A model generated the notes under the pieces. That model was not told the DNA's origin. It searched no databases and worked only from the letters and a program-made list of their open reading frames with translations. From positions 1 through 64,000 of the forward strand of contig JBBHKE010000487.1 in assembly GCA_037447655.1 (NCBI GenBank): a stretch of DNA of 64,000 nucleotides. Reading direction: 5' to 3'. This DNA is from Zygnema cylindricum (Eukaryota; Streptophyta; Zygnematophyceae; Zygnematales; Zygnemataceae). The translations under genes and the position numbers were made by a program. Of this stretch, positions 1 to 64,000 are shown one piece after another. Within the stretch, counting starts at the first letter, position 1; every line of letters starts with the position of its first letter.

Positions 1-110
1 TTGTAAAGGGGGTTGTAACTGAAAATATGCAAAGTAGGTTGATTTGGAGGAAACCAGAAAATAGGACGGCGGACGAAAAAGGGCACCTCCATTCAGCATA
101 GGTCAACAAG

Positions 111-955
111 GAGGACCTCATATTGTGGCATCATCGTATGTGTCACACTTCACAGAGTAACATAAAAGAGATGATTCGGCATGGTGCGGTTCGAGGACTA
201 GATGTCACAACATGAGAAAAGGTCATCGGATGTGTAGGATGCACCAAAGAAAAGCATAAAAGGAAGCCTCATCCGGTGAAAGATCTTCAATTCAACGCGA
301 ATGCCCCTTTAGACCTAATCCATGTAGATCTTTGTGGTGACATGCATCTAGAAACCATTAGAAAAAATAAATACATTATGGTGATAGTTGATGACTTCAA
401 CAGGAAGATATGGGTGTATCTTTTAAAGGCAAAGTCAGACGCATTGCAGACATTTAAAAAATTTGTGGTTATGGTTGAGAGGGAAAGTGGGAGGCAGGTA
501 AAAACAATACGATCGGATCGTGGAGGTGAATTCCTTGCCTTCGCTGAATATTGTAAAGAGACAGGGGTTCAACAGCAGTTCATGGCTCCTTATTCCCCAC
601 AATCGAATAGAATTAAGATAGGAAGAATCGGACATTGCAAGAGATGGTGCGGACAATGCTCCATACGACCAAAGTCACACATCCTCTTTGGTGAAAGGCA
701 AGTAGGGCGGCTAATCATGTCACCGAATGGAGAATCAACTCGGCTTTGAGCAACAAAACAGCGGAGGAACTTTGGAGTGGACAAGCGCCTCTGGTAAAAT
801 ATTTAAGGATTTAGGGATGTGAGGCTATAGGGTATGTAGAGGAAAGAAACCGAGAGGGGAAGTTTACGGCATGGCCATGGGAAGGATACTTTGTGGGGTA
901 TAATGAGATCTTAATGCAGTATAGGATTTATAACCCCGTTACTAGAAGGGTCTGA
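111..955 (+). pseudogene. K1 GAG-pre-integrase and integrase core (broken)
   Basis: The segment starts with a GAG-pre-integrase motif (LWHHRMCHTSQ-like, about 120-160) and a Cys-rich CVGC knuckle at about 230-245. The integrase core follows from 276: HVDLCG (first Asp), IVDDFNRK, and RSDRGGEF (second Asp) in frame. The frame breaks soon after PYSPQSNR, where the catalytic Glu region should lie. The later part (GNFTAWPWEGYFVGY-like, about 855-900) is in another frame. In the family this enzyme inserts the cDNA; here it is inactive because of frameshifts and stops. Confidence 0.8.
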
Positions 956-959
956 GAGT

Positions 960-2200
960 CTAGAAATATGGAGTTCAATGAAAATTTGGAATGGATGGTT
1001 AAAGGAGCTAATGAGTCTAAACGGGCCCAAGATTACGAGGAGGAGAGCCATTATGAGAAATTCACAAGAGAGGAGGAAGAAGAAGAAGTCTTGATAGAGG
1101 AAGGAACAAAGAAAAAGGTGTGATTTGTAGAGGAAACTTTGAAGAAAGTTCCGACATCTAGACCCACTAGCGAAGACTCATAAGGGGACAAGGTCGCTAG
1201 AGAATCATCTACTCACACAAAAAACGTGACATAAGAGAAGACACCCTTTAAAGAAAAGGGGGGTGACAAGATTGAGAGCAATGATTTGGATAAAGATTTT
1301 GCAGAGGACGTACGAAAAAGTAAGAGATCAACGAAAAGGAAGGCACCAAAATGTTTCTCACCAAGACAGTCATATAAAAAGCAAACTAGTTACCATAAGG
1401 CAATCTCCAAACTTCGAGAAGGAAAGGTGAAATACTTCCTCTTATGAAAGGCAATAATAGAAAATAGTCCTGCCGATCCTCAATCATATCAAGAGGTTAG
1501 AGACTCGGATGGAAGGGAGGAGAAGTGGAAACCGACGTTTACAAAGGAGTTTAATTCTGTGTAAGTAAATGGATGCTTTGAAGAAGTAGATTTACTTGTT
1601 GGTAAGAAGGCGATACACTTAAAGTGGGTTTTTAAGACAAAGACGGGAGCCTTAGGAGAAATTCTTAAAGGCTTTTAGCAGAAAGAAGGTATTGACTATT
1701 CAGAAACTTTTGCTCCTGTGGTTAAGTTCGATTCTTTGGGAGCAATTATTGCGATGGTGGCGACGAAAAGAATGCATATCCAAGAGATGGATGTGGAGAC
1801 AACTTTCTTAAATGGAGAATTAAAGGAGGAGGTTTATATGAAAATTCCAGAAGGAGTTCATGGAAAGAATGATAAAGTAAAGAGGTTGTGGAAGGCTTTG
1901 TATGATTTGAACCAAGCAACGTGGAACCATAAGCTTCACAAGGTTTTACTAATTTGGGATTTAGGAGGATTTTTACAGATTGTGGAGTGTATATCGAAGA
2001 GAAGGTTGGGATATGGTAATCTTCAGCGTATACGTAGATGATTTTATTTCCATCTCTCACAACTTGGATTTACTTGGAGAATTGATTGAATTTCAGATGC
2101 ATTTTAGAATTACAGACTTAGGAGATGCACAATACATTGTGGGAATTCAGATTCAAAGGAGGAGGAACGGAGACATTAAGTTAAGCTAAGAATAGTATGC
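960..2200 (+). pseudogene. K1 integrase C-terminal linker and reverse transcriptase (broken)
   Basis: An acidic/basic low-complexity linker rich in Glu and Lys (about 970-1440) joins integrase to RT, as in related copia elements. RT begins near 1470 (PQSYQEV). It keeps QEMDVETTFLNGELKEEVY (finger/palm with a catalytic Asp) at about 1775-1840, and YVDDF at about 2028-2042 in a shifted frame. It ends with TDLGDAQYIVGIQ. At least one frameshift lies between the two catalytic regions and several stops occur before 1718. Confidence 0.8.
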
Positions 2201-2239
2201 AAAAGAGGTACTGGAAAGATTTGGGTTCTTAGATTGTAA

Positions 2240-2935
2240 GCAACTTAGAACTCCCCATGATCCTCGTGATAAACTGTCTAATTTTGTTAAAAGTTCGAGG
2301 TTGATGTTCAGTATATAAAGGCGGTCGATAGCTTGATGTATTGAAGTGTGGTACTAGGCCTAATATTAGTGCCGCAGTGAGTGTGGTTAGTCGATATTGT
2401 GGCAATCTAAGAAAAATACTTTGAGAGGCGGTGATGAGAATATTCACGTATTTGGTTGGAACACTTAGTCTTGGAATTGTTTATAAGAAAGGTGAGAGTT
2501 TGAGGTTTACGGATATTGTGAGGCGGACTATGGAGGGGACTATGATACACAAAAGTCTACGTTAGGATATGTGTTTTTACTTGCCGGAGGAGCGATCTCG
2601 TAGAATTCTCGTTTGTAACCTACCGTGGCACTTTCATCTACGGAGGCGGAGTATATGGTTGCATGTCATGCTTTGAAAAATGATGTGTGGATTAAGGAAT
2701 TTCTTTCGGAGGTTGGAGTTGAAAAAGAATGCATGCAAATATTAAGTGATAACATGTCCTCCATTGCACTTAGTAAAAATCCTATATTACACAACAAACT
2801 AAACACATTAAAATTCAGTGGCTTTGTTCGAGATTTGGTGTCGCAAAAAAAGAAGTTGAATTTGCGTTTGTACCCACAGAAGAATAAGCTACTAATATGT
2901 TAACCAAAGCAATATTAAAAGATGTTTATAAGATG
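2240..2935 (+). pseudogene. K1 RT connection and RNase H (broken)
   Basis: RNase H is recognised by STEAEYMVACHALK (catalytic Glu) near 2637-2680 and LSDNMSSIALSKNP (catalytic Asp) near 2740-2775. The first catalytic Asp region (normally DADWGG) is scrambled near 2520-2545. Stops lie upstream of 2625. The domain ends just before the polypurine tract and LTR, its usual place. Confidence 0.75.
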
Positions 2936-2996
2936 GGAAAAAAATTAGTTGGCATGGAGTAAGAGGGGGCTTTGAGTATCTCAATAAGAGGAGGAA

Positions 2997-3273
2997 TGTT
3001 AGGATTTGGTACTAAAAACTTCTTTAGCGAAGAGACATTCTCGTAGCTAAAGCAACGACGACCAGCGACGAAGTAGTTTCGTCGTTAGATATTTGAAGTG
3101 ACGTAGAAATTGATTGTTCGTTTTGTTTCGTTTCACGTAAGTTTGAGTAGTACCATAGAAGTGACGTGGAAATTGTTTTGTAGTTTCGGTTCACTTAATT
3201 TCTAACATACCGTGTGGTTTAAGTCGGTTAGCATTTGAGTTTTCTAGTTGTAGCGCGTAGTTCAAGTCGGTTC
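2997..3273 (+). repeat. K1 3' LTR, 5' portion
   Basis: The LTR begins TGTTAGGATT directly after a purine-rich tract. It runs 277 bp to a second TGTTAGGATT start at 3274, which is the 5' LTR of element B. Either B inserted here or the two elements share a compound LTR. The last 140 bp (3134-3273) recur at 9437-9576 in the same position relative to another LTR copy. Confidence 0.6.
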
Positions 3274-3837
3274 TGTTAGGATTGCAATGTGGGATTTAAA
3301 TGTCAATGTTGGTTCATTTTTAGTATGGGTTAGTTTTGTCACGCGTCATATCATTAGTAATTTTCAGTTTCGTTTGTTTAAGTGTGAACGGTTTGGTCTT
3401 TTTCGTTTTTAAACGGGACTTCTAGTACTTTGGTTCGTGCCGCAATTTTGTTTCGTGAAGACTTCGTTGTAGTTAAAGTACTCAACTTCTAGATATTTAG
3501 TTTTGAGTAGTTTCTGTTTCCGTCTTACTCTATTTTGTGTCCAAGTACATATGACGCTTCTAGAATAAGACGTCGAGATGTAATCTGGGGACTAAGTTAA
3601 AAATGCTAGCTAGTAAGGAATTAGGTCTAACCTAATGAGAAATTATTGTAGAGTTAATGTATGAGAATTAATGTCTGATTTCCTCTTCTGAATTACGTGA
3701 TGTCTCTATCTATGTTTATGAGAATTTAATGTATGAAATGTGAGCTTGTTGATAGTTGACATTTTATTACATTCGCTTCCGCATTGTGTACTTTGTCCAT
3801 TTTTCTACACATTTCGATTGTGTTTTCGATCCTTTCA
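3274..3837 (+). repeat. Element B 5' LTR (564 bp)
   Basis: It starts TGTTAGGATTGCAATG and ends CTTTCA just before the primer site. A second copy of exactly the same length is at 9577-10140, and the first 75 bp recur at 8422-8496. Boundaries come from these alignments and from the TG...CA ends. Confidence 0.75.
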
Positions 3838-3853
3838 ATTGGTATTGGTGCAG
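3838..3853 (+). other. Degenerate primer-binding site of element B
   Basis: TTGGTATTGGTGC follows the LTR end and differs by a few bases from TGGTATCAGAGC, the usual copia site complementary to the 3' end of initiator tRNA-Met. Position and partial match support the call. Confidence 0.5.
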
Positions 3854-3887
3854 GCTAGTTCTATATTGACGATCTAGTGAGCTAAGC

Positions 3888-5360
3888 ATGGGAGGGAATA
3901 AAAAGAAGAACACACCCTCTCCATTCGGACCAAGGATGGCTATGGGGACCTCGGGATATCCGCCGACTCCCGAACCATTTTCTCGGGATCGTAGCGAACG
4001 AGAATTCGGTTTCAGTGAAGGAATTGCGCCAAATTCGGAGGAGTTGTTTCCAACTAAGCCCTTTGGATTTGATCAGCCTAAAAAGAAGGAAAGTTATGAC
4101 ATTCGGTTAGATAGAGACACTTATATAGAGTGGTAGAAATTTATGAAGGAAAACGATAAAAAGGTGAAAAAAGAAAATGTTTTGGTGAAAGATGAATCAG
4201 AAGGCAGCTCTAGCTCTAGTTCTCGTAGCAGGCCAGATAATTCGGATGATGATAAAAAATATATGAAAAAGAAAAAGTTAGAAGAGGATTTTGATTTTGA
4301 TAGTGAGTTGGAAGGAGAAGAATATTTTCGAATGGGAGGCAAGCCGGTTATCTTCGACGGATCTAACTACGCTATTTGGAAAAAGAACGTAAAGGCGAGT
4401 CTCATTTTGAAGAAGTAATGGAAGATCGTCAATGGCAAGGAGAAAATGCCAAAAGATCCCAAGGCGCAAAATTTGTGGAGATTGAAAGATTTGGCGGCCA
4501 TGAATGGATTGATCCAAATTTGTACCGGATCATTCCATAATTATTTTCTTATTCATAATACCGCACATAAATGTTGGCAAGCGTTAGAAAATCACTTTGA
4601 GAAAAGAGTCAAAGATAAGGCAAATTATATGTTTAAAGATTTCATTAAATTTAAGTTTAAGTATAATGAGTCAATTGATGATTGAGTCAATTGATGATGG
4701 TGTCAAAAGGTTCTATATTTTGTTGGAGCAATTCAGTAGTCTTGGAAATTTGTTTTTCAAAATGGAAATTAATAAGTGTTCTTAGAGGGATTACCCGAAA
4801 GATATTCTACGTCTAGTGAAATAATTCAATCTTAAAGGAAGCCTACACTTGAGTATGAGGTGAATTATTTAAAGTCCATTGAGAAGTCTAGAGAGAGTGT
4901 AGGTAGAGGCTTTGATAACAGTGCAATCCATAATGTAAATACCTCGGATTTCCTGGATCTAAATTTGTTTGGAGGAAGAGGGAGTATTAGAGGAAATTTT
5001 AGAGGAAGAGGAAGAGGAAGAAGTCAAAAAGTTGGATTTAGTAGGAGTCAATTTGATAGAACTAACACCTCTAATGTGACTTGTTTCAAATGTGATAAGA
5101 TTGGACATTTTGCAACCGAGTGCTCGGATAAGGAGAAGAGATGCAATATTTGCCATATGTGGGGACATGTGAGTTCACAATGTTTCCAACGAGAAGGTGA
5201 AAATTCACCCTTTAATGTGGATCGAGGAAATGGACAAGGACGTGGCCGAGGACGCGGACGCGGTCGTGGCCAATTAAGAGGATCCGGTTATCAAGGAAAC
5301 TATACAGAATTTGAAAGAGGCATTGACGAGAGATATTACAATTTGGCTATTTTATTGGAC
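3888..5360 (+). pseudogene. gag: Element B gag
   Basis: Gag forms the particle shell. The likely start is the ATG at 3888 (MGGNKKKNTPSP), about 35 bp after the primer site. A charged Ser-rich stretch (about 4190-4320) leads into the copia gag core (FDGSNYAIWKKNVKASL, about 4348-4400), broken by stops near 4135, 4417 and 4683. An RGRGRGR stretch precedes two zinc knuckles, CFKCDKIGHFATEC (about 5084-5125) and CNICHMWGHVSSQC (about 5141-5182), both complete CCHC. A second RGR run follows. The last 1 kb is in one open frame with protease. Confidence 0.8.
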
Positions 5361-5390
5361 GAGAAAACCGGAGCAATTTTGAATTTGGCT

Positions 5391-5860
5391 TATAGTATTC
5401 AATGTGTAAGAGAATGGATAATTGATACCGGCACACCACATCATGTGTGTACGGATTTAAGTTTATTTTTGGACATAAAGAAGCTTACAGTTCCAAAGAA
5501 TGTCATCGTTGCAAGTGGACATGTGATTCCGGTGGACACGGTTGGAACGGTCCGAATTCATTTACCGGTGAGAGATAAATTTGGGAATGTTAGAGTGCAT
5601 AAAGCTAAGTTGAATGATGCCTTGTTTATTCCTAATAGAGTGGTGAATTTGGTTAGTGTTCCACAAATTCAAAAAGCCGGAGGTAGAGTTATTTCTTTGG
5701 AGGATTTTAGAATCATGATTAAAAGTAAGGAAGGAATTCAAATTGGGGAAGGATTTGTTTCTGATAATTTGGTTAGTAAGTTAATTTGGAAATGGTCGGT
5801 TAAAGAGGAATCTTCTATGCTTTCCGTGGAGATCGATAAAGACAACCTTAGCCTTTGGCA
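5391..5860 (+). pseudogene. Element B aspartic protease
   Basis: In frame with the zinc knuckles, WIIDTGTPHHVCTD gives the retropepsin D-T-G triad at about 5417-5458. The flap and C-terminal strands follow (VASGHVIPV, FIPNRVVNLVSVPQ). In the family this enzyme cuts the Gag-Pol polyprotein. It is the best preserved stretch of B and runs into a truncated GAG-pre-integrase (LWHHQF) near 5855. Confidence 0.8.
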
Positions 5861-5861
5861 T

Positions 5862-6475
5862 CATCAATTCAACCTTTAGAACTTGTTCATGTGGATCTAT
5901 GTGGACCTATTAAGCCGAGGAGTCTTGGGGGAAATAAATATATTTTTATGATTGTTGATGATTTTTCCCGAAAGAGTTGGGTGTATCTTTTGAAAAGGAA
6001 GTCACAAGCATTAGATTATTTTAAGAAGTTTGCTGTCATGACTGAAAGGGAAACAGACAGAAATTGAAAGCCGTGAGGTCAGTTAATGGTGGAGAATTTA
6101 TCGCATTTAAGGATTTTTATGAAGAACACGGAATCATGCACCAATTTACCGCCGCTTATTCACCTGAATCTAATAGAGTGGCCGAGGGGAAATACATAAC
6201 GTTGCACGAAATTTTGCGTGCAATGCTTCATAGTATGAAGCACAATGTTTCGCTTTGGAGAGAAGCTATAGTCACAACAAACTATGTTTTTAATCGAAGA
6301 TTAACTTCGATATATAGGGAAATGACGCCTCAAGAACTTTCGAGTGGACGGGTTCCGTCCGTGCGACATTTAAGAATTTGGGGTTGTCAGGCGACCGTAT
6401 ATATTGACCAAAACCAATAAACCGGCAAGTTTAGTCTAGGAAGTTGGAGTGGAATTTTTGCGGGATACAGAGCAA
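5862..6475 (+). pseudogene. Element B integrase core, second catalytic Asp lost
   Basis: GAG-pre-integrase is cut after LWHHQF and fused out of frame to LELVHVDLCG, so the zinc-binding HHCC region is deleted. The core shows HVDLCG and IVDDFSRKSWVYLL. Then, after a frameshift near 6063, comes RSVNGGEF where RSDNGGEF is expected, so a Val replaces the catalytic Asp. SNRVAEGK keeps the Glu. LRIWGCQATVYI marks the end of the core. The deletion and the substitution each predict an inactive enzyme. Confidence 0.8.
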
Positions 6476-7200
6476 ATTAGAATCAGTACTGAATCTTCAA
6501 TCCTATGACGCGAAACGTAGTGGAGTCACGAAATGTTGATTTCCACGATAATTTAAATAGGCAACCATGGAATATTCAAACGGCAAGGAGCGAAGCTGGG
6601 ATTTTGAAGAAAAAAACAGTTTGGAGGAGTTTGAAATGGCAGATTCGTCGGATGAGGAAGACGATCATTATGAGACTCCAAAACGGAAACCGAAATTTGG
6701 TGAAGTTTCAAATTTTGACAAATTTGATTTGGAAGCCAATTTGAGTGATGATAAAAATCCTTGAAAAGTCAAATTAGTGAAAAGAGTATGCCATCAATTT
6801 CTGAGAAGAGTGAAAAAAATGTAATGGAAAAAGAAGTGGTTGTTTGGAGAAGTATTAGAATGAGGGAGGCACCGGCGATTAAGTCTTTGAGTAGGATAAG
6901 TCTCTAAATTTTTTCAGAGGCAAGTTTGATTGGTTGTGATTTAAGAGTGTAAGTGTTGATAGAAATCTTATGGAGCTGGGGGTACAGGATCTAATTAAAG
7001 TGGAGATGGGTGAGATATGATCTAATGTTGAGATGAAAATTGGTGCGGAGAAAGCCAGGATTCTGGTGGGTGTTAAAAAAAACTGTGCTTCTAGAATTGA
7101 CTAAGTGCAAAACTTTGAGGGATTTACAGAAAAAGTGGATTAAGGCCTAAAGTTTGATTCTTGAGGTGCACCGCATGCATCAGCAGAAAGCAAACAAACA
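6476..7200 (+). other. Decayed linker of element B; RT N-terminus missing
   Basis: The stretch holds shifted, stop-filled coding traces of the acidic integrase-RT linker (DSSDEEDDHYETPK near 6625-6680). No recognisable fingers or first palm motif of RT is seen before 7205, so a deletion probably removed them. No other gene is visible. Confidence 0.5.
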
Positions 7201-7700
7201 AGCTCAGACCTCGAGGAGGAGGTTTATATGAAGATTCCGGAAGGAGTACCATCTAAACCCGATTTAGTGTGGAGACTAAATAAATCCTTGTATGGGTTTA
7301 AGCAAGCACCAAGGACATGGTATTTACGCTTACGTAAGGTTTTAATTGATTTCGAATTAACAAAAAAAAATTCAGATTTTGGTGTGTATGTGAAAGGAAA
7401 TAGAGTGGATCAAATTATTTTTAGTGTCAATGTGGATGATTTCATTATGATCTCAGATAGCTTAGAGAAAATTAAAGAATTGAAGTCATATTTGAAAACA
7501 CATTTTAAGGTGACAGATTTAGGTGAAGCAAAATATATATTGGGCGTTGAGGTGTTTACGAGTAAATCCGGATGTATTAAATTGAGTTAAAAACAATATT
7601 GTAAAGAAGTGCTTACTCGGTTTTCTATGTTAGGTTCTAAGCCCCTTAGCAAACCTCTAGACTCAAAATTACAGCTTAACAAATTTGATGATGAGGAAAT
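7201..7700 (+). pseudogene. Element B reverse transcriptase, C-terminal part
   Basis: The open segment begins at EEVYMKIPEGV and continues through SLYGFKQAPRTWY. It then reaches a mutated active site, NVDDF for YVDDF (about 7429-7443), and TDLGEAKYILGVEV. A stop follows IKLS at 7588. The first catalytic Asp (QMDVETAFLNG in relatives) is absent with the upstream deletion. Confidence 0.8.
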
Positions 7701-8345
7701 TGTTAACGTCCTTCTAGAGAGACAATAGGATGCCTAATGTATTTGAGTGTAGGGACAAGACCGGATATAGACCAGATTTTTTGCAGTTGTTTCAATTCTA
7801 AGCAGGTACAGTCAAGCTCCAAAGAAGCAACATTGGGAATCAGTTAAGAGGATTTTTGGGTATTTGGTCGAAACATTGGACATTGGATTGGTTTTTCAGA
7901 GTGGAAACAATTTTGATTGCTTCGGATATTATGATGCTGACTGGGGTGGTGAATTTGACACGAGAAAGTCCACCTCTGGTTATGCTTTTGTATTAAGTGG
8001 AGCGGCAATCTCATGGAGCTCTAGATTACAGCCTACAGTGGCGTTAAGTATAACTGAAGCGGAATACATGAAGGCTTGTCATGCGGTAAAAGCTTCAATT
8101 TGGATTAAAGACATGTTGAGTGAATTGGGAGTTTTTGTGAAGTGCATGAGGATTTATTCAGACAGCATGAGTAGTATTGTTTTAGTGAACAAACCGGTGT
8201 TTCATAAAATGACAAAACATATTAAAATTCAATGGCATTTTTTGAGAGATTTAGTGAAGGACAAGAAGTGGAAATTTATATTTGTTCTTACTCTGGAGGA
8301 GATATGTTAACTAAATATGCAATGCATGATGTCTTTGTTAGAGGG
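7701..8345 (+). pseudogene. Element B RT connection and RNase H
   Basis: From 7864 the frame is open: YDADWGGEF (catalytic Asp), LSITEAEY (Glu) and IYSDSMSS (Asp) are all present, so the RNase H triad survives although the 5' side is frameshifted. It ends near 8310 with a frameshift before LTKYAMHDVF-like sequence. A polypurine tract (about 8411-8421) follows. Confidence 0.8.
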
Positions 8346-8421
8346 AGACCTAAGTTAGGATTTTTTTGAGTGTGGTAGATTATTTTCAGTGTGGTACAAA
8401 TTTTCACATTGAGAGGGGGAA

Positions 8422-8496
8422 TGTTAGGATTGCAATGTAGGATTTACATGTCAATGTTCGTTCATTTTTAGTATGGGTTAGTTTTGTCACGCGTCA
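8422..8496 (+). repeat. Element B 3' LTR, first 75 bp
   Basis: It starts TGTTAGGATTGCAATG after GAGAGGGGGAA and matches the first 75 bp of the 5' LTR. It stops at the join with reverse-strand fragment J. Confidence 0.75.
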
Positions 8497-8552
8497 CATT
8501 GCTTTTTTTATCTTTATCCGAGACATAGCTATGTCCTCAGATATACAAAATT

Positions 8553-8783
8553 TCAGAATAGAACGAGCCTGCGTATTTTTCTTAGACCATGACGGATCAG
8601 ATTCATCCAGCGAACCATCCAACATATCAAAAAGATTGACATTTTCAAAATGTGTTTCCACCATATCCGCCCGTAAACATACTTATCCTCGCAAAAGATA
8701 GGAATTCTTGATGACAGTCCCATAACCTGTTGTTCTACAACCACCGGTGCAGTTGGAGCATCAGTAGTAGTAGAAGTAGACAT
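8553..8783 (-). pseudogene. gag: Element J gag N-terminus
   Basis: The frame starts MSTSTTTDAPTAPVVVEQQ and continues VMGLSSRIPIF. It parallels the F gag start (MTTPASSSSSVPAVVS, QQVTGLPSRIRVF). The first 18 or so codons lie in the LTR and the next ones cover the primer site. The homology to gag fades after about 45 residues. Confidence 0.6.
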
Positions 8784-9436
8784 GATACACTCTCAGAAGC
8801 TATCAAGAATCCTACCAAACAGCTGTTATTAAGTGCTCACCAATTCTTATACAAGCATTCAAATCTCACAAAACTCTATCAGAATATAGAGTAGCATAAA
8901 CACTGATAACTCCCAAAGTTATAGTATAATTAACACGACAACACTCAAGATATAATACTCAGAAGTTTCCCAAAAACTGTCTGCAGTTTTACTACTTGGA
9001 AGTCTGGATAAATAATATGTTATGAGTCGTAAGTCTTATACTTGTGTTGAACTGGCAACACCAGTGTACTTGAGAGGTACATCAAACCACCAAGCTACCA
9101 CTAATCTGTCAAGCTACCATTGAGCTATCACTAAGCTACCTAGAATCGTAAACATCGCAATTGCTCTATCCTGTACAGAATCACATTAAGAATATCAGAC
9201 GTCGCGTTGTCCGTACGGACAATATCAAATATAATCGTGGTTGCCTTGTTTTGTCTGTGTTGCAGCTTCGCTGCTGCGCTGCTCTGCTGCTGCGTTGCTC
9301 TGCTGTATAGCAGCAGCTCTGCTGTATAGCAGCTGCTCCGCTGTATAGCTGTTGCTTTGTTGTATAGCAGCTGCGCTGCTTTGTTTGTATAGCAGCTGCG
9401 CTGCTCTGAGAGTGAAAGCTTTCCAAAAAGACAACA
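8728..9436 (-). repeat. Element J 5' LTR (709 bp)
   Basis: Minus-strand TGTTGTC...AACAACA. The segment 9250-9412 is an internal run of AGC-rich units around GCAGCTGCTATACA. The gag ATG at 8783 lies 56 bp inside the LTR end, the same offset as in element F. Confidence 0.6.
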
Positions 9437-10140
9437 CACGTAAGTTTGAGTAGTACCATAAAAGTGACGTGGAAATTGTTTGGTAGTTTCGGTTCACTTA
9501 ATTTCTAACATACCGTGTGGTTTAAGTCGGTTCGCATTTGAGTTCTCTAGTCGTACCGCGTAGTTGAAGCCGGTTCTGTTAGGATTATAATGAGGGATTT
9601 ACATGTCAATGTTGGTTCATTTTTAGTATGGGATAGTTTTGTCGCGTGTCATTTTATTAGTGCTTTTGAGTTTCGTTTGTTCAAATGTGAAAGGTTTGGT
9701 CTTTTTCATTTTTAAACGGGACTTCTAGTACTTCGGTTCGTGCCGCAGTTTTGTTTCGTGAAGATTTCGTTGTTGTTAAAGTACTGTACTTCTAAATATT
9801 TCATTTTGAGTATTTTCTGTTTACGTCGTACTCTATTTTGCGTCCAAGCACACGTGACGCTTAAAGAGTTAGATGTCGAGATCTAATCTGGGGACTAAGT
9901 TAAAAATGCCATCTAGTGAGGAATTAGGTCTAACCTAATGAGATATTATTGTAGAGTTAATGTATGAGAATTAATGTCAGATTTCCTCTTATGAATTACG
10001 TGTTGTCTCTATCTATGTTTATGAGAATTTAATGTATGAAATGTGAGCTGGTTGATAATTGGCATTGAGTTAAATTCGCTTCCGCATTGTGTACTTTGTC
10101 AATTTTTTTGCACATTCTAATTTTGTTTTCGATCCTTTCA
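9437..10140 (+). repeat. Second copy of the 704-bp K1/B LTR junction
   Basis: This segment matches 3134-3837 over its whole 704 bp: 140 bp of K1-type LTR followed by a complete 564-bp B LTR (9577-10140). No primer site or gag follows. Confidence 0.75.
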
Positions 10141-11656
10141 ATTTTGCCCTTGTCGATTGTTTATTTCACCATGTTGACTCTAACGCGTTTCTAGTCAAAT
10201 ACTCATATATATTTGTTAAGATTTAGTGGTTCATTTATCTTTTTGGAGGCGTAGCTTTGAAAGGAAACATAGAAAGGTCGGAAGTAATTGAGAACGAGAA
10301 GGAGTTGTAATTGGATTGTGATTAATATATTAAATTATTATAGGAACACTCTTGTTGTGTATGTACTTTGGTTAGTTTATTATCTTTCAGAAGTTACGCC
10401 GTTTCCACATCGAAGAATAAAGAAGAAAAGGCTTGAAAATTTGGGGCCCATTGATTCATAACCAACAATCCTAACGCAGTTTCAGGAGAAGGCTATTGAG
10501 TTGATCCCGAAGATAGAGTGGAGCTTCTCCTTAATTACTCTCGAGCATTGCCTCCCGAGGGAGATTTTCGGAATCAAATGTCATTGGACAGAAAGTAAGT
10601 GATTTATGCTTTCTTTTTTTATGGGAAGTATTGTAAAGTATTTTTTTCTTTCCGATGGAGGGAGGGGTGGTGGGGAGAGTTTATGAATATGAGTTCGGAG
10701 AACTAGTGAGATTAGGGAGATTGGGTTGAAATTGGGAGGAGGGATAGGAGGAGAGGTAGGAGTCGAAGGAGAAGTACAAGGAGACAAAGAGGGAGAGTCA
10801 GCGGGGAAGTGAGATGTGAAGAGTTATATGTAAGTATAAAGCGGAGGCGGGAAGGAAAAGGTTGAGTGAAGGAGAAGAGTAAAAGTGAGTGGGCGAGAGT
10901 GGAGGGATATAGAGGATGGAGAGAAAATGGTGAGGGAAAGATTAACTGGTGGGGAGAGGTAACAAGGATGGAAAGAAAGATCGACAGGATGTTCAGAAAG
11001 AGGAAAAGGATAAAGTGAACGGGGAAAGAGGACAGGTTGAAGTCTCGTAGAGAGAGAATGAAAGGAAAGTTATGGAGATATTAACTATTTTGAGTGGACG
11101 GAAAGGGAGATATAAATGAAGAGGAGAAAAGCTATAATATTGATTGGGTGGTGGACAGGTTGGTTTTGGCGGAAATTTCGAGCAATTCTCTCGCGAAATT
11201 GAGTCTTTTGGATATTATTTTAGTCAAAAGAAATTGGCGGGAAGTATTGTTGGAGGGAGAAGACTGTTAAAGGAAATGTTGGATTTTTTCTCCACTCTTA
11301 ACATTCGACCACAAGTTTAGGTGAGAAGAGTTAAAAAAAAAGAGTTTCGGGAAAGATAATGGGTGAAAAGAAAGAGTATTTGTAAAATTCAAGGCGTTTT
11401 CTTAAAATGAAATTGGTGTTTTTTTTATTCAATAGCTGCTAAAAAGGTGAAATTTTAGTTTTAAGGAAAGGTGGAGAGAGGTTTGGGGATCGGGAAAGGC
11501 TGTTGGTCGTAAGTAATTTTAGTGGAAAATGTTTTCTGTTTTTGGCAAAGATGTTTTTTTTTGACAATCTGGTGAATATTTGAGTTCCCATGACTTTTTG
11601 TTAACTGTTTTGAAAAGTTTTTTACTTTAAAAGGTTATGATGATGAAATTTGGAAA
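10141..11656. other. Unassigned locus left of element C
   Basis: No protein homology is recognised. About 10655-11095 is strikingly purine-rich on the plus strand (GGGAGAG-type). A short piece at 10489-10593 has an acceptor-like CTAACGCAG and a donor-like GAAAGTAAGTG at its ends, so it could be an exon relic, but the reading frame is not decisive. The locus continues at 23257 once element C is removed. Confidence 0.4.
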
Positions 11657-12334
11657 TGTTGGGTTATTGTCGTTTCGCGGTATTTCTGCGAAGCTTCATA
11701 CCAACATTTGTTTGTTGGACGGGAAGTGAGGCGTCATCATACAAAAATTACTACGTCGTTTCGCGACAGTACTTTTGTTATCTGCGAACGAAATGTTCTA
11801 TTTCGTTTCGCGTAAATTTATGTTTTCGTGTGCAGGTGTCTCATTTAAATTTATGTTTTCGTGCGCAGATGTCTCATTTTGCGTGCAGGTGTTTTCGTGT
11901 GAGGACACGTGTTTTAGTCAACGTTTGGAGTTTGACGTTTCGAAGGAAAAAAGCGCGTGGGTCTTCTTTCGTGGAATTTTCATTACAGTGAGCGACAGTT
12001 AGCAAGGGACAGACTTCATCCCTAAGCTAAGTTTTGCTTGTCTTATCTTCTTGTCCCTTAGTGCAAAGTAGCGAGTGTATAGGCAGCAGTACCCAGCTGC
12101 AGAGTTGTATCCTATTATCAATATACAAAGGATTAATCTTGGAGTAGAGATTATTTAAAGAGAAAAGAGAAGATAGAGAAGAGAGAAGAAAGATGATGTA
12201 AAGAGGCTTCGGCCAAGAACACTTATAAATCTTTTTGGCTGAATATTCCTCTTGTCTTTCATAAGCTTCTGCTGTGTAATGATTTATGTTTTGTGAATTA
12301 TTTTGAGTGAATGTCTTTTTCTTAAGATCCTACA
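11657..12334 (+). repeat. Element C 5' LTR (678 bp)
   Basis: It starts TGTTGGGTTATTGTCG and ends ATCCTACA. It matches the 3' LTR at 22596-23256. The 5' copy has an extra repeat of a TTTATGTTTTCGTGCGCAG-like segment (about 11818-11870), accounting for most of the length difference. Confidence 0.92.
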
Positions 12335-12337
12335 ATT

Positions 12338-12349
12338 TGGTATCAAAGC
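12338..12349 (+). other. Primer-binding site of element C
   Basis: TGGTATCAAAGC lies 3 bp after the LTR. It matches the standard copia primer site complementary to the 3' end of initiator tRNA-Met (TGGTATCAGAGC) with one difference. Confidence 0.8.
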
Positions 12350-12377
12350 TAGTGCTTCGAAGATTGAGAGGGAGTGC

Positions 12378-13743
12378 ATGGGGAGGAGGAGGAATAGAAA
12401 TACTCCTTCCCCTATGTCGACTTTGGAGAGAGCTAGAGAGTTTAGTTTTTTGGGTTCTCAATTTGAAGAGACATATAATACAAAGAGAATATTTGAGGAA
12501 ATGTTTGATACACTTATGAGATATGTAAATTTCCCGTTTTCAAACTAAACCGAGTGAGAGCAAAGAAAACACTTCCTTTCCGGATGTTGATCCCTTTAGT
12601 GGAGGAGCAAATGAGAGTGAGAGAAAAGAGAGAATTAGGAAAGGTAAAGCAAAGATAGAGGAGGGCTCATATTTTGAAGAGGCATTGGATAATGAAGATG
12701 ATAATAATATGTCGGGGAAATCCGTGGCCTTTAATGGCATCAATTATGCGGTTTAGAAGAAATTTATTTCAAATCAACTTATTCTCAAGAGGCTTTGGAG
12801 GTTTGTCAATGAAGTCGAGATGATGCCAACGAAGAGCAAAGCACGTGCTCAATGGAGGTTGAAAGATATTGCGGCAACGACCGGTTTGATGAAAAATTGC
12901 ACTTCTTCCGTGCTTGATCATTTCCTTGCTCACGGAATGGCCCATGAGTGTTGGCAAGCACTTGAGGAGCAATATGAGAAAGGCGTTGAGAACAAAGGTC
13001 AATATGTTTATACGGATTTTATGAATTTTTAAATCAAACCAAAAGAACTGATGGATGATGTCGTGAAGCGCTTTAATATTATACTCGAGCAATTACTCAA
13101 CAATGGTCGAGTTATTTTGGATGCGGATAAATTAAGCGTTTTTCTTAACGCTTTACCAGACAAGCTTTTGCATCTTAAGGCTATTTTACGAGCGAAGGCG
13201 GATAATACTTTCGGATTCACCGTTAATTTTATCAAAATGTCGGAGGGAACTCCATCGGCTTCTTCAAGTGGAGGAGGAGGAGTTCTAAACTCTACTACTC
13301 CCGAAACCCCGGATCTTAAACTATGCCGGTGGTAGAGGAGGTGGTAGAGGAGGTGGCCCGAGAGGTGGTGGTGGAGGTCGAGGCAACAAGAAGGAGGAAG
13401 GTAGTCCACCGAAGGTCTCTTCGGATCTTTCCAATGTGACATGCTACCGGTGTAACCGGCTTGGACATTTGTCTTCCTCTTGTCCAGATAAGGATAAACA
13501 ATTTCATTTTTGTGGCAAGTGGGGACATAGTAGTCCTCAATGTTACGCGAAGAGTGGAGATTCCGGAGGTGGAAGAGGAGGTAGAGGAGGTGATAGAGGC
13601 GACCCAGGTGGTGCCCGAGGGGGAGGCCGTGGTGGCGGTCGAGGTTATGGTAATGCAAATTACTTTGATTATGGTAATGAAACCAGTGATATTTTTCCGG
13701 TTTTTAACCTTACCCTTGATTCGGTGAAGAGTGAAGGAAATTA
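12378..13743 (+). pseudogene. gag: Element C gag
   Basis: It starts at the ATG at 12378 (MGRRRNRNTPSP), close to the primer site and similar to the B gag start. The gag core (FNGINYAV, ARAQWRLKDIAATTGL, CWQALEEQYEKG) spans about 12730-13030. RGG-type Gly/Arg runs (about 13325-13390 and 13565-13650) flank two zinc knuckles. CYRCNRLGHLSSSC is complete, while the second reads FHFCGKWGHSSPQC with its first Cys replaced by Phe. Frameshifts lie near 12545 and 13330, with a stop near 13030. Confidence 0.82.
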
Positions 13744-13754
13744 AGAGAAGGAGT

Positions 13755-14128
13755 GGATTATTGATACGGGGGCATCCCACCATGTTTTCACAGATGCCAC
13801 CTTGTTTGATGACATGGAGGAACTTACGGCTCCAAAGTTAATTACGATTGCAAGCAGCCATGTCATTTCGGTTGGAACGGTTGGCACGGTTCGACTTGAT
13901 CTCCTTTCATGGGATAATGATGGGAAGGAGAAATCGACGGAGTATCATCTTCAAAATACTTGTTACATTCCGGACGGTTCGGTTAATTTGTTAAATGTTC
14001 CACAAATCCAACGGATTGGTGGAAGCTTACTTGCGAGAGGTGATCAATCTATTGAGATTTGGAATGATAAGGGGGATGTAATTGGAGAAGGAGTTCTAAC
14101 GGATAGGAATCATATTCGGCTTTTATAG
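13755..14128 (+). pseudogene. Element C aspartic protease
   Basis: WIIDTGASHHVFTD (about 13757-13800) supplies the D-T-G-A active site, after a stop at 13743. The flap (IASSHVISVGTVGTVRLD) and CYIPDGSVNLLNVPQ follow in one open frame to 14128. The layout matches the B protease. Confidence 0.85.
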
Positions 14129-14182
14129 AGGAGGCCGAAATCTAAAGTTCCCACCGAGGGAATTTCACATCAAGTTTCGGAG

Positions 14183-15262
14183 TTGAAAGGTGACCTTACC
14201 TTTTGGCATCATCGGATGTGTCACACATCCGAGGTAAGTTTGAAGAAGATGATTCATCATTCTTCGGTGAGGGATTTGGACTTCGCATCCGGTGAGAAGG
14301 TGAAAGGATGCGGAGGATGTAGCAAAGGACATCAAATTCGGAAATCCCATCCGAATAAAGACATTAAGGATTGAGCTCAAATTCCTTTAGAGGTTGTTCA
14401 CATCGATCTTTGTGGACATATTAAACCCGAGACAATTGGAGGTAATAAATAATCTTTGGTGATTGTTGATGACTTCTCCCGGAAGTCATGTGTGTACTTA
14501 TTGAAAAAGAAATCGGATGCATTTGAAAAATTTAAAGAATGGCATGCAATGGCCGAAAGGCAAATTGATAAGAAGCTTAAGTCCATTCGGTCGGAGAATG
14601 GAGAGAAGTTTGTAGTTTTTGAGGGGTATTGTAAGGAGTGGGGGATAAGGCGTCAATTCACGGCGCCTTATTCTTTGGAGTTAAATGGAGTGGCCGAGAG
14701 GAAGAATCATACCTTACAAAAAATGGTCCGTGCGATGGTTCATAGCTCCGAACGAGAGATGTTTTTGTGGGGAGATGCCAATCTTACGGAAAATTACATT
14801 TGTAACCGAAGACTCACTTTGGTTTCTGTAAATAAAACACCGGAGGAGTTGTGGAGTGGTAGAAAGCCCAAGCTTCATCATTTGAGAATATGGGGATTTC
14901 ATGCTACGATTTATATGAAATCAATTAAGAGGAAGGGGAATTTTGCACTAAAGAGTTGGCCGGGAATTTTTATTGGATATAGTGCGAAAGGGAGTTTGTA
15001 CCGAGTATATGATCAAGCTCGTCACACCGTGGAGGAATCTCGAAATGTGGATTCTCATGAGGATTTCAAATCCGCCATGAATTCCATTGGGAAATTTAAA
15101 GAAAATTTGGATTTTTATGATGAGAGTGAAATTGAGAGTTTTCCGTACATTAGGGATTCGGAATACGATGTGAAACCGAATGATAAAACTAAGAAAAATA
15201 ATTTGAAGAAATCGGTTGAAATTGAATTTGAAAGTAAGACTTACGGATCTTTGGAATCCTGA
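14183..15262 (+). pseudogene. Element C GAG-pre-integrase and integrase
   Basis: LTFWHHRMCHTS and GCGGCSKGHQIRKSHP give the zinc-binding HHCC region (14200-14345). After a stop near 14373, VVHIDLCG supplies the first Asp and IVDDFSRKS follows. The second catalytic position reads RSENGEKF (Glu for Asp), and NGVAERKN keeps the Glu. The core ends LRIWGFHATIYM and GIFIGYSAKG, followed by the acidic linker. The Asp-to-Glu change and stops predict inactivity. Confidence 0.85.
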
Positions 15263-15499
15263 GTGCATTCAAACATTCGGAAATATCTAAGCTCTAAATC
15301 GAGTTCTAAATTGAGTGAGAAGGAAATTGAATGAATTGAAGGAAGAGAAAGAGGAAAAGGAGGAGGTTTAGGAGGAGCTCTTGGATCAAAAAAGCGAAGA
15401 AACCGAAAAAACTCACTTAAGATCAAAAAGGGGGAAATGCATCGAATTCGCATTATTTTCTTTCTGATGCTAAGGAGACGGAGTTTCTTTTGTAGCAAT

Positions 15500-16042
15500 C
15501 ACTTACGGAGAATATGACTGGCGACCCTCAATCTTATGTCGAGGCTAGGAGGTCGGTTGATTGGGAGAGTAAGTGGAAACCGGCGTGGGAGAAAGAATTT
15601 AAGTCGGTGGTTGATAATCGAACTTTTGAGGAAGTGAGAATTATCGAGGGGAAAAAAACGATTGATGCAGAGTGGGTCTTTAAGACCAAACTGGAGCTTT
15701 AGGTGAATTAATTAGGTATAAGGCGAGGCTTGTTTGTAATGGGTTCCAACAACGTGAGGGAATCGATTTAAAGGAGACTTATGCTCCCTTGGTGAAGTTC
15801 AACTCACTACGGATTTTTATTGCAATTGCAGCAATAGGGAAGAAGCACGTGCATCAAATGGACGTTGAAACCGCGTTTTTAAATGGTGAGTTGGAGGAAG
15901 AGGTATATATGAAGGTACCGGAAGGTGTCTCTCCTTTGCAAGAAGGAAATGTATGGCGTTTGAGAAAGTCTTTATATGGTTTGAAACAAGAGCCACACAC
16001 TTGGTATAAGAGACTTCATCAAGTACTATTGAGGTTTGGATT
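15500..16042 (+). pseudogene. Element C RT, part before insertion D
   Basis: RT starts near 15520 (GDPQSYVEARRSVDW) and has EWVFKTKLEL, a frameshift, then QMDVETAFLNGELEEEVY (catalytic Asp) and SLYGLKQEPHTWY. It stops at RFGF, where element D interrupts. Joining 16042 to 21551 restores the frame (RFGFVRTTSDSRVYV), which confirms the insertion point. Confidence 0.88.
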
Positions 16043-16591
16043 TGTTAAAATTATATGTCCATTTTGTGATAAGGACAAAAGTCAAAGTTGTTACGAGAGA
16101 GAGAAGTCAACCAAAGTCCTGTTATGTAGAGGTACGGTTGATAGATGTTAAGGTACATATACGTAGACGTCAAGTTTTGGTGAAAATGTAGTCTTTTACT
16201 TGTAATGTTAGCCAAATCAAGTCGTCGCAAATTTTGAGTGTACGTGACGAAAAAGCATGCGAACATTTTGTACCTGGCGGCCTTCCATTGGTCTACGTGT
16301 GTCACAAGTTTGATTCTATTTCTTTACGTGACACGCAAGTTACATAGGTCTACACGACACCTACACATATAAAAATGTACCAAAGCTATGCATCAATAAT
16401 CAATCCAGTGAATGATTCTCTCCAATTTTTCCCGACTGCTAATTTTGCACTGAGTGCTTATTCTGTCGCATAATCTATCTTCTTTCTTGTTCAGTAATTA
16501 AGCCTTGCTTTCTCATGTAGAGATTTGTTTTTCCTTAGCTTCCTGTCTTGTAATTGGTCGATCCTATGGCCACTTCTTGAGAATATCAACA
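16043..16591 (+). repeat. Element D 5' LTR (549 bp)
   Basis: It starts TGTTAAAATTATATG and ends AATATCAACA, directly before the primer site. It matches 21003-21545 throughout with scattered substitutions. Confidence 0.92.
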
Positions 16592-16604
16592 TGGTATCAA
16601 AGCG
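16592..16604 (+). other. Primer-binding site of element D
   Basis: TGGTATCAAAGCG abuts the LTR and fits the 3' end of initiator tRNA-Met, the standard copia primer. Confidence 0.85.
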
Positions 16605-16609
16605 TTAGG

Positions 16610-17420
16610 TAAAATTACAGACTTCAAGAAATTTAATGAAAGTAATTATTTACTATGGAAAGCTAAGATGACCTGTATTCTAAAATATAAGAATTATTGG
16701 GGTATTTTAGAAGGCACTTAAATGAAACCTACTAAAGCTTTAATGGCAGCAGGATATGATAGAAGGGAAGAAGAGGCTGCGACATTAATATTTATAGCAG
16801 TGGAAGACAGCCAACTTTTACACATAGTAGAGTTAGAAAAAACTAAGGCTATGTGGGACAAATTAAAGATTGTATATGAGCGTATTAATCCATCCAAAAT
16901 AATGCAATTAAAAAAGAAATTGCTGAACTTTAGTATGGAGAGTGGAGATACTATGGAAACTCATATAAAAAGACTGAAAAAGCTTAAATTACAGCTAACT
17001 GCAGTCGACACAACACTGAATGATGATGATTTGATCCTTACACTGTTTAGGTCATTACCATCACAGTATGCTATGATGATCACGACTTTAAAAATTTGAC
17101 CTACTATAGACTTTGATGCACTATGTCAACATTTCATTCAAGAAGTTGAAATTAAAAGAAAAAAGGAAAAAGAGTCAGATACAGCTCTTCATGCCAAAGG
17201 CAAACAGTCAGTAAAATGGAATGAATCCGTAACTGCTTGTGCTATATGTGGAAAAACCAATCATCAGACTGTTGATTGTAGATTCAAAAAGAAAGAGACT
17301 GGAAACTTTAAGAAAAAGATTGTTTGTTATAGTTGTGAAAACCAGGTCATAAGTCTTGAGTTTGTCGTAGTAAAGACAAAAACAGACAGAACAAACCATC
17401 TTTTGCCATGACCATTCAAG
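16610..17420 (+). pseudogene. gag: Element D gag
   Basis: The frame shows FKKFNESNYLLWKAKM and the UBN2-type gag core (AMWDKLKIVYERINPSK, HIKRLKKLKLQL) over about 16620-17098. Stops lie at 16720 and 17098. A zinc knuckle, CAICGKTNHQTVDC, lies at about 17238-17280. A second starting CYSC (about 17325) is incomplete. This gag differs from the MGGNKK type of B and C. Confidence 0.8.
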
Positions 17421-17454
17421 ATGAGACTAAACTTTTTCTCACACAGTCAAATGC

Positions 17455-17943
17455 TCAGAAAAGTAAATGGATTATAGATTCTGGAGCATCTCGTCATATG
17501 TGTAATGACAAGTCTATCTTTTCTTCTCTCACAAGGTTACCAAGTCTTTGACGGATCATGCTGGCAGATGATAAGATTCTAGAGACCAGTTAAATAGGCG
17601 AGGTTAAATTACAGTTATACTGTGATACTAGTAGTTATGAAGGCCATTTAAAAGATGTTTTATACTTACCAAGTTTAAAGCATAACCTTTTTAGTGTTAT
17701 GTATGCTGTGAGGAGTGGACTAAAAGTTGAATTTGAGAAATAGAAAAATGAAAGCTGTGAAATCAGAAGTGGGGGAAAGCTAATCGCTCTTCGATATTCG
17801 GAAGGGAATCTTTTTGCTCTACGTTTGGATGAGGAAGATGCACAGATGAATTTCAACAAAGAAGCACAGACTTTGGATATATGGCATCGACAATTTGGTC
17901 GTTTGAAGAGCAAAATCTCAAACGACTCATCTAAAAGAACATA
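17455..17943 (+). pseudogene. Element D protease and truncated GAG-pre-integrase
   Basis: KWIIDSGASRHMCND (about 17465-17508) is the protease active site. MLADDKILETS, LKDVLYLPSLKHNLFSV and a GAG-pre-integrase (TLDIWHRQFGRL) follow with stops. The frame then jumps at about 17940 straight to the integrase-RT linker, so the whole integrase core is deleted. D could move only with integrase supplied from elsewhere. Confidence 0.82.
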
Positions 17944-19080
17944 GTGAGAGGACTTGAGGACGTGAATACCAAAGAAAATCTTAAGATATCCGTCATCCCC
18001 GGTGGAACATCAACCTTTCAATATTCACCACCGGAGAAGTTACCTGCACCACAACCTTCACAAATTACAACCTCTCCGAATCCTATTCAACAACTGATAT
18101 TGAAGGTAACCCCACAAAAAGTATCTAATCGAATACGTGCTAAACCAAAACGGCTTATTGAAGAAACGGGAGATGTGGGTTTAGCTTATTGTTTTATGGA
18201 GGTATTCGGGGAACCGCAAACTTTTCATAAAGCTTTGGAGAGTTCTAATTCTCAAAAATGGATAAAGGCAATACAATTAGAATATGACTCATTGATTAAA
18301 AACAAAACTTGGATCTTAGTTGAACGCCCAATAGGGAAAAATATTCTAGGGTGTAAATGGGTCTTTAAGATTAAAAAGAAGTCAGATGGGTCAGTGGAAA
18401 GATATTAAGCGAGGTTAGTTGCTAAAGGGTATTCCTAAGAAGAATGGGGTGATTACAATGAGACTTTCTCACCAGTAGTGAAATTTAATAGTCTCACAAG
18501 TTTAATAGCCTTAGGGGCAGCAAAGGGAATGCAAATGCTTCAATTAGATATCAAAATTGTGTTTCTTAATGAGGATTTAGAGTAAGAAGTATACATGGAA
18601 CAACCAGAAGGCATGATAGAACCACGAAAAGGACACATGGTGTGTAAACTACACAAATCTATATACGGTCTAAAACAAAGTCCTAGGTGTTGGAAAATCA
18701 AACTTGTCACCGAAATGAGAAAAGAGGGCTTTGAGAGGTGTCACACAGATAGAGCAGTTTACACTATTGGGGAAGACAAAACTTAGTGATTGTCTTAGTT
18801 TATGTCGATGATATGAGTGTGTTTAGTTATCTGTCAGCCGAGATTGAAAGGGTCAAACGGTTCTTGAATAGCAAATTTGAGACGATTGATCTTAGAGAAT
18901 TAAATTACCTTCTTGTAATAAAAATCAAAAATAATGCTTATATAGTCTCCAGGAATCAACAAAAATATGCAAAAGAAATATTAAAAAGTTTTGGTATGGA
19001 AGATTGTATTCCTGTATCAACACCTTTAGACTCGAGTAAAAAACTTACAAAGGAAATAAGTCCTAAGTCAGAGTTTGAGA
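17944..19080 (+). pseudogene. Element D reverse transcriptase
   Basis: A Pro-rich linker (18000-18120) is followed by AKPKRLIEE and the RT start (GEPQTFHKALESSNSQKW). CKWVFKIKKKSDGS, QLDIKIVFLNEDLE (catalytic Asp), SIYGLKQSPRCW, VYVDDMSVF (YVDD active site, about 18800) and KYAKEILKSFGMEDC follow. Stops occur near 18406, 18436, 18583 and 18785. Confidence 0.88.
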
Positions 19081-19698
19081 AAGAATAGATGAGGCAAGTC
19101 CCTTACAAAGAGGCAGCGGGTAGCTTGATGTACTTAATGGTTGGCACAAGCCCTGTTTTACCTCCAGTTGTAGGCTCAGTTAGTTAATTCATGCAAAATT
19201 CACGTCCAGAGCATTGGTATGCTGTTAAACATATTTTACGTTATGTGAAAGGGACTATAAATTACGGCCTACAGTTTTGAAGAACACCAGAATTGATTTT
19301 TCCGGCTATGTTGATGCGGATTGGGGAGGCAACCTCAACACAAGGAGGAGCACGACCGGCTGGATTTTCACGTGTTTAGGAGGACCTATTTGTTGGAGTT
19401 CAAAACGTCAATCTTCTGTGGCGCTATCGAGCAGGGAGGTAGAATACGTGGCGGCTACTCAAGCAGCAAAAGAAGCCATTTGGCTTCACAATTTTTATTA
19501 TGAGATAAGGTTTGAACCCAAAGAGGAAACATTGATTCTTATAAATAATCAAAGTAGCATTGCTTTGATGAAAAATCCAGTCTGCCATGCAAAGACAAAA
19601 CATATAGACATTCAAACACATTTTTGTCAGAGAACATGTTGAAAAGAAAGTTTAAAGTTTGAGTTTGTTAGTTTAGCTCAACAAGCAGCAGATCAGTT
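19081..19698 (+). pseudogene. Element D RT connection and RNase H, part before A1
   Basis: YKEAAGSLMYLM and HILRYVKGTINYG lead into RNase H: YVDADWGGNLNTRRS (Asp), ALSSREVEYVAATQA (Glu position, SREVEY) and INNQSSIALMKNP, where the usual Asp reads Asn. The last codons (QQAAD) meet solo LTR A1. Beyond it, 20888 onward continues HLTKAVPRDKI, completing the domain. Confidence 0.85.
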
Positions 19699-20887
19699 TG
19701 TTGAAATTTAAGTATTTTCTAGGTCTAGAGATTGTAAAATAAAAGGCAAAAAGGGGACACTGACAGCTTGCCTCTCACTCTTCACTGAAGTCCCCACATT
19801 TGTCCCAGTCACTGAAGACTTGAGGAGGAGTTAGATCCATGGCTGCCTAGGCTGTCCAAAGAGGACAAGAAGACAAATCTTGATACAGTTATTTAAAAGG
19901 TTTGTCGAACCCAGGATTTTATCTTGGTACCTGTCGTCCGTCAAACTAGCCATTAGCTTTATCCTTTAGGTCTAGGATCAGTGCTATGACATAATAGGTT
20001 TGAAAAATATTTAAATTGTTACATGTAGACTAGTTCGTTAAACTAGAAATAGAGACGTAATGCATAGATAAAGTTTTGTATAGTATAGAGTATGGTTTAA
20101 TGTATTATATGAAGCGGATACCGGGCATTTGTTTCGAACGCGAAACAAATTCCGCATGCATATTTTCAACGGCTCTTATAGTATCCGGTTTTGATCAAGC
20201 GACCACGATAGGCGCCGCTATCACGGAATCTGTACTTTTGGCATTTTACAGTCATCGCCACGTTATGTGACACGTGGCGTGATAACATTGGATTGTGGCA
20301 ACTCCGAAGATTACAGGAACGAATCTCGATTTGACACGTGTCGACATTTTGGCCATGTTGTACGATCGTTGTACAAAAAGTACACCGGTACCTGTACTTT
20401 TCTGTACGACACACTAATTTGATAGGCGCCGTACGTCAGTAGATAGGGTTTTAGAGAGGGAATAGGACTTAAAAAATTTAGTAGGTAGCAACCTCTCTCC
20501 GAGAGAGCTTCTGTACAAAAGGCAAACTTTGGCCGGCCATAACTATAAATTTACTTGACCATTTTTAGTGATACTTTTTGCTGCGGACTTAGGGAAGTCC
20601 ATGCTACACACGGGTGTAGTCGGTCAGAGTTTTTGCCTCCCAGGGTGGCTGCATTTCTAAGGGAAAGTCAAAGTGGGTGAATGTGTCCTAAACTCATATT
20701 CTAACTTTCCATTCTGTGGTTAAATTAAGCACACAGAAAGACTTATTTCACAGGGGTGAAGCTTTAATGGGGTTCTGATTGTCAAGGGGTCAATCATTTG
20801 GGTTAATATCAACTTGGAGTCGGCACTATCTAGATTAACGTCTTTTGGATTATGATTTCTGTGGGCAATGGAGCACACAGAGTTTCA
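19699..20887 (+). repeat. Solo LTR A1 nested in element D (1189 bp)
   Basis: It begins TGTTGAAATTTAAG, ends AGTTTCA, and aligns over its length with A2 (31188-32372). The flanks are CAGTT (19694-19698) and CACTT (20888-20892), a one-mismatch duplication. Removing it restores D's RNase H frame (ADHLTKAVPRDK). No internal sequence is present, so it is a solo LTR. It contains the tRNA-like module and GTAC hairpin shared by this group. Confidence 0.92.
19905..19985 (-). other. tRNA-like module in LTR A1
   Basis: Read antisense to the LTR, it ends with a degraded B-box (GATAAAATCC) followed by TGGGTTC, and has an A-box-like GGATAAAGC upstream. It occupies the same LTR position as eight other copies. 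It is too degenerate for a tRNA gene. Confidence 0.45.
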
Positions 20888-21002
20888 CACTTGACTAAGG
20901 CAGTTCCTCGAGATAAAATAGTTGTTTGTAATCAGCTCACACGAGCTGGTCCTATTTAGTGTGGACACTCAATAGTATGCAAAAAATGACCTAGAGAGGG
21001 GG
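20888..21002 (+). pseudogene. Element D RNase H C-terminus
   Basis: Once A1 is removed, this continues the QQAAD frame as HLTKAVPRDKIVVCNQL, which is the conserved LTKALPRDKF-like end of copia RNase H. A purine-rich tract (about 20992-21002) precedes the 3' LTR. Confidence 0.8.
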
Positions 21003-21545
21003 TGTTAAAATATTTTTTTTGTGATAAAGACAAAAGTCAAAGTTGTTACATGAGAGAGAAGTCAACCATAGTCCTGTTAGGTATAGGTACGATTGTTAGA
21101 TGTTAAGGTACACATACGTAGACGTCAAGTTTTGGTGAAAATGTAGTCTTTTACTTGTACCATACGTCAAGTCAAGTCGCCGCAAATTTTGAGTTTACGT
21201 GACGAAAAAGCATGCGGACATTTTGTACTTGGTGGTCTTTCATTAGTCTACGTGTGTCACAAGTTAGATTCTATTTCTTTACGTGACACGCAAGTTGCAT
21301 GGGTCTACACGACACCTGCACATATGAAAATGTACCAAAGCTACGCATCAATAATCAATCTATTGAAGATTCTCTCAAATTTTTCCCAGCTGCTAATTCT
21401 GCACTGAGTGCTTATTCTGTCGCATAATCTATCTTCTTTCTTGTTCACTAATTATGCCTTGCTTTCTCATATAGAGATTTTTTTTTCCTTAGCTTCTTGT
21501 CTTGTAATTGGTTGATCTTATGGCCAATTTTTCAAAATCTCAACG
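21003..21545 (+). repeat. Element D 3' LTR (543 bp)
   Basis: It starts TGTTAAAATATTT after a GAGAGGGGG tract and ends TCTCAACG, with the final A changed to G. It aligns with 16043-16591. Confidence 0.92.
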
Positions 21546-22541
21546 GGGTTTGTACGGACTACGTCTGATTCTAGAGTTTACGTGAAAGGTGAAGGAGGTG
21601 ACAAAATCATCTTTTCTGTTTATGTGGATGATTTTTTGATAGCATGTGACAAGCTTGAGCGCATTAATGGGTTGAAACATTATCTTGGATTACATTTGAA
21701 AGCAACAGATCTCGGAGAGGTACGCTATATTTTGGGAATTGAAGTGACACGAGATAAGGAGGGGAACATTAAATTGAGTCAAGCTCAATATTGTAAGGAG
21801 ATTTTGGAGAGATTCGGTATGACTGATGTTAAACCGCTTTCTACACCGTTAGATGTAAATCTACACATTCGTAAGTATGAAGAGGAGGATTTTGTCGACG
21901 TACCATATCGAGAGGCGGTTGTTTCACTTATGTACCTTAGTGTAGGTACTCTTCCAGATATTTTGTCCGCAATTTCCATCGTCAGCTGTTATTATCACGA
22001 GCCAAAGAAGGCGCACTGGGAAGTGGTACGACGTATCTTTCGAAACTTGGTTGGTACAATTGATCTTGGACTTTTGTTCACTTCTGACAAAAATTCTTTA
22101 GAGTTTGTTGGGTATCGTGATGCGGATTGGGGCGGCAATTTTGATTCAAGTAAGTCCACGTCACGATACGCATTTATTTTTGGAAAAGCTGCGATCTCGT
22201 GGAGTTCTAGGCTACAACCTACGGTTGCATTGAGTTCGATAAATTGTGAGTATACGGCTACGTGTCATGCAGCTAAGGCTTTGATTTGGATTGAGGAGAT
22301 GTTACATGAGTTAAGCGTTCTTATTCGTTGTATGACAATTTATTCTGACAGCGTGAGTTCGATGGCGTTGGCCAAAAATCTTATGTTTCATAAGAGGACA
22401 AAACACATTAGGATCCATTGGCATTTTGTCAAAGATTTGGGGATGTCGAACGAGATTTCATTTTCATACGTACCAACTAAAGAGGAGGGGGTTGATTTGT
22501 TGACGAAGGCTGCCACGTATGATGTATTTGAGAGAGGGTGA
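21546..22541 (+). pseudogene. Element C RT C-terminus and RNase H
   Basis: This continues C's RT after D: VYVDDFLIA (YVDD), TDLGEVRYILGIEV, then one long open frame through RNase H to 22541. RNase H has YRDADWGGNF (Asp) and IYSDSVSS (Asp), but SSINCEY stands where SSTEAEY is usual, so the catalytic Glu is replaced by Asn. LLTKAATYDVF ends the protein. A polypurine tract (22582-22595) follows. Confidence 0.9.
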
Positions 22542-22595
22542 CCAAAACTTTGATTTTTTTGAGAAGTTTGGCGATTGGGACAATTAAAGGGGGAT

Positions 22596-23256
22596 TGTTG
22601 GGTTATTGTCGTTTCGCGGTATTTTCACGAAGCGTCATACCAACATTTGTTTGTTGGACACGAAGTGTCGCGTCATCATACATAAACTACTACGTCGTTT
22701 TGCGACAATACTTTTGTTATCCTCGAACGTAATGTACTATTTCGTTTCGCGTCACTTTATGTTTTCGTGCGCAGGTGTCTCATTTTGCGTGCTAGTGATT
22801 ATGTGTGATGACACGTTTTTAAGTCAACGTTTGGAGTTTGACGTTTCGAAGGGGGAAAGCGTGTGGGTCTTCCTTCGGAGAATTTGCAGTGTGCGCATTG
22901 CTGTGTGCGACAGTTAGCTAGGGACATACTTCATCCCTACGCTAAGTTTTGCTTGTCTTATCTTGTTGTCTCTTACTGCAGAGTAGTGATTATATAGGCA
23001 ACAGTACGCAGCTGCAGAGTTGTATCCTATTATCAATATATAGAGGATTAATCTTGGAGTAGAGATTATTTAAAGAGAAGAGAGAAGAGAGAGAAGAGAG
23101 AAGAGAGAGAAGAGAGATGATGTAAAGAGGCTTCGGCCAAGAACACTTATAAATCTTTTTGGTTGAATATTCCCCTTGTCTATTATGAGCTTCTGCTGTG
23201 TAATGATATGTTTTGTGAATTATTCCGAGTGAATGTCTTTTGCTTAAGATCCTACA
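22596..23256 (+). repeat. Element C 3' LTR (661 bp)
   Basis: TGTTGGGTTATTGTCG...ATCCTACA, aligned with 11657-12334. A GAGAGAAGAGAGA microsatellite (about 23077-23117) is expanded relative to the 5' copy. Confidence 0.92.
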
Positions 23257-24246
23257 GGAAATGGGTCATGACTCTTTCTATTCAAAATCCGATTATTTTT
23301 TGTGAGCTTTTCATTGTTAAATGCACTCTGTTCTATTTTGTCGTTTTCTTCATACAAATAACTCAAATATTTTTCTTTTGTATTTGTAATTTTTCGGGCA
23401 AATGATGAAACTTTCTCAACTAAACGAGGCCATTAAATTAGTGGAGGAAAATAAAGCGCGATATCGAATTGTATAAGAAAATGACTTTTAATTTCCACTA
23501 ATCACCATTTTCTTTCTTGTTTTGTAGAGAAATTACCCACAATTCAAGACTTATGAAAGTGAAATAAGAAGTTTTTTTGGTAAATTTTGATAAGAATAAA
23601 GTACTCTGTTTTAAAAATGGAAAGGTTTTTTTGTAACATATATTCGCACATGTTGTGTGTTTTCTTCTACTTTTTAATTTTTCTTCCTTTTTCCTCGATT
23701 TTTATCGTCAGCATTGACTGTTTTCAAAAGTTTTATCGTCTCTCCTACTTTTACAATAAATGGTTTTGCCTTGAGAAGACTTGTCTAATAAAGTCTCTAT
23801 TAGAGTTTTATCATTATCATCATCATAATATTATTCTGTCGGGAAGCCAAGTCATATGGAATGTGATTAATGACGCATTAAACTATTATAAACAAAAAAA
23901 AGTGGCTCCAAACCTTTTTCGTACTATAGCCACTTGGCACTATAGTCCTACAATGTTCTACAAGGGAAACACAAAAGACAAATAAAATCCCTTAGTATTG
24001 GGAAAATTTGAAAAATTTGTACTGAGTTTTATTGCGTTAAAGCTATGCAGTCGGTACACTCACACTTGTCTGTCTCTCCATAAATGTTCGGAGTTTTTGT
24101 CGCGTTTGTAACAATGAATACAGACAAGAACAAAACACACTGACAAATATTTTTGCTTTGAAGAAAATTTGAAATCTTTTGATTTGATAGAATTGTAAAC
24201 TTCAAAAATAAGTTGATGTCATCTTAACAACTTGTAGAAGCCCAAT
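23257..24246. other. Unassigned locus right of element C
   Basis: AT-rich sequence that continues 11656 when C is excised. Short open frames exist (for example 23587-23985), but their composition is low-complexity and Phe/Tyr-rich, with no recognisable domain. I see no gene here. Confidence 0.4.
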
Positions 24247-24251
24247 CATGG

Positions 24252-25309
24252 TGAAACTTTGAGACCTCCATAATTCCCCAGAGTGGATAGCTTCGAAGAA
24301 GCCTCTACGATAACCTTGACCCCTTTGTGTTTTAGCAAGAATAACTGCCACCCTGGCAAACAAAAACTCTGACCACCATCACCCCTGTGAAGGCAAGACT
24401 CTCCTAAGTCGATAGCAAAATGAATCTCTCAATTTGCTCCCGTGAGCGGTAAGCTATGGAGGGTCAAAGTTGAACTTTTGTATAGAAGCTCTCTAGGAGA
24501 GAGGGTCCTATCTACCAATTTTTTCTAAGTCCTATCTCTCTTACAAACTATATCTATTGATATACGAACCAATCATATTACACTTCCATACACAAAAGTG
24601 CAGCTCTTGGTGTACTTTCTGTACGAGAAATTGTATGACATAGCCTAAAATTTGACACATGTTCAAGTTCGGTCCCGTAATCCCCGAGGATGCCGCGATC
24701 AAACGTAATTTTGCCACGTGTCATCTGATGTGGCGATAACCACAAACCGTCGAGATTCTCTTCCGCGATCGACTTTTTTCCTGGCCGTCCGATTGAATTC
24801 AGATTTCAAGGATATCCGTCATAAATACATGCGCGGTATTTGTTTCGTTAAAGAAATCAATGCGCGGTACTAGTTTCTTATGCATCGCGTTATCGTACTT
24901 TTACATAACTGGATCTATATATCCCGTAAATAGTTGCAGTTAAATGGATTATCCTACGTAATAATAATTAAATAAATATTAAACCCTATATCATTTAACA
25001 TTAGACTTAGACTTAACGATTAGGACTACTGGCTACTGGCTATCTAACATTCCGCATGTACGAGGATCAAATCCTAGTTCCGACATCTACCTTTTAGTAA
25101 AAAACTTATCGGTAAATATAAACTAATATATTTCCCGTAAACCTCTGGATAGCCTAGGCAGCCATGGCTTTAGCTTCCACTCCAACTTCCTAGTGACTGC
25201 TACAAGTGTGGGAGTTGGAGAGAGAAGTTAGAGATAGACTGCCTCTGCTTCTTTCTGAATTTTAATTTAGGCCTAGAAAATACTTAAAAAGGAACCATCA
25301 ATTTATACA
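24252..25309 (-). repeat. Element E 3' LTR (1058 bp)
   Basis: On the minus strand it begins TGTATAAATTGATGG after a polypurine AAGGGGAG and ends AAGTTTCA. It aligns with the 5' LTR. The gag start codon near its end (24271) is intact here too. It contains the antisense tRNA-like module (25012-25090) and hairpin. Confidence 0.92.
25012..25090 (+). other. tRNA-like module in element E 3' LTR
   Basis: On the plus strand (antisense to the LTR): TAACGATTAGGAC as an A-box-like D arm and GGATCAAATCCTAG as a B-box-like T arm. Length and arm order suit a tRNA-derived sequence, but the arms pair poorly. Confidence 0.5.
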
Positions 25310-25334
25310 CTCCCCTTATTTTCTATTCAATCTT

Positions 25335-26237
25335 TTATTTTAGACCACACTTCTCCCTGCAGAAAATTAGCTTAAATGAAGACACAGGTTTGGTCATCAT
25401 ATCTGCTACCATCTCGCTATCTGGTCGGTACTCTAAACTGATTATTTTGTTTTCTACTTTCTCTCTAACAAAGCTGAGTCTAATGTCAATGTGTTTGGCT
25501 ATATAATGATATTTAGGATTGGTAGAAATAGCGATTGCTGCGTGATTATCACAAAAAAAATTATATACACCACTCTTAAGGTGACCAAGCTCACCAAGCA
25601 AAGACTTGACCCACATCAATTCTTTTATTGCAGAGCAAGAGGCCATATACTCAGCCTCCATGGTGGACTGAGCAATAACCTTTTGCTGTTTGCTACTCCA
25701 ACAGCAAGCCCCATCACCCACATATAATATATATCCAGAAGTACATCTCCTCATCGGAGCATCACCATAATTGACATCACTCCAAGTGGTGATGTATGTA
25801 TTCTTCCCACCCAAATGGAACCATAGATCCCTTGTTCCTATCAAATATCTAAGAACTCTCTTAGTTGCCTCCCAATCCCTCTTAGTGGGAGCATTTAGAT
25901 TTCTACTCAGCACTCCTACAGCAGCTGCTAAATCCGGCCGGGTACAATTCATAAAATAGATTAGACTTTCCACTACTTGCCTGTAAGGAATAGTCTGCAT
26001 GAACTTTTGTTCTTCAGGAGATAATTTCTCATCTAAGACTTTGACTCCTTCTTCCTCACTCCCCTCACTTCCCTTCTTTAACTCTATTCGAGTTGTACAA
26101 CTATTAGCTTTATCCATCAGAAATTTTTCAAGCATGTTCCCTATTGCTTCCTTTTGAGTCAATCTTATAATCTTTATTTTTCCGTCTCTTTCTACTTGAT
26201 TTCCCAAAATATATTTTGCTTCCCCCATATCCTTCAT
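25335..26237 (-). pseudogene. Element E RT C-terminus and RNase H
   Basis: A single 300-codon open frame: MKDMGEAKYILGNQV (RT palm end), IPYRQVVESLIYFMNCTRPD, and RNase H with TTWSDVNYGDAP (Asp), QSTMEAEYMASCSA (Glu), FCDNHAAIAIS (Asp) and MVADMMTKPV at the end. All three RNase H acidic residues are present. This is among the best preserved coding stretches in the window. The 5' end is separated from the rest of RT by a frameshift. Confidence 0.9.
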
Positions 26238-26239
26238 TT

Positions 26240-26960
26240 CAAATCTCCCCTTAAGATCGGTTTTTTAGTTTATTAATTTTTTCCATTGATTTACTTAAAA
26301 CAACCAAATCATCAACATAAATTGCAATAAATATAACACCTTCCTCATCTTCAAAAACATAGATGAGTGATCTGAGCTGATCCAGATATATCCCAAACTG
26401 GTAAGAAACTCATTAAGCTTCTTATTCCACTGTCGAGGCGCCTGTTTCAAACCATAAAGAGATTTAATCAGCCAGCATACCTTACCCTCCTCTCCTTCCT
26501 TTACAAATCCTTCTGGTTGTCGCATGAAGATCTCATCTTCCAATTCTATATGCAAAAAGGTTGATTTGATGTCCATCTAGTGCACCTCCATGTCTTCCGC
26601 TGCAGCCAGACTGAGAAGTATGCGGACGGTGGGAAATCTGACGACCGGGGCAAAGGTTTCCTTGTAGTCAATTCCTTCATTTTATGTAAATCCCTTTGCC
26701 ACTATCCGGGCCTTATAACGCTCAATTGTGTTATCTAGGTTCAGTTTTAATTTGAAAACCCATTTAAAACCGATTTCCGTTAGGTGGACAATTCACCTGC
26801 TCCCAAGTATCGGCTGCCATAATTGAGGCCATCTCCTCATTGATGTCTGTCTTCCACCAGGTTCTTTCTGGGCAAGTCATCGCCTCTCCATAAGTCTGAG
26901 GTTCATCTTGATGAGATAGTTTTGTTACCTTGTTATTAACGTGTTTTTCTTGCAATCTTT
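26240..26960 (-). pseudogene. Element E reverse transcriptase, N-terminal part
   Basis: Minus-strand RT shows [28 protein letters not shown] (about 26640-26680), MDIKSTFLHIELEDEIFM (catalytic Asp), SLYGLKQAPRQW and, after a frameshift, the IYVDDLVVLSKSM region (about 26285-26320). Stops and frameshifts break it into pieces. Confidence 0.85.
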
Positions 26961-27005
26961 GTTACTTCTCCTTCCCCCCTCAAAATCTTTGGCTGGAATA
27001 GATGG

Positions 27006-27875
27006 TTATCGTGGGTTTTTTGGAACAATATCGGCTTCTCCCCTGTCCCTTGATTCCGAATCAGTTTCCACCACGTCTTCCGCTATGGGTAGAGTTGTCA
27101 CTGGAGTTTTCGCAGGCGAGTTCTTTTCGGTCTGATTTTTACCTGCAAGAATGTCATATTCTCTTAAACCTAGATTGTTAAAAAGTTTAAAGTCATCAAA
27201 ATAATATGACACAAATCTAATTTTTACTAACTTTGTATACTTGAAGGGATCCACGGAATTTCTTTCATCCATAACAACTAGATGCTTTACTAAGATTATA
27301 TCTTCCTTTTTTAGATCATGAATTGTATATCCTTTAACATCCTCATCATATCCTAATAAGTATCCCGGTTTTCCTTTAGGATCTAACTCCGAATTAGACT
27401 GATGTGTATCTAGACTGAATACTTGACTACCGAAAACCTTTAAGTGTGATATGTCTGGTTTCCAGCCTGTCCATCCCTCATAAGGTGTTTGATCTTTTAT
27501 AGCTGAAGTAAGAACTCTATTTTTGAGATAATTAGCACAGTTCATTGCTTCGGCCCAAAACCTTTTTTCTATCATCTTGTCCGACAACATACTTCTAGCA
27601 CCACTTAATGTCCTATTTAATCTTTCAACTACCCCATTTTGTTCTGGGTTTTCTAGAAATGTCTTTTGGTGTTGGACTCCATCTTCCCTCTGAAAATCCT
27701 CAAATAGGATAGAATTATACTCTCCACCATTGTCACTCCTAACTCTCTTGATTGGAGTTTCATGGATTTTTTCACTCCATGCTTTATATTGTCTAAAACA
27801 ATCCTGAGTTTTTGACTTATTTTTCAAAAAATACACCCTCGAATATCGAGACCAATCATCAATGATAGTCATCAT
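27006..27875 (-). pseudogene. Element E integrase core and linker
   Basis: An open frame of 289 codons: IIDDWSRYSRVYFLKNKS, VRSDNGGEY (second Asp), NPEQNGVVERLNRTL (Glu), GWKPDISHLKVFGSQVF and KPGYLLGYDEDVKGY. The acidic linker follows. The first Asp (LVHTDIWGP) lies in the overlapping upstream frame 27859-28875, so one frameshift separates them. The D-D-E residues themselves are all present. Confidence 0.9.
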
Positions 27876-28875
27876 AAATCTTTTCCCCCCCCGGTGAGGG
27901 CACTTTAGCCGGTCCCCAAATATCTGTGTGTACTAAATCTAGAATTGTTTCTCCTTTATAAGTGGTTGTTTTGGGAAAGGGTAATCTGTGTGTTTTACCT
28001 TGAGCACATCCACTAAAATAACTTATATTATCACTCTCACTATACTGAATCCCTTCCACCACTCCCATCTTTTTCATCTCTCTTAACTTATCTAGATTCA
28101 CATGCCCAAGCCTCTTATGCCACATCATAATATGATGAACACCAGCATGATAAATTTTCTTTGTTTCATTACTTAAGATCAGCCTAAACATCCCTTGGCT
28201 ACCTTTCTCAGCATTGAAATAGACCTCTTCCTCAAAACTAGCAGTAAAGACTCCTTCCCTAGTGCTAGTAAAAAAACCTTTATCATCTAATACTGATGTA
28301 GAGATGAGGTTTTTGTTTAGCTCCGAAATAAACAATACATCGGAGAATGTTACTATAGATTTCTTTTCTTCTACTAACACTTTCAAATCTACCGATCCTA
28401 CAAGAGTAGTAGTGACTATCCTCCCATCCCCGTACTCTATCTCTACGGTGAGAATCTTTCTTATCTTAGTGAACAGGTGGTTATCCTTACACATGTGCAT
28501 GGAGGCACCTGAATCTACAATCGAGCTTGCTTCACCTTTCAATCCACCGTAAGCACATTTCTGCCTTCGTGGAATTTCGACCTCGTTTTTCGCCTCCAAC
28601 TCCTCATCCAATAAGAGCTCATCGTCCTCGTCCTCTGATTCCACCTCAGGTAAGTGTGTCCTAAGGGCCTTTTTCTTTCCTCTAGGGGTTCCACTTGTCT
28701 GGCTCTTCTTTAACCGAAGCTCGGTTAGCTTAGTGCACTCCGCCATATAGTGCTCCGGTTTCTTACTAAAATAACATAAACCTTGGGAGCCCTTGGTCCG
28801 AACTCGTCGGTTTGATTTTTTAACTCCCTCCCCCCATAGTTTCCGACCCGTTTGCGAGAATCCTTGTTCCTCCAA
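27859..28875 (-). pseudogene. Element E zinc knuckle, protease, GAG-pre-integrase
   Basis: A 338-codon open frame. A damaged zinc knuckle reads CYFSKKPEHYMAEC, where relatives have C-x2-C and Gly-His. Acidic EDEDDE follows, then SSIVDSGASMHMCKDN (protease D-S-G-A), NVLF-like FSDVLFISELNKNLIST, and a GAG-pre-integrase (MMWHKRLGHVNLDKL, CAQGKTHRLPFPK). It ends at LVHTDIWGPAKVPSPGG, the start of integrase. Confidence 0.88.
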
Positions 28876-29669
28876 TCACTCGCAGTTGCTAAGGCTTGGC
28901 CACTCTTTCCTCCCTTTCGGATCTCAATCGTATTTTCCCGAACGAGAATCATCCCTACCACTGAGTTCCATATCCACCTTTAGTCCGGCAAGTCCAGCAC
29001 ACGGTTGACTATGTTCTCGAACTCATTGGATAACTTCATCACTAAACAGTTAACCTTTTTTTTTCACTTAAATCTTTTCCAACACTCTCTAGCTCCATAA
29101 AAGTGTAGCAAGCTCATTGCAAAAATCCAACATCTTCCCCCCTTTGTATACATACTCCTTAACTTTCTCATCATCGAACTATTGTTGCTGAATTGTACCA
29201 CTTCGGCACATCTCTATGAGAGCCATCCAAAGATCGGATGCCCTTTCTACCTGCAAATGAGGACATGCAATCCCTTGAGTAAGATGGCGGAGGATGAAGT
29301 GCTTTGCCGCCATATTATTGAAGTCTTAAGTATGAGTATCATTCTTCTGTTTTCTCGAAATAGATGACATGAATGCTGAACCAATTGCTATTGGTGAGGG
29401 CGTCTGTTTCTCTGTTCCTTGTCCACCACCTCTCCTTCCTTTGTCTCTTTTGTTGAAGATGGATCTCTTTTCCTTGTGAATCTGATTCCTCCAAACCCAC
29501 GAGGGACTCCAAGACTTGATGGACGCCCTACTTGTCCACTCACCATCCCCCAAAAACTTTTCTCGCATAGAGCTCCTATCATCATACTTTCCCAGTATAT
29601 GAAGCCAGTTCCATTAAAGATGTGTGCCTTAGAGGGTGGGCCCATAACGTGAAACTTTGAGACCTCCAT
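28876..29669 (-). pseudogene. gag: Element E gag
   Basis: The start codon at 29669 lies 20 bp inside the 5' LTR; the frame reads MEVSKFHVMGPPSKAHIFNG, crossing the LTR end and primer site. FIYWESMMIGALCEKSFWG is the gag core start. The frame stops at about 29388, and the rest (LWMALIEM- and LDFCNEL-like pieces in relatives) is scattered over three frames. The same start in the 3' LTR and the matching layout in E2 support it. Confidence 0.78.
29635..29649 (-). other. Half-tRNA primer-binding site of element E
   Basis: The minus strand reads GTTATGGGCCCACC one base after the LTR. Its complement, GGTGGGCCCATAAC, is what I recall for the anticodon arm of plant initiator tRNA-Met. Priming from a tRNA half-molecule cut in the anticodon loop is known for Drosophila copia. 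Confidence 0.7.
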
Positions 29670-30717
29670 AAGTCCTCAGAGGGGACAGCTTCCAAGAAGC
29701 CTCTAGGATAACCTTGACCCCTTTGTCTTTCAGCAAGAATAACTCCCACCCTCGCAAACAAAAACTCTGACCACCTTCACCCCTTTGAAGGTACGACTCT
29801 CCCTAGTCGATAGCATAAAGAATCTTTGAATTTGCTCCCGTGAGGAGTAAGTTATGGAGGGTCAAAGTTGACCTTTTGTACAGAAGCTCTCTGGGAGAGA
29901 GGGTCCTATCTACCAATTTTTTCTAAGTCCTATCTCTCTCACAAACTCTATCTACTTATGTACGGAACCAATTATATTACACTTTTGTACACAAAAGTAC
30001 TGATGTCGGTGTACTTTATGTACGGAAACTGTACGACATGGCATGAAAGTCGACACATGATATATCGGGTTCGGTCCCGTTATCCTTGGGGATGCAGCGA
30101 TCCAACGTAATTTTGCCACGTGTCATCCGATGTGGCAATGTCCACAAACCGCCGAGATTCTCTTCTGCGATCTTGGCTTTCTTCTTGGCCGTCCGATGGA
30201 ATATAGATTTCAATCGTAGTCGTCATAAATACATGCGCGGTATTTGATTCGTTAAAAAAATAAATTCGCGGTCCTAGTTTCTTATACATACCGTAATCCG
30301 TACTTTTACATAACTAGATCTATATATCCCGTAAACAATTGCAGTTAAATGGATTATCCTACGTATTACTAATTAAATAAATATTAAACCCTATATCATT
30401 TAACATTAGACTTAGACTTAACGGTTAGGACTACCGGCTACCGGCTATCTAACATTTCGCAGGTACCAGAATCAAATCCTGGTTTTATCATCTACCCTTT
30501 TAGTAAAAAAACTTATCGGTAAATATAAACTAATATATTTCCCGTAAACCTCTGGATAGCCTAGGCAGCCATGGCTCTAGCTTCCACTCCAACTTCCTAG
30601 TGACTGCGACAAGTGTGGGAGTTGGAGAGAGAAGTTAGAGATAGACTACCTCAGCTTCTTTCTATATTTTAATTTAGACCTAGAAAATACTTAAAAAATG
30701 AACTATCAATTTCTACA
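29650..30717 (-). repeat. Element E 5' LTR (1068 bp)
   Basis: It begins TGTAGAAATTGATAG (minus strand, at 30717) and ends AAGTTTCA (29650). It aligns with the 3' LTR at about 90% by eye. The GTAC-rich hairpin is at about 29985-30027. Confidence 0.92.
30418..30492 (+). other. tRNA-like module in element E 5' LTR
   Basis: Antisense to the LTR, with ACGGTTAGGAC (A-box-like) and AGAATCAAATCCTGG (B-box-like) arms, in the same place as in the 3' LTR. Confidence 0.5.
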
Positions 30718-30722
30718 CATGG

Positions 30723-31187
30723 AGCATGAATATCATAATTATGCTTAAAATAAATAAAAAACTTATTGGGAATAAATTTAGAAAGAGAGAGTGAGGAAAG
30801 TTTAATTTTTGGGGGTAATGGGTTTGACATCTCTGAAGGGAGTGATGGCATTTATGAAGGTGTGCCTGTAAAAGGGCTAGCACTTGGGTGTGTGTTGCAC
30901 ATTGGAGATGGGGCTGGCTGGTTGAATTGCAAGAGGGAAATCAGATTTTTTGTGTATGGAAAAGATATGAGGTGGATACTATCTTTGTTCGGATTTATGA
31001 AAAGGGAGATGCTAAATAAAATGTATGATAAGCAAGATAGGATGTTTACTTCAGCTCATTTAATGGACCTTTTTAAATATAAGTGTGTTGTCTTAAATTT
31101 TTATGAAATGTAAAGGAAAAGGAAAAAGAAAAGGGGAAGGGAATGTTTGTAAGAATTGAAAGGAAGTAGACTAGAAAATAAAGGGAG
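30723..31187 (+). other. Unassigned remnant before LTR A2
   Basis: It contains a 115-codon open frame (30766-31113) that I do not recognise. A short piece (VLHIGDGAGW) faintly recalls the RNase H stretch VGDGACCW of E. CTAGAAAATAAAGGGAG, a polypurine tract like that of E2, abuts LTR A2, so this is probably the decayed 3' end of an A-type element into which E inserted. Confidence 0.35.
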
Positions 31188-32372
31188 TGTTGATATTTGA
31201 GTATTTTCTAGGTCTTTATTAGGATAGAAAAAGAGCAAACGCAGTCTGCTTCTGAATCCCTTCTCCAAGCCCCCACACTTGTTGTAATCACCGAAGGCTG
31301 GAAAGGGAGCTAGAGCCATGGCTGCCTAAGCTCTCCAAAGAGGTAGGTTTAGATAAATGGTAGGTTTACTAAAATGGATATTGACAGACCCAGGATTTGA
31401 TCTTGATACTTGCCGTCCGTCAAAATTCAGATAGCCGGTAGCCTTATCCGGTTAGTCTAGGGCTACAACTAGCACATATGGTGTTTGATAAGTATTTAAA
31501 TAGTTAGAAGTAGAATAGGTCATTTAACGGGAAATATAAAGGGTGCATAGTTAGAGTTATAGATAGTACAGAGTACGGTTTTATGTATTGTATGAAACAG
31601 ATACCTCGCATTCGTTTCGACCGCGAAACAAATACCGCGCGTCTATTTTCAATGGCTAGAAATATAGCCGGATTTGATCGGACAAGCACGATAGGCGCCG
31701 TGATCACGGGATATGTACTTTTGGCGTTTTACGGTCATCGCCACGTCAAGTGACACGTGGCACGTCAATATTGGATTACGATGACTCGGGAGATTACAGG
31801 AACAAATAGGGATATGACATGTTTTGACATTTCAACCATATCGTACGATGGTCGTACAGAAAGTACACCGGCACCTGTAATTTTCTGTACGGTACAGTAA
31901 AGTGATTGGTGCCATACGTGAGTAGATAGGGTCGAAAAGAGAGAATAGGACTTAGAATATATTGGGTAGGAAGTCGCCTCTCCTAGAGAGCATCTTGTAT
32001 AAAAGGCAAACTTTGGCCAGCCAAAACAATTAATTTGCTTGACCATTTTCAGTGATTATTTTTGTTGCGGACTCAAGGGAGTCTAAGCTACACACGGGTG
32101 TAGTTGGTCAGAGTTTTTGTTTGCCAGAGTGGCTGCGTTTTTTAGGGAAAGTCAAAGTGGGTGAATGTGTCAAAATCTCATAATCTAACTTTGCATTCTG
32201 TGGTGGAACGGAGCACACACAAAGTGTTATTTAACAAGGTTGAAGTTGTATTGGGGTTCTAATTGTCAAGGGGTCAGTCATTTGGGTTTATATCAAGTTG
32301 GAGTCGGCATTACCTAGATAAGCTTCTTTTGGATATGCAATTTTTGTGGGCAATGGAGCACACAAAGTTTCA
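31188..32372 (+). repeat. LTR A2 (1185 bp)
   Basis: TGTTGATATTTGAG...AGTTTCA. It aligns with A1 over the whole length. A polypurine tract just upstream suggests it is a 3' LTR. LTR H follows without a spacer. Confidence 0.85.
31385..31458 (-). other. tRNA-like module in LTR A2
   Basis: Antisense: an A-box-like ACCGGATAAGGC and an AGATCAAATCCTGGGT B-box-like arm. Its T-arm motif is among the better ones of the nine copies. Confidence 0.5.
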
Positions 32373-33240
32373 TGTTGAAAAGAGAAGTATTTTGTAGTCT
32401 TTCTTATGGCCTTACTGTAGCCCTCATAATTGTCGTAGTCACTGAGGACCTGCAGGCACCCATGGCTACCTCTTGTAGCTAAAGAGACAAGCAGATCACT
32501 AGTATAGTTTTCTACAAAATATAGGCGGCCACTTGTGGGATTTGATCCGTTGACCTCCGGATGACGGCCGTATGCAATAGCCGTCCGCCTTGTCTAGTAG
32601 GTCTTGTAGAAAGCGATGCACGTTAATGGTACGATATTTACTTAAAGATATATGACACATACTATTCCATTTAACTATTTACGGTATAATTTGAACATGG
32701 AAAACATACCATCCCGCACGAAATCGGGACCGCACGAAATATAACAATTAACATTTATTTTTGGCGGACGAAATAAAATATCCGAATCTAATCGAACGGC
32801 ACACAATGGAGCCGGAATGCCGAAGTGGCAATTTGGTCGTTTGCGGAGCAAATGTTTGCGGATGAAACGTGTCAACACATGGTTGGACATTGGATATCGC
32901 GGGAGAGGCAACTACGGCTCCGTAACTGAAACGCGTCAGCAAATCAGCCATGCCATACTATGGCCGTACAAGAAGTACAGCGGTACCTGTACCATCTTGT
33001 AATTTATTGTCCTATGATTGGTTAAGTACACTAGTAATAGGTTTAGAGATGTAGTTTAGGACTTTGATTATTTTTGGGTTTCTCAGCCTCTCTCCTAAAG
33101 AGCACTTGAATTTATGGACCAACTTTGGTCAGCCATAACTTAATGCTCAAGGGAGTGGGACTTATTCATTGCCAAAGTCAAAAGTGCATATATTATCCTA
33201 GAGGCTTCATATAAGGTGGACAATTTATGTACCAATGGAG
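32373..33240 (+). repeat. LTR H (about 870 bp)
   Basis: It starts TGTTGAAAAGAGAAG directly after A2. It has the group layout: CCCATGGCTACC box, antisense tRNA-like module, GTAC hairpin (about 32965-32998), a GAGAGCACTTG stretch, then a CCAATGGAGGTCACA end region like G2. The 3' end is set only roughly. Confidence 0.65.
32530..32612 (-). other. tRNA-like module in LTR H
   Basis: Antisense: ACAAGGCGGACGGC and a CGGATCAAATCCCAC B-box-like arm, at the LTR position equivalent to the other copies. Confidence 0.45.
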
Positions 33241-33850
33241 GTCACAAAATTACATGTGTCAATAGCTTCCACACGAGGACACAAGCCACACCCTAGACAT
33301 CTACCAATTTGTGAAAGCACAAAAATTTCCACAATGAACACGCGATGACAAGCCTATCTACATAGAAGTAGTGTGCCTTCCGCAAGGGTATTTGCAAGTC
33401 TACCGGAAATATCGTCTCACCCTTCTTTTGTCATCCATTGTTGCGCCTTTTTGCCATTGCATTTTGTAGTATTGCCTTTCGAGGGCCCTTTATCGATATT
33501 CGATATTTACCTAATTTTGAGTGCATGATATATCTAGAAGTTGATATATCCAGAAGTTGATATCCAACATTATAGTACTTTGTACTCTTGGTATCGTGGA
33601 GGTATGTGACATCATGATTAGTGTCACAAATCTGACACAGTACTAACACTATTCATTTCGCGAATCTTACTTGACGATAAGGGCCGCAAACCGTATTCTA
33701 TTGTAAAGTGTGAATTATTGTAAATGGGGTGAGGGAATAACACTCCAAGTGACCTACACGTACTCTAGCAATGCACAACGAAATATTTCTTAGTATCCAC
33801 TTGTAGCAACAACAAGGTCACACAACGTACAAAGGAAAGAGCTTAAGAGT
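33241..33850. other. Unassigned, LTR-like on minus strand
   Basis: No coding homology. It contains a short direct repeat, TGATATATC(T/C)AGAAGT, at about 33525-33560. The minus strand has LTR-like features, but no partner copy is visible. Confidence 0.25.
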
Positions 33851-35035
33851 TTTATTAATCAGAGAGAAGAGATTACAAGATTGAGTGTGTCATGCATGTG
33901 TCTAATGGAACCATAAAACATGCAACCCAACCAGTTGTACATAAAAGGTGGAACAAATAAACAATGAAAATCGTGAAGCAAAACGAATTGTAATACAAAG
34001 CAAAATTGAATATGACAATATGAAAAAGAAATAATAAGTAGAAGGGATAAAAGAAAGGTGAGTGGGGAGCCGAGAGAGAGATCGAGATGGGTAGCCACTA
34101 GGCTCCACGGTCTGGGCGTATTCCTTACAGGAGTTAGATCTAGGATTGCAAATAAAGAAAAATAGCAACCAAAAGAGAAAGCAATAAATAGCAAACTGTA
34201 AAAAATTCGAAATAACCGAATTCGGACAAAGCTTACAATTATAACAGTAAACCACAAAATAGCAAATAATAAGAGAACAAATAAGTAAAACTGTCACGAG
34301 AAAAATACAAGAAAGGAACGTTAAAAATCTGCACCGAATCCAAGATTACCAGATTCCAATACACTAATAACCAATTGCAGAAAATGATAATTAAAACAAG
34401 CAATAGAAAGCCATTGAGAATCCGAGATAACCGGATCCTAACAAACCACAAGCAAACTCCAATCGAGGCACCAGAAATTAGACAACAAAAAGTCCAACTC
34501 CAATTCACAAAATGCATACACAAAGGTCCTGGGATAACCTGAGTAAGTCGGCAAAATCCACACTAAAAGAGGTTGTTGAAGGGAAACCATGCAGACTCCG
34601 GCCAAAACCGAGTCAATTAAATTGTAGGGCTTACAAGGAAATTATAATAGAGAAAAAGAGAAAGATTATGCGCCTAACTAACTAAGGCAGAAAAACAGTG
34701 ACAATTTGACTAAGGAAAAAGACAAAGGAAAAAGACAAGAAAATGTAAGTCCTCTTCGATCAATTCCTGTACTCTCAAATTATAAGAGTACAAAACCTAA
34801 AGCAATAGCCTAACTACTAACGAAATAGCCAAAGTACTAATTTTTGACATTCCTAACTAACCAATAACGTGAGAGTATTTAACTATATAATGTGCGCCTA
34901 GTTTGGGTTCAAGCCTATAAGCGACCAGAACCATATGCCTACGTTACAAAGTTCAACAATCTGCGCTTTAAAACCCTTTCTAACTACAAGTGAATGGGTG
35001 AACCTACATGGGTTCACGACTTAAAATATACTAAT
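33851..35035. other. AT-rich unassigned repeat relic
   Basis: Open frames on the minus strand (about 33859-34523) encode only Phe/Leu/Ser/Cys-rich low-complexity sequence and look non-coding. The end carries GTGAACCTACATGGGTTCAC (34998-35017), an inverted repeat found again at 38808-38827, so this and 38301-38840 are probably copies of one unclassified element. Confidence 0.35.
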
Positions 35036-35190
35036 CAGCGTGCGTCGCCAAAATTTCAAAATCGCACATCGCGTCGCCAATGTTTCGAAATCATACGTCG
35101 CGTCACCAATATTTGAAATCGTACGTCTCATCATCGACATTCCAAAGTCATACGTCGCGGAATAAATGTCTTGAAATTGTACATCGCGTC
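35036..35190 (+). repeat. Diverged tandem repeat, about five units
   Basis: About five units of 28-36 bp share CGTCGCGTC, CCAAT and TTTCGAAATC words. Spacing varies and units have diverged. A larger diverged duplication (GTACGGACGCCG... / GTATGGACGCCG..., about 35220-35400) follows directly. Confidence 0.6.
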
Positions 35191-35879
35191 AGGCCCAAAA
35201 TTTGAGATAGAAAACAAAAGTACGGACGCCGCCGCTCGCGCGAAAATATATCTCCCTGATACGCGCGAGATTCCCTGCGTCACTTCAATCGAAATAAATA
35301 ATGAGTAGATGTATGGACGCCGTGGCCCACGCGGATATGAATCTCTGGGTTACCCGCGGAATTCTCGGCATCACTTCGATTACCATACACCATAAAACGT
35401 GCATCTACCCACAATTTGTACCCCAAATGGAATTAATATGGATACATCCCGTGATATCTTTCAAATAAATAAAATTAATGCCCCGACACAATGCGGCATG
35501 ACAAGTGCTCGCTGGCAGAAGTCCACTCCAACAAAAGTCTCTCTTGACTAGGTCTAATCAACTATTTAGACTAGCTAGCTACTAGAGAGCTTAGTGGTAC
35601 GACTATAGAGCTATGCACACATGGACTTCCACAGTCAGCTATGTCCTATCTATACTAGGTTCTATAAGAATACAGTTCAATCTACATCCTGTTGCCTGCT
35701 GCGCTAATCTATCATTGTAGCAGCGTTGTTCTAACATCGCAACCACAACAGCTGCTCTACTCTACCTTCAACGCCCCACGTCCTTTGTAACCCTCTTAGA
35801 GTGCCTCCCACTTGGGATTTAGCATCCCGCTGAATGTTACTCACTAGGGAAACTAGAGTTTCTTGAGGTATTTTGTACG

Positions 35880-36330
35880 TCTCGCGTTAGTACTTCTAGA
35901 ACTCTTGATGAAGTGCATCAAAAGCTGAAGAAGTTGCTGGTGGTTGTCGTGGAGCTCATCGAACTGGTTTTGGAGGTCTTTGTATTTCGTTTCTAGGAGC
36001 CCAATGTGGTGGTCAGATGTTGCCAGACGTTGTCAAGTGATTTGCCATCTCAAGATGTTCATCTCTTTCCACGGGTGCAATCTCTAGCGCATTCGGTTGT
36101 GGCTAGGGCGGTTCTGGTTTAGGTTCCTCTTGTGCCGGACTCGAGGAAGCCACGGGTGCTGCCGCTGGTTGAGGTTCCTCCTCCCTTTCCACGTTAGGTT
36201 CCCACCTAGGCACCTTTTGTAATTTGAAGGACGAGTGTTTTTTGGCAGTTCGGGCTGGCTACAACATGTTCTTTCGGGCCTGTTTGAGTGCTCGCACCTC
36301 TAGTGTGACCTAGACCCGTGTGATGATATG
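35880..36330 (-). pseudogene. Gag-like coiled-coil relic (minus strand)
   Basis: On the minus strand a Pro/Glu/Ala-rich stretch (EEEPQPAAAPVASSSPAQEE) is followed, after a frameshift, by a heptad-like helix (LETKYKDLQNQFDELHDN, HQQLLQLLMHF). The architecture resembles gag-like ORFs of some plant gypsy elements, but I recognise no specific family. Stops occur at several points. Confidence 0.35.
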
Positions 36331-37648
36331 GTGGAGGCGGACATCCCATGGGTGATATTGCCGAAGTAAACCGGGAAAGTCCACACGGTATCGGTAGTAG
36401 TCCTCGACCACTTCCACAAACAGTAAAGAGTGAGGGTTTAGTTGAATGTAGCCCTAGTGGTTATTCCCTGAATCCTTCATCTCTACAATTTGTGGAGGAT
36501 AAATCAGTAGAGGGCTTTACAACGACCAACATTTTTTGGGCAGTTAAAGCTCTTTTTGTCGTCACATATTTTTTTCATTTTAAAATTTGATGTCATAATT
36601 GAGCGGTAAGACCGTTCTCTCTCGATTGCTTGCATCGGAAAAGCAATTCAACAGTTCATTGCAGAGCTAAACGAATTTGATTGCCCAAAAATTTTTTAAT
36701 AAAGATTGGTGGTGTTCAGTTCAGTACCGTATTGAATAGATTGTACAATGAGAAAGTACGCTTGTAAAACATTTATATTCAGATTGTACGATTTTAAAAT
36801 ATCTTAGTCGATTTTCAAGATCTATAAACACACTTAGACGAGTATTACACCGCTTATCGCTATTAATGCTGAAAAAATATAGCATAAACTCTAGTTTAGT
36901 GTTCATAACGCTAATTTGTGATTTTTTGTCCAAAAAAATAGCATTAACATTAATTTGGCACTCAGAGCCAACTTGTGTGTCGATTTTGTTCCTTATAAGC
37001 TGTGTTGTCATCAATAGTGTTTCAAGTGCAGGTGTACTATCGCAATTATTTTTGCCGAGATACGTATTTGCGGGGTTTGGAAATCATAGAGAAGATGTAT
37101 TTTTGAGAAAATTTGAAGTTATTTTATGCTTCATATTTTTGAATGTTCCGCTCTTTTCCACAGCTAACCAATACTAAAATTTGAAATAACACGTGAAACA
37201 CACTTAATGTTGTAGAAATGAGGTGTCAGGTAGACTTGATGTACAAAAATAAGCTTCTCGTATATCACACTAATTTCAACAAACGTAATATAAAATGGTT
37301 AACACTAAATAAACAATTTCCATTTTAGCGTTAATTTAATTCTAATGTTACTAACACTATGATTTTGGGTCAAAAAATGTCGCGACAAAATTAGGGTTAA
37401 TACCATTAATAACGATTAGCGTTGTCATTAATGGCACGTCCTGATAAAAATTTGGCCAAACTACTAGCCGTAAAAGTATTGGTATAGCTATCATTAACTT
37501 GGGACGGAGAGACGACTTAAGGGAGGATGTACGCTAGCGAAAAAGTGAGGTTGTTTACTAGACGACGTATATTTTTATACAGTTTGGTACTATTAAATGT
37601 GGGAATTTGTTTATTTAGTTTAATTTGTTCACTAAAAATCTGTTGAGA
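36331..37648. other. Unassigned AT-rich region with TAACACTAA words
   Basis: No gene recognised. Words such as GCGTTAAT, TAACATTAA and GTTAATACC recur between about 36840 and 37440, resembling 52320-52470. They may belong to a decayed repeat family. No terminal inverted repeat was established. Confidence 0.25.
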
Positions 37649-38300
37649 TGTTGAAAAGAGGTTATTAAAAGCTCACTTCTCTATTTTAAATAGACTCTAT
37701 AGCGAGAGAGAGTGGATCAAAGACGCGCCATGGGCTGCCTCTTTGTTTAGAAGGTAGGGTATTTAACCAAAATGATGTCCTAGCTTGGATTTTGAATTAG
37801 GGTCTTCAAATCAAAGTAGCGTGGCGCCTCATCCACTAAAGCATGATAAATCGTTGGAAATATTTCGTTCGTTAACTTAATGAATGTTCACAAAGCAACG
37901 AATTCATTCCAACGAAACATATGAACCGACGGCCTACACACTCAAATTGCGCGCACATCGAACCGTGTAAATATACTTGGTCAAACGGACAACGTCACAG
38001 CCGCCAACCCAATTAGAAATTTTGGCGCCTTTTGGAAAAAATGTCCCGCGATGCCACATGTCGCCACATTATTGGATACCAGAGAAGATGGGAGGAACCA
38101 TGGCTCTCGATTTGACAAGCGTCACCTTGTAGGCCATGTCCTACATTTGTCGTACAATACGTATATCGCACACATTACTCTCTTGTACTATACAATGTTC
38201 CTATTGGACTAGGGTTTAGTAGTAGGTAGTCGTGAGTAGCCAGGACAAGACTTAGTGAAATTTAGGTAGCTATTTCTAAGAAAGTTTGTAACTATAAAGG
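37649..38300 (+). repeat. LTR G1 (3'-truncated)
   Basis: It starts TGTTGAAAAGAGGTTATT and aligns with G2 (38944 on) through the GCCATGG box, tRNA-like module, GCCACATTATTGGATACC stretch and hairpin, up to about CTATAAAGG. It then changes to repeat R. Confidence 0.75.
37775..37845 (-). other. tRNA-like module in LTR G1
   Basis: Antisense: ATGCTTTAGTGGATGAGGC as D-arm-like and AATTCAAAATCCAAG as degraded B-box. It lines up with the clearer copy in G2. Confidence 0.45.
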
Positions 38301-38943
38301 TGTCGAACCTGAGAGAGAAGCAAGGAAATCATGCATCATAACCAACAAAGTCATGCTCACAGACATATATACAAATAAAAATGAATATAGAGGGAAAAAA
38401 GATATATATACCATGGCAAAGAGTAAGCATAAGTGAGCCAGAGACAAAGGAAAGAATACTCCCTAAACAGCGTGGTCAGAAATACAAATAAGAATAGCCT
38501 TACTCTATATAGCCTCTAAAGCTAGCTAGCAAAAAGAAATAAAATGCTTGAGCAAAAAGTGAGAGAGAGCAAGAGAGAAGCTCAACCACCAAGAGAAAAT
38601 TCTTGTCCAAAAGCTTAAATCTCTAAGTGATAGAATTAGCTTAAGTAGGAGCTATGCTATGCCTAAGCGAAACTAGCCTACGTCTAACCTACTTTACATG
38701 AATGAAACACACTTAAGATGTTGGCCAATAGGCAGCCAACATCGTCTGTTGTTCGCCCAGCAATATCCACAATCCAAGGGTAAAAACCCTCCCTAACAAC
38801 GTGTCGCGTGAACCTACATGGGTTCACGACTTAAGTGAAAAGTGGTTTTGAATCACCACCAAACAATATCCTTGAACCCAAGATCCGTTCGTCGTCCAAA
38901 CGATATCCACGGTCATACACCAAAATCATGAGGCCACGCACAA
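38301..38943. other. Repeat R (first copy) and unassigned sequence
   Basis: 38310-38465 matches 40180-40318 (GAAGCAAGGAAA, CATGCATCATAACCAACAAA, CACCATGGCAAAGA words). The rest is AT-rich and unassigned, with the GTGAACC inverted repeat at 38808-38827. Confidence 0.5.
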
Positions 38944-39840
38944 TGTTGAAAATAGGTAATTAATAGTCCACTTCTCTATTTTAGTTATACTTAAAAGGGA
39001 GAGAGAGTGAGGATCAAAGGCATGCCATAGCTGCCGCCTTATTTAGAAGGTTGGAGATTTTGAAGTAGAGGATATTTTACCAAAATGATGCCTTAATCCG
39101 GATTCGAACCTGGGTCTGTGGACTACTATGAAGTCGTGAGCCTTATCCACTAAGGCATTATCAAAACGATACGAATAATAGGTTTTAAAAATAAATAAAC
39201 ACTGATGCGACGGCTAATTAACACCAAACTAGCTACGAGGAACAATTCATGCACGTACCAAATCTGAACCGTGTAAAATATGTTTTGATCGGACGACCAT
39301 CGTTGCAGCCACCACCCGAAGTGAGCTTTTGGCGGCATTGAACGATAGCGTCACGCGGTGCCACGTGGCGCCACATTATTGGATGCCGGAGAAGATGGGA
39401 GGAGGAACCATGGCTCCCAATTTGACATGCGTCACCTTGTAGGCCTTGTCGTACAATGGCTGTACAATAAGTACATCGCTCATTGTACTTTCTTGTGCTA
39501 TAGAGTGTTTCTATTGTACTAGGGTTTAGTAGTAGGTAGTCGTGAGTAGGCAGACCAAAACTTAGTGAAATTCAGGTACCTCTCTCTAAGAGAGCTTGTA
39601 GCTATAAAGGTCATCTTTGACCAGCCATAACTTACTGCTATGAGGATCAAATTCAGTGATCCTTTTTGCTTTGGACTCAGGGGAGTCTTCTATTTACAAG
39701 GGTGAGGGTGCTCATAATATTTGTGTGCCTCGGCAGCACTTATACTGTGGGAAATTGGAAGGGGCAAATATTATCCTAAAGGCTTTAAGCAGGCTGCTCA
39801 TTCAGTGTGTCAATGGAGACCACACAATTGCACACGAAAT
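38944..39840 (+). repeat. LTR G2 (about 895 bp)
   Basis: TGTTGAAAATAGGTAATT start; the same layout as G3 (reverse strand 43978-44868), to which it aligns through CACCACCC, CCACGTGGCGCCACATT, GAGAGCTTGTA and the GTCAATGGAGACCACA end. It sits between the two copies of repeat R. No target duplication was confirmed. Confidence 0.8.
39088..39158 (-). other. tRNA-like module in LTR G2 (best copy)
   Basis: 71 nt, antisense to the LTR. Its ends pair perfectly (ATGCCTT with AAGGCAT) as a 7-bp acceptor stem, the D-arm region reads TTAGTGGATAAGGC, an anticodon-like arm pairs GACT with AGTC around a 7-nt loop, and a B-box-perfect GGTTCGAATCC forms the T arm. T-stem pairing is incomplete (about 3 of 5). 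It resembles an Arg-type tRNA but I would not call a functional gene. Confidence 0.65.
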
Positions 39841-40330
39841 GAAACGAAACCAAACATCGTGCATCATATTAATATGCATTCAACGAAACGTCACCTGTGC
39901 ATACACTCCGTGCGATACCAAACCAATATCTGTGGCTGTTTTCCAAAATCGCGTACCTACGAAATAAAACGAAACAAAGGTACCCACGAAATTAATATAT
40001 ATTCAATTAGACGCGTGCGCAAAAAGCGCATACATCGAATATAAACCAACCGGCAATATGCGACAATGCGAGCAATCGTTGTGAAAAAAGTGTGCGCGAG
40101 AAAAATGTGCATGCGTGCCCAAAAATTGTGCATGCGTGCACCCAATACCATGCGATATAACATCTGTCGTGCATGAGAAAGAAGCAAGGAAACCATGCAT
40201 CATAACCAACAAAGTCATGGTCACACACATATACAAAAGGAAATGAATATGGAGGGACAAAAAATATATACACCATGGCAAAGAATAGATATAAGTGAGC
40301 CAAAGAATACTCCCTTGATGTGACATGAAC
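39841..40330. other. Unassigned sequence and repeat R (second copy)
   Basis: 39841-40175 is unassigned and includes alternating GTGCATGCGTGC purine-pyrimidine runs near 40105-40140. 40180-40318 is the second copy of repeat R. Confidence 0.4.
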
Positions 40331-40417
40331 CCAATAATTCCCCCACCCTGCTCTTTAGCCTGCGGAGGAGCTAGCCAACATAATCAAAAGCATTAGACAA
40401 CCATGACGGTAGGAAGG

Positions 40418-41780
40418 CTACGCCAGCTCGAAAAGGAAATGCGGAGCAAGGCTTTCTATTTGGAACAATGGACCTCCAAATGTCCACATAATTTCCCTAT
40501 TCACACTCAACACCCGGTTAGTATCCATGTCCACCACACGGAGAATGTCTGAGGAGACATTACAGTCCAAAGTGTCTAAGAAATTAACCGAGTCGATGGG
40601 AAAACCGGGCTCATTCGAAATTTTCGTCAATGAATGGCTGTCCTGAAGGAACTTTTTTGCCGAAAGAGAGTTTCAAATGTCTTCTCTAATGTTGAGACCA
40701 GTAAATGCCTGAAGAGCGGAAGCTAAATGTGTTATATTGTGCAACGGTTTGCGGGCAGAGATAAGTGGAAGGTATATTTTACATCTTGAAAATTTAGAGG
40801 GATGGTAAGAAAGGAGTTGATCGTGCATATCTACTCCTCCACCGATTCATAAGATAACTTCTAATCCAATTAAGCATTCGAAGTCGTTATATTTTGTGAC
40901 CAATGCTAGGACAAAAACCTCCACCGACTCACCCTTGAATCAATTTTGAGACAGAAAGACAAGCGTGTCTTTGTTGATCCCAAGCTTTGGTTACATGGTA
41001 CCCGCTATAATGAGGAGTTGTATAGCGGTGGCATTAAGCTTTTTTGCGGTCAGACCAAGCTTGAGTGCGAATCCGGATCCGATGATCACCGGTTTGGCTG
41101 TGGTGTCTATAAGAGGGAGAGAAGGAGCGACACCATCGACAAAGAATGACTTCCGAGAGTTGTCTAGGAAACTTATATGAGGGTCTAGGTTACGGCTTTC
41201 ATCTGCGGTAGCGAGCTGAAAAACCAACAGACTACGGTTCAGCTGCGGAGCTCTCAACGCGGCAGTTGAGGCGAGCTAGACAACAAGAGGTGTTGATTAA
41301 GGAACCATATTGACAAGAGGAGAGGCTTTAAGAACGTCATCTATCAAGGATTAAAGGATGCTCTGCCGTTCTTTGACCCGGTGTGCCCTATAGATGGTGG
41401 CATCAACAATAGTGAGGTCTTCAGCCGCAATGGAGGAAGTTGTGTATGGTAGAGGCGAGAGATTCTCTTTTTTGAACAAAAGTGGAATTCGAGAATTCTG
41501 TAGTTTTCCTTCCTCATTGTGATCACGCAAGTCTTTATCTAATGTAGATGCCTGTTGTTTGACAAATCAATCGGCCAACGACGACATGTGAAGGACTATC
41601 CTTACCATTCCGGTGAATTGCAATTTCATTTAAGCCATGAAGGCAACAAATTGCTCCTTCATCATGGCGGCCATCATGGCTTGCAACTCGACCTTTTACC
41701 TCGCTCGTAGAGAGATCTTAAGTGGAGTCGCTATTGTAATAAGGGAGTTGGTGTCACAGAAGAAGTAGAAGAAGCACCAA
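40418..41780 (-). pseudogene. Gag-protease relic on minus strand
   Basis: The minus strand from about 41780 reads MANIGASSTSSVTPTP, then a gag-like piece (MMAAMMKEQFVAFMA). Near 41190-41000 a retropepsin-like segment follows: SLPLIDTTAKPVIIGSGFAL, where DTTA stands for the usual DTGA and the I-I-G-x-G-F motif is typical of gag-aspartyl-protease domains. A last frame, 40630-40418 (NFLDTLDCNVSSDILRVVDM), is not recognised. Stops are frequent. It is probably a different LTR-element family from E and F. Confidence 0.5.
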
Positions 41781-42415
41781 TATTTGCCATAATAATAACA
41801 CTAGTACACAATAGGAAACTCTCACGATAAACTCACAAACATTTGACTTCACAATGAAGTCTTAAGCTGACTTCACAATGAAGTCTTAAGCAAACCAAAC
41901 ATATCCTAGGTCTCAAAATTTGCCAAAGTAAAAAGAATAACAGAAAAAACCCACATGCAAAATTTCACACACTTCTGCCAAAAGATCACATACATCTTTT
42001 TAATTGTTAAACCCCAAAAACTGCAAAGTTTTTGCACACAAGGAAATCCTACCTACAACAGTAATCTAAGTACTATAGATATAAGAGTCTTATAGAGCCC
42101 TAAACCCTAATTGATGAAAATATTTACATTAAACTTAAATCTGATTGCCGCCAAAATGATAAGTACTTGAAATGACTACGCAGTCAATATTTCATTTCCA
42201 AAAAGACAGCTAACTGTGTCCGCTGTCTTACGGATTGACACGTGTCCTTGGAGTGTACCAAACTTGTGTACTACCTCCGGAGTTACATACCACTCTAACA
42301 CTTGTCTACTATAATTCAGTCTGTACACAAAAGTGACTAAGTCCTGAATCTCTTTCTCATACACTAGATATAGAGAGGACTAAAGGTTTCCAAAACAACA
42401 CTCCCCTAAACCTTT
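41781..42415 (-). repeat. Putative LTR between two minus-strand relics
   Basis: On the minus strand it starts TGTTGTTTTGGAAACC after a polypurine tract (AGGGGAG) at the end of the 42430-43962 pol relic. The start matches the F LTR start. It runs to about the MANIGASS start codon. The 3' end is not fixed, and most of its body does not match F. Confidence 0.5.
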
Positions 42416-42429
42416 AAACTCTCTCAACC

Positions 42430-43962
42430 ACTAAGTCAACATTCCTCTATACAAAATTAAAATTTAGGTACAAGTAGAGGCTTAGTCATCATATCGGCTA
42501 CCATCGAATAGATAATTGAGTTTATTATCTTCTCATCCAACAGATGATTGAGTTTAAAATTGTGTTCATCACCACTCTTTTACAAAGTGCAGCTTGATAT
42601 CAATGTGTTTGCTTTTGAAGTGATGACTTGGGTTAGATGCAATTGATATAGCTGCCTGGTTGTCACACCGTACTATTTGAGGTCCAGATTTCATGAAACG
42701 AAGTTCTTGAAGAAGAGACTTTACCCAAATTAACTGTTTGACAGCTAAGCTTGCTACCACGTATTCAGCCTCTATTGTAGACTGAGCTCTGACTTTTTGT
42801 AGCTTGTTTCTCTAGCAGCATGTTCCACTTCCAATCTTCAAAATGAGTTTGGTGGTGGAGCGGAGGCTTGGCATGTCTCCGTAGCTTGCATCGCTCTAAG
42901 TCTAAATTTTGACTTCAACTCCACCAAGAGAAATTCGCAGATTCCTTGTCTTTGCAAGGTTTCGAAGAACCCTCTTTGCTGCCTCCCAATCCGATCTCCT
43001 CGGATTTTGTAAACTTCGGCTTAAAGCACCAACTGCTGTCGCAATATCTGATTATATGCATATATTGAAGTAGATTAGGTTGTCGACAATATGACGGTAT
43101 GGAATGGCATTTATAGAATCTGCCTCCCCTGATTCGAAGATGTCATCAACAATGACTCCTCCATCGGTCTTCATACCTTCAACCTTTTGCTTAAATTCCA
43201 TGGGAGTGGCACTTCCCTTTGCCTCTACCATGCCAAACTTTTGAATCATATTCCCAAAGGTTTCTCGCTGCGTTAAATAATTTTTTTTTATAACTCTATC
43301 CTTTTCTACTTCAATTCCAAAAATATACTTTGCCTCTCCTAAATCTTTCAACTAAAATTTTGAATTCAAGACTGCCTCTATTTTTACAAAACCGAGACCT
43401 GTTAGAAAATCATCTAATTTCATATTCCACTGCAGTGGTGCCTGCTTCAAACCTTTTAAGGATTTCAAAAGCTTATTGACCAGATTTTCTTTTCCAGTCT
43501 CTGCACACATTTTAGGTTGCCTCACATAAATCACTTCCTTTAAGTCTCCATGCAAGAAGGTCATCTTAACAAGCATTTGATGTTATTCTATATCCTCAAT
43601 GGTTGCTAAAGATAAAAAAATTCTAATAGTTGGAAACCAGACAACAGGAGAGAAAGTCTCTTCATAGTCAATTCCCTTCTTTTGATTATAGCCTTTTGCA
43701 ACAAGCCTAGCCTTAAATTATTCAATAGAATTATCCAGATTGAACTTACCTTTAAAGACCCACTTAAAGCCGACTGCCTTTTGATCCGGCGGAAGCTCAA
43801 CAAACATCCAAGTTTGAGCCTCCATTATCGATCTCATTTCGTCGTTCACTAGGGAAATCCATTGATTATTTTCCGAAGTTGAAAAAGCCTCTTTAATGGT
43901 GACCAATTCCATCGTACGGGCAAAAAATAAAGGAAGCTCCACCTGGTCACCTAGCATATTGC
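42430..43962 (-). pseudogene. Copia RT-RNase H relic interrupted by element F
   Basis: On the minus strand: TIKEAFSTSENNQWISLVN (RT start), FKWVFKGKFNLDNS, FLHGDLKEVIYVRQP, SLKGLKQAPLQW, LKDLGEAKYIFGIEV, and RNase H with SDASYGDMPS, QSTIEAEYVVAS and RCDNQAAISIAS. The YVDD region is deleted between 43376 and 43352. The sequence resembles F's pol closely enough to be the same lineage. Upstream domains are missing because F begins at 43963. Confidence 0.82.
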
Positions 43963-43977
43963 TGTTGTTTTGGAAAG

Positions 43978-44868
43978 TGAAATTCTGTGGTCTCCATTGA
44001 CCCACAGAATGAGCAGCCTATGTAAAGCCTCTAGGATAATATTTGCCCCTTCTACTTTCCCGCTGAATAAGCGCCGCCCAGGCACACAAATATTCTGACC
44101 ACTCTCACCCTTGTGAGGACAAGACTCCCCTGAGTCAAACGCAAAAAGAATCACTGAATTTGCTCACCCGAGCAGTAAGTTATGGCTGGTCAAAGACGAC
44201 CTTTATAGTTACAAGCTCTCTTAGAGAGAGAGGTATCTAAATATTACTAAGTCTCGGTCTGCCTACTCACGACTACCTACTATTAAACCCTAGTCCAATA
44301 GGAACACTATAAAGTACAAGAAGGTACAATGGGCGATGTACTTATTGTACAACTATTGTACGACAAGGTCTACAAGGTGACACCTGTCATATCGGAAGCC
44401 ATGGTTCCTCCTCCCATCTTCTCCGGTATCAAATAATGTGGCGCCACGTGGCACCGCGTGACGCTATATCCGTATGCCGCCGAAAAGCTCACTTCGCGTG
44501 GCGGCTTTAATGCCGGCCGTCCGATCAAAACATATTTTACACGGTTCAGATTCGCGTACATGCAGAAATTGCTCATTTTGGTTAGTCTGCTGTTAATTAG
44601 CTGTTTCGTTAATGTTTATATATTTATGAAACCCGAGACGTGTATCGTTTCGTAACACGTTAATGGTTAAGGCGTTAGGCTATAAAGAGTCTAGAGGTCA
44701 CAGGTTCAAATCTAGACCTAGTCATCATTTTATCCAAAATACCCTTATCTGCAAAAACTGCAACTTTCTAAATATGGCGGCAGCCATGGCGCGCCTTTGA
44801 TCCTCACTCTCTTTCTTTAAAACAAAACTAAAATAGGGAAGTGAACTATAAATTACCTCTTTTCAACA
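43978..44868 (-). repeat. Solo LTR G3 inside the F 5' LTR (891 bp)
   Basis: On the minus strand it begins TGTTGAAAAGAGG (44868) and ends AATTTCA (43978). A perfect duplication, GAAAG, flanks it (43973-43977 and 44869-44873). Removing it joins TGTTGTTTTG to GAAAGCTTTAG, restoring the F LTR start seen at 49812. No internal region is present. Confidence 0.93.
44655..44730 (+). other. tRNA-like module in LTR G3
   Basis: Antisense to the LTR (plus strand): TAATGGTTAAGGCGTTAGGC matches a canonical tRNA D arm and A box, and CACAGGTTCAAATCTAG supplies the B box. Among the nine copies it has the most tRNA-like D arm. Confidence 0.6.
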
Positions 44869-44873
44869 GAAAG

Positions 44874-45699
44874 CTTTAGTCCTCTCTATGCCTCGAGTGT
44901 GAGGGAGAGAGAGTTTCACGAATTAGCATATGTTTGGTTGTAAGTTCGTTTCATCACACACCAGAATTGATGTTCCACTAGATCGTTAGGGAGTACACCT
45001 TTGTATACACTCCCGAGACACAAGTCACTACAAGAAAGAGGACACTCCAGAATATCCGATTGTTTGTGCATAGATACACTTGAGGACAAAATGGCACATG
45101 GAGATTTGTCTACGGTGACGAATGTGATATGTACGCGGCTGAGGGAGACCGCCGACAAATGCTGGTCCGTGTGAGCCACATACACGACAAATGACGTGGC
45201 ATATAGAATCCTACTCCTTTGTAAATATCTAGTTAAGTAGATTTTTGTCTTTGTGTGGTTAGTTGATTAGTAAAGGAATCTTTTACGTATGACGTACCTT
45301 GTTCGGTTCGAGCCGCAGGTATTTATTGTACGGCTGGTATGCCTCCGTACGTTCAGCAGCATAGGCTTCGGTGTATATTAGTAGGACTTAGATAACTTCG
45401 AAGGTATGAACATTTTGTAGTCAAAAACTGTACAGCCTGCTTTTGGCATTTTCATCTGTTGATATCTCACAAATCTGTTGCCAGAATTATTTGTAATTTT
45501 GTGTGTATGTTTATCCTGATATTTTCTACAATGTTGTAGATTTTCGAAGCTATTGTGTCTCTGGTTTGGGTTTTATCAACTGTTGAAGTTGCTGTTTTTC
45601 AGACCAGTTTTTGTGAAAGTTTCTTGCTTGGTTTGGTTCCGAGATGACTACACCGGCATCCTCATCGTCTTCAGTTCCGGCTGTTGTCTCATAACAACA
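44874..45699 (+). repeat. Element F 5' LTR, main part
   Basis: It continues the LTR from 43963-43977 after G3 and ends AACAACA at 45699, where homology with the 3' LTR also stops. The segment 45077-45505 is absent from the 3' LTR, where minisatellite stands instead. The gag codons here contain a TAA (45691-45693 region) where the 3' LTR has GAA. Confidence 0.85.
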
Positions 45700-46440
45700 G
45701 GTCACGGGCCTGCCTTCACGAATTCGGGTTTTTGATGGGAGAGAATATCTGTATTGGGCAAATCTTGTAAGGTCGTATTTTGTACAAGTGAAGTTTTTTG
45801 ATGTTGTTAATGGATCTATGGTAGAAACTGATGTAAACTATGATCAAAAGAATAAGCACGCTCTTCATTTGATAAAATTAATGATATCTAAAGAGCTGCA
45901 TATGACATACATTTAGGCTTCTAAAGCATCAGAGATTTGGGATGCTTTGAAAAAGACATATTCTAGGGCTAATGCACAACATGAGATTATAATTGCTGGG
46001 CAGATCTGGGAATATAAGTATACAGGCGGAAGCACAGATCTGGGAATATAAGTATACAGGCGGAAGCATGGCAGAATATTGCAATAAATTCAGACTTCTA
46101 GTTGATGAAAATGCATGTTCAGGTGGTTCATTCCCTGAGTATCACCAAGCAATGATTTTAGTGAGGGGGCTTCCTACTGAGTATAAAGGTGCCTATGATG
46201 AACTGAAAAAATTGGATAAGACACAGTGGAATCTAGCTACAGCTATAAAGTATGTGCTAGAAGAAGAAAGGAATCAGCTGGCATATAATTCTGGAAAGCC
46301 AACTGTAGCTTACAATGCTCAGTTTCAGAGAGATAATAGATTTCAAGGAAATCACTCCTTTCAGCAATATGAACGGTGTGTCTATTGTTATAATAATGGT
46401 CATTTGTACAAGTTTTGTCCTTTGTATATAAAAGCGTGTG
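45644..46440 (+). pseudogene. gag: Element F gag
   Basis: The ATG at 45644 lies 56 bp inside the LTR (MTTPASSSSSVPAVVS, then a stop, then QQVTGLPSRIRVFDG). The core follows: EYLYWANLVRSYF, ASEIWDALKKTYSRA. A 34-bp perfect tandem duplication (46001-46068) shifts the frame. From 45993 the frame is open again: YCNKFRLLVDENACSGG, VLEEERNQL, and a complete zinc knuckle CVYCYNNGHLYKFC at about 46376-46420. Confidence 0.82.
45700..45714 (+). other. Degraded half-tRNA primer site of element F
   Basis: GGTCACGGGCCTGCC directly follows the LTR and matches 11 of 15 bases of the site inferred for element E (GGTTATGGGCCCACC). The J relative has GGTTATGGG at the same place. Confidence 0.5.
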
Positions 46441-47100
46441 AAACAAGTTCTTATCGCAAAGGATGGAAGGTGAGAGGAGCTCCATTTACAGCGAAACCTC
46501 CGAGCAAAACCGCAGCTTTTTCAGCGGAGGAAGAGGAGCCGATGAAAGAGATGGAGAAGGAGAAATCAGATGTTGTTAGTTTTCCTAAAACTGATGACAC
46601 CGAGTTTTTTGCTATGGCAAAGATGATGGAGGGAGAGAAAGATTTCGGGTGGATCATGGACTCCGGAAGTTCTTCCCATATGTGTTGGAACAAATCGTAT
46701 TTCAAGGATATGACACCTATCCCTACTCGTCAAATCTTTTATGCTTGTGGTGCCACAGTGGAAGCTAATGCTAAAGGTACATAGATCTGAATTGTGAGAT
46801 AGATGGCAAAGCTGTAAAAAGAACTTTGCATGATGTGTTATATGTGCCTAAATTTAAGAAAAAATTGATTTCTACCTCAGTTGCAGAAAGTAAAGGTTTT
46901 GATGTTCTTCAGAGCAAAGGCAAAAAGATAGTAAGCAAGGATGGGAGAGTAGCCTTAGTGGGAACTAGAGGCCCAAACATGTTTTATCGGATGGACCTGG
47001 TTAATAAAGTTGATTTTGTGTACTCTAGTGTTTTTTTGAAAATGTTTTGTGGCATAAAAGGCTTGGGCATGTTCATAATGAGAGGCTTGAAAAGATGGTG
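46441..47100 (+). pseudogene. Element F protease and start of GAG-pre-integrase
   Basis: A charged spacer (EEEEPMKEMEKEKS) leads to GWIMDSGSSSHMCWN, the protease active site (D-S-G-S) at about 46650-46690. After a frameshift near 46783 come LHDVLYVPKFKKKLISTS and GLGMFIMRGLKRW-like GAG-pre-integrase traces. Gag and protease share one open frame to 46784. Confidence 0.82.
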
Positions 47101-47940
47101 AAGACTAATATATAGAAGGTGTCAAGCTTGGTGAAAAGGAATCCCATGTTTGTGATGGTTGTGCTCTAGGAAAGCTTCATAAGCTTCCCCTACCACAGAC
47201 TTCAAATTATCGAGCAAAGGATCTTCTCGGCCTTATCCACTCGGATGTATGGGGACCGGCCAAAGTTCCTTCCCTTGGTGGAAGGAAATACCTTGTTACA
47301 TTCACTGATGACCACTCACGTTTCAGCCGAGTGTAATTTATGAAAGAGAAGAGCGAGGTCTTCACACATTTCAAGCATTTCCGGATCAGGGCAGAGAAAC
47401 TTCACGGAAAATCGATCCTTGCTTTGCAATCTGACAACAGTGGAGAGTATGTATCAAATGCCTTTGCTGAAGCTTGAAAGAAAATGGAATTTCTCATGAG
47501 TTTACTATTCCTTACACTCCAGAACATAATGGTGTGGCTGAAAGACTCAATAGGTCCTTGACTGAATGTGCTATGTCTATGATGATGGATAAAGGTGTAG
47601 ATCCGAAATTTTGGGGGGAAGCTTTTCAGTGTGCTTCTTACATTAGAAATAGAATAGAAATTAGATCTGTGAAGGATAAAACTCCTTATGAAATGTGGAC
47701 AGGAAGAAAGCCGAATGTTAGTCACTTTAGAGTATTTGGAAGTAAGTGTTTTATGTTGGATAAACTTCCAAATTGGAAATTAAGTCCAAAATCTGTACCT
47801 GGGATATTTTTGGGCTATGATGATGAGTCCGTAAGACATAGAGAGTATAATCCTCAGAAAAATACAATTCATATTGCTACGAATATTCAAATCAAAGAAG
47901 AAAGTCAATTTGTTGATGTTTTTAGCATGAATGAGGCGGA
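47101..47940 (+). pseudogene. Element F integrase
   Basis: CDGCALGKLHKLPLPQ (zinc-binding Cys pair) and LGLIHSDVWGPAKV (first Asp) are followed by FTDDHSRFSRV, then LQSDNSGEYVSN (second Asp). After a stop near 47477, 47474-48409 is open and has PEHNGVAERLNRSL (Glu), GRKPNVSHFRVFGSKCF and PGIFLGYDDESV. The catalytic D-D-E residues are all present, split over frames. Confidence 0.85.
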
Positions 47941-48149
47941 AAAGGCTGAAAAATTGCAGGAATATGTCATCCTTGAGCAGATTCCTTTCAAGCAAACAAC
48001 GATTTCTTCATCTATATCTCAACTACCACATGTTTTGGGGCTGCCTGATCCACCTACTATTGCAACTACTTCCGGACCACCTCCTCCTCCTCCTCCTCCA
48101 AGACTGCGTCGGGGACCAACAATTCTCGCTTCAAATTTTTCGGGGGGAA

Positions 48150-49214
48150 GAAGACAAAGCAGCCGGTTGAGAGGTGACCGAGTGGATCATGCTTATTCTG
48201 TAATCACAGGGGAGCCTCTTACCATTCAAGAAGCTTTCTCCGTTCCGGAAAAAGATCTGTGGATTGCTGCGGCAAATGATGAGATAAAGTCAATTATGGA
48301 GGCTCAAACTTGGGAGCTTGTGGAACTTCCACCGGATCTAAAAGCGATTGGTTGTAAGTGGGTATTCAAGTTAAAACTAAATCCCGATAATACCATTGAG
48401 AGATATTAGGCCAAGCTTGTTGCTTAGGGGTATAGCGAGAAAGAGGGCATTGATTATGAAGAGACGTTCTCACCTGTAGTTCGTTTTCCTACTGTTAGGA
48501 TTCTCTTATCTTTAGCAGCAATAGAGGATATGGAATTGCATCACATGGATGTGAAGACAACTTTCTTTCATGGGGATTTGGAGGAAGTTATATATATGAA
48601 GCAACCAGAGGGATATGTAGAAAAAGGGAAAGAAAATCTGGTCTGTAAATTATTGAAGTCCCTTGATGGTCTGAAGCATGCTCCACGAGAGTGGAACCTA
48701 AAATTGGATGATTTTTTGACAAATCTTGGCTTTACTAGAATCAATTCAGATCATTCAGTTTATGTAATGGAAGGGGAAGATGGAGTGATATATATAGCAG
48801 TTTATGTTGATGATTTGTTGTTGCTAAGCAAATCCATTAATGAAATTAACAAAATAAAAACAGCTCTAAATTCCTGGTTCGAAATGAAAGATTTAGGGGA
48901 GGCTAAGTATATTTTGGGAATTCAGGTAGAAAGGGATAGAAAACAAAGACTAATTTATTTGACACAGAAAGAAGCCATTGGAAACATGCTTGAAAGGTTC
49001 GGCATGTCAGAGGCAAAGGGAAGTGCTACTCCCATGGAGTTCAGACAGAAAATAGAAGGGAAAGAATCACATGGTGGGGTTGTGATTGATGACTCTTTGG
49101 ATTCAGGGGAGGCAGATTTTATGTCCTCCATTCCTTACAGGCAGATAGTCGGAAGCCTCATCTACTTCATGAACTGTACCCGTCCGGATATTGCAGCAGC
49201 TGTTGGAGCCTTAG
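48150..49214 (+). pseudogene. Element F reverse transcriptase
   Basis: LTIQEAFSVPEKDLWIAAAN starts RT. CKWVFKLKLNPDNTIERY is followed by a stop at 48409 and another near 48427. From 48530 a long open frame contains HHMDVKTTFFHGDLEEVIYM (catalytic Asp), SLDGLKHAPREW, VYVDDLLLLSK (YVDD, about 48805) and KDLGEAKYILGIQVERD. All catalytic Asp residues are kept. A frameshift near 49215 separates RNase H. Confidence 0.9.
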
Positions 49215-49788
49215 CCGAAGTTTGCAAAATCCAAAGAAGTCAGACTGGGAGGCGGCAAAGAGAGTTCTTCGATACCTTGCAGGAACTCGAAACCTCCGAC
49301 TCTCTCTCGGTGGAGAGGAAGTAAAAATTCAGACATGGAGCGATGCGAGCTATGGAGATATGCCAAGCCGACGCTCTACTAGTGGATACATTCTGAAGAT
49401 TGGAAGTGGGACATGCTGTTGGAGCAGCAAACTTCAGAAGGTGACAGCTCAGTCTACTATGGAGGCTGAGTACATGGCGGCTAGCGCAGCCGTCAAAGAG
49501 TTACTTTGGGTAAAGTCTCTCCTTTAAGATCTTTTTTGTATGCAATGTGGACCTCAGGTAGTGTGGTGTGACAATCAGGCTGCCATTGCTATTGCATCTA
49601 ACCCTAGCCATCACTTTAAGAGCAAACACATTGATATCAAGCTACACTTTGTGAGAGAGAAGGTTATGGGAAGAGTTCTGAAACTCATTTATTTACCAGA
49701 TGAGGAGATGGTTGCTGACATGATGACTAAACCCTTGCCAGCACCTAAATTAAAGTTTTGCAGAGAGGCATGTGGCTTAAGTGGCTAG
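49215..49788 (+). pseudogene. Element F RNase H
   Basis: VLRYLAGTRNLRLSLGG leads to QTWSDASYGDMPSRRS (Asp), AQSTMEAEYMAASAAVKE (Glu) and VVWCDNQAAIAIAS (Asp), with HFKSKHIDIKLHF and VADMMTKPLPAP at the end. All three acidic residues are present. One stop/frameshift lies at about 49527-49540. A polypurine tract (TTTGGGGGAG, 49802-49811) follows. Confidence 0.9.
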
Positions 49789-49811
49789 CAGAGTCTAAAG
49801 CTTTGGGGGAG

Positions 49812-51427
49812 TGTTGTTTTGGAAAGCTTTAGTCCTCTCTATGCCTCGATTGTGAGAGAGAGAGAGTTTCACGACTTAGCATATGTTTGGTTGTAAGTTC
49901 GTTTCATTACACACCAGAATTGATGTTCCACTAGATCGGTAGGGAGTCCACCTTTGTATACACTCCCAAGACACAAGTCACTACAAGAAAGAAGACACTC
50001 CAGAATATCCGATTGTTTGTGCATAGATATTCTTTGTAATTTAGGTAACAATTTGTGTTAGCGCTAACATTTTATGTAAGTTAGGTAACAATTCCTGTTA
50101 ACGCTAACACTTTCTCTAAGATAGATAACAATTCTTGTTATCGCTAACTGTTTGTGTAATTTAGGTAACAAATTTTGTTATCACTAATTTTTTGTGTAAA
50201 TTAGATAACAATTCCTATTATTGCTAACGGTTTGTGTAATTTAGATATCATTTCTTTTTATCGCTAACTGATTGTGTAATTAAGGTAACAATTCCTGTTA
50301 ACACTAACAGTTTGTGTAAGTTAGATAAAAATTCTTGTTAATTCTGACTGTTTGTGTAATTTAGGTAACAATTCTTGTTATCACTAACAGTTTGTGTAAT
50401 TTAGATAACAATTCGTGTTATCGCTAACTATTTGTGTAATTTAAATAACAATTCTTGTTATCGCTAACTATTTGTGTAATTGAGGTAACAATTCTTGTTA
50501 TCACTAACAGTTTGTGTAAGTTAGATTACGATTCTTATTAGAGCTAACAATTTGTGTAATTTGGGTAACAATTATTGTTATCCCTAAAAGTTTGTGTAAT
50601 TTAAATAACAATTCCTGTTAGCGCTAACAGTTTGTGTAAGTTAGATAACATTTTCGTTATCGTTAACAATTTCTGTAATTTAGGTAACAATTCTTGTTAT
50701 CGCTAACTGTTTGTGTATTTTAGGAAACAATTCTTGTTATCGCTAACAATTTGTGTAATTAAGGTAACAATTCTTCTTAGCGCAAACAACTTGTGTAAGT
50801 TAGGTTAACATTGTTGTTAGCACTAACTCTTTCTGTAATTAAGTTAACAATTCCTTGTAGCGCTAACTATTTCTGTAATTAAGGTAACATTTCTTGTCAC
50901 TGCTAATTGTGTGTTTAATTTAGTTAACAATTCTTTTTTTGGCTAACTGTTTCTGTAATTTAGGTAATAATTCCTGTTATTGCTAACTGTGTGAGTAATT
51001 TAGTTAACAATTCTTGTTATTGCTAACTGTTTATGTAAATTAGATATCAATTCCTGTTATTGCTAACAATTTGTGTAATTAGATATCTATTCTTGTTAGC
51101 GCTAACTATTTGTGTAATTTAGGAAACAGTTCTTGTTATTGCTATGTTTTTGTTATTTGTGTAATAATTCTTGTTATAGCTAAGTGTTTCTGTAATTTAG
51201 GTAACAATTCTTGTTATCGCTAACTGTTCGTGTAGTGTTCATCCTGATATTATCTACTTTGTGCTACATTTACAGAGATATTGTGTCTCTGGTTTGGATT
51301 TTATCAACTGTTGAAGTTGCTGTTTTTCAGACCGGTTTTTGTGAAAGTTTCTTGCTTGGTTTGGTTCCGAGATGACTACACCGGCATCCTCATCGTCTTC
51401 GGTTCCGGTTGTTGTCTCAGAACAACA
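49812..51427 (+). repeat. Element F 3' LTR with inserted minisatellite (1616 bp)
   Basis: TGTTGTTTTGGAAAGC start to AACAACA end. About 215 bp at the left and 190 bp at the right match the 5' LTR. Between them lies minisatellite instead of LTR core. The gag start codons at 51372 are intact here (VVSEQQ). Confidence 0.85.
50030..51236 (+). repeat. 40-bp minisatellite, about 30 units
   Basis: The unit is 40 bp, close to TTTGTGTAATTTAGGTAACA followed by ATTCTTGTTATCGCTAACTG. Single-base variants are spread over the array. Some units carry the perfect palindrome CTGTTAGCGCTAACAG (for example at about 50611-50626). Length changes are rare until about 50650, after which units vary more. It is not a CRISPR array: there are no unique spacers. 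Confidence 0.92.
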
Positions 51428-53640
51428 CCACCCACTAGCCTAACTTCTCTCCACATCTCTTCCGCTATCCCCCATTCCTCTCCACCAACTCAACCCTCTC
51501 ACCACTCCATGTCCCCTCCACTCTCCTCTCCTCTCCTCTATATTTCCAAAAAGCAAGAAAGGTGAGGAGCACCCCCTTTCTTTGCTTTTTGGACAAGTAA
51601 GAGCTGGACTGGTATTACGCACACAATGAGAATTAGGGTTTGAGGTTGAAGAATTCACAAACTTAGGCTTGAAAGTAAGCGGGAGGGGGGTACTCTTCCC
51701 CCAACCAGCTTCCTTTTTAACCCTTTGAGGGATACCCCGCTCCCTCTTGCCCTCCCCATTTTGTAAAACTCATTGAAGCTTTAGTAATACCGAAAGCATG
51801 ACGAAGGTGTGACGAAGGAATACCCGAGGGAGCACTTTTTCGTTTTACACTACTTCTACTATGAGTGTGCAATTTGCTTAGCACGATATTTTAAGCTCAT
51901 TTTCCCCTGGTTGCCTTATTCAAATATCGACTTTTACATAGGATGTGTTGTTGTTTGTAATTTTGACTATTTTTTGTTGTCTGTGTACATTTTGGTACGC
52001 TTTGGTACGCTGGTTTAACTCCAAGAATTACATATAAGAATAGGTAATTGTGTTTTCTTTTGTGGGAAATAGTACAAAGTTCACTATTTGGTGTTATGGT
52101 CTGCAAAGGAGAAGACCCTAAAATTATATGGAATGTTTGTTATTCTCCGCAAATGAGGGGCCTCGCCAAATATGCACTATTTTTTTTTGGAAATCCCCAA
52201 ATGATGGTGTCATTATCGACGCGGAAGTACAAAACATCAAAACCTAATTTGCAGTTGATGGAAAATTTAAAGCTTGGAAGGTAGCTATACTAGCTATATG
52301 AACAGTACTCTCTGAATCGCTTTTAGTGTTAAGAAATTATAAATGTAAAGAAAAACTTAGTGTTAATAATTTTATTTTGGGTTCAAGCGTTTAACACCAA
52401 CAAAATATTAACGCTAATTTATCAATCTAACACTAATTTGGATACACATTCCCATAGTGAAGCCATATAGCCCATGTTCACATTATCAACGTTTGAACAT
52501 GTGAGAATAGGTTCGCGAGATTTGCCCCCGTCTTTATCACTAGGAATCAAGTTTGAGTGTGTTTTTTTGTGCCGATGCACTCACTTTTGTGTGTCGACGC
52601 CTTTACTTGATACTCTTTTTGTACGAATGTACCAAATAACTAGCAAATTTAGTACGGACTAACACATTTCGTACCCAACACTATTTAAAAAAGGCCCAAA
52701 TTAGAGTTATCAAGGCTAATTAAACTGCACGTTTATTAATGTAAAGAAAAATTCGTATAATTAAATTTATTTAAGGTCTAAGGCTCAAAATTTGGGGCAG
52801 CCAATATAGTGTTATTAACACTATAAGCGGTTCAGTGTGTAATGTTTATGAACGATCCTATACACTTTCATACATTGTAATGAATCAAAACCATTGATTA
52901 TTTTCCCACTTAACCTTTTTATGCCTCAACCTATCGCCTTCTACAATGTTTCCGAAATATATAGGATAATTAAACAGTAAAATTATTTATCGAAAATATG
53001 ATTTATGTGGAGCATTTATAGCACATTCAATAATACTTTAAAAATCATAAATGGTTGTCATGTATAATAGTTTAATTTCTTATGCAGAAAGTTTCTCATT
53101 TCCACCATATAAAATGTGAAAATTCTCACTTGCCTCATCTTACAATCTCCTCCTCTTGCTGTAACTTTTGCATCAGTTTGCTTTACAACCATGATTAGTA
53201 TGGGATAAAAAAATTTCATAGTTCTCAAATGTATTTTGCTGAATAATGCTTAACATCCAATGAGTTACTTTTTTAGAAACATATGAAAAACAGATATTCC
53301 AGATCCACTTATTGCACATCTCTTCATGATTTCCATTTGGGATAACGACTTGAAACGAGTTGTCAACAATAGTGCTTTCAATTCTAAAATTTCACTCTCT
53401 GATATAAGAGAAAAATGGTGTTTTATATATACATACATATGTTATATTTTTTCTTCTCATTTTTCCACAAAAAATACAAAAAATCTGGCTCCACCCATCG
53501 CACCATCTCCTCCTTCAAATTTCCGAATCCCACATCGATTTGGAATTTACTACCGTTGATGAAAAAAAATGGTAAAATTATTGAAAAACAATGGAAATCA
53601 CTTTTTATTGAAATTAACGAGTTTCACAATCGACACGCAT
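51428..53640. other. Unassigned region between F and the PAN-domain relic
   Basis: A pyrimidine-rich stretch (CTCTCCTC-type) occupies about 51440-51545. 52310-52470 has TTAGTGTTAA / TAACACTAA words like 36840-37440. Open frames are short and unrecognised. No gene supported. Confidence 0.35.
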
Positions 53641-53654
53641 GTACATGCAAAAAG

Positions 53655-54217
53655 GACTGGTCCACCTCCACCTCTCCCACCTTCGCCTCTTTCTCCACCT
53701 TCGCCTGCTCCTCCCCCACCTTCTTCTCTTCTTTCTCATCCCTCTCCACCTCCACAATACCCACCTCCTCGACTCCCCGTTCCTCCACCATCACCTCTTC
53801 CTAGACTCCCCACTCCTCCCTCTCCTCCGTTGCCATCCTTACCACCTCAACTATCCCTCCCTTGCCTCCACAACAATCCCCTCCTCTACCTTCACTTCCT
53901 CCTCCACATTCAGTTCCTTCTGCACCTTCACCTCTTCCTCATCCTCCTTCACCTCTTCCTCCACGTCACCAATTTGTACCTTGCAATATGGTTGGGTAAT
54001 ACCTGGAAATGACATTACAGGTTATGCTGGAGTCAATACTTCATCTGCAGAAGCGTGTTGTGCTCTTTGTAAACAAGTGTTGACTTGTGGGGCTTTTACC
54101 TTTTTCTTGGAAACTAAGAAATGTTGGTTAAAGACGTCTGTTAGAACGGATGTCAACCCCAGTGAAGCGACAACAGGCTTTGGTGGAGGTAGTCACAAAC
54201 TTAACCACAAACTTTGA
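53655..54217 (+). pseudogene. Pro-rich / PAN-Apple domain protein relic
   Basis: A Pro-rich stretch (PPPPLPPSPLSPPSPAPPPP, in one frame to about 53830, then in another frame to about 53990) precedes a PAN/Apple domain in a third frame. The domain runs from about 53970: YGWVIPGNDITGYAGV, AEACCALCKQVLTCGAFTFF and KKCWLKTS, with the usual Cys pattern. It ends at a stop at 54217. PAN domains bind protein or carbohydrate, and Pro-rich stalks plus PAN occur in secreted or wall proteins of green algae. Two frame changes within a simple repeat suggest decay or unrecognised introns. This is the only likely host coding sequence in the window. Confidence 0.6.
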
Positions 54218-55260
54218 CTATTATTTATAAGTTTTGGTTGACAACTTACTTGAATATCAAAATATTCCTCAAATTAAACTTTGTAAAAAGTTCTAAAGTT
54301 AGATTCAACTACCAATTCAATACTTGAAAATTTTAGAATTGTAAGAGTTATACCCACAAAATGGTTATAACCTCCAATTATCCTATATGTATTCTTGACG
54401 ACACTTAAGTTTTGTATAACAATTTTTTTGTGTCAAAAATTTCCAAGGACGTTTTAAAGTGAAACTGAATAACCAACTCAATTCTTGCAAATGTAAGAGT
54501 TATGAGGCTCAAAATTTGTATAAAGGTTTCTAATTAATTATTGTTGAACTCAATTTTTGTAGTCCTCATAATGTTTGCCTAACTCTTCTTGGAACATAAA
54601 TAAACGAGAATTGTGCTAACAAATGTGTTGATTCCCCGTTCTATAGTGTTTGCTTTAAAGTGCGTTTTTGTTGCTACTCACGAAGATAAAAAACAAACTT
54701 TTAGGTGAATTTGTATTAGATATTGATGTTTGCTTACAGTTGTTCACCTTTTTTTGGTAAATTGTTACAAACAAAACAAAACATGGGAATGGGTCGTAGG
54801 TTTCACAACGAAGTATGTCTTTTTGGGTGAGGGGCAAGGGTCCAAAGAGGAAAATCAATTTTACTAAAATTGGTTTCAGATTTCCTTATAGAGATAACTC
54901 AATTCAGTAAAAAACATTGAAACTAGATTTTGCAAAACGAAAAACTTGATCGATTTCCAGGGTTTCACTCTGTGGATTATAACGGCCCTTAATGCATGTA
55001 CCCTCTTGCATGTCAATTCATGCACTTTTGACTCTTAACAAATTATGTCGACGTACATTTGATGACATTACCAGATGATCCTTCATCCAATATAGAACAC
55101 GTGGCTTTAAAAATTGGTTTGGATAGATTGTGTGAATCCGTATATCAACCGTGTTCGCGAAACTATGTATGTTTTGGTTCTATGCATCTTTTTTCGTATT
55201 GGTTGGGATTGTATAGTTTTGCCCAAAGCACGTGTTACCGTGCACGTGGTCCAACGTGCC
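54218..55260. other. Unassigned AT-rich region
   Basis: No coding homology is seen. An open frame at 55059-55274 has no recognisable domain. It could hold the start of the LTR that ends near 55613. Confidence 0.3.
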
Positions 55261-55269
55261 TTAATTTTT

Positions 55270-55749
55270 GGTGACGCGTCTTGGTAGGCAAACCTTACTT
55301 GTCTTGTTGTCTGTGTTCATTAGAAGTCTATCCCTTGTGTTAAGAGAGAACCTCTAGTTAGGAATTTATGTATCAAAACTGTATGACACGATATAAGCGA
55401 CATTTGTGAGTAGTAAGAAGTCAAGTGTAAGAAGGCTTTTAAAAGAGTGAGTGAGAGAAATGCTTCGGCCCAATATGTGCATTTCTTCAATGCAATTTCA
55501 ATAGTAATATTGATGTGTATGTGAGGGAAATTACGTTGGTAAGCGATAATTTTTTGAGCTTGTATGTGAGTTTTTGAACTCCTCAGTCCAGTCTCTATGT
55601 TAACGATCCTATAATTTGGCAACGGCGCAAGATTTGCTCCAGTAAGTGAGGGAAGGAGTCATAAGATGAAGGGAGCGAAAAAATAATGCCTTTTCCATCG
55701 GTTGTTCTAAGGGCCACAACGAAGCCTTTGGAAGACCCACCTTCTCTCA
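55270..55749 (+). repeat. LTR-like end and leader left of E2
   Basis: AAATGCTTCGGCCC and GATCCTATAATTTGGCAACGG resemble the end of the C LTR (GAGGCTTCGGCC, GATCCTACAATTTGGTATC), suggesting an LTR end near 55611 with a different primer site (TTTGGCAACGGCGC). About 130 bp of leader follows before E2. Whether it belongs to the gypsy element right of E2 is open. Confidence 0.35.
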
Positions 55750-56130
55750 ATGGGGCTTGCTGTTGGAGTAGCAAACAGCAAAAGGTTATTGCTTAGTCCA
55801 CCATGGAGGCTGAGTATATGGCCTCTTGCTCTGCTGTAAAAGAATTGATGTGGGTCAAGTCTTTGCTTGGTGAGCTAGGTCACCTTAAGAGTGGTGTGCA
55901 GATTTTTTTTTGTGATAATCAGGCAACGATCGCTATTTCTACCAATCCGAAACATCATTTTAAAGCCAAACACATGGACATTAGACTCAGCTTTGTTAGG
56001 GAGAAAGTAGAAAAAAAAAATAATCAGTTTAGAGTATCGACCAGATAGCGAGATGGTGGCATATATGATGACCAAACCTGTGCCTTCCCCAAAGTTAATT
56101 TTCTGCAGGGTAAAGTGTGGTTTGAAATTA
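55750..56130 (+). pseudogene. E2 RNase H, C-terminal half
   Basis: GACCWSSKQQKVIA, a stop, then STMEAEYMASCSAVKE (Glu), FFCDNQATIAIS (Asp) and HMDIRLSFVREKVE. A frameshift in an A-run near 56020 leads to EYRPDSEMVAYMMTKPV. A CTAGAAAATAAGGGGAG polypurine tract precedes the LTR at 56156. Confidence 0.85.
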
Positions 56131-56155
56131 AAGAGTGACTAGAAAATAAGGGGAG

Positions 56156-57265
56156 TGTAAAAATTGATGGTATGTTTTTAAGTATTTTCTAGGTCTAAAT
56201 AGAAATATAGAAAGAAGCTGAGGCAGTCTATCTCTAACTTCTCTCTCGAACTCTCATACTTGTCGCAATTATTGAGAAATTTGAGAGGAAGCTAGAGCAA
56301 TGGCTACCCAGGCTATCCAAAGGTTTACAGGAAAATATATTAGTTTATTTACCATTAGGAGTTGATTTACTAAAAATACATATGTTGCACCCAGGATTTG
56401 ATTTTGGTACCCGCCGGAGTGAAAGCAGTCGATAGCCGTTAGCCTTATCCGTTGCACCATAACTGGTGTTACGTACTATAGGGTTTGATATTGATTTAAA
56501 CATTTCCACGTAGGATAATTCATTTAACTGAAACTACTTACGGGATATATTGATCCAGTAGTGTAAAAGTACGGATTACGGTATGTATACAAAACGAGTA
56601 CCGCGCATTTGTTTCTTTAACAAAACAAATACCGCGCATGTATTTATGACGGCTCCGATTGAAATATGCATTCAATTAGACGGCCAGGAAGAAAGCCAAG
56701 ATCGCGGAAGAGATTCTCGGCGGTTTATGGTCATCGCCACATTGGATGACACGTGGCAAAAATACGTTGGATCGCGGTATCTCCGGAGATTACGACACCG
56801 AATCCGGATATGACATGTGTTGACTTTTAGGCCATGTCGTACAATGTCCGTACAAAAAGTACACCGGCAGCTGTACTTTTGTGTACGGAAGTGCAATATG
56901 ATAAGCTACGTACATCAAAAGATAGAGTCTGTGAGAGAGATAAGACTTAGAAAAAATTAGTAGATAGGGCCGTCTCTCCCATAGAGCTTCTGTACAAAGG
57001 TCAACTTTCATCCTGCATAACTTACTGCTCAGGGGAGCAAATTCAGAGATTCTTTTTGCTATCGACTCAAAGGAGTCTTTCTTTCAGAAGGGTGAAGGTA
57101 GTTAGAGTTTTTGTCTACCAAGGTGGCAGTTGTTATTGCTGAAACACAAAAGGGTCAGGGTTATCCTAGAGGCTTCTTGGAAGTTGTCCATTATGAGGAC
57201 TTATGGAGGTAGAGGCTTCTTCGAAGTTGTCCATTGTGAGGACTTATAGAGGTCTCAGAGTTTCA
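56156..57265 (+). repeat. E2 LTR (1110 bp)
   Basis: TGTAAAAATTGATGG...GAGTTTCA, aligned to the E LTRs. A 43-bp tandem duplication (57168-57210 and 57211-57253) near the end repeats AGAGGCTTCTTGGAAGTTGT and following bases. The gag ATG of E reads ATA here in the second unit (TTATAGAGG), while the first unit keeps ATGGAGG. Confidence 0.88.
56388..56465 (-). other. tRNA-like module in E2 LTR
   Basis: Antisense: GGTGCAACGGATAAGGCTAA (A-box-like) and AAAATCAAATCCTGGGT (B-box-like), in the usual LTR position. Confidence 0.5.
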
Positions 57266-58300
57266 GGTTATCGACCCACCCTCTAGGGTACCAATCTTTA
57301 ATGGAACGGGCTTCATATACTGGGAAAGTATGATGATAGGAGCTCTATGCAAAAAAACGTTTTGGGGGATAGTGAGTGGACGAGTGGGGCGTCCATCAAT
57401 TCTTCGAATTCCTATAGGGTTTGGGGGAAGTAGATTCACAAAGAAAGAAAATCCACCTTCAATGAAGGAGACAAAGGAAAGAGAGGTGGTGGACAAAGGA
57501 GCGGAGATGAAGATGACCACATCAATAGCAACTAGTTCAACATTCATATCACCTATTCCAAGGAACGAGAAGAATGAAATTGAAACCTGGGACTTTAACA
57601 ATAAGGCGGCAAAGAACTTCATCCTACGCCATCGTACTCAAGGACTTCCATGTCGTCATTTGCAGGTAAAAAGGGTGTCCGATCTTTGGATGGCTCTCAT
57701 AGAGATGTACCAAAGTGGTACGATTTAGTAACAACGGTTGGTTGATTAGAAATTTAAAGAGATTGTAAACAAAGGGGGGAAGATGCTCGATTTTTGAAAT
57801 AAGCTTACTACACTCTTCATGGAGCTAGAGAGTACGGGAAAAGATTTTAGTGAAAAAGAAAAGGTTAACTATTTATTGACAAAGTTACCCGATGAGTTCG
57901 AGAACATAGTCAACCATGTGTAGGACTTGCCGGACTCAAGGTGGATATGGAACTCAGTGGTAGGGATGAATCTCCTTCGAAGAATACGATTGAGATATGA
58001 AAGGGAGGAAAGAGTGGGCAAGCCTTAGCAGTTGCAACCGATTGAAGGAACAAGGATTCTCTGTAACCGGTCGGACACTATGGGGGGAGGGAGCAAAAAA
58101 ATCAGATTTACGAGTTAAGACCAAGGGCTCCAAAAGGTTGATTTCGTTTTTGTAAGAAATCAGGGCACTATATGGCAGAGTGCACAAAACTAACCGAGCT
58201 TCGGTTAAAGGAGGGACAGACCGGTGGAACCTCGAGAGGAAAGAAAAAGGCCCTTGTGACACTGGTACATGAGGGGGAATCCGAGGACAAGGACGATGAG
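57266..58300 (+). pseudogene. gag: E2 gag
   Basis: The primer-site segment (57266-57280, GGTTATCGACCCACC) differs from the E-type site at two bases. PIFNGTGFIYWESMMIGAL starts the gag core. The frame 57330-57728 continues LPCRHLQVKRVSDLWMALIE. Later pieces (FMELESTGKDFSEKEKVNYL, LTKLPDEFENIVNHV) are in shifted frames. A zinc knuckle, FCKKSGHYMAEC, at about 58145-58185 lacks its first Cys (Phe). Confidence 0.78.
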
Positions 58301-59005
58301 CTCCTTTAGGATGAGGAGTTGGAGGCGAAAAACGAGGTCAAAATTTCACAAAGGCAATATTTTACTTACAGTGGATTGAAACGTGAAGCAGGCTTGATTA
58401 TAGATTCAGGTGCCTCCATGCATATGTGTAAGGATAGGCACCTGTTCACTATGATAAGAAAGATTCCCACCGTAGAGATAGAGTACGGGGATGGGAGGAT
58501 AGTCACCACTACTCTTGTAGGATCGGTAGATCTGAAAGTGTTAGTAGAAGGAAAGACATCCAAAGTAACATTCTCCAATGTATTGTTTATTCCGGAGCTG
58601 AATAAAAACCTCATCTCTACATCTGTATTAGATGATAAGGGTTTTTTTACTAGCACTAAGGAAGGAGTCTTTACTGATAGTTTTGAGGAGGATGTCTATT
58701 TCATTACTGAGAAAGGTAGGAATGGGATGTTTAGATTGATTTTAAGTAATAAAACAAAGAAACTTTATTATGCTGGTGTTCATGATGTTATGATATGCCA
58801 TAAGAGGCTTGGGCATGTGAATCTAGATAAGTTAAGAGAGATGAAAAAGATGGGAGTGGTGGAAGGGATTCAGTTCAGTGAGAGTGATAATATAAGTGAT
58901 TGTAGTGGATGTGCTCAAGGTAAAACACACAGATTACCCTTTCCTAAATCAGCCACCTATAAGGGAGAAAAAATTCTAGATCTAGTACACACACATATTT
59001 GGTGA
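58301..59005 (+). pseudogene. E2 protease and GAG-pre-integrase
   Basis: An open frame of 228 codons from 58319: GLIIDSGASMHMCKDR (protease), FSNVLFIPELNKNLIST, KRLGHVNLDKLREMKK and CSGCAQGKTHRLPFPK. It ends LVHTHIW and a stop, so the first integrase Asp is replaced by His (HTHIW for HTDIW). Confidence 0.88.
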
Positions 59006-59628
59006 CCGGCTAAATTGTCCTCACCAGGGGGGAAGAGATTTATGATGACTATCACTTATGATTGGTCTCGGTATTCAAGGTGTATTTCTTGAAAAACAAG
59101 TCAAAAGCTCAGGATTGTTTTAGACAATATAAAGCATGGAGTGAAAAACTCCATAAAACTCCAATCAAGAGAGTAAGGAGTGACAATGGTGGAGAGTATA
59201 CTTCTAACCAGTTTGAGGATTTTCTAAGGGAAGATGGAGTCCAACACGAAAAGACAGTTCCAAAAAACCCGGAACAAAATGGGGAAGCTGAAAGGTTAAA
59301 TAGAACACTAAGTGATAGTGTTAGAAGTATGTTGTCAGATAAAAAGATAGGAAAAAGGTTTTCGGCAAAAGCAATGAACTGTGCTAATTACCTCAAAAAT
59401 AGAGTTCTTACTTTAGCTATAAAAGATCAAACACCTTATGAGAGATGGACTGGCCGGAAACCAGACATATCTAACTTAAAGGTTTTCGGCAGTCAAGTAT
59501 TCAGTCTAGATACAGATCGGTCTAATTGGAAGCTAGATCCTAAAGGAAAACCGGGATACTTATTAGGATATGATGAGGATGTTAAAGGATATAGAGTTTA
59601 TGATCTAAAAAGGGTAGATATAATCTAG
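59006..59628 (+). pseudogene. E2 integrase core
   Basis: From 59062: VYFLKNKSKAQDCFRQYKAW, VRSDNGGEYTSNQFEDF (second Asp), NPEQNGEAERLNRTL (Glu, with V-to-E in the preceding residue), GRKPDISNLKVFGSQVF and GYLLGYDEDVKGY. A stop at 59626 precedes the acidic linker (59640-59990), which is in other frames. Confidence 0.88.
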
Positions 59629-60012
59629 TAAAGCATCTAGTAGTTATGGATGAAGGAAAGTCTGTGGATCCCTTCTAGTATACAAAATCACTAAAAATCA
59701 GATTTGAGTCAGAAAATTCCGATGACTTTGAGCTTCCTAACTATCCAAGTTTTAGAGAAGATGACATTTTTGCAGGTACAAATCAGACCGAAAAGGAGTC
59801 AGCTGCGGAAACTCCAGTGACAACTCTACCCGAAGCGGAAGACGTGATGGAAACTGATTCGGAATCAAGATACAGGGGAGAAGCCAAGATTGTTTGAAAG
59901 AACCCAAGAGAACCATCTATTCCGGCAATTCATTTTGAGGGGGGAAGGAGAAGTAGCAAAAGATTGCAAGAAAAACATGTTAATAACAAGGTAATAAATC
60001 TATCTCATCAAG

Positions 60013-60600
60013 ATGAACCTCAGACTTTGTCAACCTAACCAAAAACAAATCAGTTGTGAGTGGGTTTTCAAATTAAAACTAAACCTAGATAACACAATTG
60101 AGCACTACAAGGCCCAATTAGAGGCAAAGGGATTTACCCAAAAGGAGGGAATTGACTACGAGGAAACCTTTGCCCCGGTCGTCAGATTTCCCTCCATTCG
60201 CATACTTCTCAGTCTACCAGCAACGGAAGACATAAAAGTGCACCAGATGGACGTCAAGACATCCTTTTTGCATGGAGATCTTCATGCGACAACCCGAAGG
60301 ATTTGTGGAAGAAGGAGAGGAGAGTATGGTATACCGGCTGATTAAATCTCTTTATGGTTTGAAACAGGCGCCTCGATGTGGAATAAGAAGCTTGATGAGT
60401 TTCTTACCGGTTTGGGATATATCCGGATCAGCTCAAATCACTCATTCTATGTTTTTGAATATGAGGAAGGTGTTATATTTATTGCAATTTATGTTGATGA
60501 TTTGCTTGTTTTAAGTAAATCAATGGAATAAATTAATACACTGAAAATCGATCTTAAGGGGAGATTTGAAATGAAGGATATGGGGGAAGCAAAATATATT
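60013..60600 (+). pseudogene. E2 reverse transcriptase
   Basis: [37 protein letters not shown] and HQMDVKTSFLHGDL (catalytic Asp) are open to about 60290. A small deletion/frameshift then moves into MRQPEGFVEEGEE and SLYGLKQAPRCG, and another into the IYVDDLLVLSKSME active site (about 60485-60530). Confidence 0.87.
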
Positions 60601-61080
60601 TTGGGAATTAAAGTAGAAATAGATCGAAAAATAATAATTATAAGATTAACTTAAAAGGAAGCAATAGGGAACATGCTTGAAAAATTTTAGATGGATAAAG
60701 CTAATAGTTGTAAAACTCCAATGGAGTTAAAGAAAGGAAGTGACGGGAGTGAGGATGAATGAGTCATAGTCCTAGATGAGGAATTATCTCTTGAAGAACA
60801 GAAGTTCATGCAGACTATTCCTTACAAGCAAGTAGTGGGAAGTCTAATCTATTTTATGAATTGTACCCGGCCAAATTTAGGTGCAGCTGTAGGAGTGCTG
60901 AGTAGAAGGTTAAATGCTCCCACTAAGAGGGATTGGGAGGCAGCTAAGAGAGTCCTTAGATATTTGATAGGAACTAGGGATCTATGGTTGCAATTGGGTG
61001 GGGAGAATACTAACATCACTACTTGGAGTGATGCCAGTTATGGTGATGCTCCGATGAGGAGATGTACTTCTGGATATGTG
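60600..61080 (+). pseudogene. E2 RT end and RNase H, N-terminal half
   Basis: GEAKYILGIKVEID, then stops, then from 60808 IPYKQVVGSLIYFMNCTRPN and TTWSDASYGDAPMRRCTSGY (first catalytic Asp). The frame ends abruptly at 61080, where unrelated sequence starts. The missing half is at 55750-56130. Confidence 0.87.
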
Positions 61081-61300
61081 TCGAGCCCATGGTTGTGATG
61101 CTTCATGCAAGAAGAATAATATATGAAATGGGCGACAAATAACACTCCACGTGGAGAATTTCATATGTTTAAATAAAATGATCATCTTGACAACATTAGT
61201 GTGGACACATAGATGATTAAAACAATAAAAAGACAGAAAAGTTACCAACCCCGTCCCAAATGTTGGGACCGTCGGGTTCACTCTTGAATAATTCTCATCT
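61081..61300. other. Junction segment right of E2
   Basis: No recognised similarity or coding frame. It may be leader or decayed gag of the gypsy element that follows. A TGTTGGGACCGTCGGG word occurs at about 61261-61276. Confidence 0.25.
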
Positions 61301-62112
61301 CTCGACCCTGTTCCACCTTCTCGGCCTTCCGCCATATTAGTGGATCTTCTCATCCCATATTCTAAAGAGTTAGTTTGCACTTTGGCTAACTCCCATCAAA
61401 TTTCGGATGAAGAACTCATTTCGGCATTAGGATCTAAGATCACCGGCAGGGTGACATCCACAGATGCTTTTGGAGCACCCATTTCATCTTCCGATTCCAG
61501 TTTTGGTAGCACGGCGAAGGTTCAAATTGCGGATAGGGATTACTCTTCTTTGGTTGTTGCATATATTGGATATTCTTCTGGACACTTTAAGATTAACGGT
61601 TTCGGTGGTTTCCTCCAAACCGTGGATGATACTTGGGCCCTCCTAACCTTATCTCTACTAGTGCTTTGGAGAAATTGCCACCCAATTGTAGGCCGAAAGT
61701 ATTTTTCAGTAAGGTGTGCCTAAGCACGGTTATTAGTGGTAATCAACGAGTGTTTGGTATGGTCAAGGGTATGGATATCGAATTTGGAGATGATGTAGGT
61801 CAAAAGATTTCTATTCGTCTCCCATTTCTTGTGGTGGAGGGCAATCAGTTTGAAATTTTATTGGGAACCCATACATGGTCACGATTGGGAGCCATGGTAG
61901 ATTTTTGGAGTGAGCAAATCTGCATCTGGGATTTGTCAACTTCCCTCGCTCGCCGCGTTTTTGTCCCTCTCACTTTGTGGGGACGTCATCATTCCCAGAA
62001 AGCGGCTCCAGGCTGCTACCCAGTCTACACTAGCAATTCTTTCTCAATTCATTCTTCTAAATTTTCCATTGAATCGGAGGATGAATCCACCAACATTGCC
62101 CCCCTTATATAG
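61300..62112 (+). pseudogene. Gypsy pre-protease and aspartic protease
   Basis: 61300-61720 is open: SKELVCTLANSHQISDEELI, then FKINGFGGFLQTVDDT, the strand before the retropepsin site. The active site is broken by a frameshift: VDDT in one frame and GPPNLISTSALEKLP in the next (about 61635-61680), a form like the D-T-G-A-x-x-N-L-I-S of gypsy proteases. PFLVVEGNQFEILLGTHTWS (about 61825-61885) is the conserved ILG-type C-terminal strand. Confidence 0.75.
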
Positions 62113-62279
62113 CAATTCTCAATCTCCACTGAGTGGGAGGAATCCCACAAACGGAGATTGGAGGTAGCGGCTTCTTTGAGACGATGTCACGAAAAGGTGT
62201 TCAATGATTTGATAGATGAGAAGACATTACCGTGTTAAACAAATGTATCCAAAAGAAGAACCGAATTTTGACATTTTGT

Positions 62280-63309
62280 TCAGGGGCATATTTTGACGCC
62301 ACTTCCTCGAGAGGTGGTTCATTTGACACCACAGCCGGCAGGGTTAACAGTAGTCTCTTTATTTTCTGGCATTAGTACGAATTTAGAAGCTATATTGATG
62401 AACTGCCACCAGATTAGAAGTTATTGGGCCGTGGAAATTTCATCTTCAACTTGGACAGCGAGTGAATTTCGACTATTAGAGCTTCATCGATTGTACCCTC
62501 TCGAATTACCTGTATGTGCTATTTCACAATCTCATCATCGACTCCCACAAAATGTTGACTTAATTACTTCACAAGATATCCGAGATTTGGGGGGGGTAGA
62601 TTTAGTGATAGCTGGTTGGCCTTGTCAAAGATATTATAGGCAGGGAAAATAAGGGGAAATAGTGACACTCGGAGTCGTTTATTTTATCAGATGGTTTATA
62701 TCCTCAACCTTTTACAGCTACATCAACATAAGCCGTTTGGATACTTGTTGGAAAATGTCTTCCCTGGTGCGGATCAACGTAGTAAGGTAGTTATTGCTTG
62801 GCAAGAGACCATTCACTATTTGGGGGAACCTTTAGTATTTGATGCAGCTCAGATGGGGTCTTGTGCTTTCCGTCTTCGCTCATATTGAACTATCTTGCTC
62901 CTCTTCCAGTGTTAAAGGCCGCCGTGGGATTACAAAAGCGTCCGCCAAATCTCACCGTCAATCAGATTTTAGACAAAGGCCGTACAGCTACTCCTGTCGC
63001 ATCTACATCTCGACAACTATTTTTTGACTGCAACAAATGTGGTCAACCAAGAAACCCACTTCCCACTCTGGTTTCATTTCCTCAGAGCCAACTTATTGTT
63101 TAGGTTCCCATGGCATGATCTTTGACACTAATACAAAGAAATGGGATGTGCCCAATATCAATGAACGAGAACGAGCCATGGGTTTTTGCACCAATACTAT
63201 TGCCGCTCCTAATCTCTCCCGTGACACCCGTTGCCGTTTGATTGGTCAAGCTATGGATTTACACGCATTACAGTGGTTAGTTGGTCTTACACTATCTCAT
63301 GGTCCTTAG
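62280..63309 (+). pseudogene. C5 cytosine DNA methyltransferase domain inside gypsy pol
   Basis: This enzyme class transfers methyl from S-adenosylmethionine to cytosine C5. Motif I: LTVVSLFSGISTN (about 62344-62385). Motif II: WAVEIS (about 62425). Motif IV: DLVIAGWPCQ, with the catalytic PCQ at about 62622-62630. After a frameshift at about 62650, GNSDTRSRLFYQMV and motif VI GYLLENVFPG (about 62738-62768). Motif VIII: FRLRSYW-like, then a frameshift. Motifs IX-X: NERERAMGF (about 63160-63190) and RCRLIGQAMDLHAL (about 63226-63270). The order is canonical (I to X), unlike rearranged plant DRM enzymes; the short size and motif style recall DNMT3-type catalytic domains. At least three breaks make this copy non-functional as read. 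Confidence 0.85.
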
Positions 63310-64000
63310 CATTCTTACCAGCATTGCATTTCATTTTTACAAGCTCCAGCTCGCCTGGCTATGTAAGTCACACTAGCGCTTGGGGGGGGGGGAGAGATAG
63401 AAAAATTCATCAAAAGATCCAACAACAGAAAACCAAGGAGGGGAGACCAAAAGAACAAGAGAAGGAAGTACATAAGGTAGAGGATGTTTTGTCGGTGTTT
63501 AGTAGGGTGTTACAGGAAAGAGATAGAGCAAAGGGGTTAGGGGGGGACGAGTTTGATCTGTCCCAGTGGACGAGGCCACCGGAGAGTTTTGCAGCTGTAG
63601 AACCGGCGAAGATGGATTAGATTATTGGAGAACGTTTAGAGGAGAGCCAAAAGTCTAGAATTGTGGATCTATTGGGAACGAATAGGCATGTGTTTTCGTG
63701 GGCTGATTCAGATATTGGGATTTACAAGGGCACACCATTTTGGGATTGACATAGTGGACGAATCAACGACAGTGTGGCAAAAGCAGTATCCTTTGAGCCA
63801 CTCAGAGAAAGAATTTGTGAAAGAGAAAGTCCAAAGTTTGGTTAATTCAGGATTAGTACAGGAAAGCACTGGTCTTCATGGGTTTGCCTCCCCAACTGTA
63901 CTGCCTCTGAAGAAAGATTCTACAGGGAAGATTGTAGACTTCCGAATGTGTGGAGACTATTGAATGTTAAATGCAGCCACTATATCGGACAAGTATCATA
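63310..64000 (+). pseudogene. Gypsy linker and reverse transcriptase N-terminus (cut by window end)
   Basis: A charged linker (63400-63620; KIHQKIQQQKTKEGRPKEQE) leads to RIVDLLGTNRHVFSWA and, after a frameshift near 63720, HFGIDIVDESTTVW, EKEFVKEKVQSLVNSGLVQE, FASPTVLPLKKDSTG and DFRMCGDY, the gypsy RT fingers. A stop follows and MLNAATISDKYH continues to the window end. Palm motifs (YxDD) lie beyond. Confidence 0.85.

What the first reader, a model, noticed from the sequence alone, without database searches (positions are those of the whole stretch)
61300..64000. A DNA cytosine methyltransferase is built into a Ty3/gypsy polyprotein, between protease and reverse transcriptase
Seen: protease strands (GFGGFLQTVDDT, ILLGTHTWS), then C5-methyltransferase motifs I, II, IV (PCQ), VI (ENV), VIII, IX and X in order over about 1 kb, then gypsy RT fingers, all on one strand. 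Known: de Mendoza and colleagues (2018) described methyltransferases independently captured by retrotransposons in charophytes and dinoflagellates and showed that such enzymes can methylate CG sites de novo. Inference: the element may have methylated its own cDNA or influenced silencing. This copy looks like a diverged member in a copia-rich genome, and its host and exact clade may be undescribed.
Basis: partly seen in the sequence, partly recalled or inferred. Interest (0 to 1): 0.92.

Follow-up and report, generated by a model that had tools for sequence, protein, structure and literature searches.

The report
Gypsy retrotransposon carrying a DNMT3 methyltransferase
The end of this window holds a decayed copy of an algal or plant-type jumping element that carries its own DNA-methylating enzyme; sister copies show it is a real, long-lived family, an unusual extension of a kind first reported in 2018.

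Summary
Window 61292-64000 is the left part of a decayed Ty3/gypsy-type pol fragment: protease, C5-methyltransferase, reverse transcriptase; past the window follow RNase H, integrase and a PHD finger. It is not a one-off: searched as DNA it gives 51 matches in its genome (itself included), five other copies spanning protease to RT at 88-93% identity. The enzyme is DNMT3-type by profile and fold, under purifying selection, with catalytic residues kept. Two deep subfamilies occur, A (the window's) and B. Both show the A-coding-B-A-B repeats reported for KnitGypsy-Dnmt3 of Klebsormidium (de Mendoza 2018), so the kind is known. New here: (1) all 11 group A copies checked keep a UAG with a tobamovirus-like context between protease and pol; (2) the ends are TGTC...GACA with exact 4-bp target duplications in three young copies, and the palindrome GACAGCTGTC lies inside the repeat, which suggests a DDE integrase acting on circular cDNA; (3) the methyltransferase's two places in pol (before RT, or between RNase H and integrase) need one change on each of two trees; (4) relatives occur in Closterium, Marchantia, Tetraselmis and many unnamed contigs. 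What the enzyme does for the element is unproven; CpG depletion gives self-methylation no support.

The parts
61292..62046 (+). remains of the gypsy aspartic protease (C-terminal part of the gag-protease frame), one frame change near 61640
   Evidence: 38% and 53% identity to the protease of L015, which itself matches PF13650 weakly (E 2e-4, 22.3 bits, cut-off 24.3)
62110..62112 (+). UAG stop between protease and pol, followed by CAA UUC
   Evidence: UAG at this place in 11 of 11 group A copies in which the border was held
62338..63360 (+). DNMT3-type C5-cytosine methyltransferase domain, broken by frameshifts and a stop
   Evidence: four pieces, 48-56% identity to L015; DNMT3 class on sister copies
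63669..64000 (+). start of the gypsy reverse transcriptase (continues to about 64996 in contig C375, then integrase 65345-66448 and PHD finger 66470-66667)
   Evidence: 67-72% identity to L015 RT in the window part; for the PHD finger
61079..61294 (.). left arm of a 216-bp inverted repeat (other arm 66721-66936) that bounds the fragment; next to a decayed copia element
   Evidence: 92.6% identity

Best explanation
The window holds a decayed copy of a family of gypsy-type retrotransposons that has carried a DNMT3-type cytosine methyltransferase inside pol for a long time. Shown: domain order, DNMT3 class, purifying selection, the conserved UAG in group A, the A-coding-B-A-B repeats, 4-bp target duplications. 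Inferred: in group A, gag-protease ends at a leaky UAG and a minority of ribosomes read through to make MTase-RT-RNase H-integrase-PHD. RT makes cDNA whose LTR in the reverse-transcription sense is B.A, starting near a G-tract; the ends are joined into a circle; integrase nicks after CA on both strands of the palindrome GACAGCTGTC at the internal B|A junction, giving TGTC and GACA ends, and inserts with a 4-bp duplication, hence the permuted A-coding-B-A-B. The MTase, tethered to RT and integrase, most likely methylates the new cDNA or the DNA around the insertion before host silencing sets in. My odds: family and DNMT3 assignment 0.95; readthrough 0.75; circular intermediate 0.5; an active DNA methyltransferase in intact copies 0.7; cDNA as its main substrate 0.4.
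For: Order PR-MT-RT in 17 of 19 mapped copies; five other copies unbroken from PR to RT (40 of 395 candidates scored); 123 scored PF00145 matches of 782 candidates. PDB profile search: the 29 best distinct sequences are all DNMT3A/B/C (E 7e-20 to 8e-15), next HaeIII 3e-8, DRM2 6e-7; all 50 listed Foldseek hits are DNMT3 structures. MTase dN/dS 0.13-0.19 in the four pairs with small dS; catalytic Cys in 107 of 110 and motif VI Glu in 109 of 110 MTases of the family. UAG in 11 of 11 group A copies with a hairpin just downstream, z -4.0 and -2.3 in two A2 copies. TSDs TTGG, AAGG, CCCT exact in the three copies with 99-100% identical repeats. Palindrome once in each of 8 copies, at the B|A junction each time, nowhere else in the 370,059 bases held (junctions).
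Against: CpG observed/expected: one MTase-less copia stretch 0.44, group A 0.62-0.69, group B 0.89-0.94, so CpG loss does not follow the MTase. The MTase is less constrained than its neighbours: dN 0.41 against 0.14-0.17 between A1 and A2, 0.13-0.18 against 0.05-0.09 in B. Of nine copies with both ends read, three have exact TSDs, C1100 and C449 3 of 4 bases, C1042 2 of 4 with an altered end, and C783, C544, C1374 end A-coding-B with unmatched flanks. No TGG-type primer site follows A1. The stop context is CAAUUC or CAAUUG, not full CARYYA, and all six letters mattered in one mammalian reporter (passage); the hairpin is weak in A1 (z -1.2, -1.4). The folded model is poor (pLDDT 61.5). No activity, expression or methylome data.
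Confidence: 0.58

Rival explanations
1. A host DNMT3 gene or retrocopy was inserted by chance into one gypsy copy; the window is a one-off chimera.
For: The window copy is itself broken and truncated.
Against: Same arrangement in 17 of 19 mapped copies, five other unbroken 88-93% copies, two deep subfamilies and relatives elsewhere.
Confidence: 0.01
2. The domain is kept but not as a cytosine-DNA methyltransferase: it binds nucleic acid or methylates another substrate (RNA, RNA:DNA hybrid), as motif IV Pro is Glu in about half of the family.
For: ECQ in 57 of 110 MTases including all five group B copies aligned, at least 9 P/E changes on a 66-row tree; no CpG depletion in group B; MTase dN higher than RT and integrase dN; the Klebsormidium enzyme showed no activity in yeast, inconclusive by its authors (PMC5890265).
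Against: Catalytic Cys, motif VI Glu and motif VIII Arg kept in 107, 109 and 108 of 110; dN/dS well under 1; the window and group A keep PCQ.
Confidence: 0.25
3. The element methylates itself to be silenced early, limiting damage to the host (self-restraint).
For: Private changes of three A2 copies are richest in C>T at CG (0.059-0.123 per site) and CHG (0.068-0.094) against CHH (0.029-0.047), so copies were probably methylated in the genome; the 2018 paper lists slowed retrotransposition as a possibility.
Against: CG plus CHG bias looks like the host's plant-type machinery, and a chromomethylase-like host exon exists; the one MTase-less copia stretch looked at is more CpG-depleted.
Confidence: 0.15
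4. The A-coding-B-A-B form is made by an unusual reverse transcription on a linear template, not by integration from a circle.
For: No primer site identified; no cDNA data; three copies end A-coding-B.
Against: B1 follows a G-tract by 0-4 bases while B2 follows A2 without the tract; the palindrome keeps two extra bases GC between CA and TG.
Confidence: 0.4

Closest known systems
KnitGypsy-Dnmt3 of Klebsormidium nitens (de Mendoza et al. 2018, PMC5890265)
   Same: DNMT3-type MTase in the Pol of a gypsy element, DIRS-like repeat arrangement, purifying selection on the MTase
   Different: No KnitGypsy sequence was available, so kinship is untested. A term search of the main text found no PHD and no target site, and 'stop codon' once, for LINEs; a palindrome is not mentioned in parts 1-4, which I read, and was not searched for in the rest. 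Its Pol order is in a figure that is not held
SymbioDIRS-Dnmt3 and SymbioLINE-Dnmt of Symbiodinium (same paper)
   Same: DNMT in a retrotransposon; SymbioDIRS also occurs in two domain orders and has A-coding-B-A-B repeats
   Different: DIRS uses a tyrosine recombinase; here gypsy RT, RNase H and DDE integrase with 4-bp target duplications
Streptophyte DNMT3 genes (Physcomitrium DNMT3a/b, PMC6453930, passages)
   Same: DNMT3-type catalytic domain, not rearranged as in DRM
   Different: host genes carry DUF3444; here the domain is embedded in pol
Chromoviruses (gypsy with a chromodomain after integrase; recalled)
   Same: a chromatin-reader type module at the integrase C-terminus
   Different: a PHD finger instead of a chromodomain

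Membership tests
Ty3/gypsy element (judged by its proteins) | order PR-RT-RNase H-integrase with gypsy-type RT/RNase H and DDE integrase | tested here: met
   PF00078, PF17917, PF17921, PF00665 in L015 and L011
standard LTR retrotransposon (judged by its ends) | two identical LTRs at the ends | tested here: not met
   ends are TG...CA but the left repeat lacks B: A-coding-B-A-B. I therefore claim gypsy membership for the polyprotein only
standard LTR retrotransposon (judged by its ends) | tRNA primer site after the 5' LTR | tested here: inconclusive
   nine copies read by eye: none starts TGG directly after A1; the stretch is alike only among close copies
DIRS retrotransposon | tyrosine recombinase, no target duplication (recalled) | tested here: not met
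   DDE integrase and exact 4-bp target duplications in 3 of 9 copies
DNMT3 | closest to DNMT3 catalytic domains by profile and fold | tested here: met
DNMT3 | groups with eukaryotic DNMT3 on a tree with host DNMT3, DRM, DNMT1 | not tested
   no protein named as a host DNMT3 among the hits
KnitGypsy-Dnmt3 kind | DNMT3 in gypsy Pol with DIRS-like repeats | tested here: met
   against the description
KnitGypsy-Dnmt3 kind | common descent with the Klebsormidium element | not testable with these tools
   no listed hit is named Klebsormidium; the sequence is not held
PHD finger | match above the Pfam cut-off (24 bits) | tested here: met
   window copy 24.7 bits, group B L013 47.2 and L012 45.2; L015 17.5 and the cut-off piece of L014 21.2 stay below

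The most novel reading that the evidence does not exclude
A gypsy lineage replicates through a circular cDNA: its DDE integrase opens the circle at a perfect palindrome (GACAGCTGTC) inside the LTR rather than using the linear cDNA ends, and the pol-tethered DNMT3 methylates that circle. Circular permutation, an integrase-type 4-bp duplication and a built-in methyltransferase would make it a third way of integrating, between LTR elements and DIRS elements, in green algae and bryophytes.
Probability: 0.28. Interest if true: 0.8.

Novelty: new variant of a known kind. Interest (0 to 1): 0.62.

Why it matters
It turns a report from one charophyte (a DNMT3 in Klebsormidium gypsy elements) into a broad family with recent insertions in a second genome, with one change of the enzyme's place in pol, a recurrent Pro/Glu switch in the active-site motif, and a testable circular route of integration by a retroviral-type integrase.

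Tried and rejected
Self-methylation read from CpG depletion: rejected as evidence. A one-off insertion: rejected. Bacterial or phage origin: two short non-element hits at 29% identity (P0057, P0058; I take them for phage enzymes) are the best outside the family, but the PDB profile puts DNMT3 far ahead; no host DNMT3 was recognised among the hits, so the source of capture is open. Protease-like remains at 40580-41191 (minus) were checked as an MTase-less sister: a 27-residue integrase-tail match follows directly (E 7e-4), so the middle seems deleted; not informative. IMG/VR scan: 1 distant locus at 29%, not looked at further. rbcL in the assembly: 0 matches. Paper search by assembly size: none of the 35 listed titles was an evident host. 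Host guess: Zygnema cf. cylindricum SAG 698-1a_XF, 359.8 Mb, 3,587 scaffolds, Copia 29.8%, Gypsy 5.9%, against 352.8 Mb and 2,689 contigs here (PMC11096116, passages); inference only. An RT-based, MTase-blind survey of the genome did not complete. Papers: PMC5890265 parts 1-4 of 7 read plus passages; PMC12344493, PMC6453930, PMC11096116, PMC2754532, PMC4132726 passages only; all others seen in search listings. Searches behind 'not found in print'.

Full report
Observation. Window 61292-64000 (+) carries, in order, protease, C5-methyltransferase and the first part of a gypsy RT. The copy continues past the window as RT/RNase H, integrase and PHD finger to about 66667. It is a decayed fragment: pieces in different frames, no gag or terminal repeat found, a 216-bp inverted repeat at both sides. 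Pfam sees the window's own MTase pieces only weakly and the protease and RT pieces not at all; sister copies settle the identity.

Not a one-off. The genome (352.8 Mb, 2,689 contigs) has 123 scored PF00145 matches out of 782 first-look candidates; at least one, C514, is a host gene instead. With window 61300-64000 as DNA query there are 51 matches (40 of 395 candidates scored). The window is one; C1735 (93%), C1100 (92%), C895 (89%), C2462 (88%) and C1515 (88%) match from base 8 or 14 to 2701 without a break. No set of matches in that table shows protease and RT with the MTase missing, but the query favours copies like the window. Among 19 MTase-bearing element copies mapped (11 group A, 8 group B), 17 show protease, MTase and RT in that order, and two of group A (C633, C412) break off in or just after the MTase with no RT in the stretch held.

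Two subfamilies. Group A (the window's; subgroups A1 such as L015 and A2 such as C1735) and group B (L011) share 39-41% identity in the MTase; A1 and A2 share 56%. Both groups end with a PHD finger after the integrase: L013 47.2 and L012 45.2 bits, the window copy 24.7, cut-off 24; L015 (17.5) and the truncated L014 piece (21.2) fall below. The same module is found in relatives P0004, P0005, P0013 and P0015.

Enzyme class. A profile of six MTases finds 29 DNMT3A/B/C sequences first in the PDB (E 7e-20 to 8e-15), then HaeIII (3e-8), HhaI and DRM2 (6e-7). Foldseek with a low-confidence model (pLDDT 61.5) lists only DNMT3 structures among its 50 shown hits. Motifs run I to X, not in the DRM order. 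Across 110 MTases of the family (own copies and database hits, not all shown to lie in elements) the catalytic Cys is kept in 107, motif VI Glu in 109, two motif VIII Arg in 108 and 106; motif IV Pro is Glu in 57 and Pro in 49, with at least 9 changes on a 66-row tree, 63 rows scored, shuffled mean 17.4. Group A and the window have PCQ, group B ECQ.

Selection. Nei-Gojobori dN/dS of the MTase is 0.15, 0.13, 0.17 (A1 pairs; L020 and L035 hold stop codons, skipped) and 0.19 (a B pair); RT gives 0.08 and 0.14, integrase 0.09. One more MTase pair gave 0.06 at near-saturated dS; the rest are saturated. There the MTase changes faster than its neighbours: dN 0.41 against 0.14-0.17 (RT) and 0.14 (integrase) between A1 and A2, and 0.13-0.18 against 0.05-0.07 and 0.06-0.09 in B.

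UAG. In 11 of 11 group A copies whose border was held (contigs C633, C1042, C412, C1374, C507, C375, C544, C1735, C1965, C47, C1100) UAG stands between protease and pol in frame with both, followed by CAAUUC in ten and CAAUUG in one. The tobamovirus leaky-stop context is UAG CARYYA (passages in PMC2754532 and PMC4132726); five of six letters fit, and the second paper found all six to matter in a mammalian reporter. A hairpin starts a few bases downstream: z -4.0 (C1735), -2.3 (window), -1.2 and -1.4 (A1 copies); only these four were folded. Group B L011 is one open frame across this border.

Ends. Repeats are A-coding-B-A-B in both groups. A begins TGTC, B ends GACA. Nine copies had both ends read: exact 4-bp duplications in C1344 (TTGG), C829 (AAGG) and C1915 (CCCT), whose repeats are 99-100% identical; 3 of 4 bases in C1100 (TCTT/TCTC) and C449 (TCAT/GCAT); 2 of 4 in C1042, whose start is altered; none in C783, C544 and C1374, which end at B against foreign DNA. 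For C1407 no left repeat was found in the stretch held. In C1344 the two A repeats are identical over 931 bp, so insertion was recent. GACAGCTGTC occurs 8 times in the 370,059 bases held (some stretches held twice), once in each of eight copies, at the B|A junction each time. A G-tract lies 0-4 bases 5' of B1 in C1344, C1374, C544, C829, C1915, C449, C1042 and C1100, while B2 follows A2 without it. My reading: B.A is the LTR in the reverse-transcription sense, A2|B2 joins the two cDNA ends, and integrase cuts at the internal palindrome; nicking after CA on both strands would give the usual two-base 5' overhang (recalled for retroviral integrases). This is inference; the 2018 paper says only that the Klebsormidium repeats are arranged as in DIRS. 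No TGG-type primer site follows A1 in nine copies read by eye.

Relatives. Three protein searches, each scoring just under 8,000 candidates, gave 18, 83 and 456 hits (the last lists 120). Named sources: Marchantia polymorpha and Closterium (MTase present), Tetraselmis (JGI code Tetstr1, my reading; partial MTase in P0208 and P0215), Haematococcus lacustris (no MTase seen), Cordylochernes scorpioides (no MTase), and one bacterial MAG label that I take for a misplaced contig. The weakest hits are bacterial methyltransferases. Most of the element relatives are unnamed. Of 132 proteins mapped, 27 have the MTase before RT, 45 between RT/RNase H and integrase, 7 have an MTase but no RT in the piece, and 53 show none, many of these starting near RT so that an upstream MTase could be cut off. 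On the RT-integrase tree (121 rows: 115 of the 132 plus 6 own; quick method, LG+G4) the two places need one change when rows without MTase are set aside, and 17 changes if 'none' counts as a third state. On the MTase tree (66 rows; shorter pieces and subgroup A2 left out) one branch separates them, 100/99 support, in 100% of 200 bootstrap trees. Rooting on the Cordylochernes elements suggests the place before RT is the older one, but the base is unresolved.

Function. Private changes in three A2 copies (window, C1735, C1100) are richest in C>T at CG (0.123, 0.059, 0.074 per site) and CHG (0.068, 0.094, 0.094) against CHH (0.030, 0.029, 0.047), as expected if host plant-type methylation marked them; a host chromomethylase-like exon is present (L034). 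CpG observed/expected is 0.44 in the window's copia stretch, 0.73 in the whole window, 0.62-0.69 in group A and 0.89-0.94 in group B, which speaks against using CpG loss as proof of self-methylation.

Known or new. DNMT3 in gypsy Pol with DIRS-like repeats was published in 2018 for Klebsormidium, and a 2025 paper repeats that report for streptophytes (it names the family Copia; passage). The present family is a new variant in another genome, with features I did not find in the texts searched. Kinship with KnitGypsy-Dnmt3 could not be tested.

Noticed in passing
window 40499-41191 and 41603-41725 (-): protease- and gag-like remains 49% and 63% identical to group B, followed directly by a 27-residue integrase-tail match: a related gypsy fragment with its middle missing
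   Followed up: partly
contig C375 66955-69435 (just past the window): a 2.5-kb stretch that is its own inverted repeat (89.5% identity)
   Followed up: no
window 56045-57210 and contig C375 69769-70935: direct repeat of about 1.17 kb at 87.6% identity on both sides of the fragment, perhaps copia-related
   Followed up: no
L034 1478-1777 (+): exon of a host chromomethylase-like DNA methyltransferase (best PDB match 4fsx and kin, 104 bits, which I recall as maize ZMET2; next DNMT1 entries about 51 bits)
   Followed up: partly
L015 397-3783 (+): long gag-side frame of over 1,100 residues without Pfam match before the protease, broken by one stop
   Followed up: no
contig C544 116589-117990 (L025) and 121207 onwards: a solo A-B repeat and an element in opposite orientation have swapped 4-bp flanks (AGCT, GAAC), as if an inversion joined two insertions
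   Followed up: partly
P0173 and P0203 (relatives): precomputed Pfam domains list PF00385 (chromodomain, recalled) together with the PHD finger; the MTase is found in both
   Followed up: no
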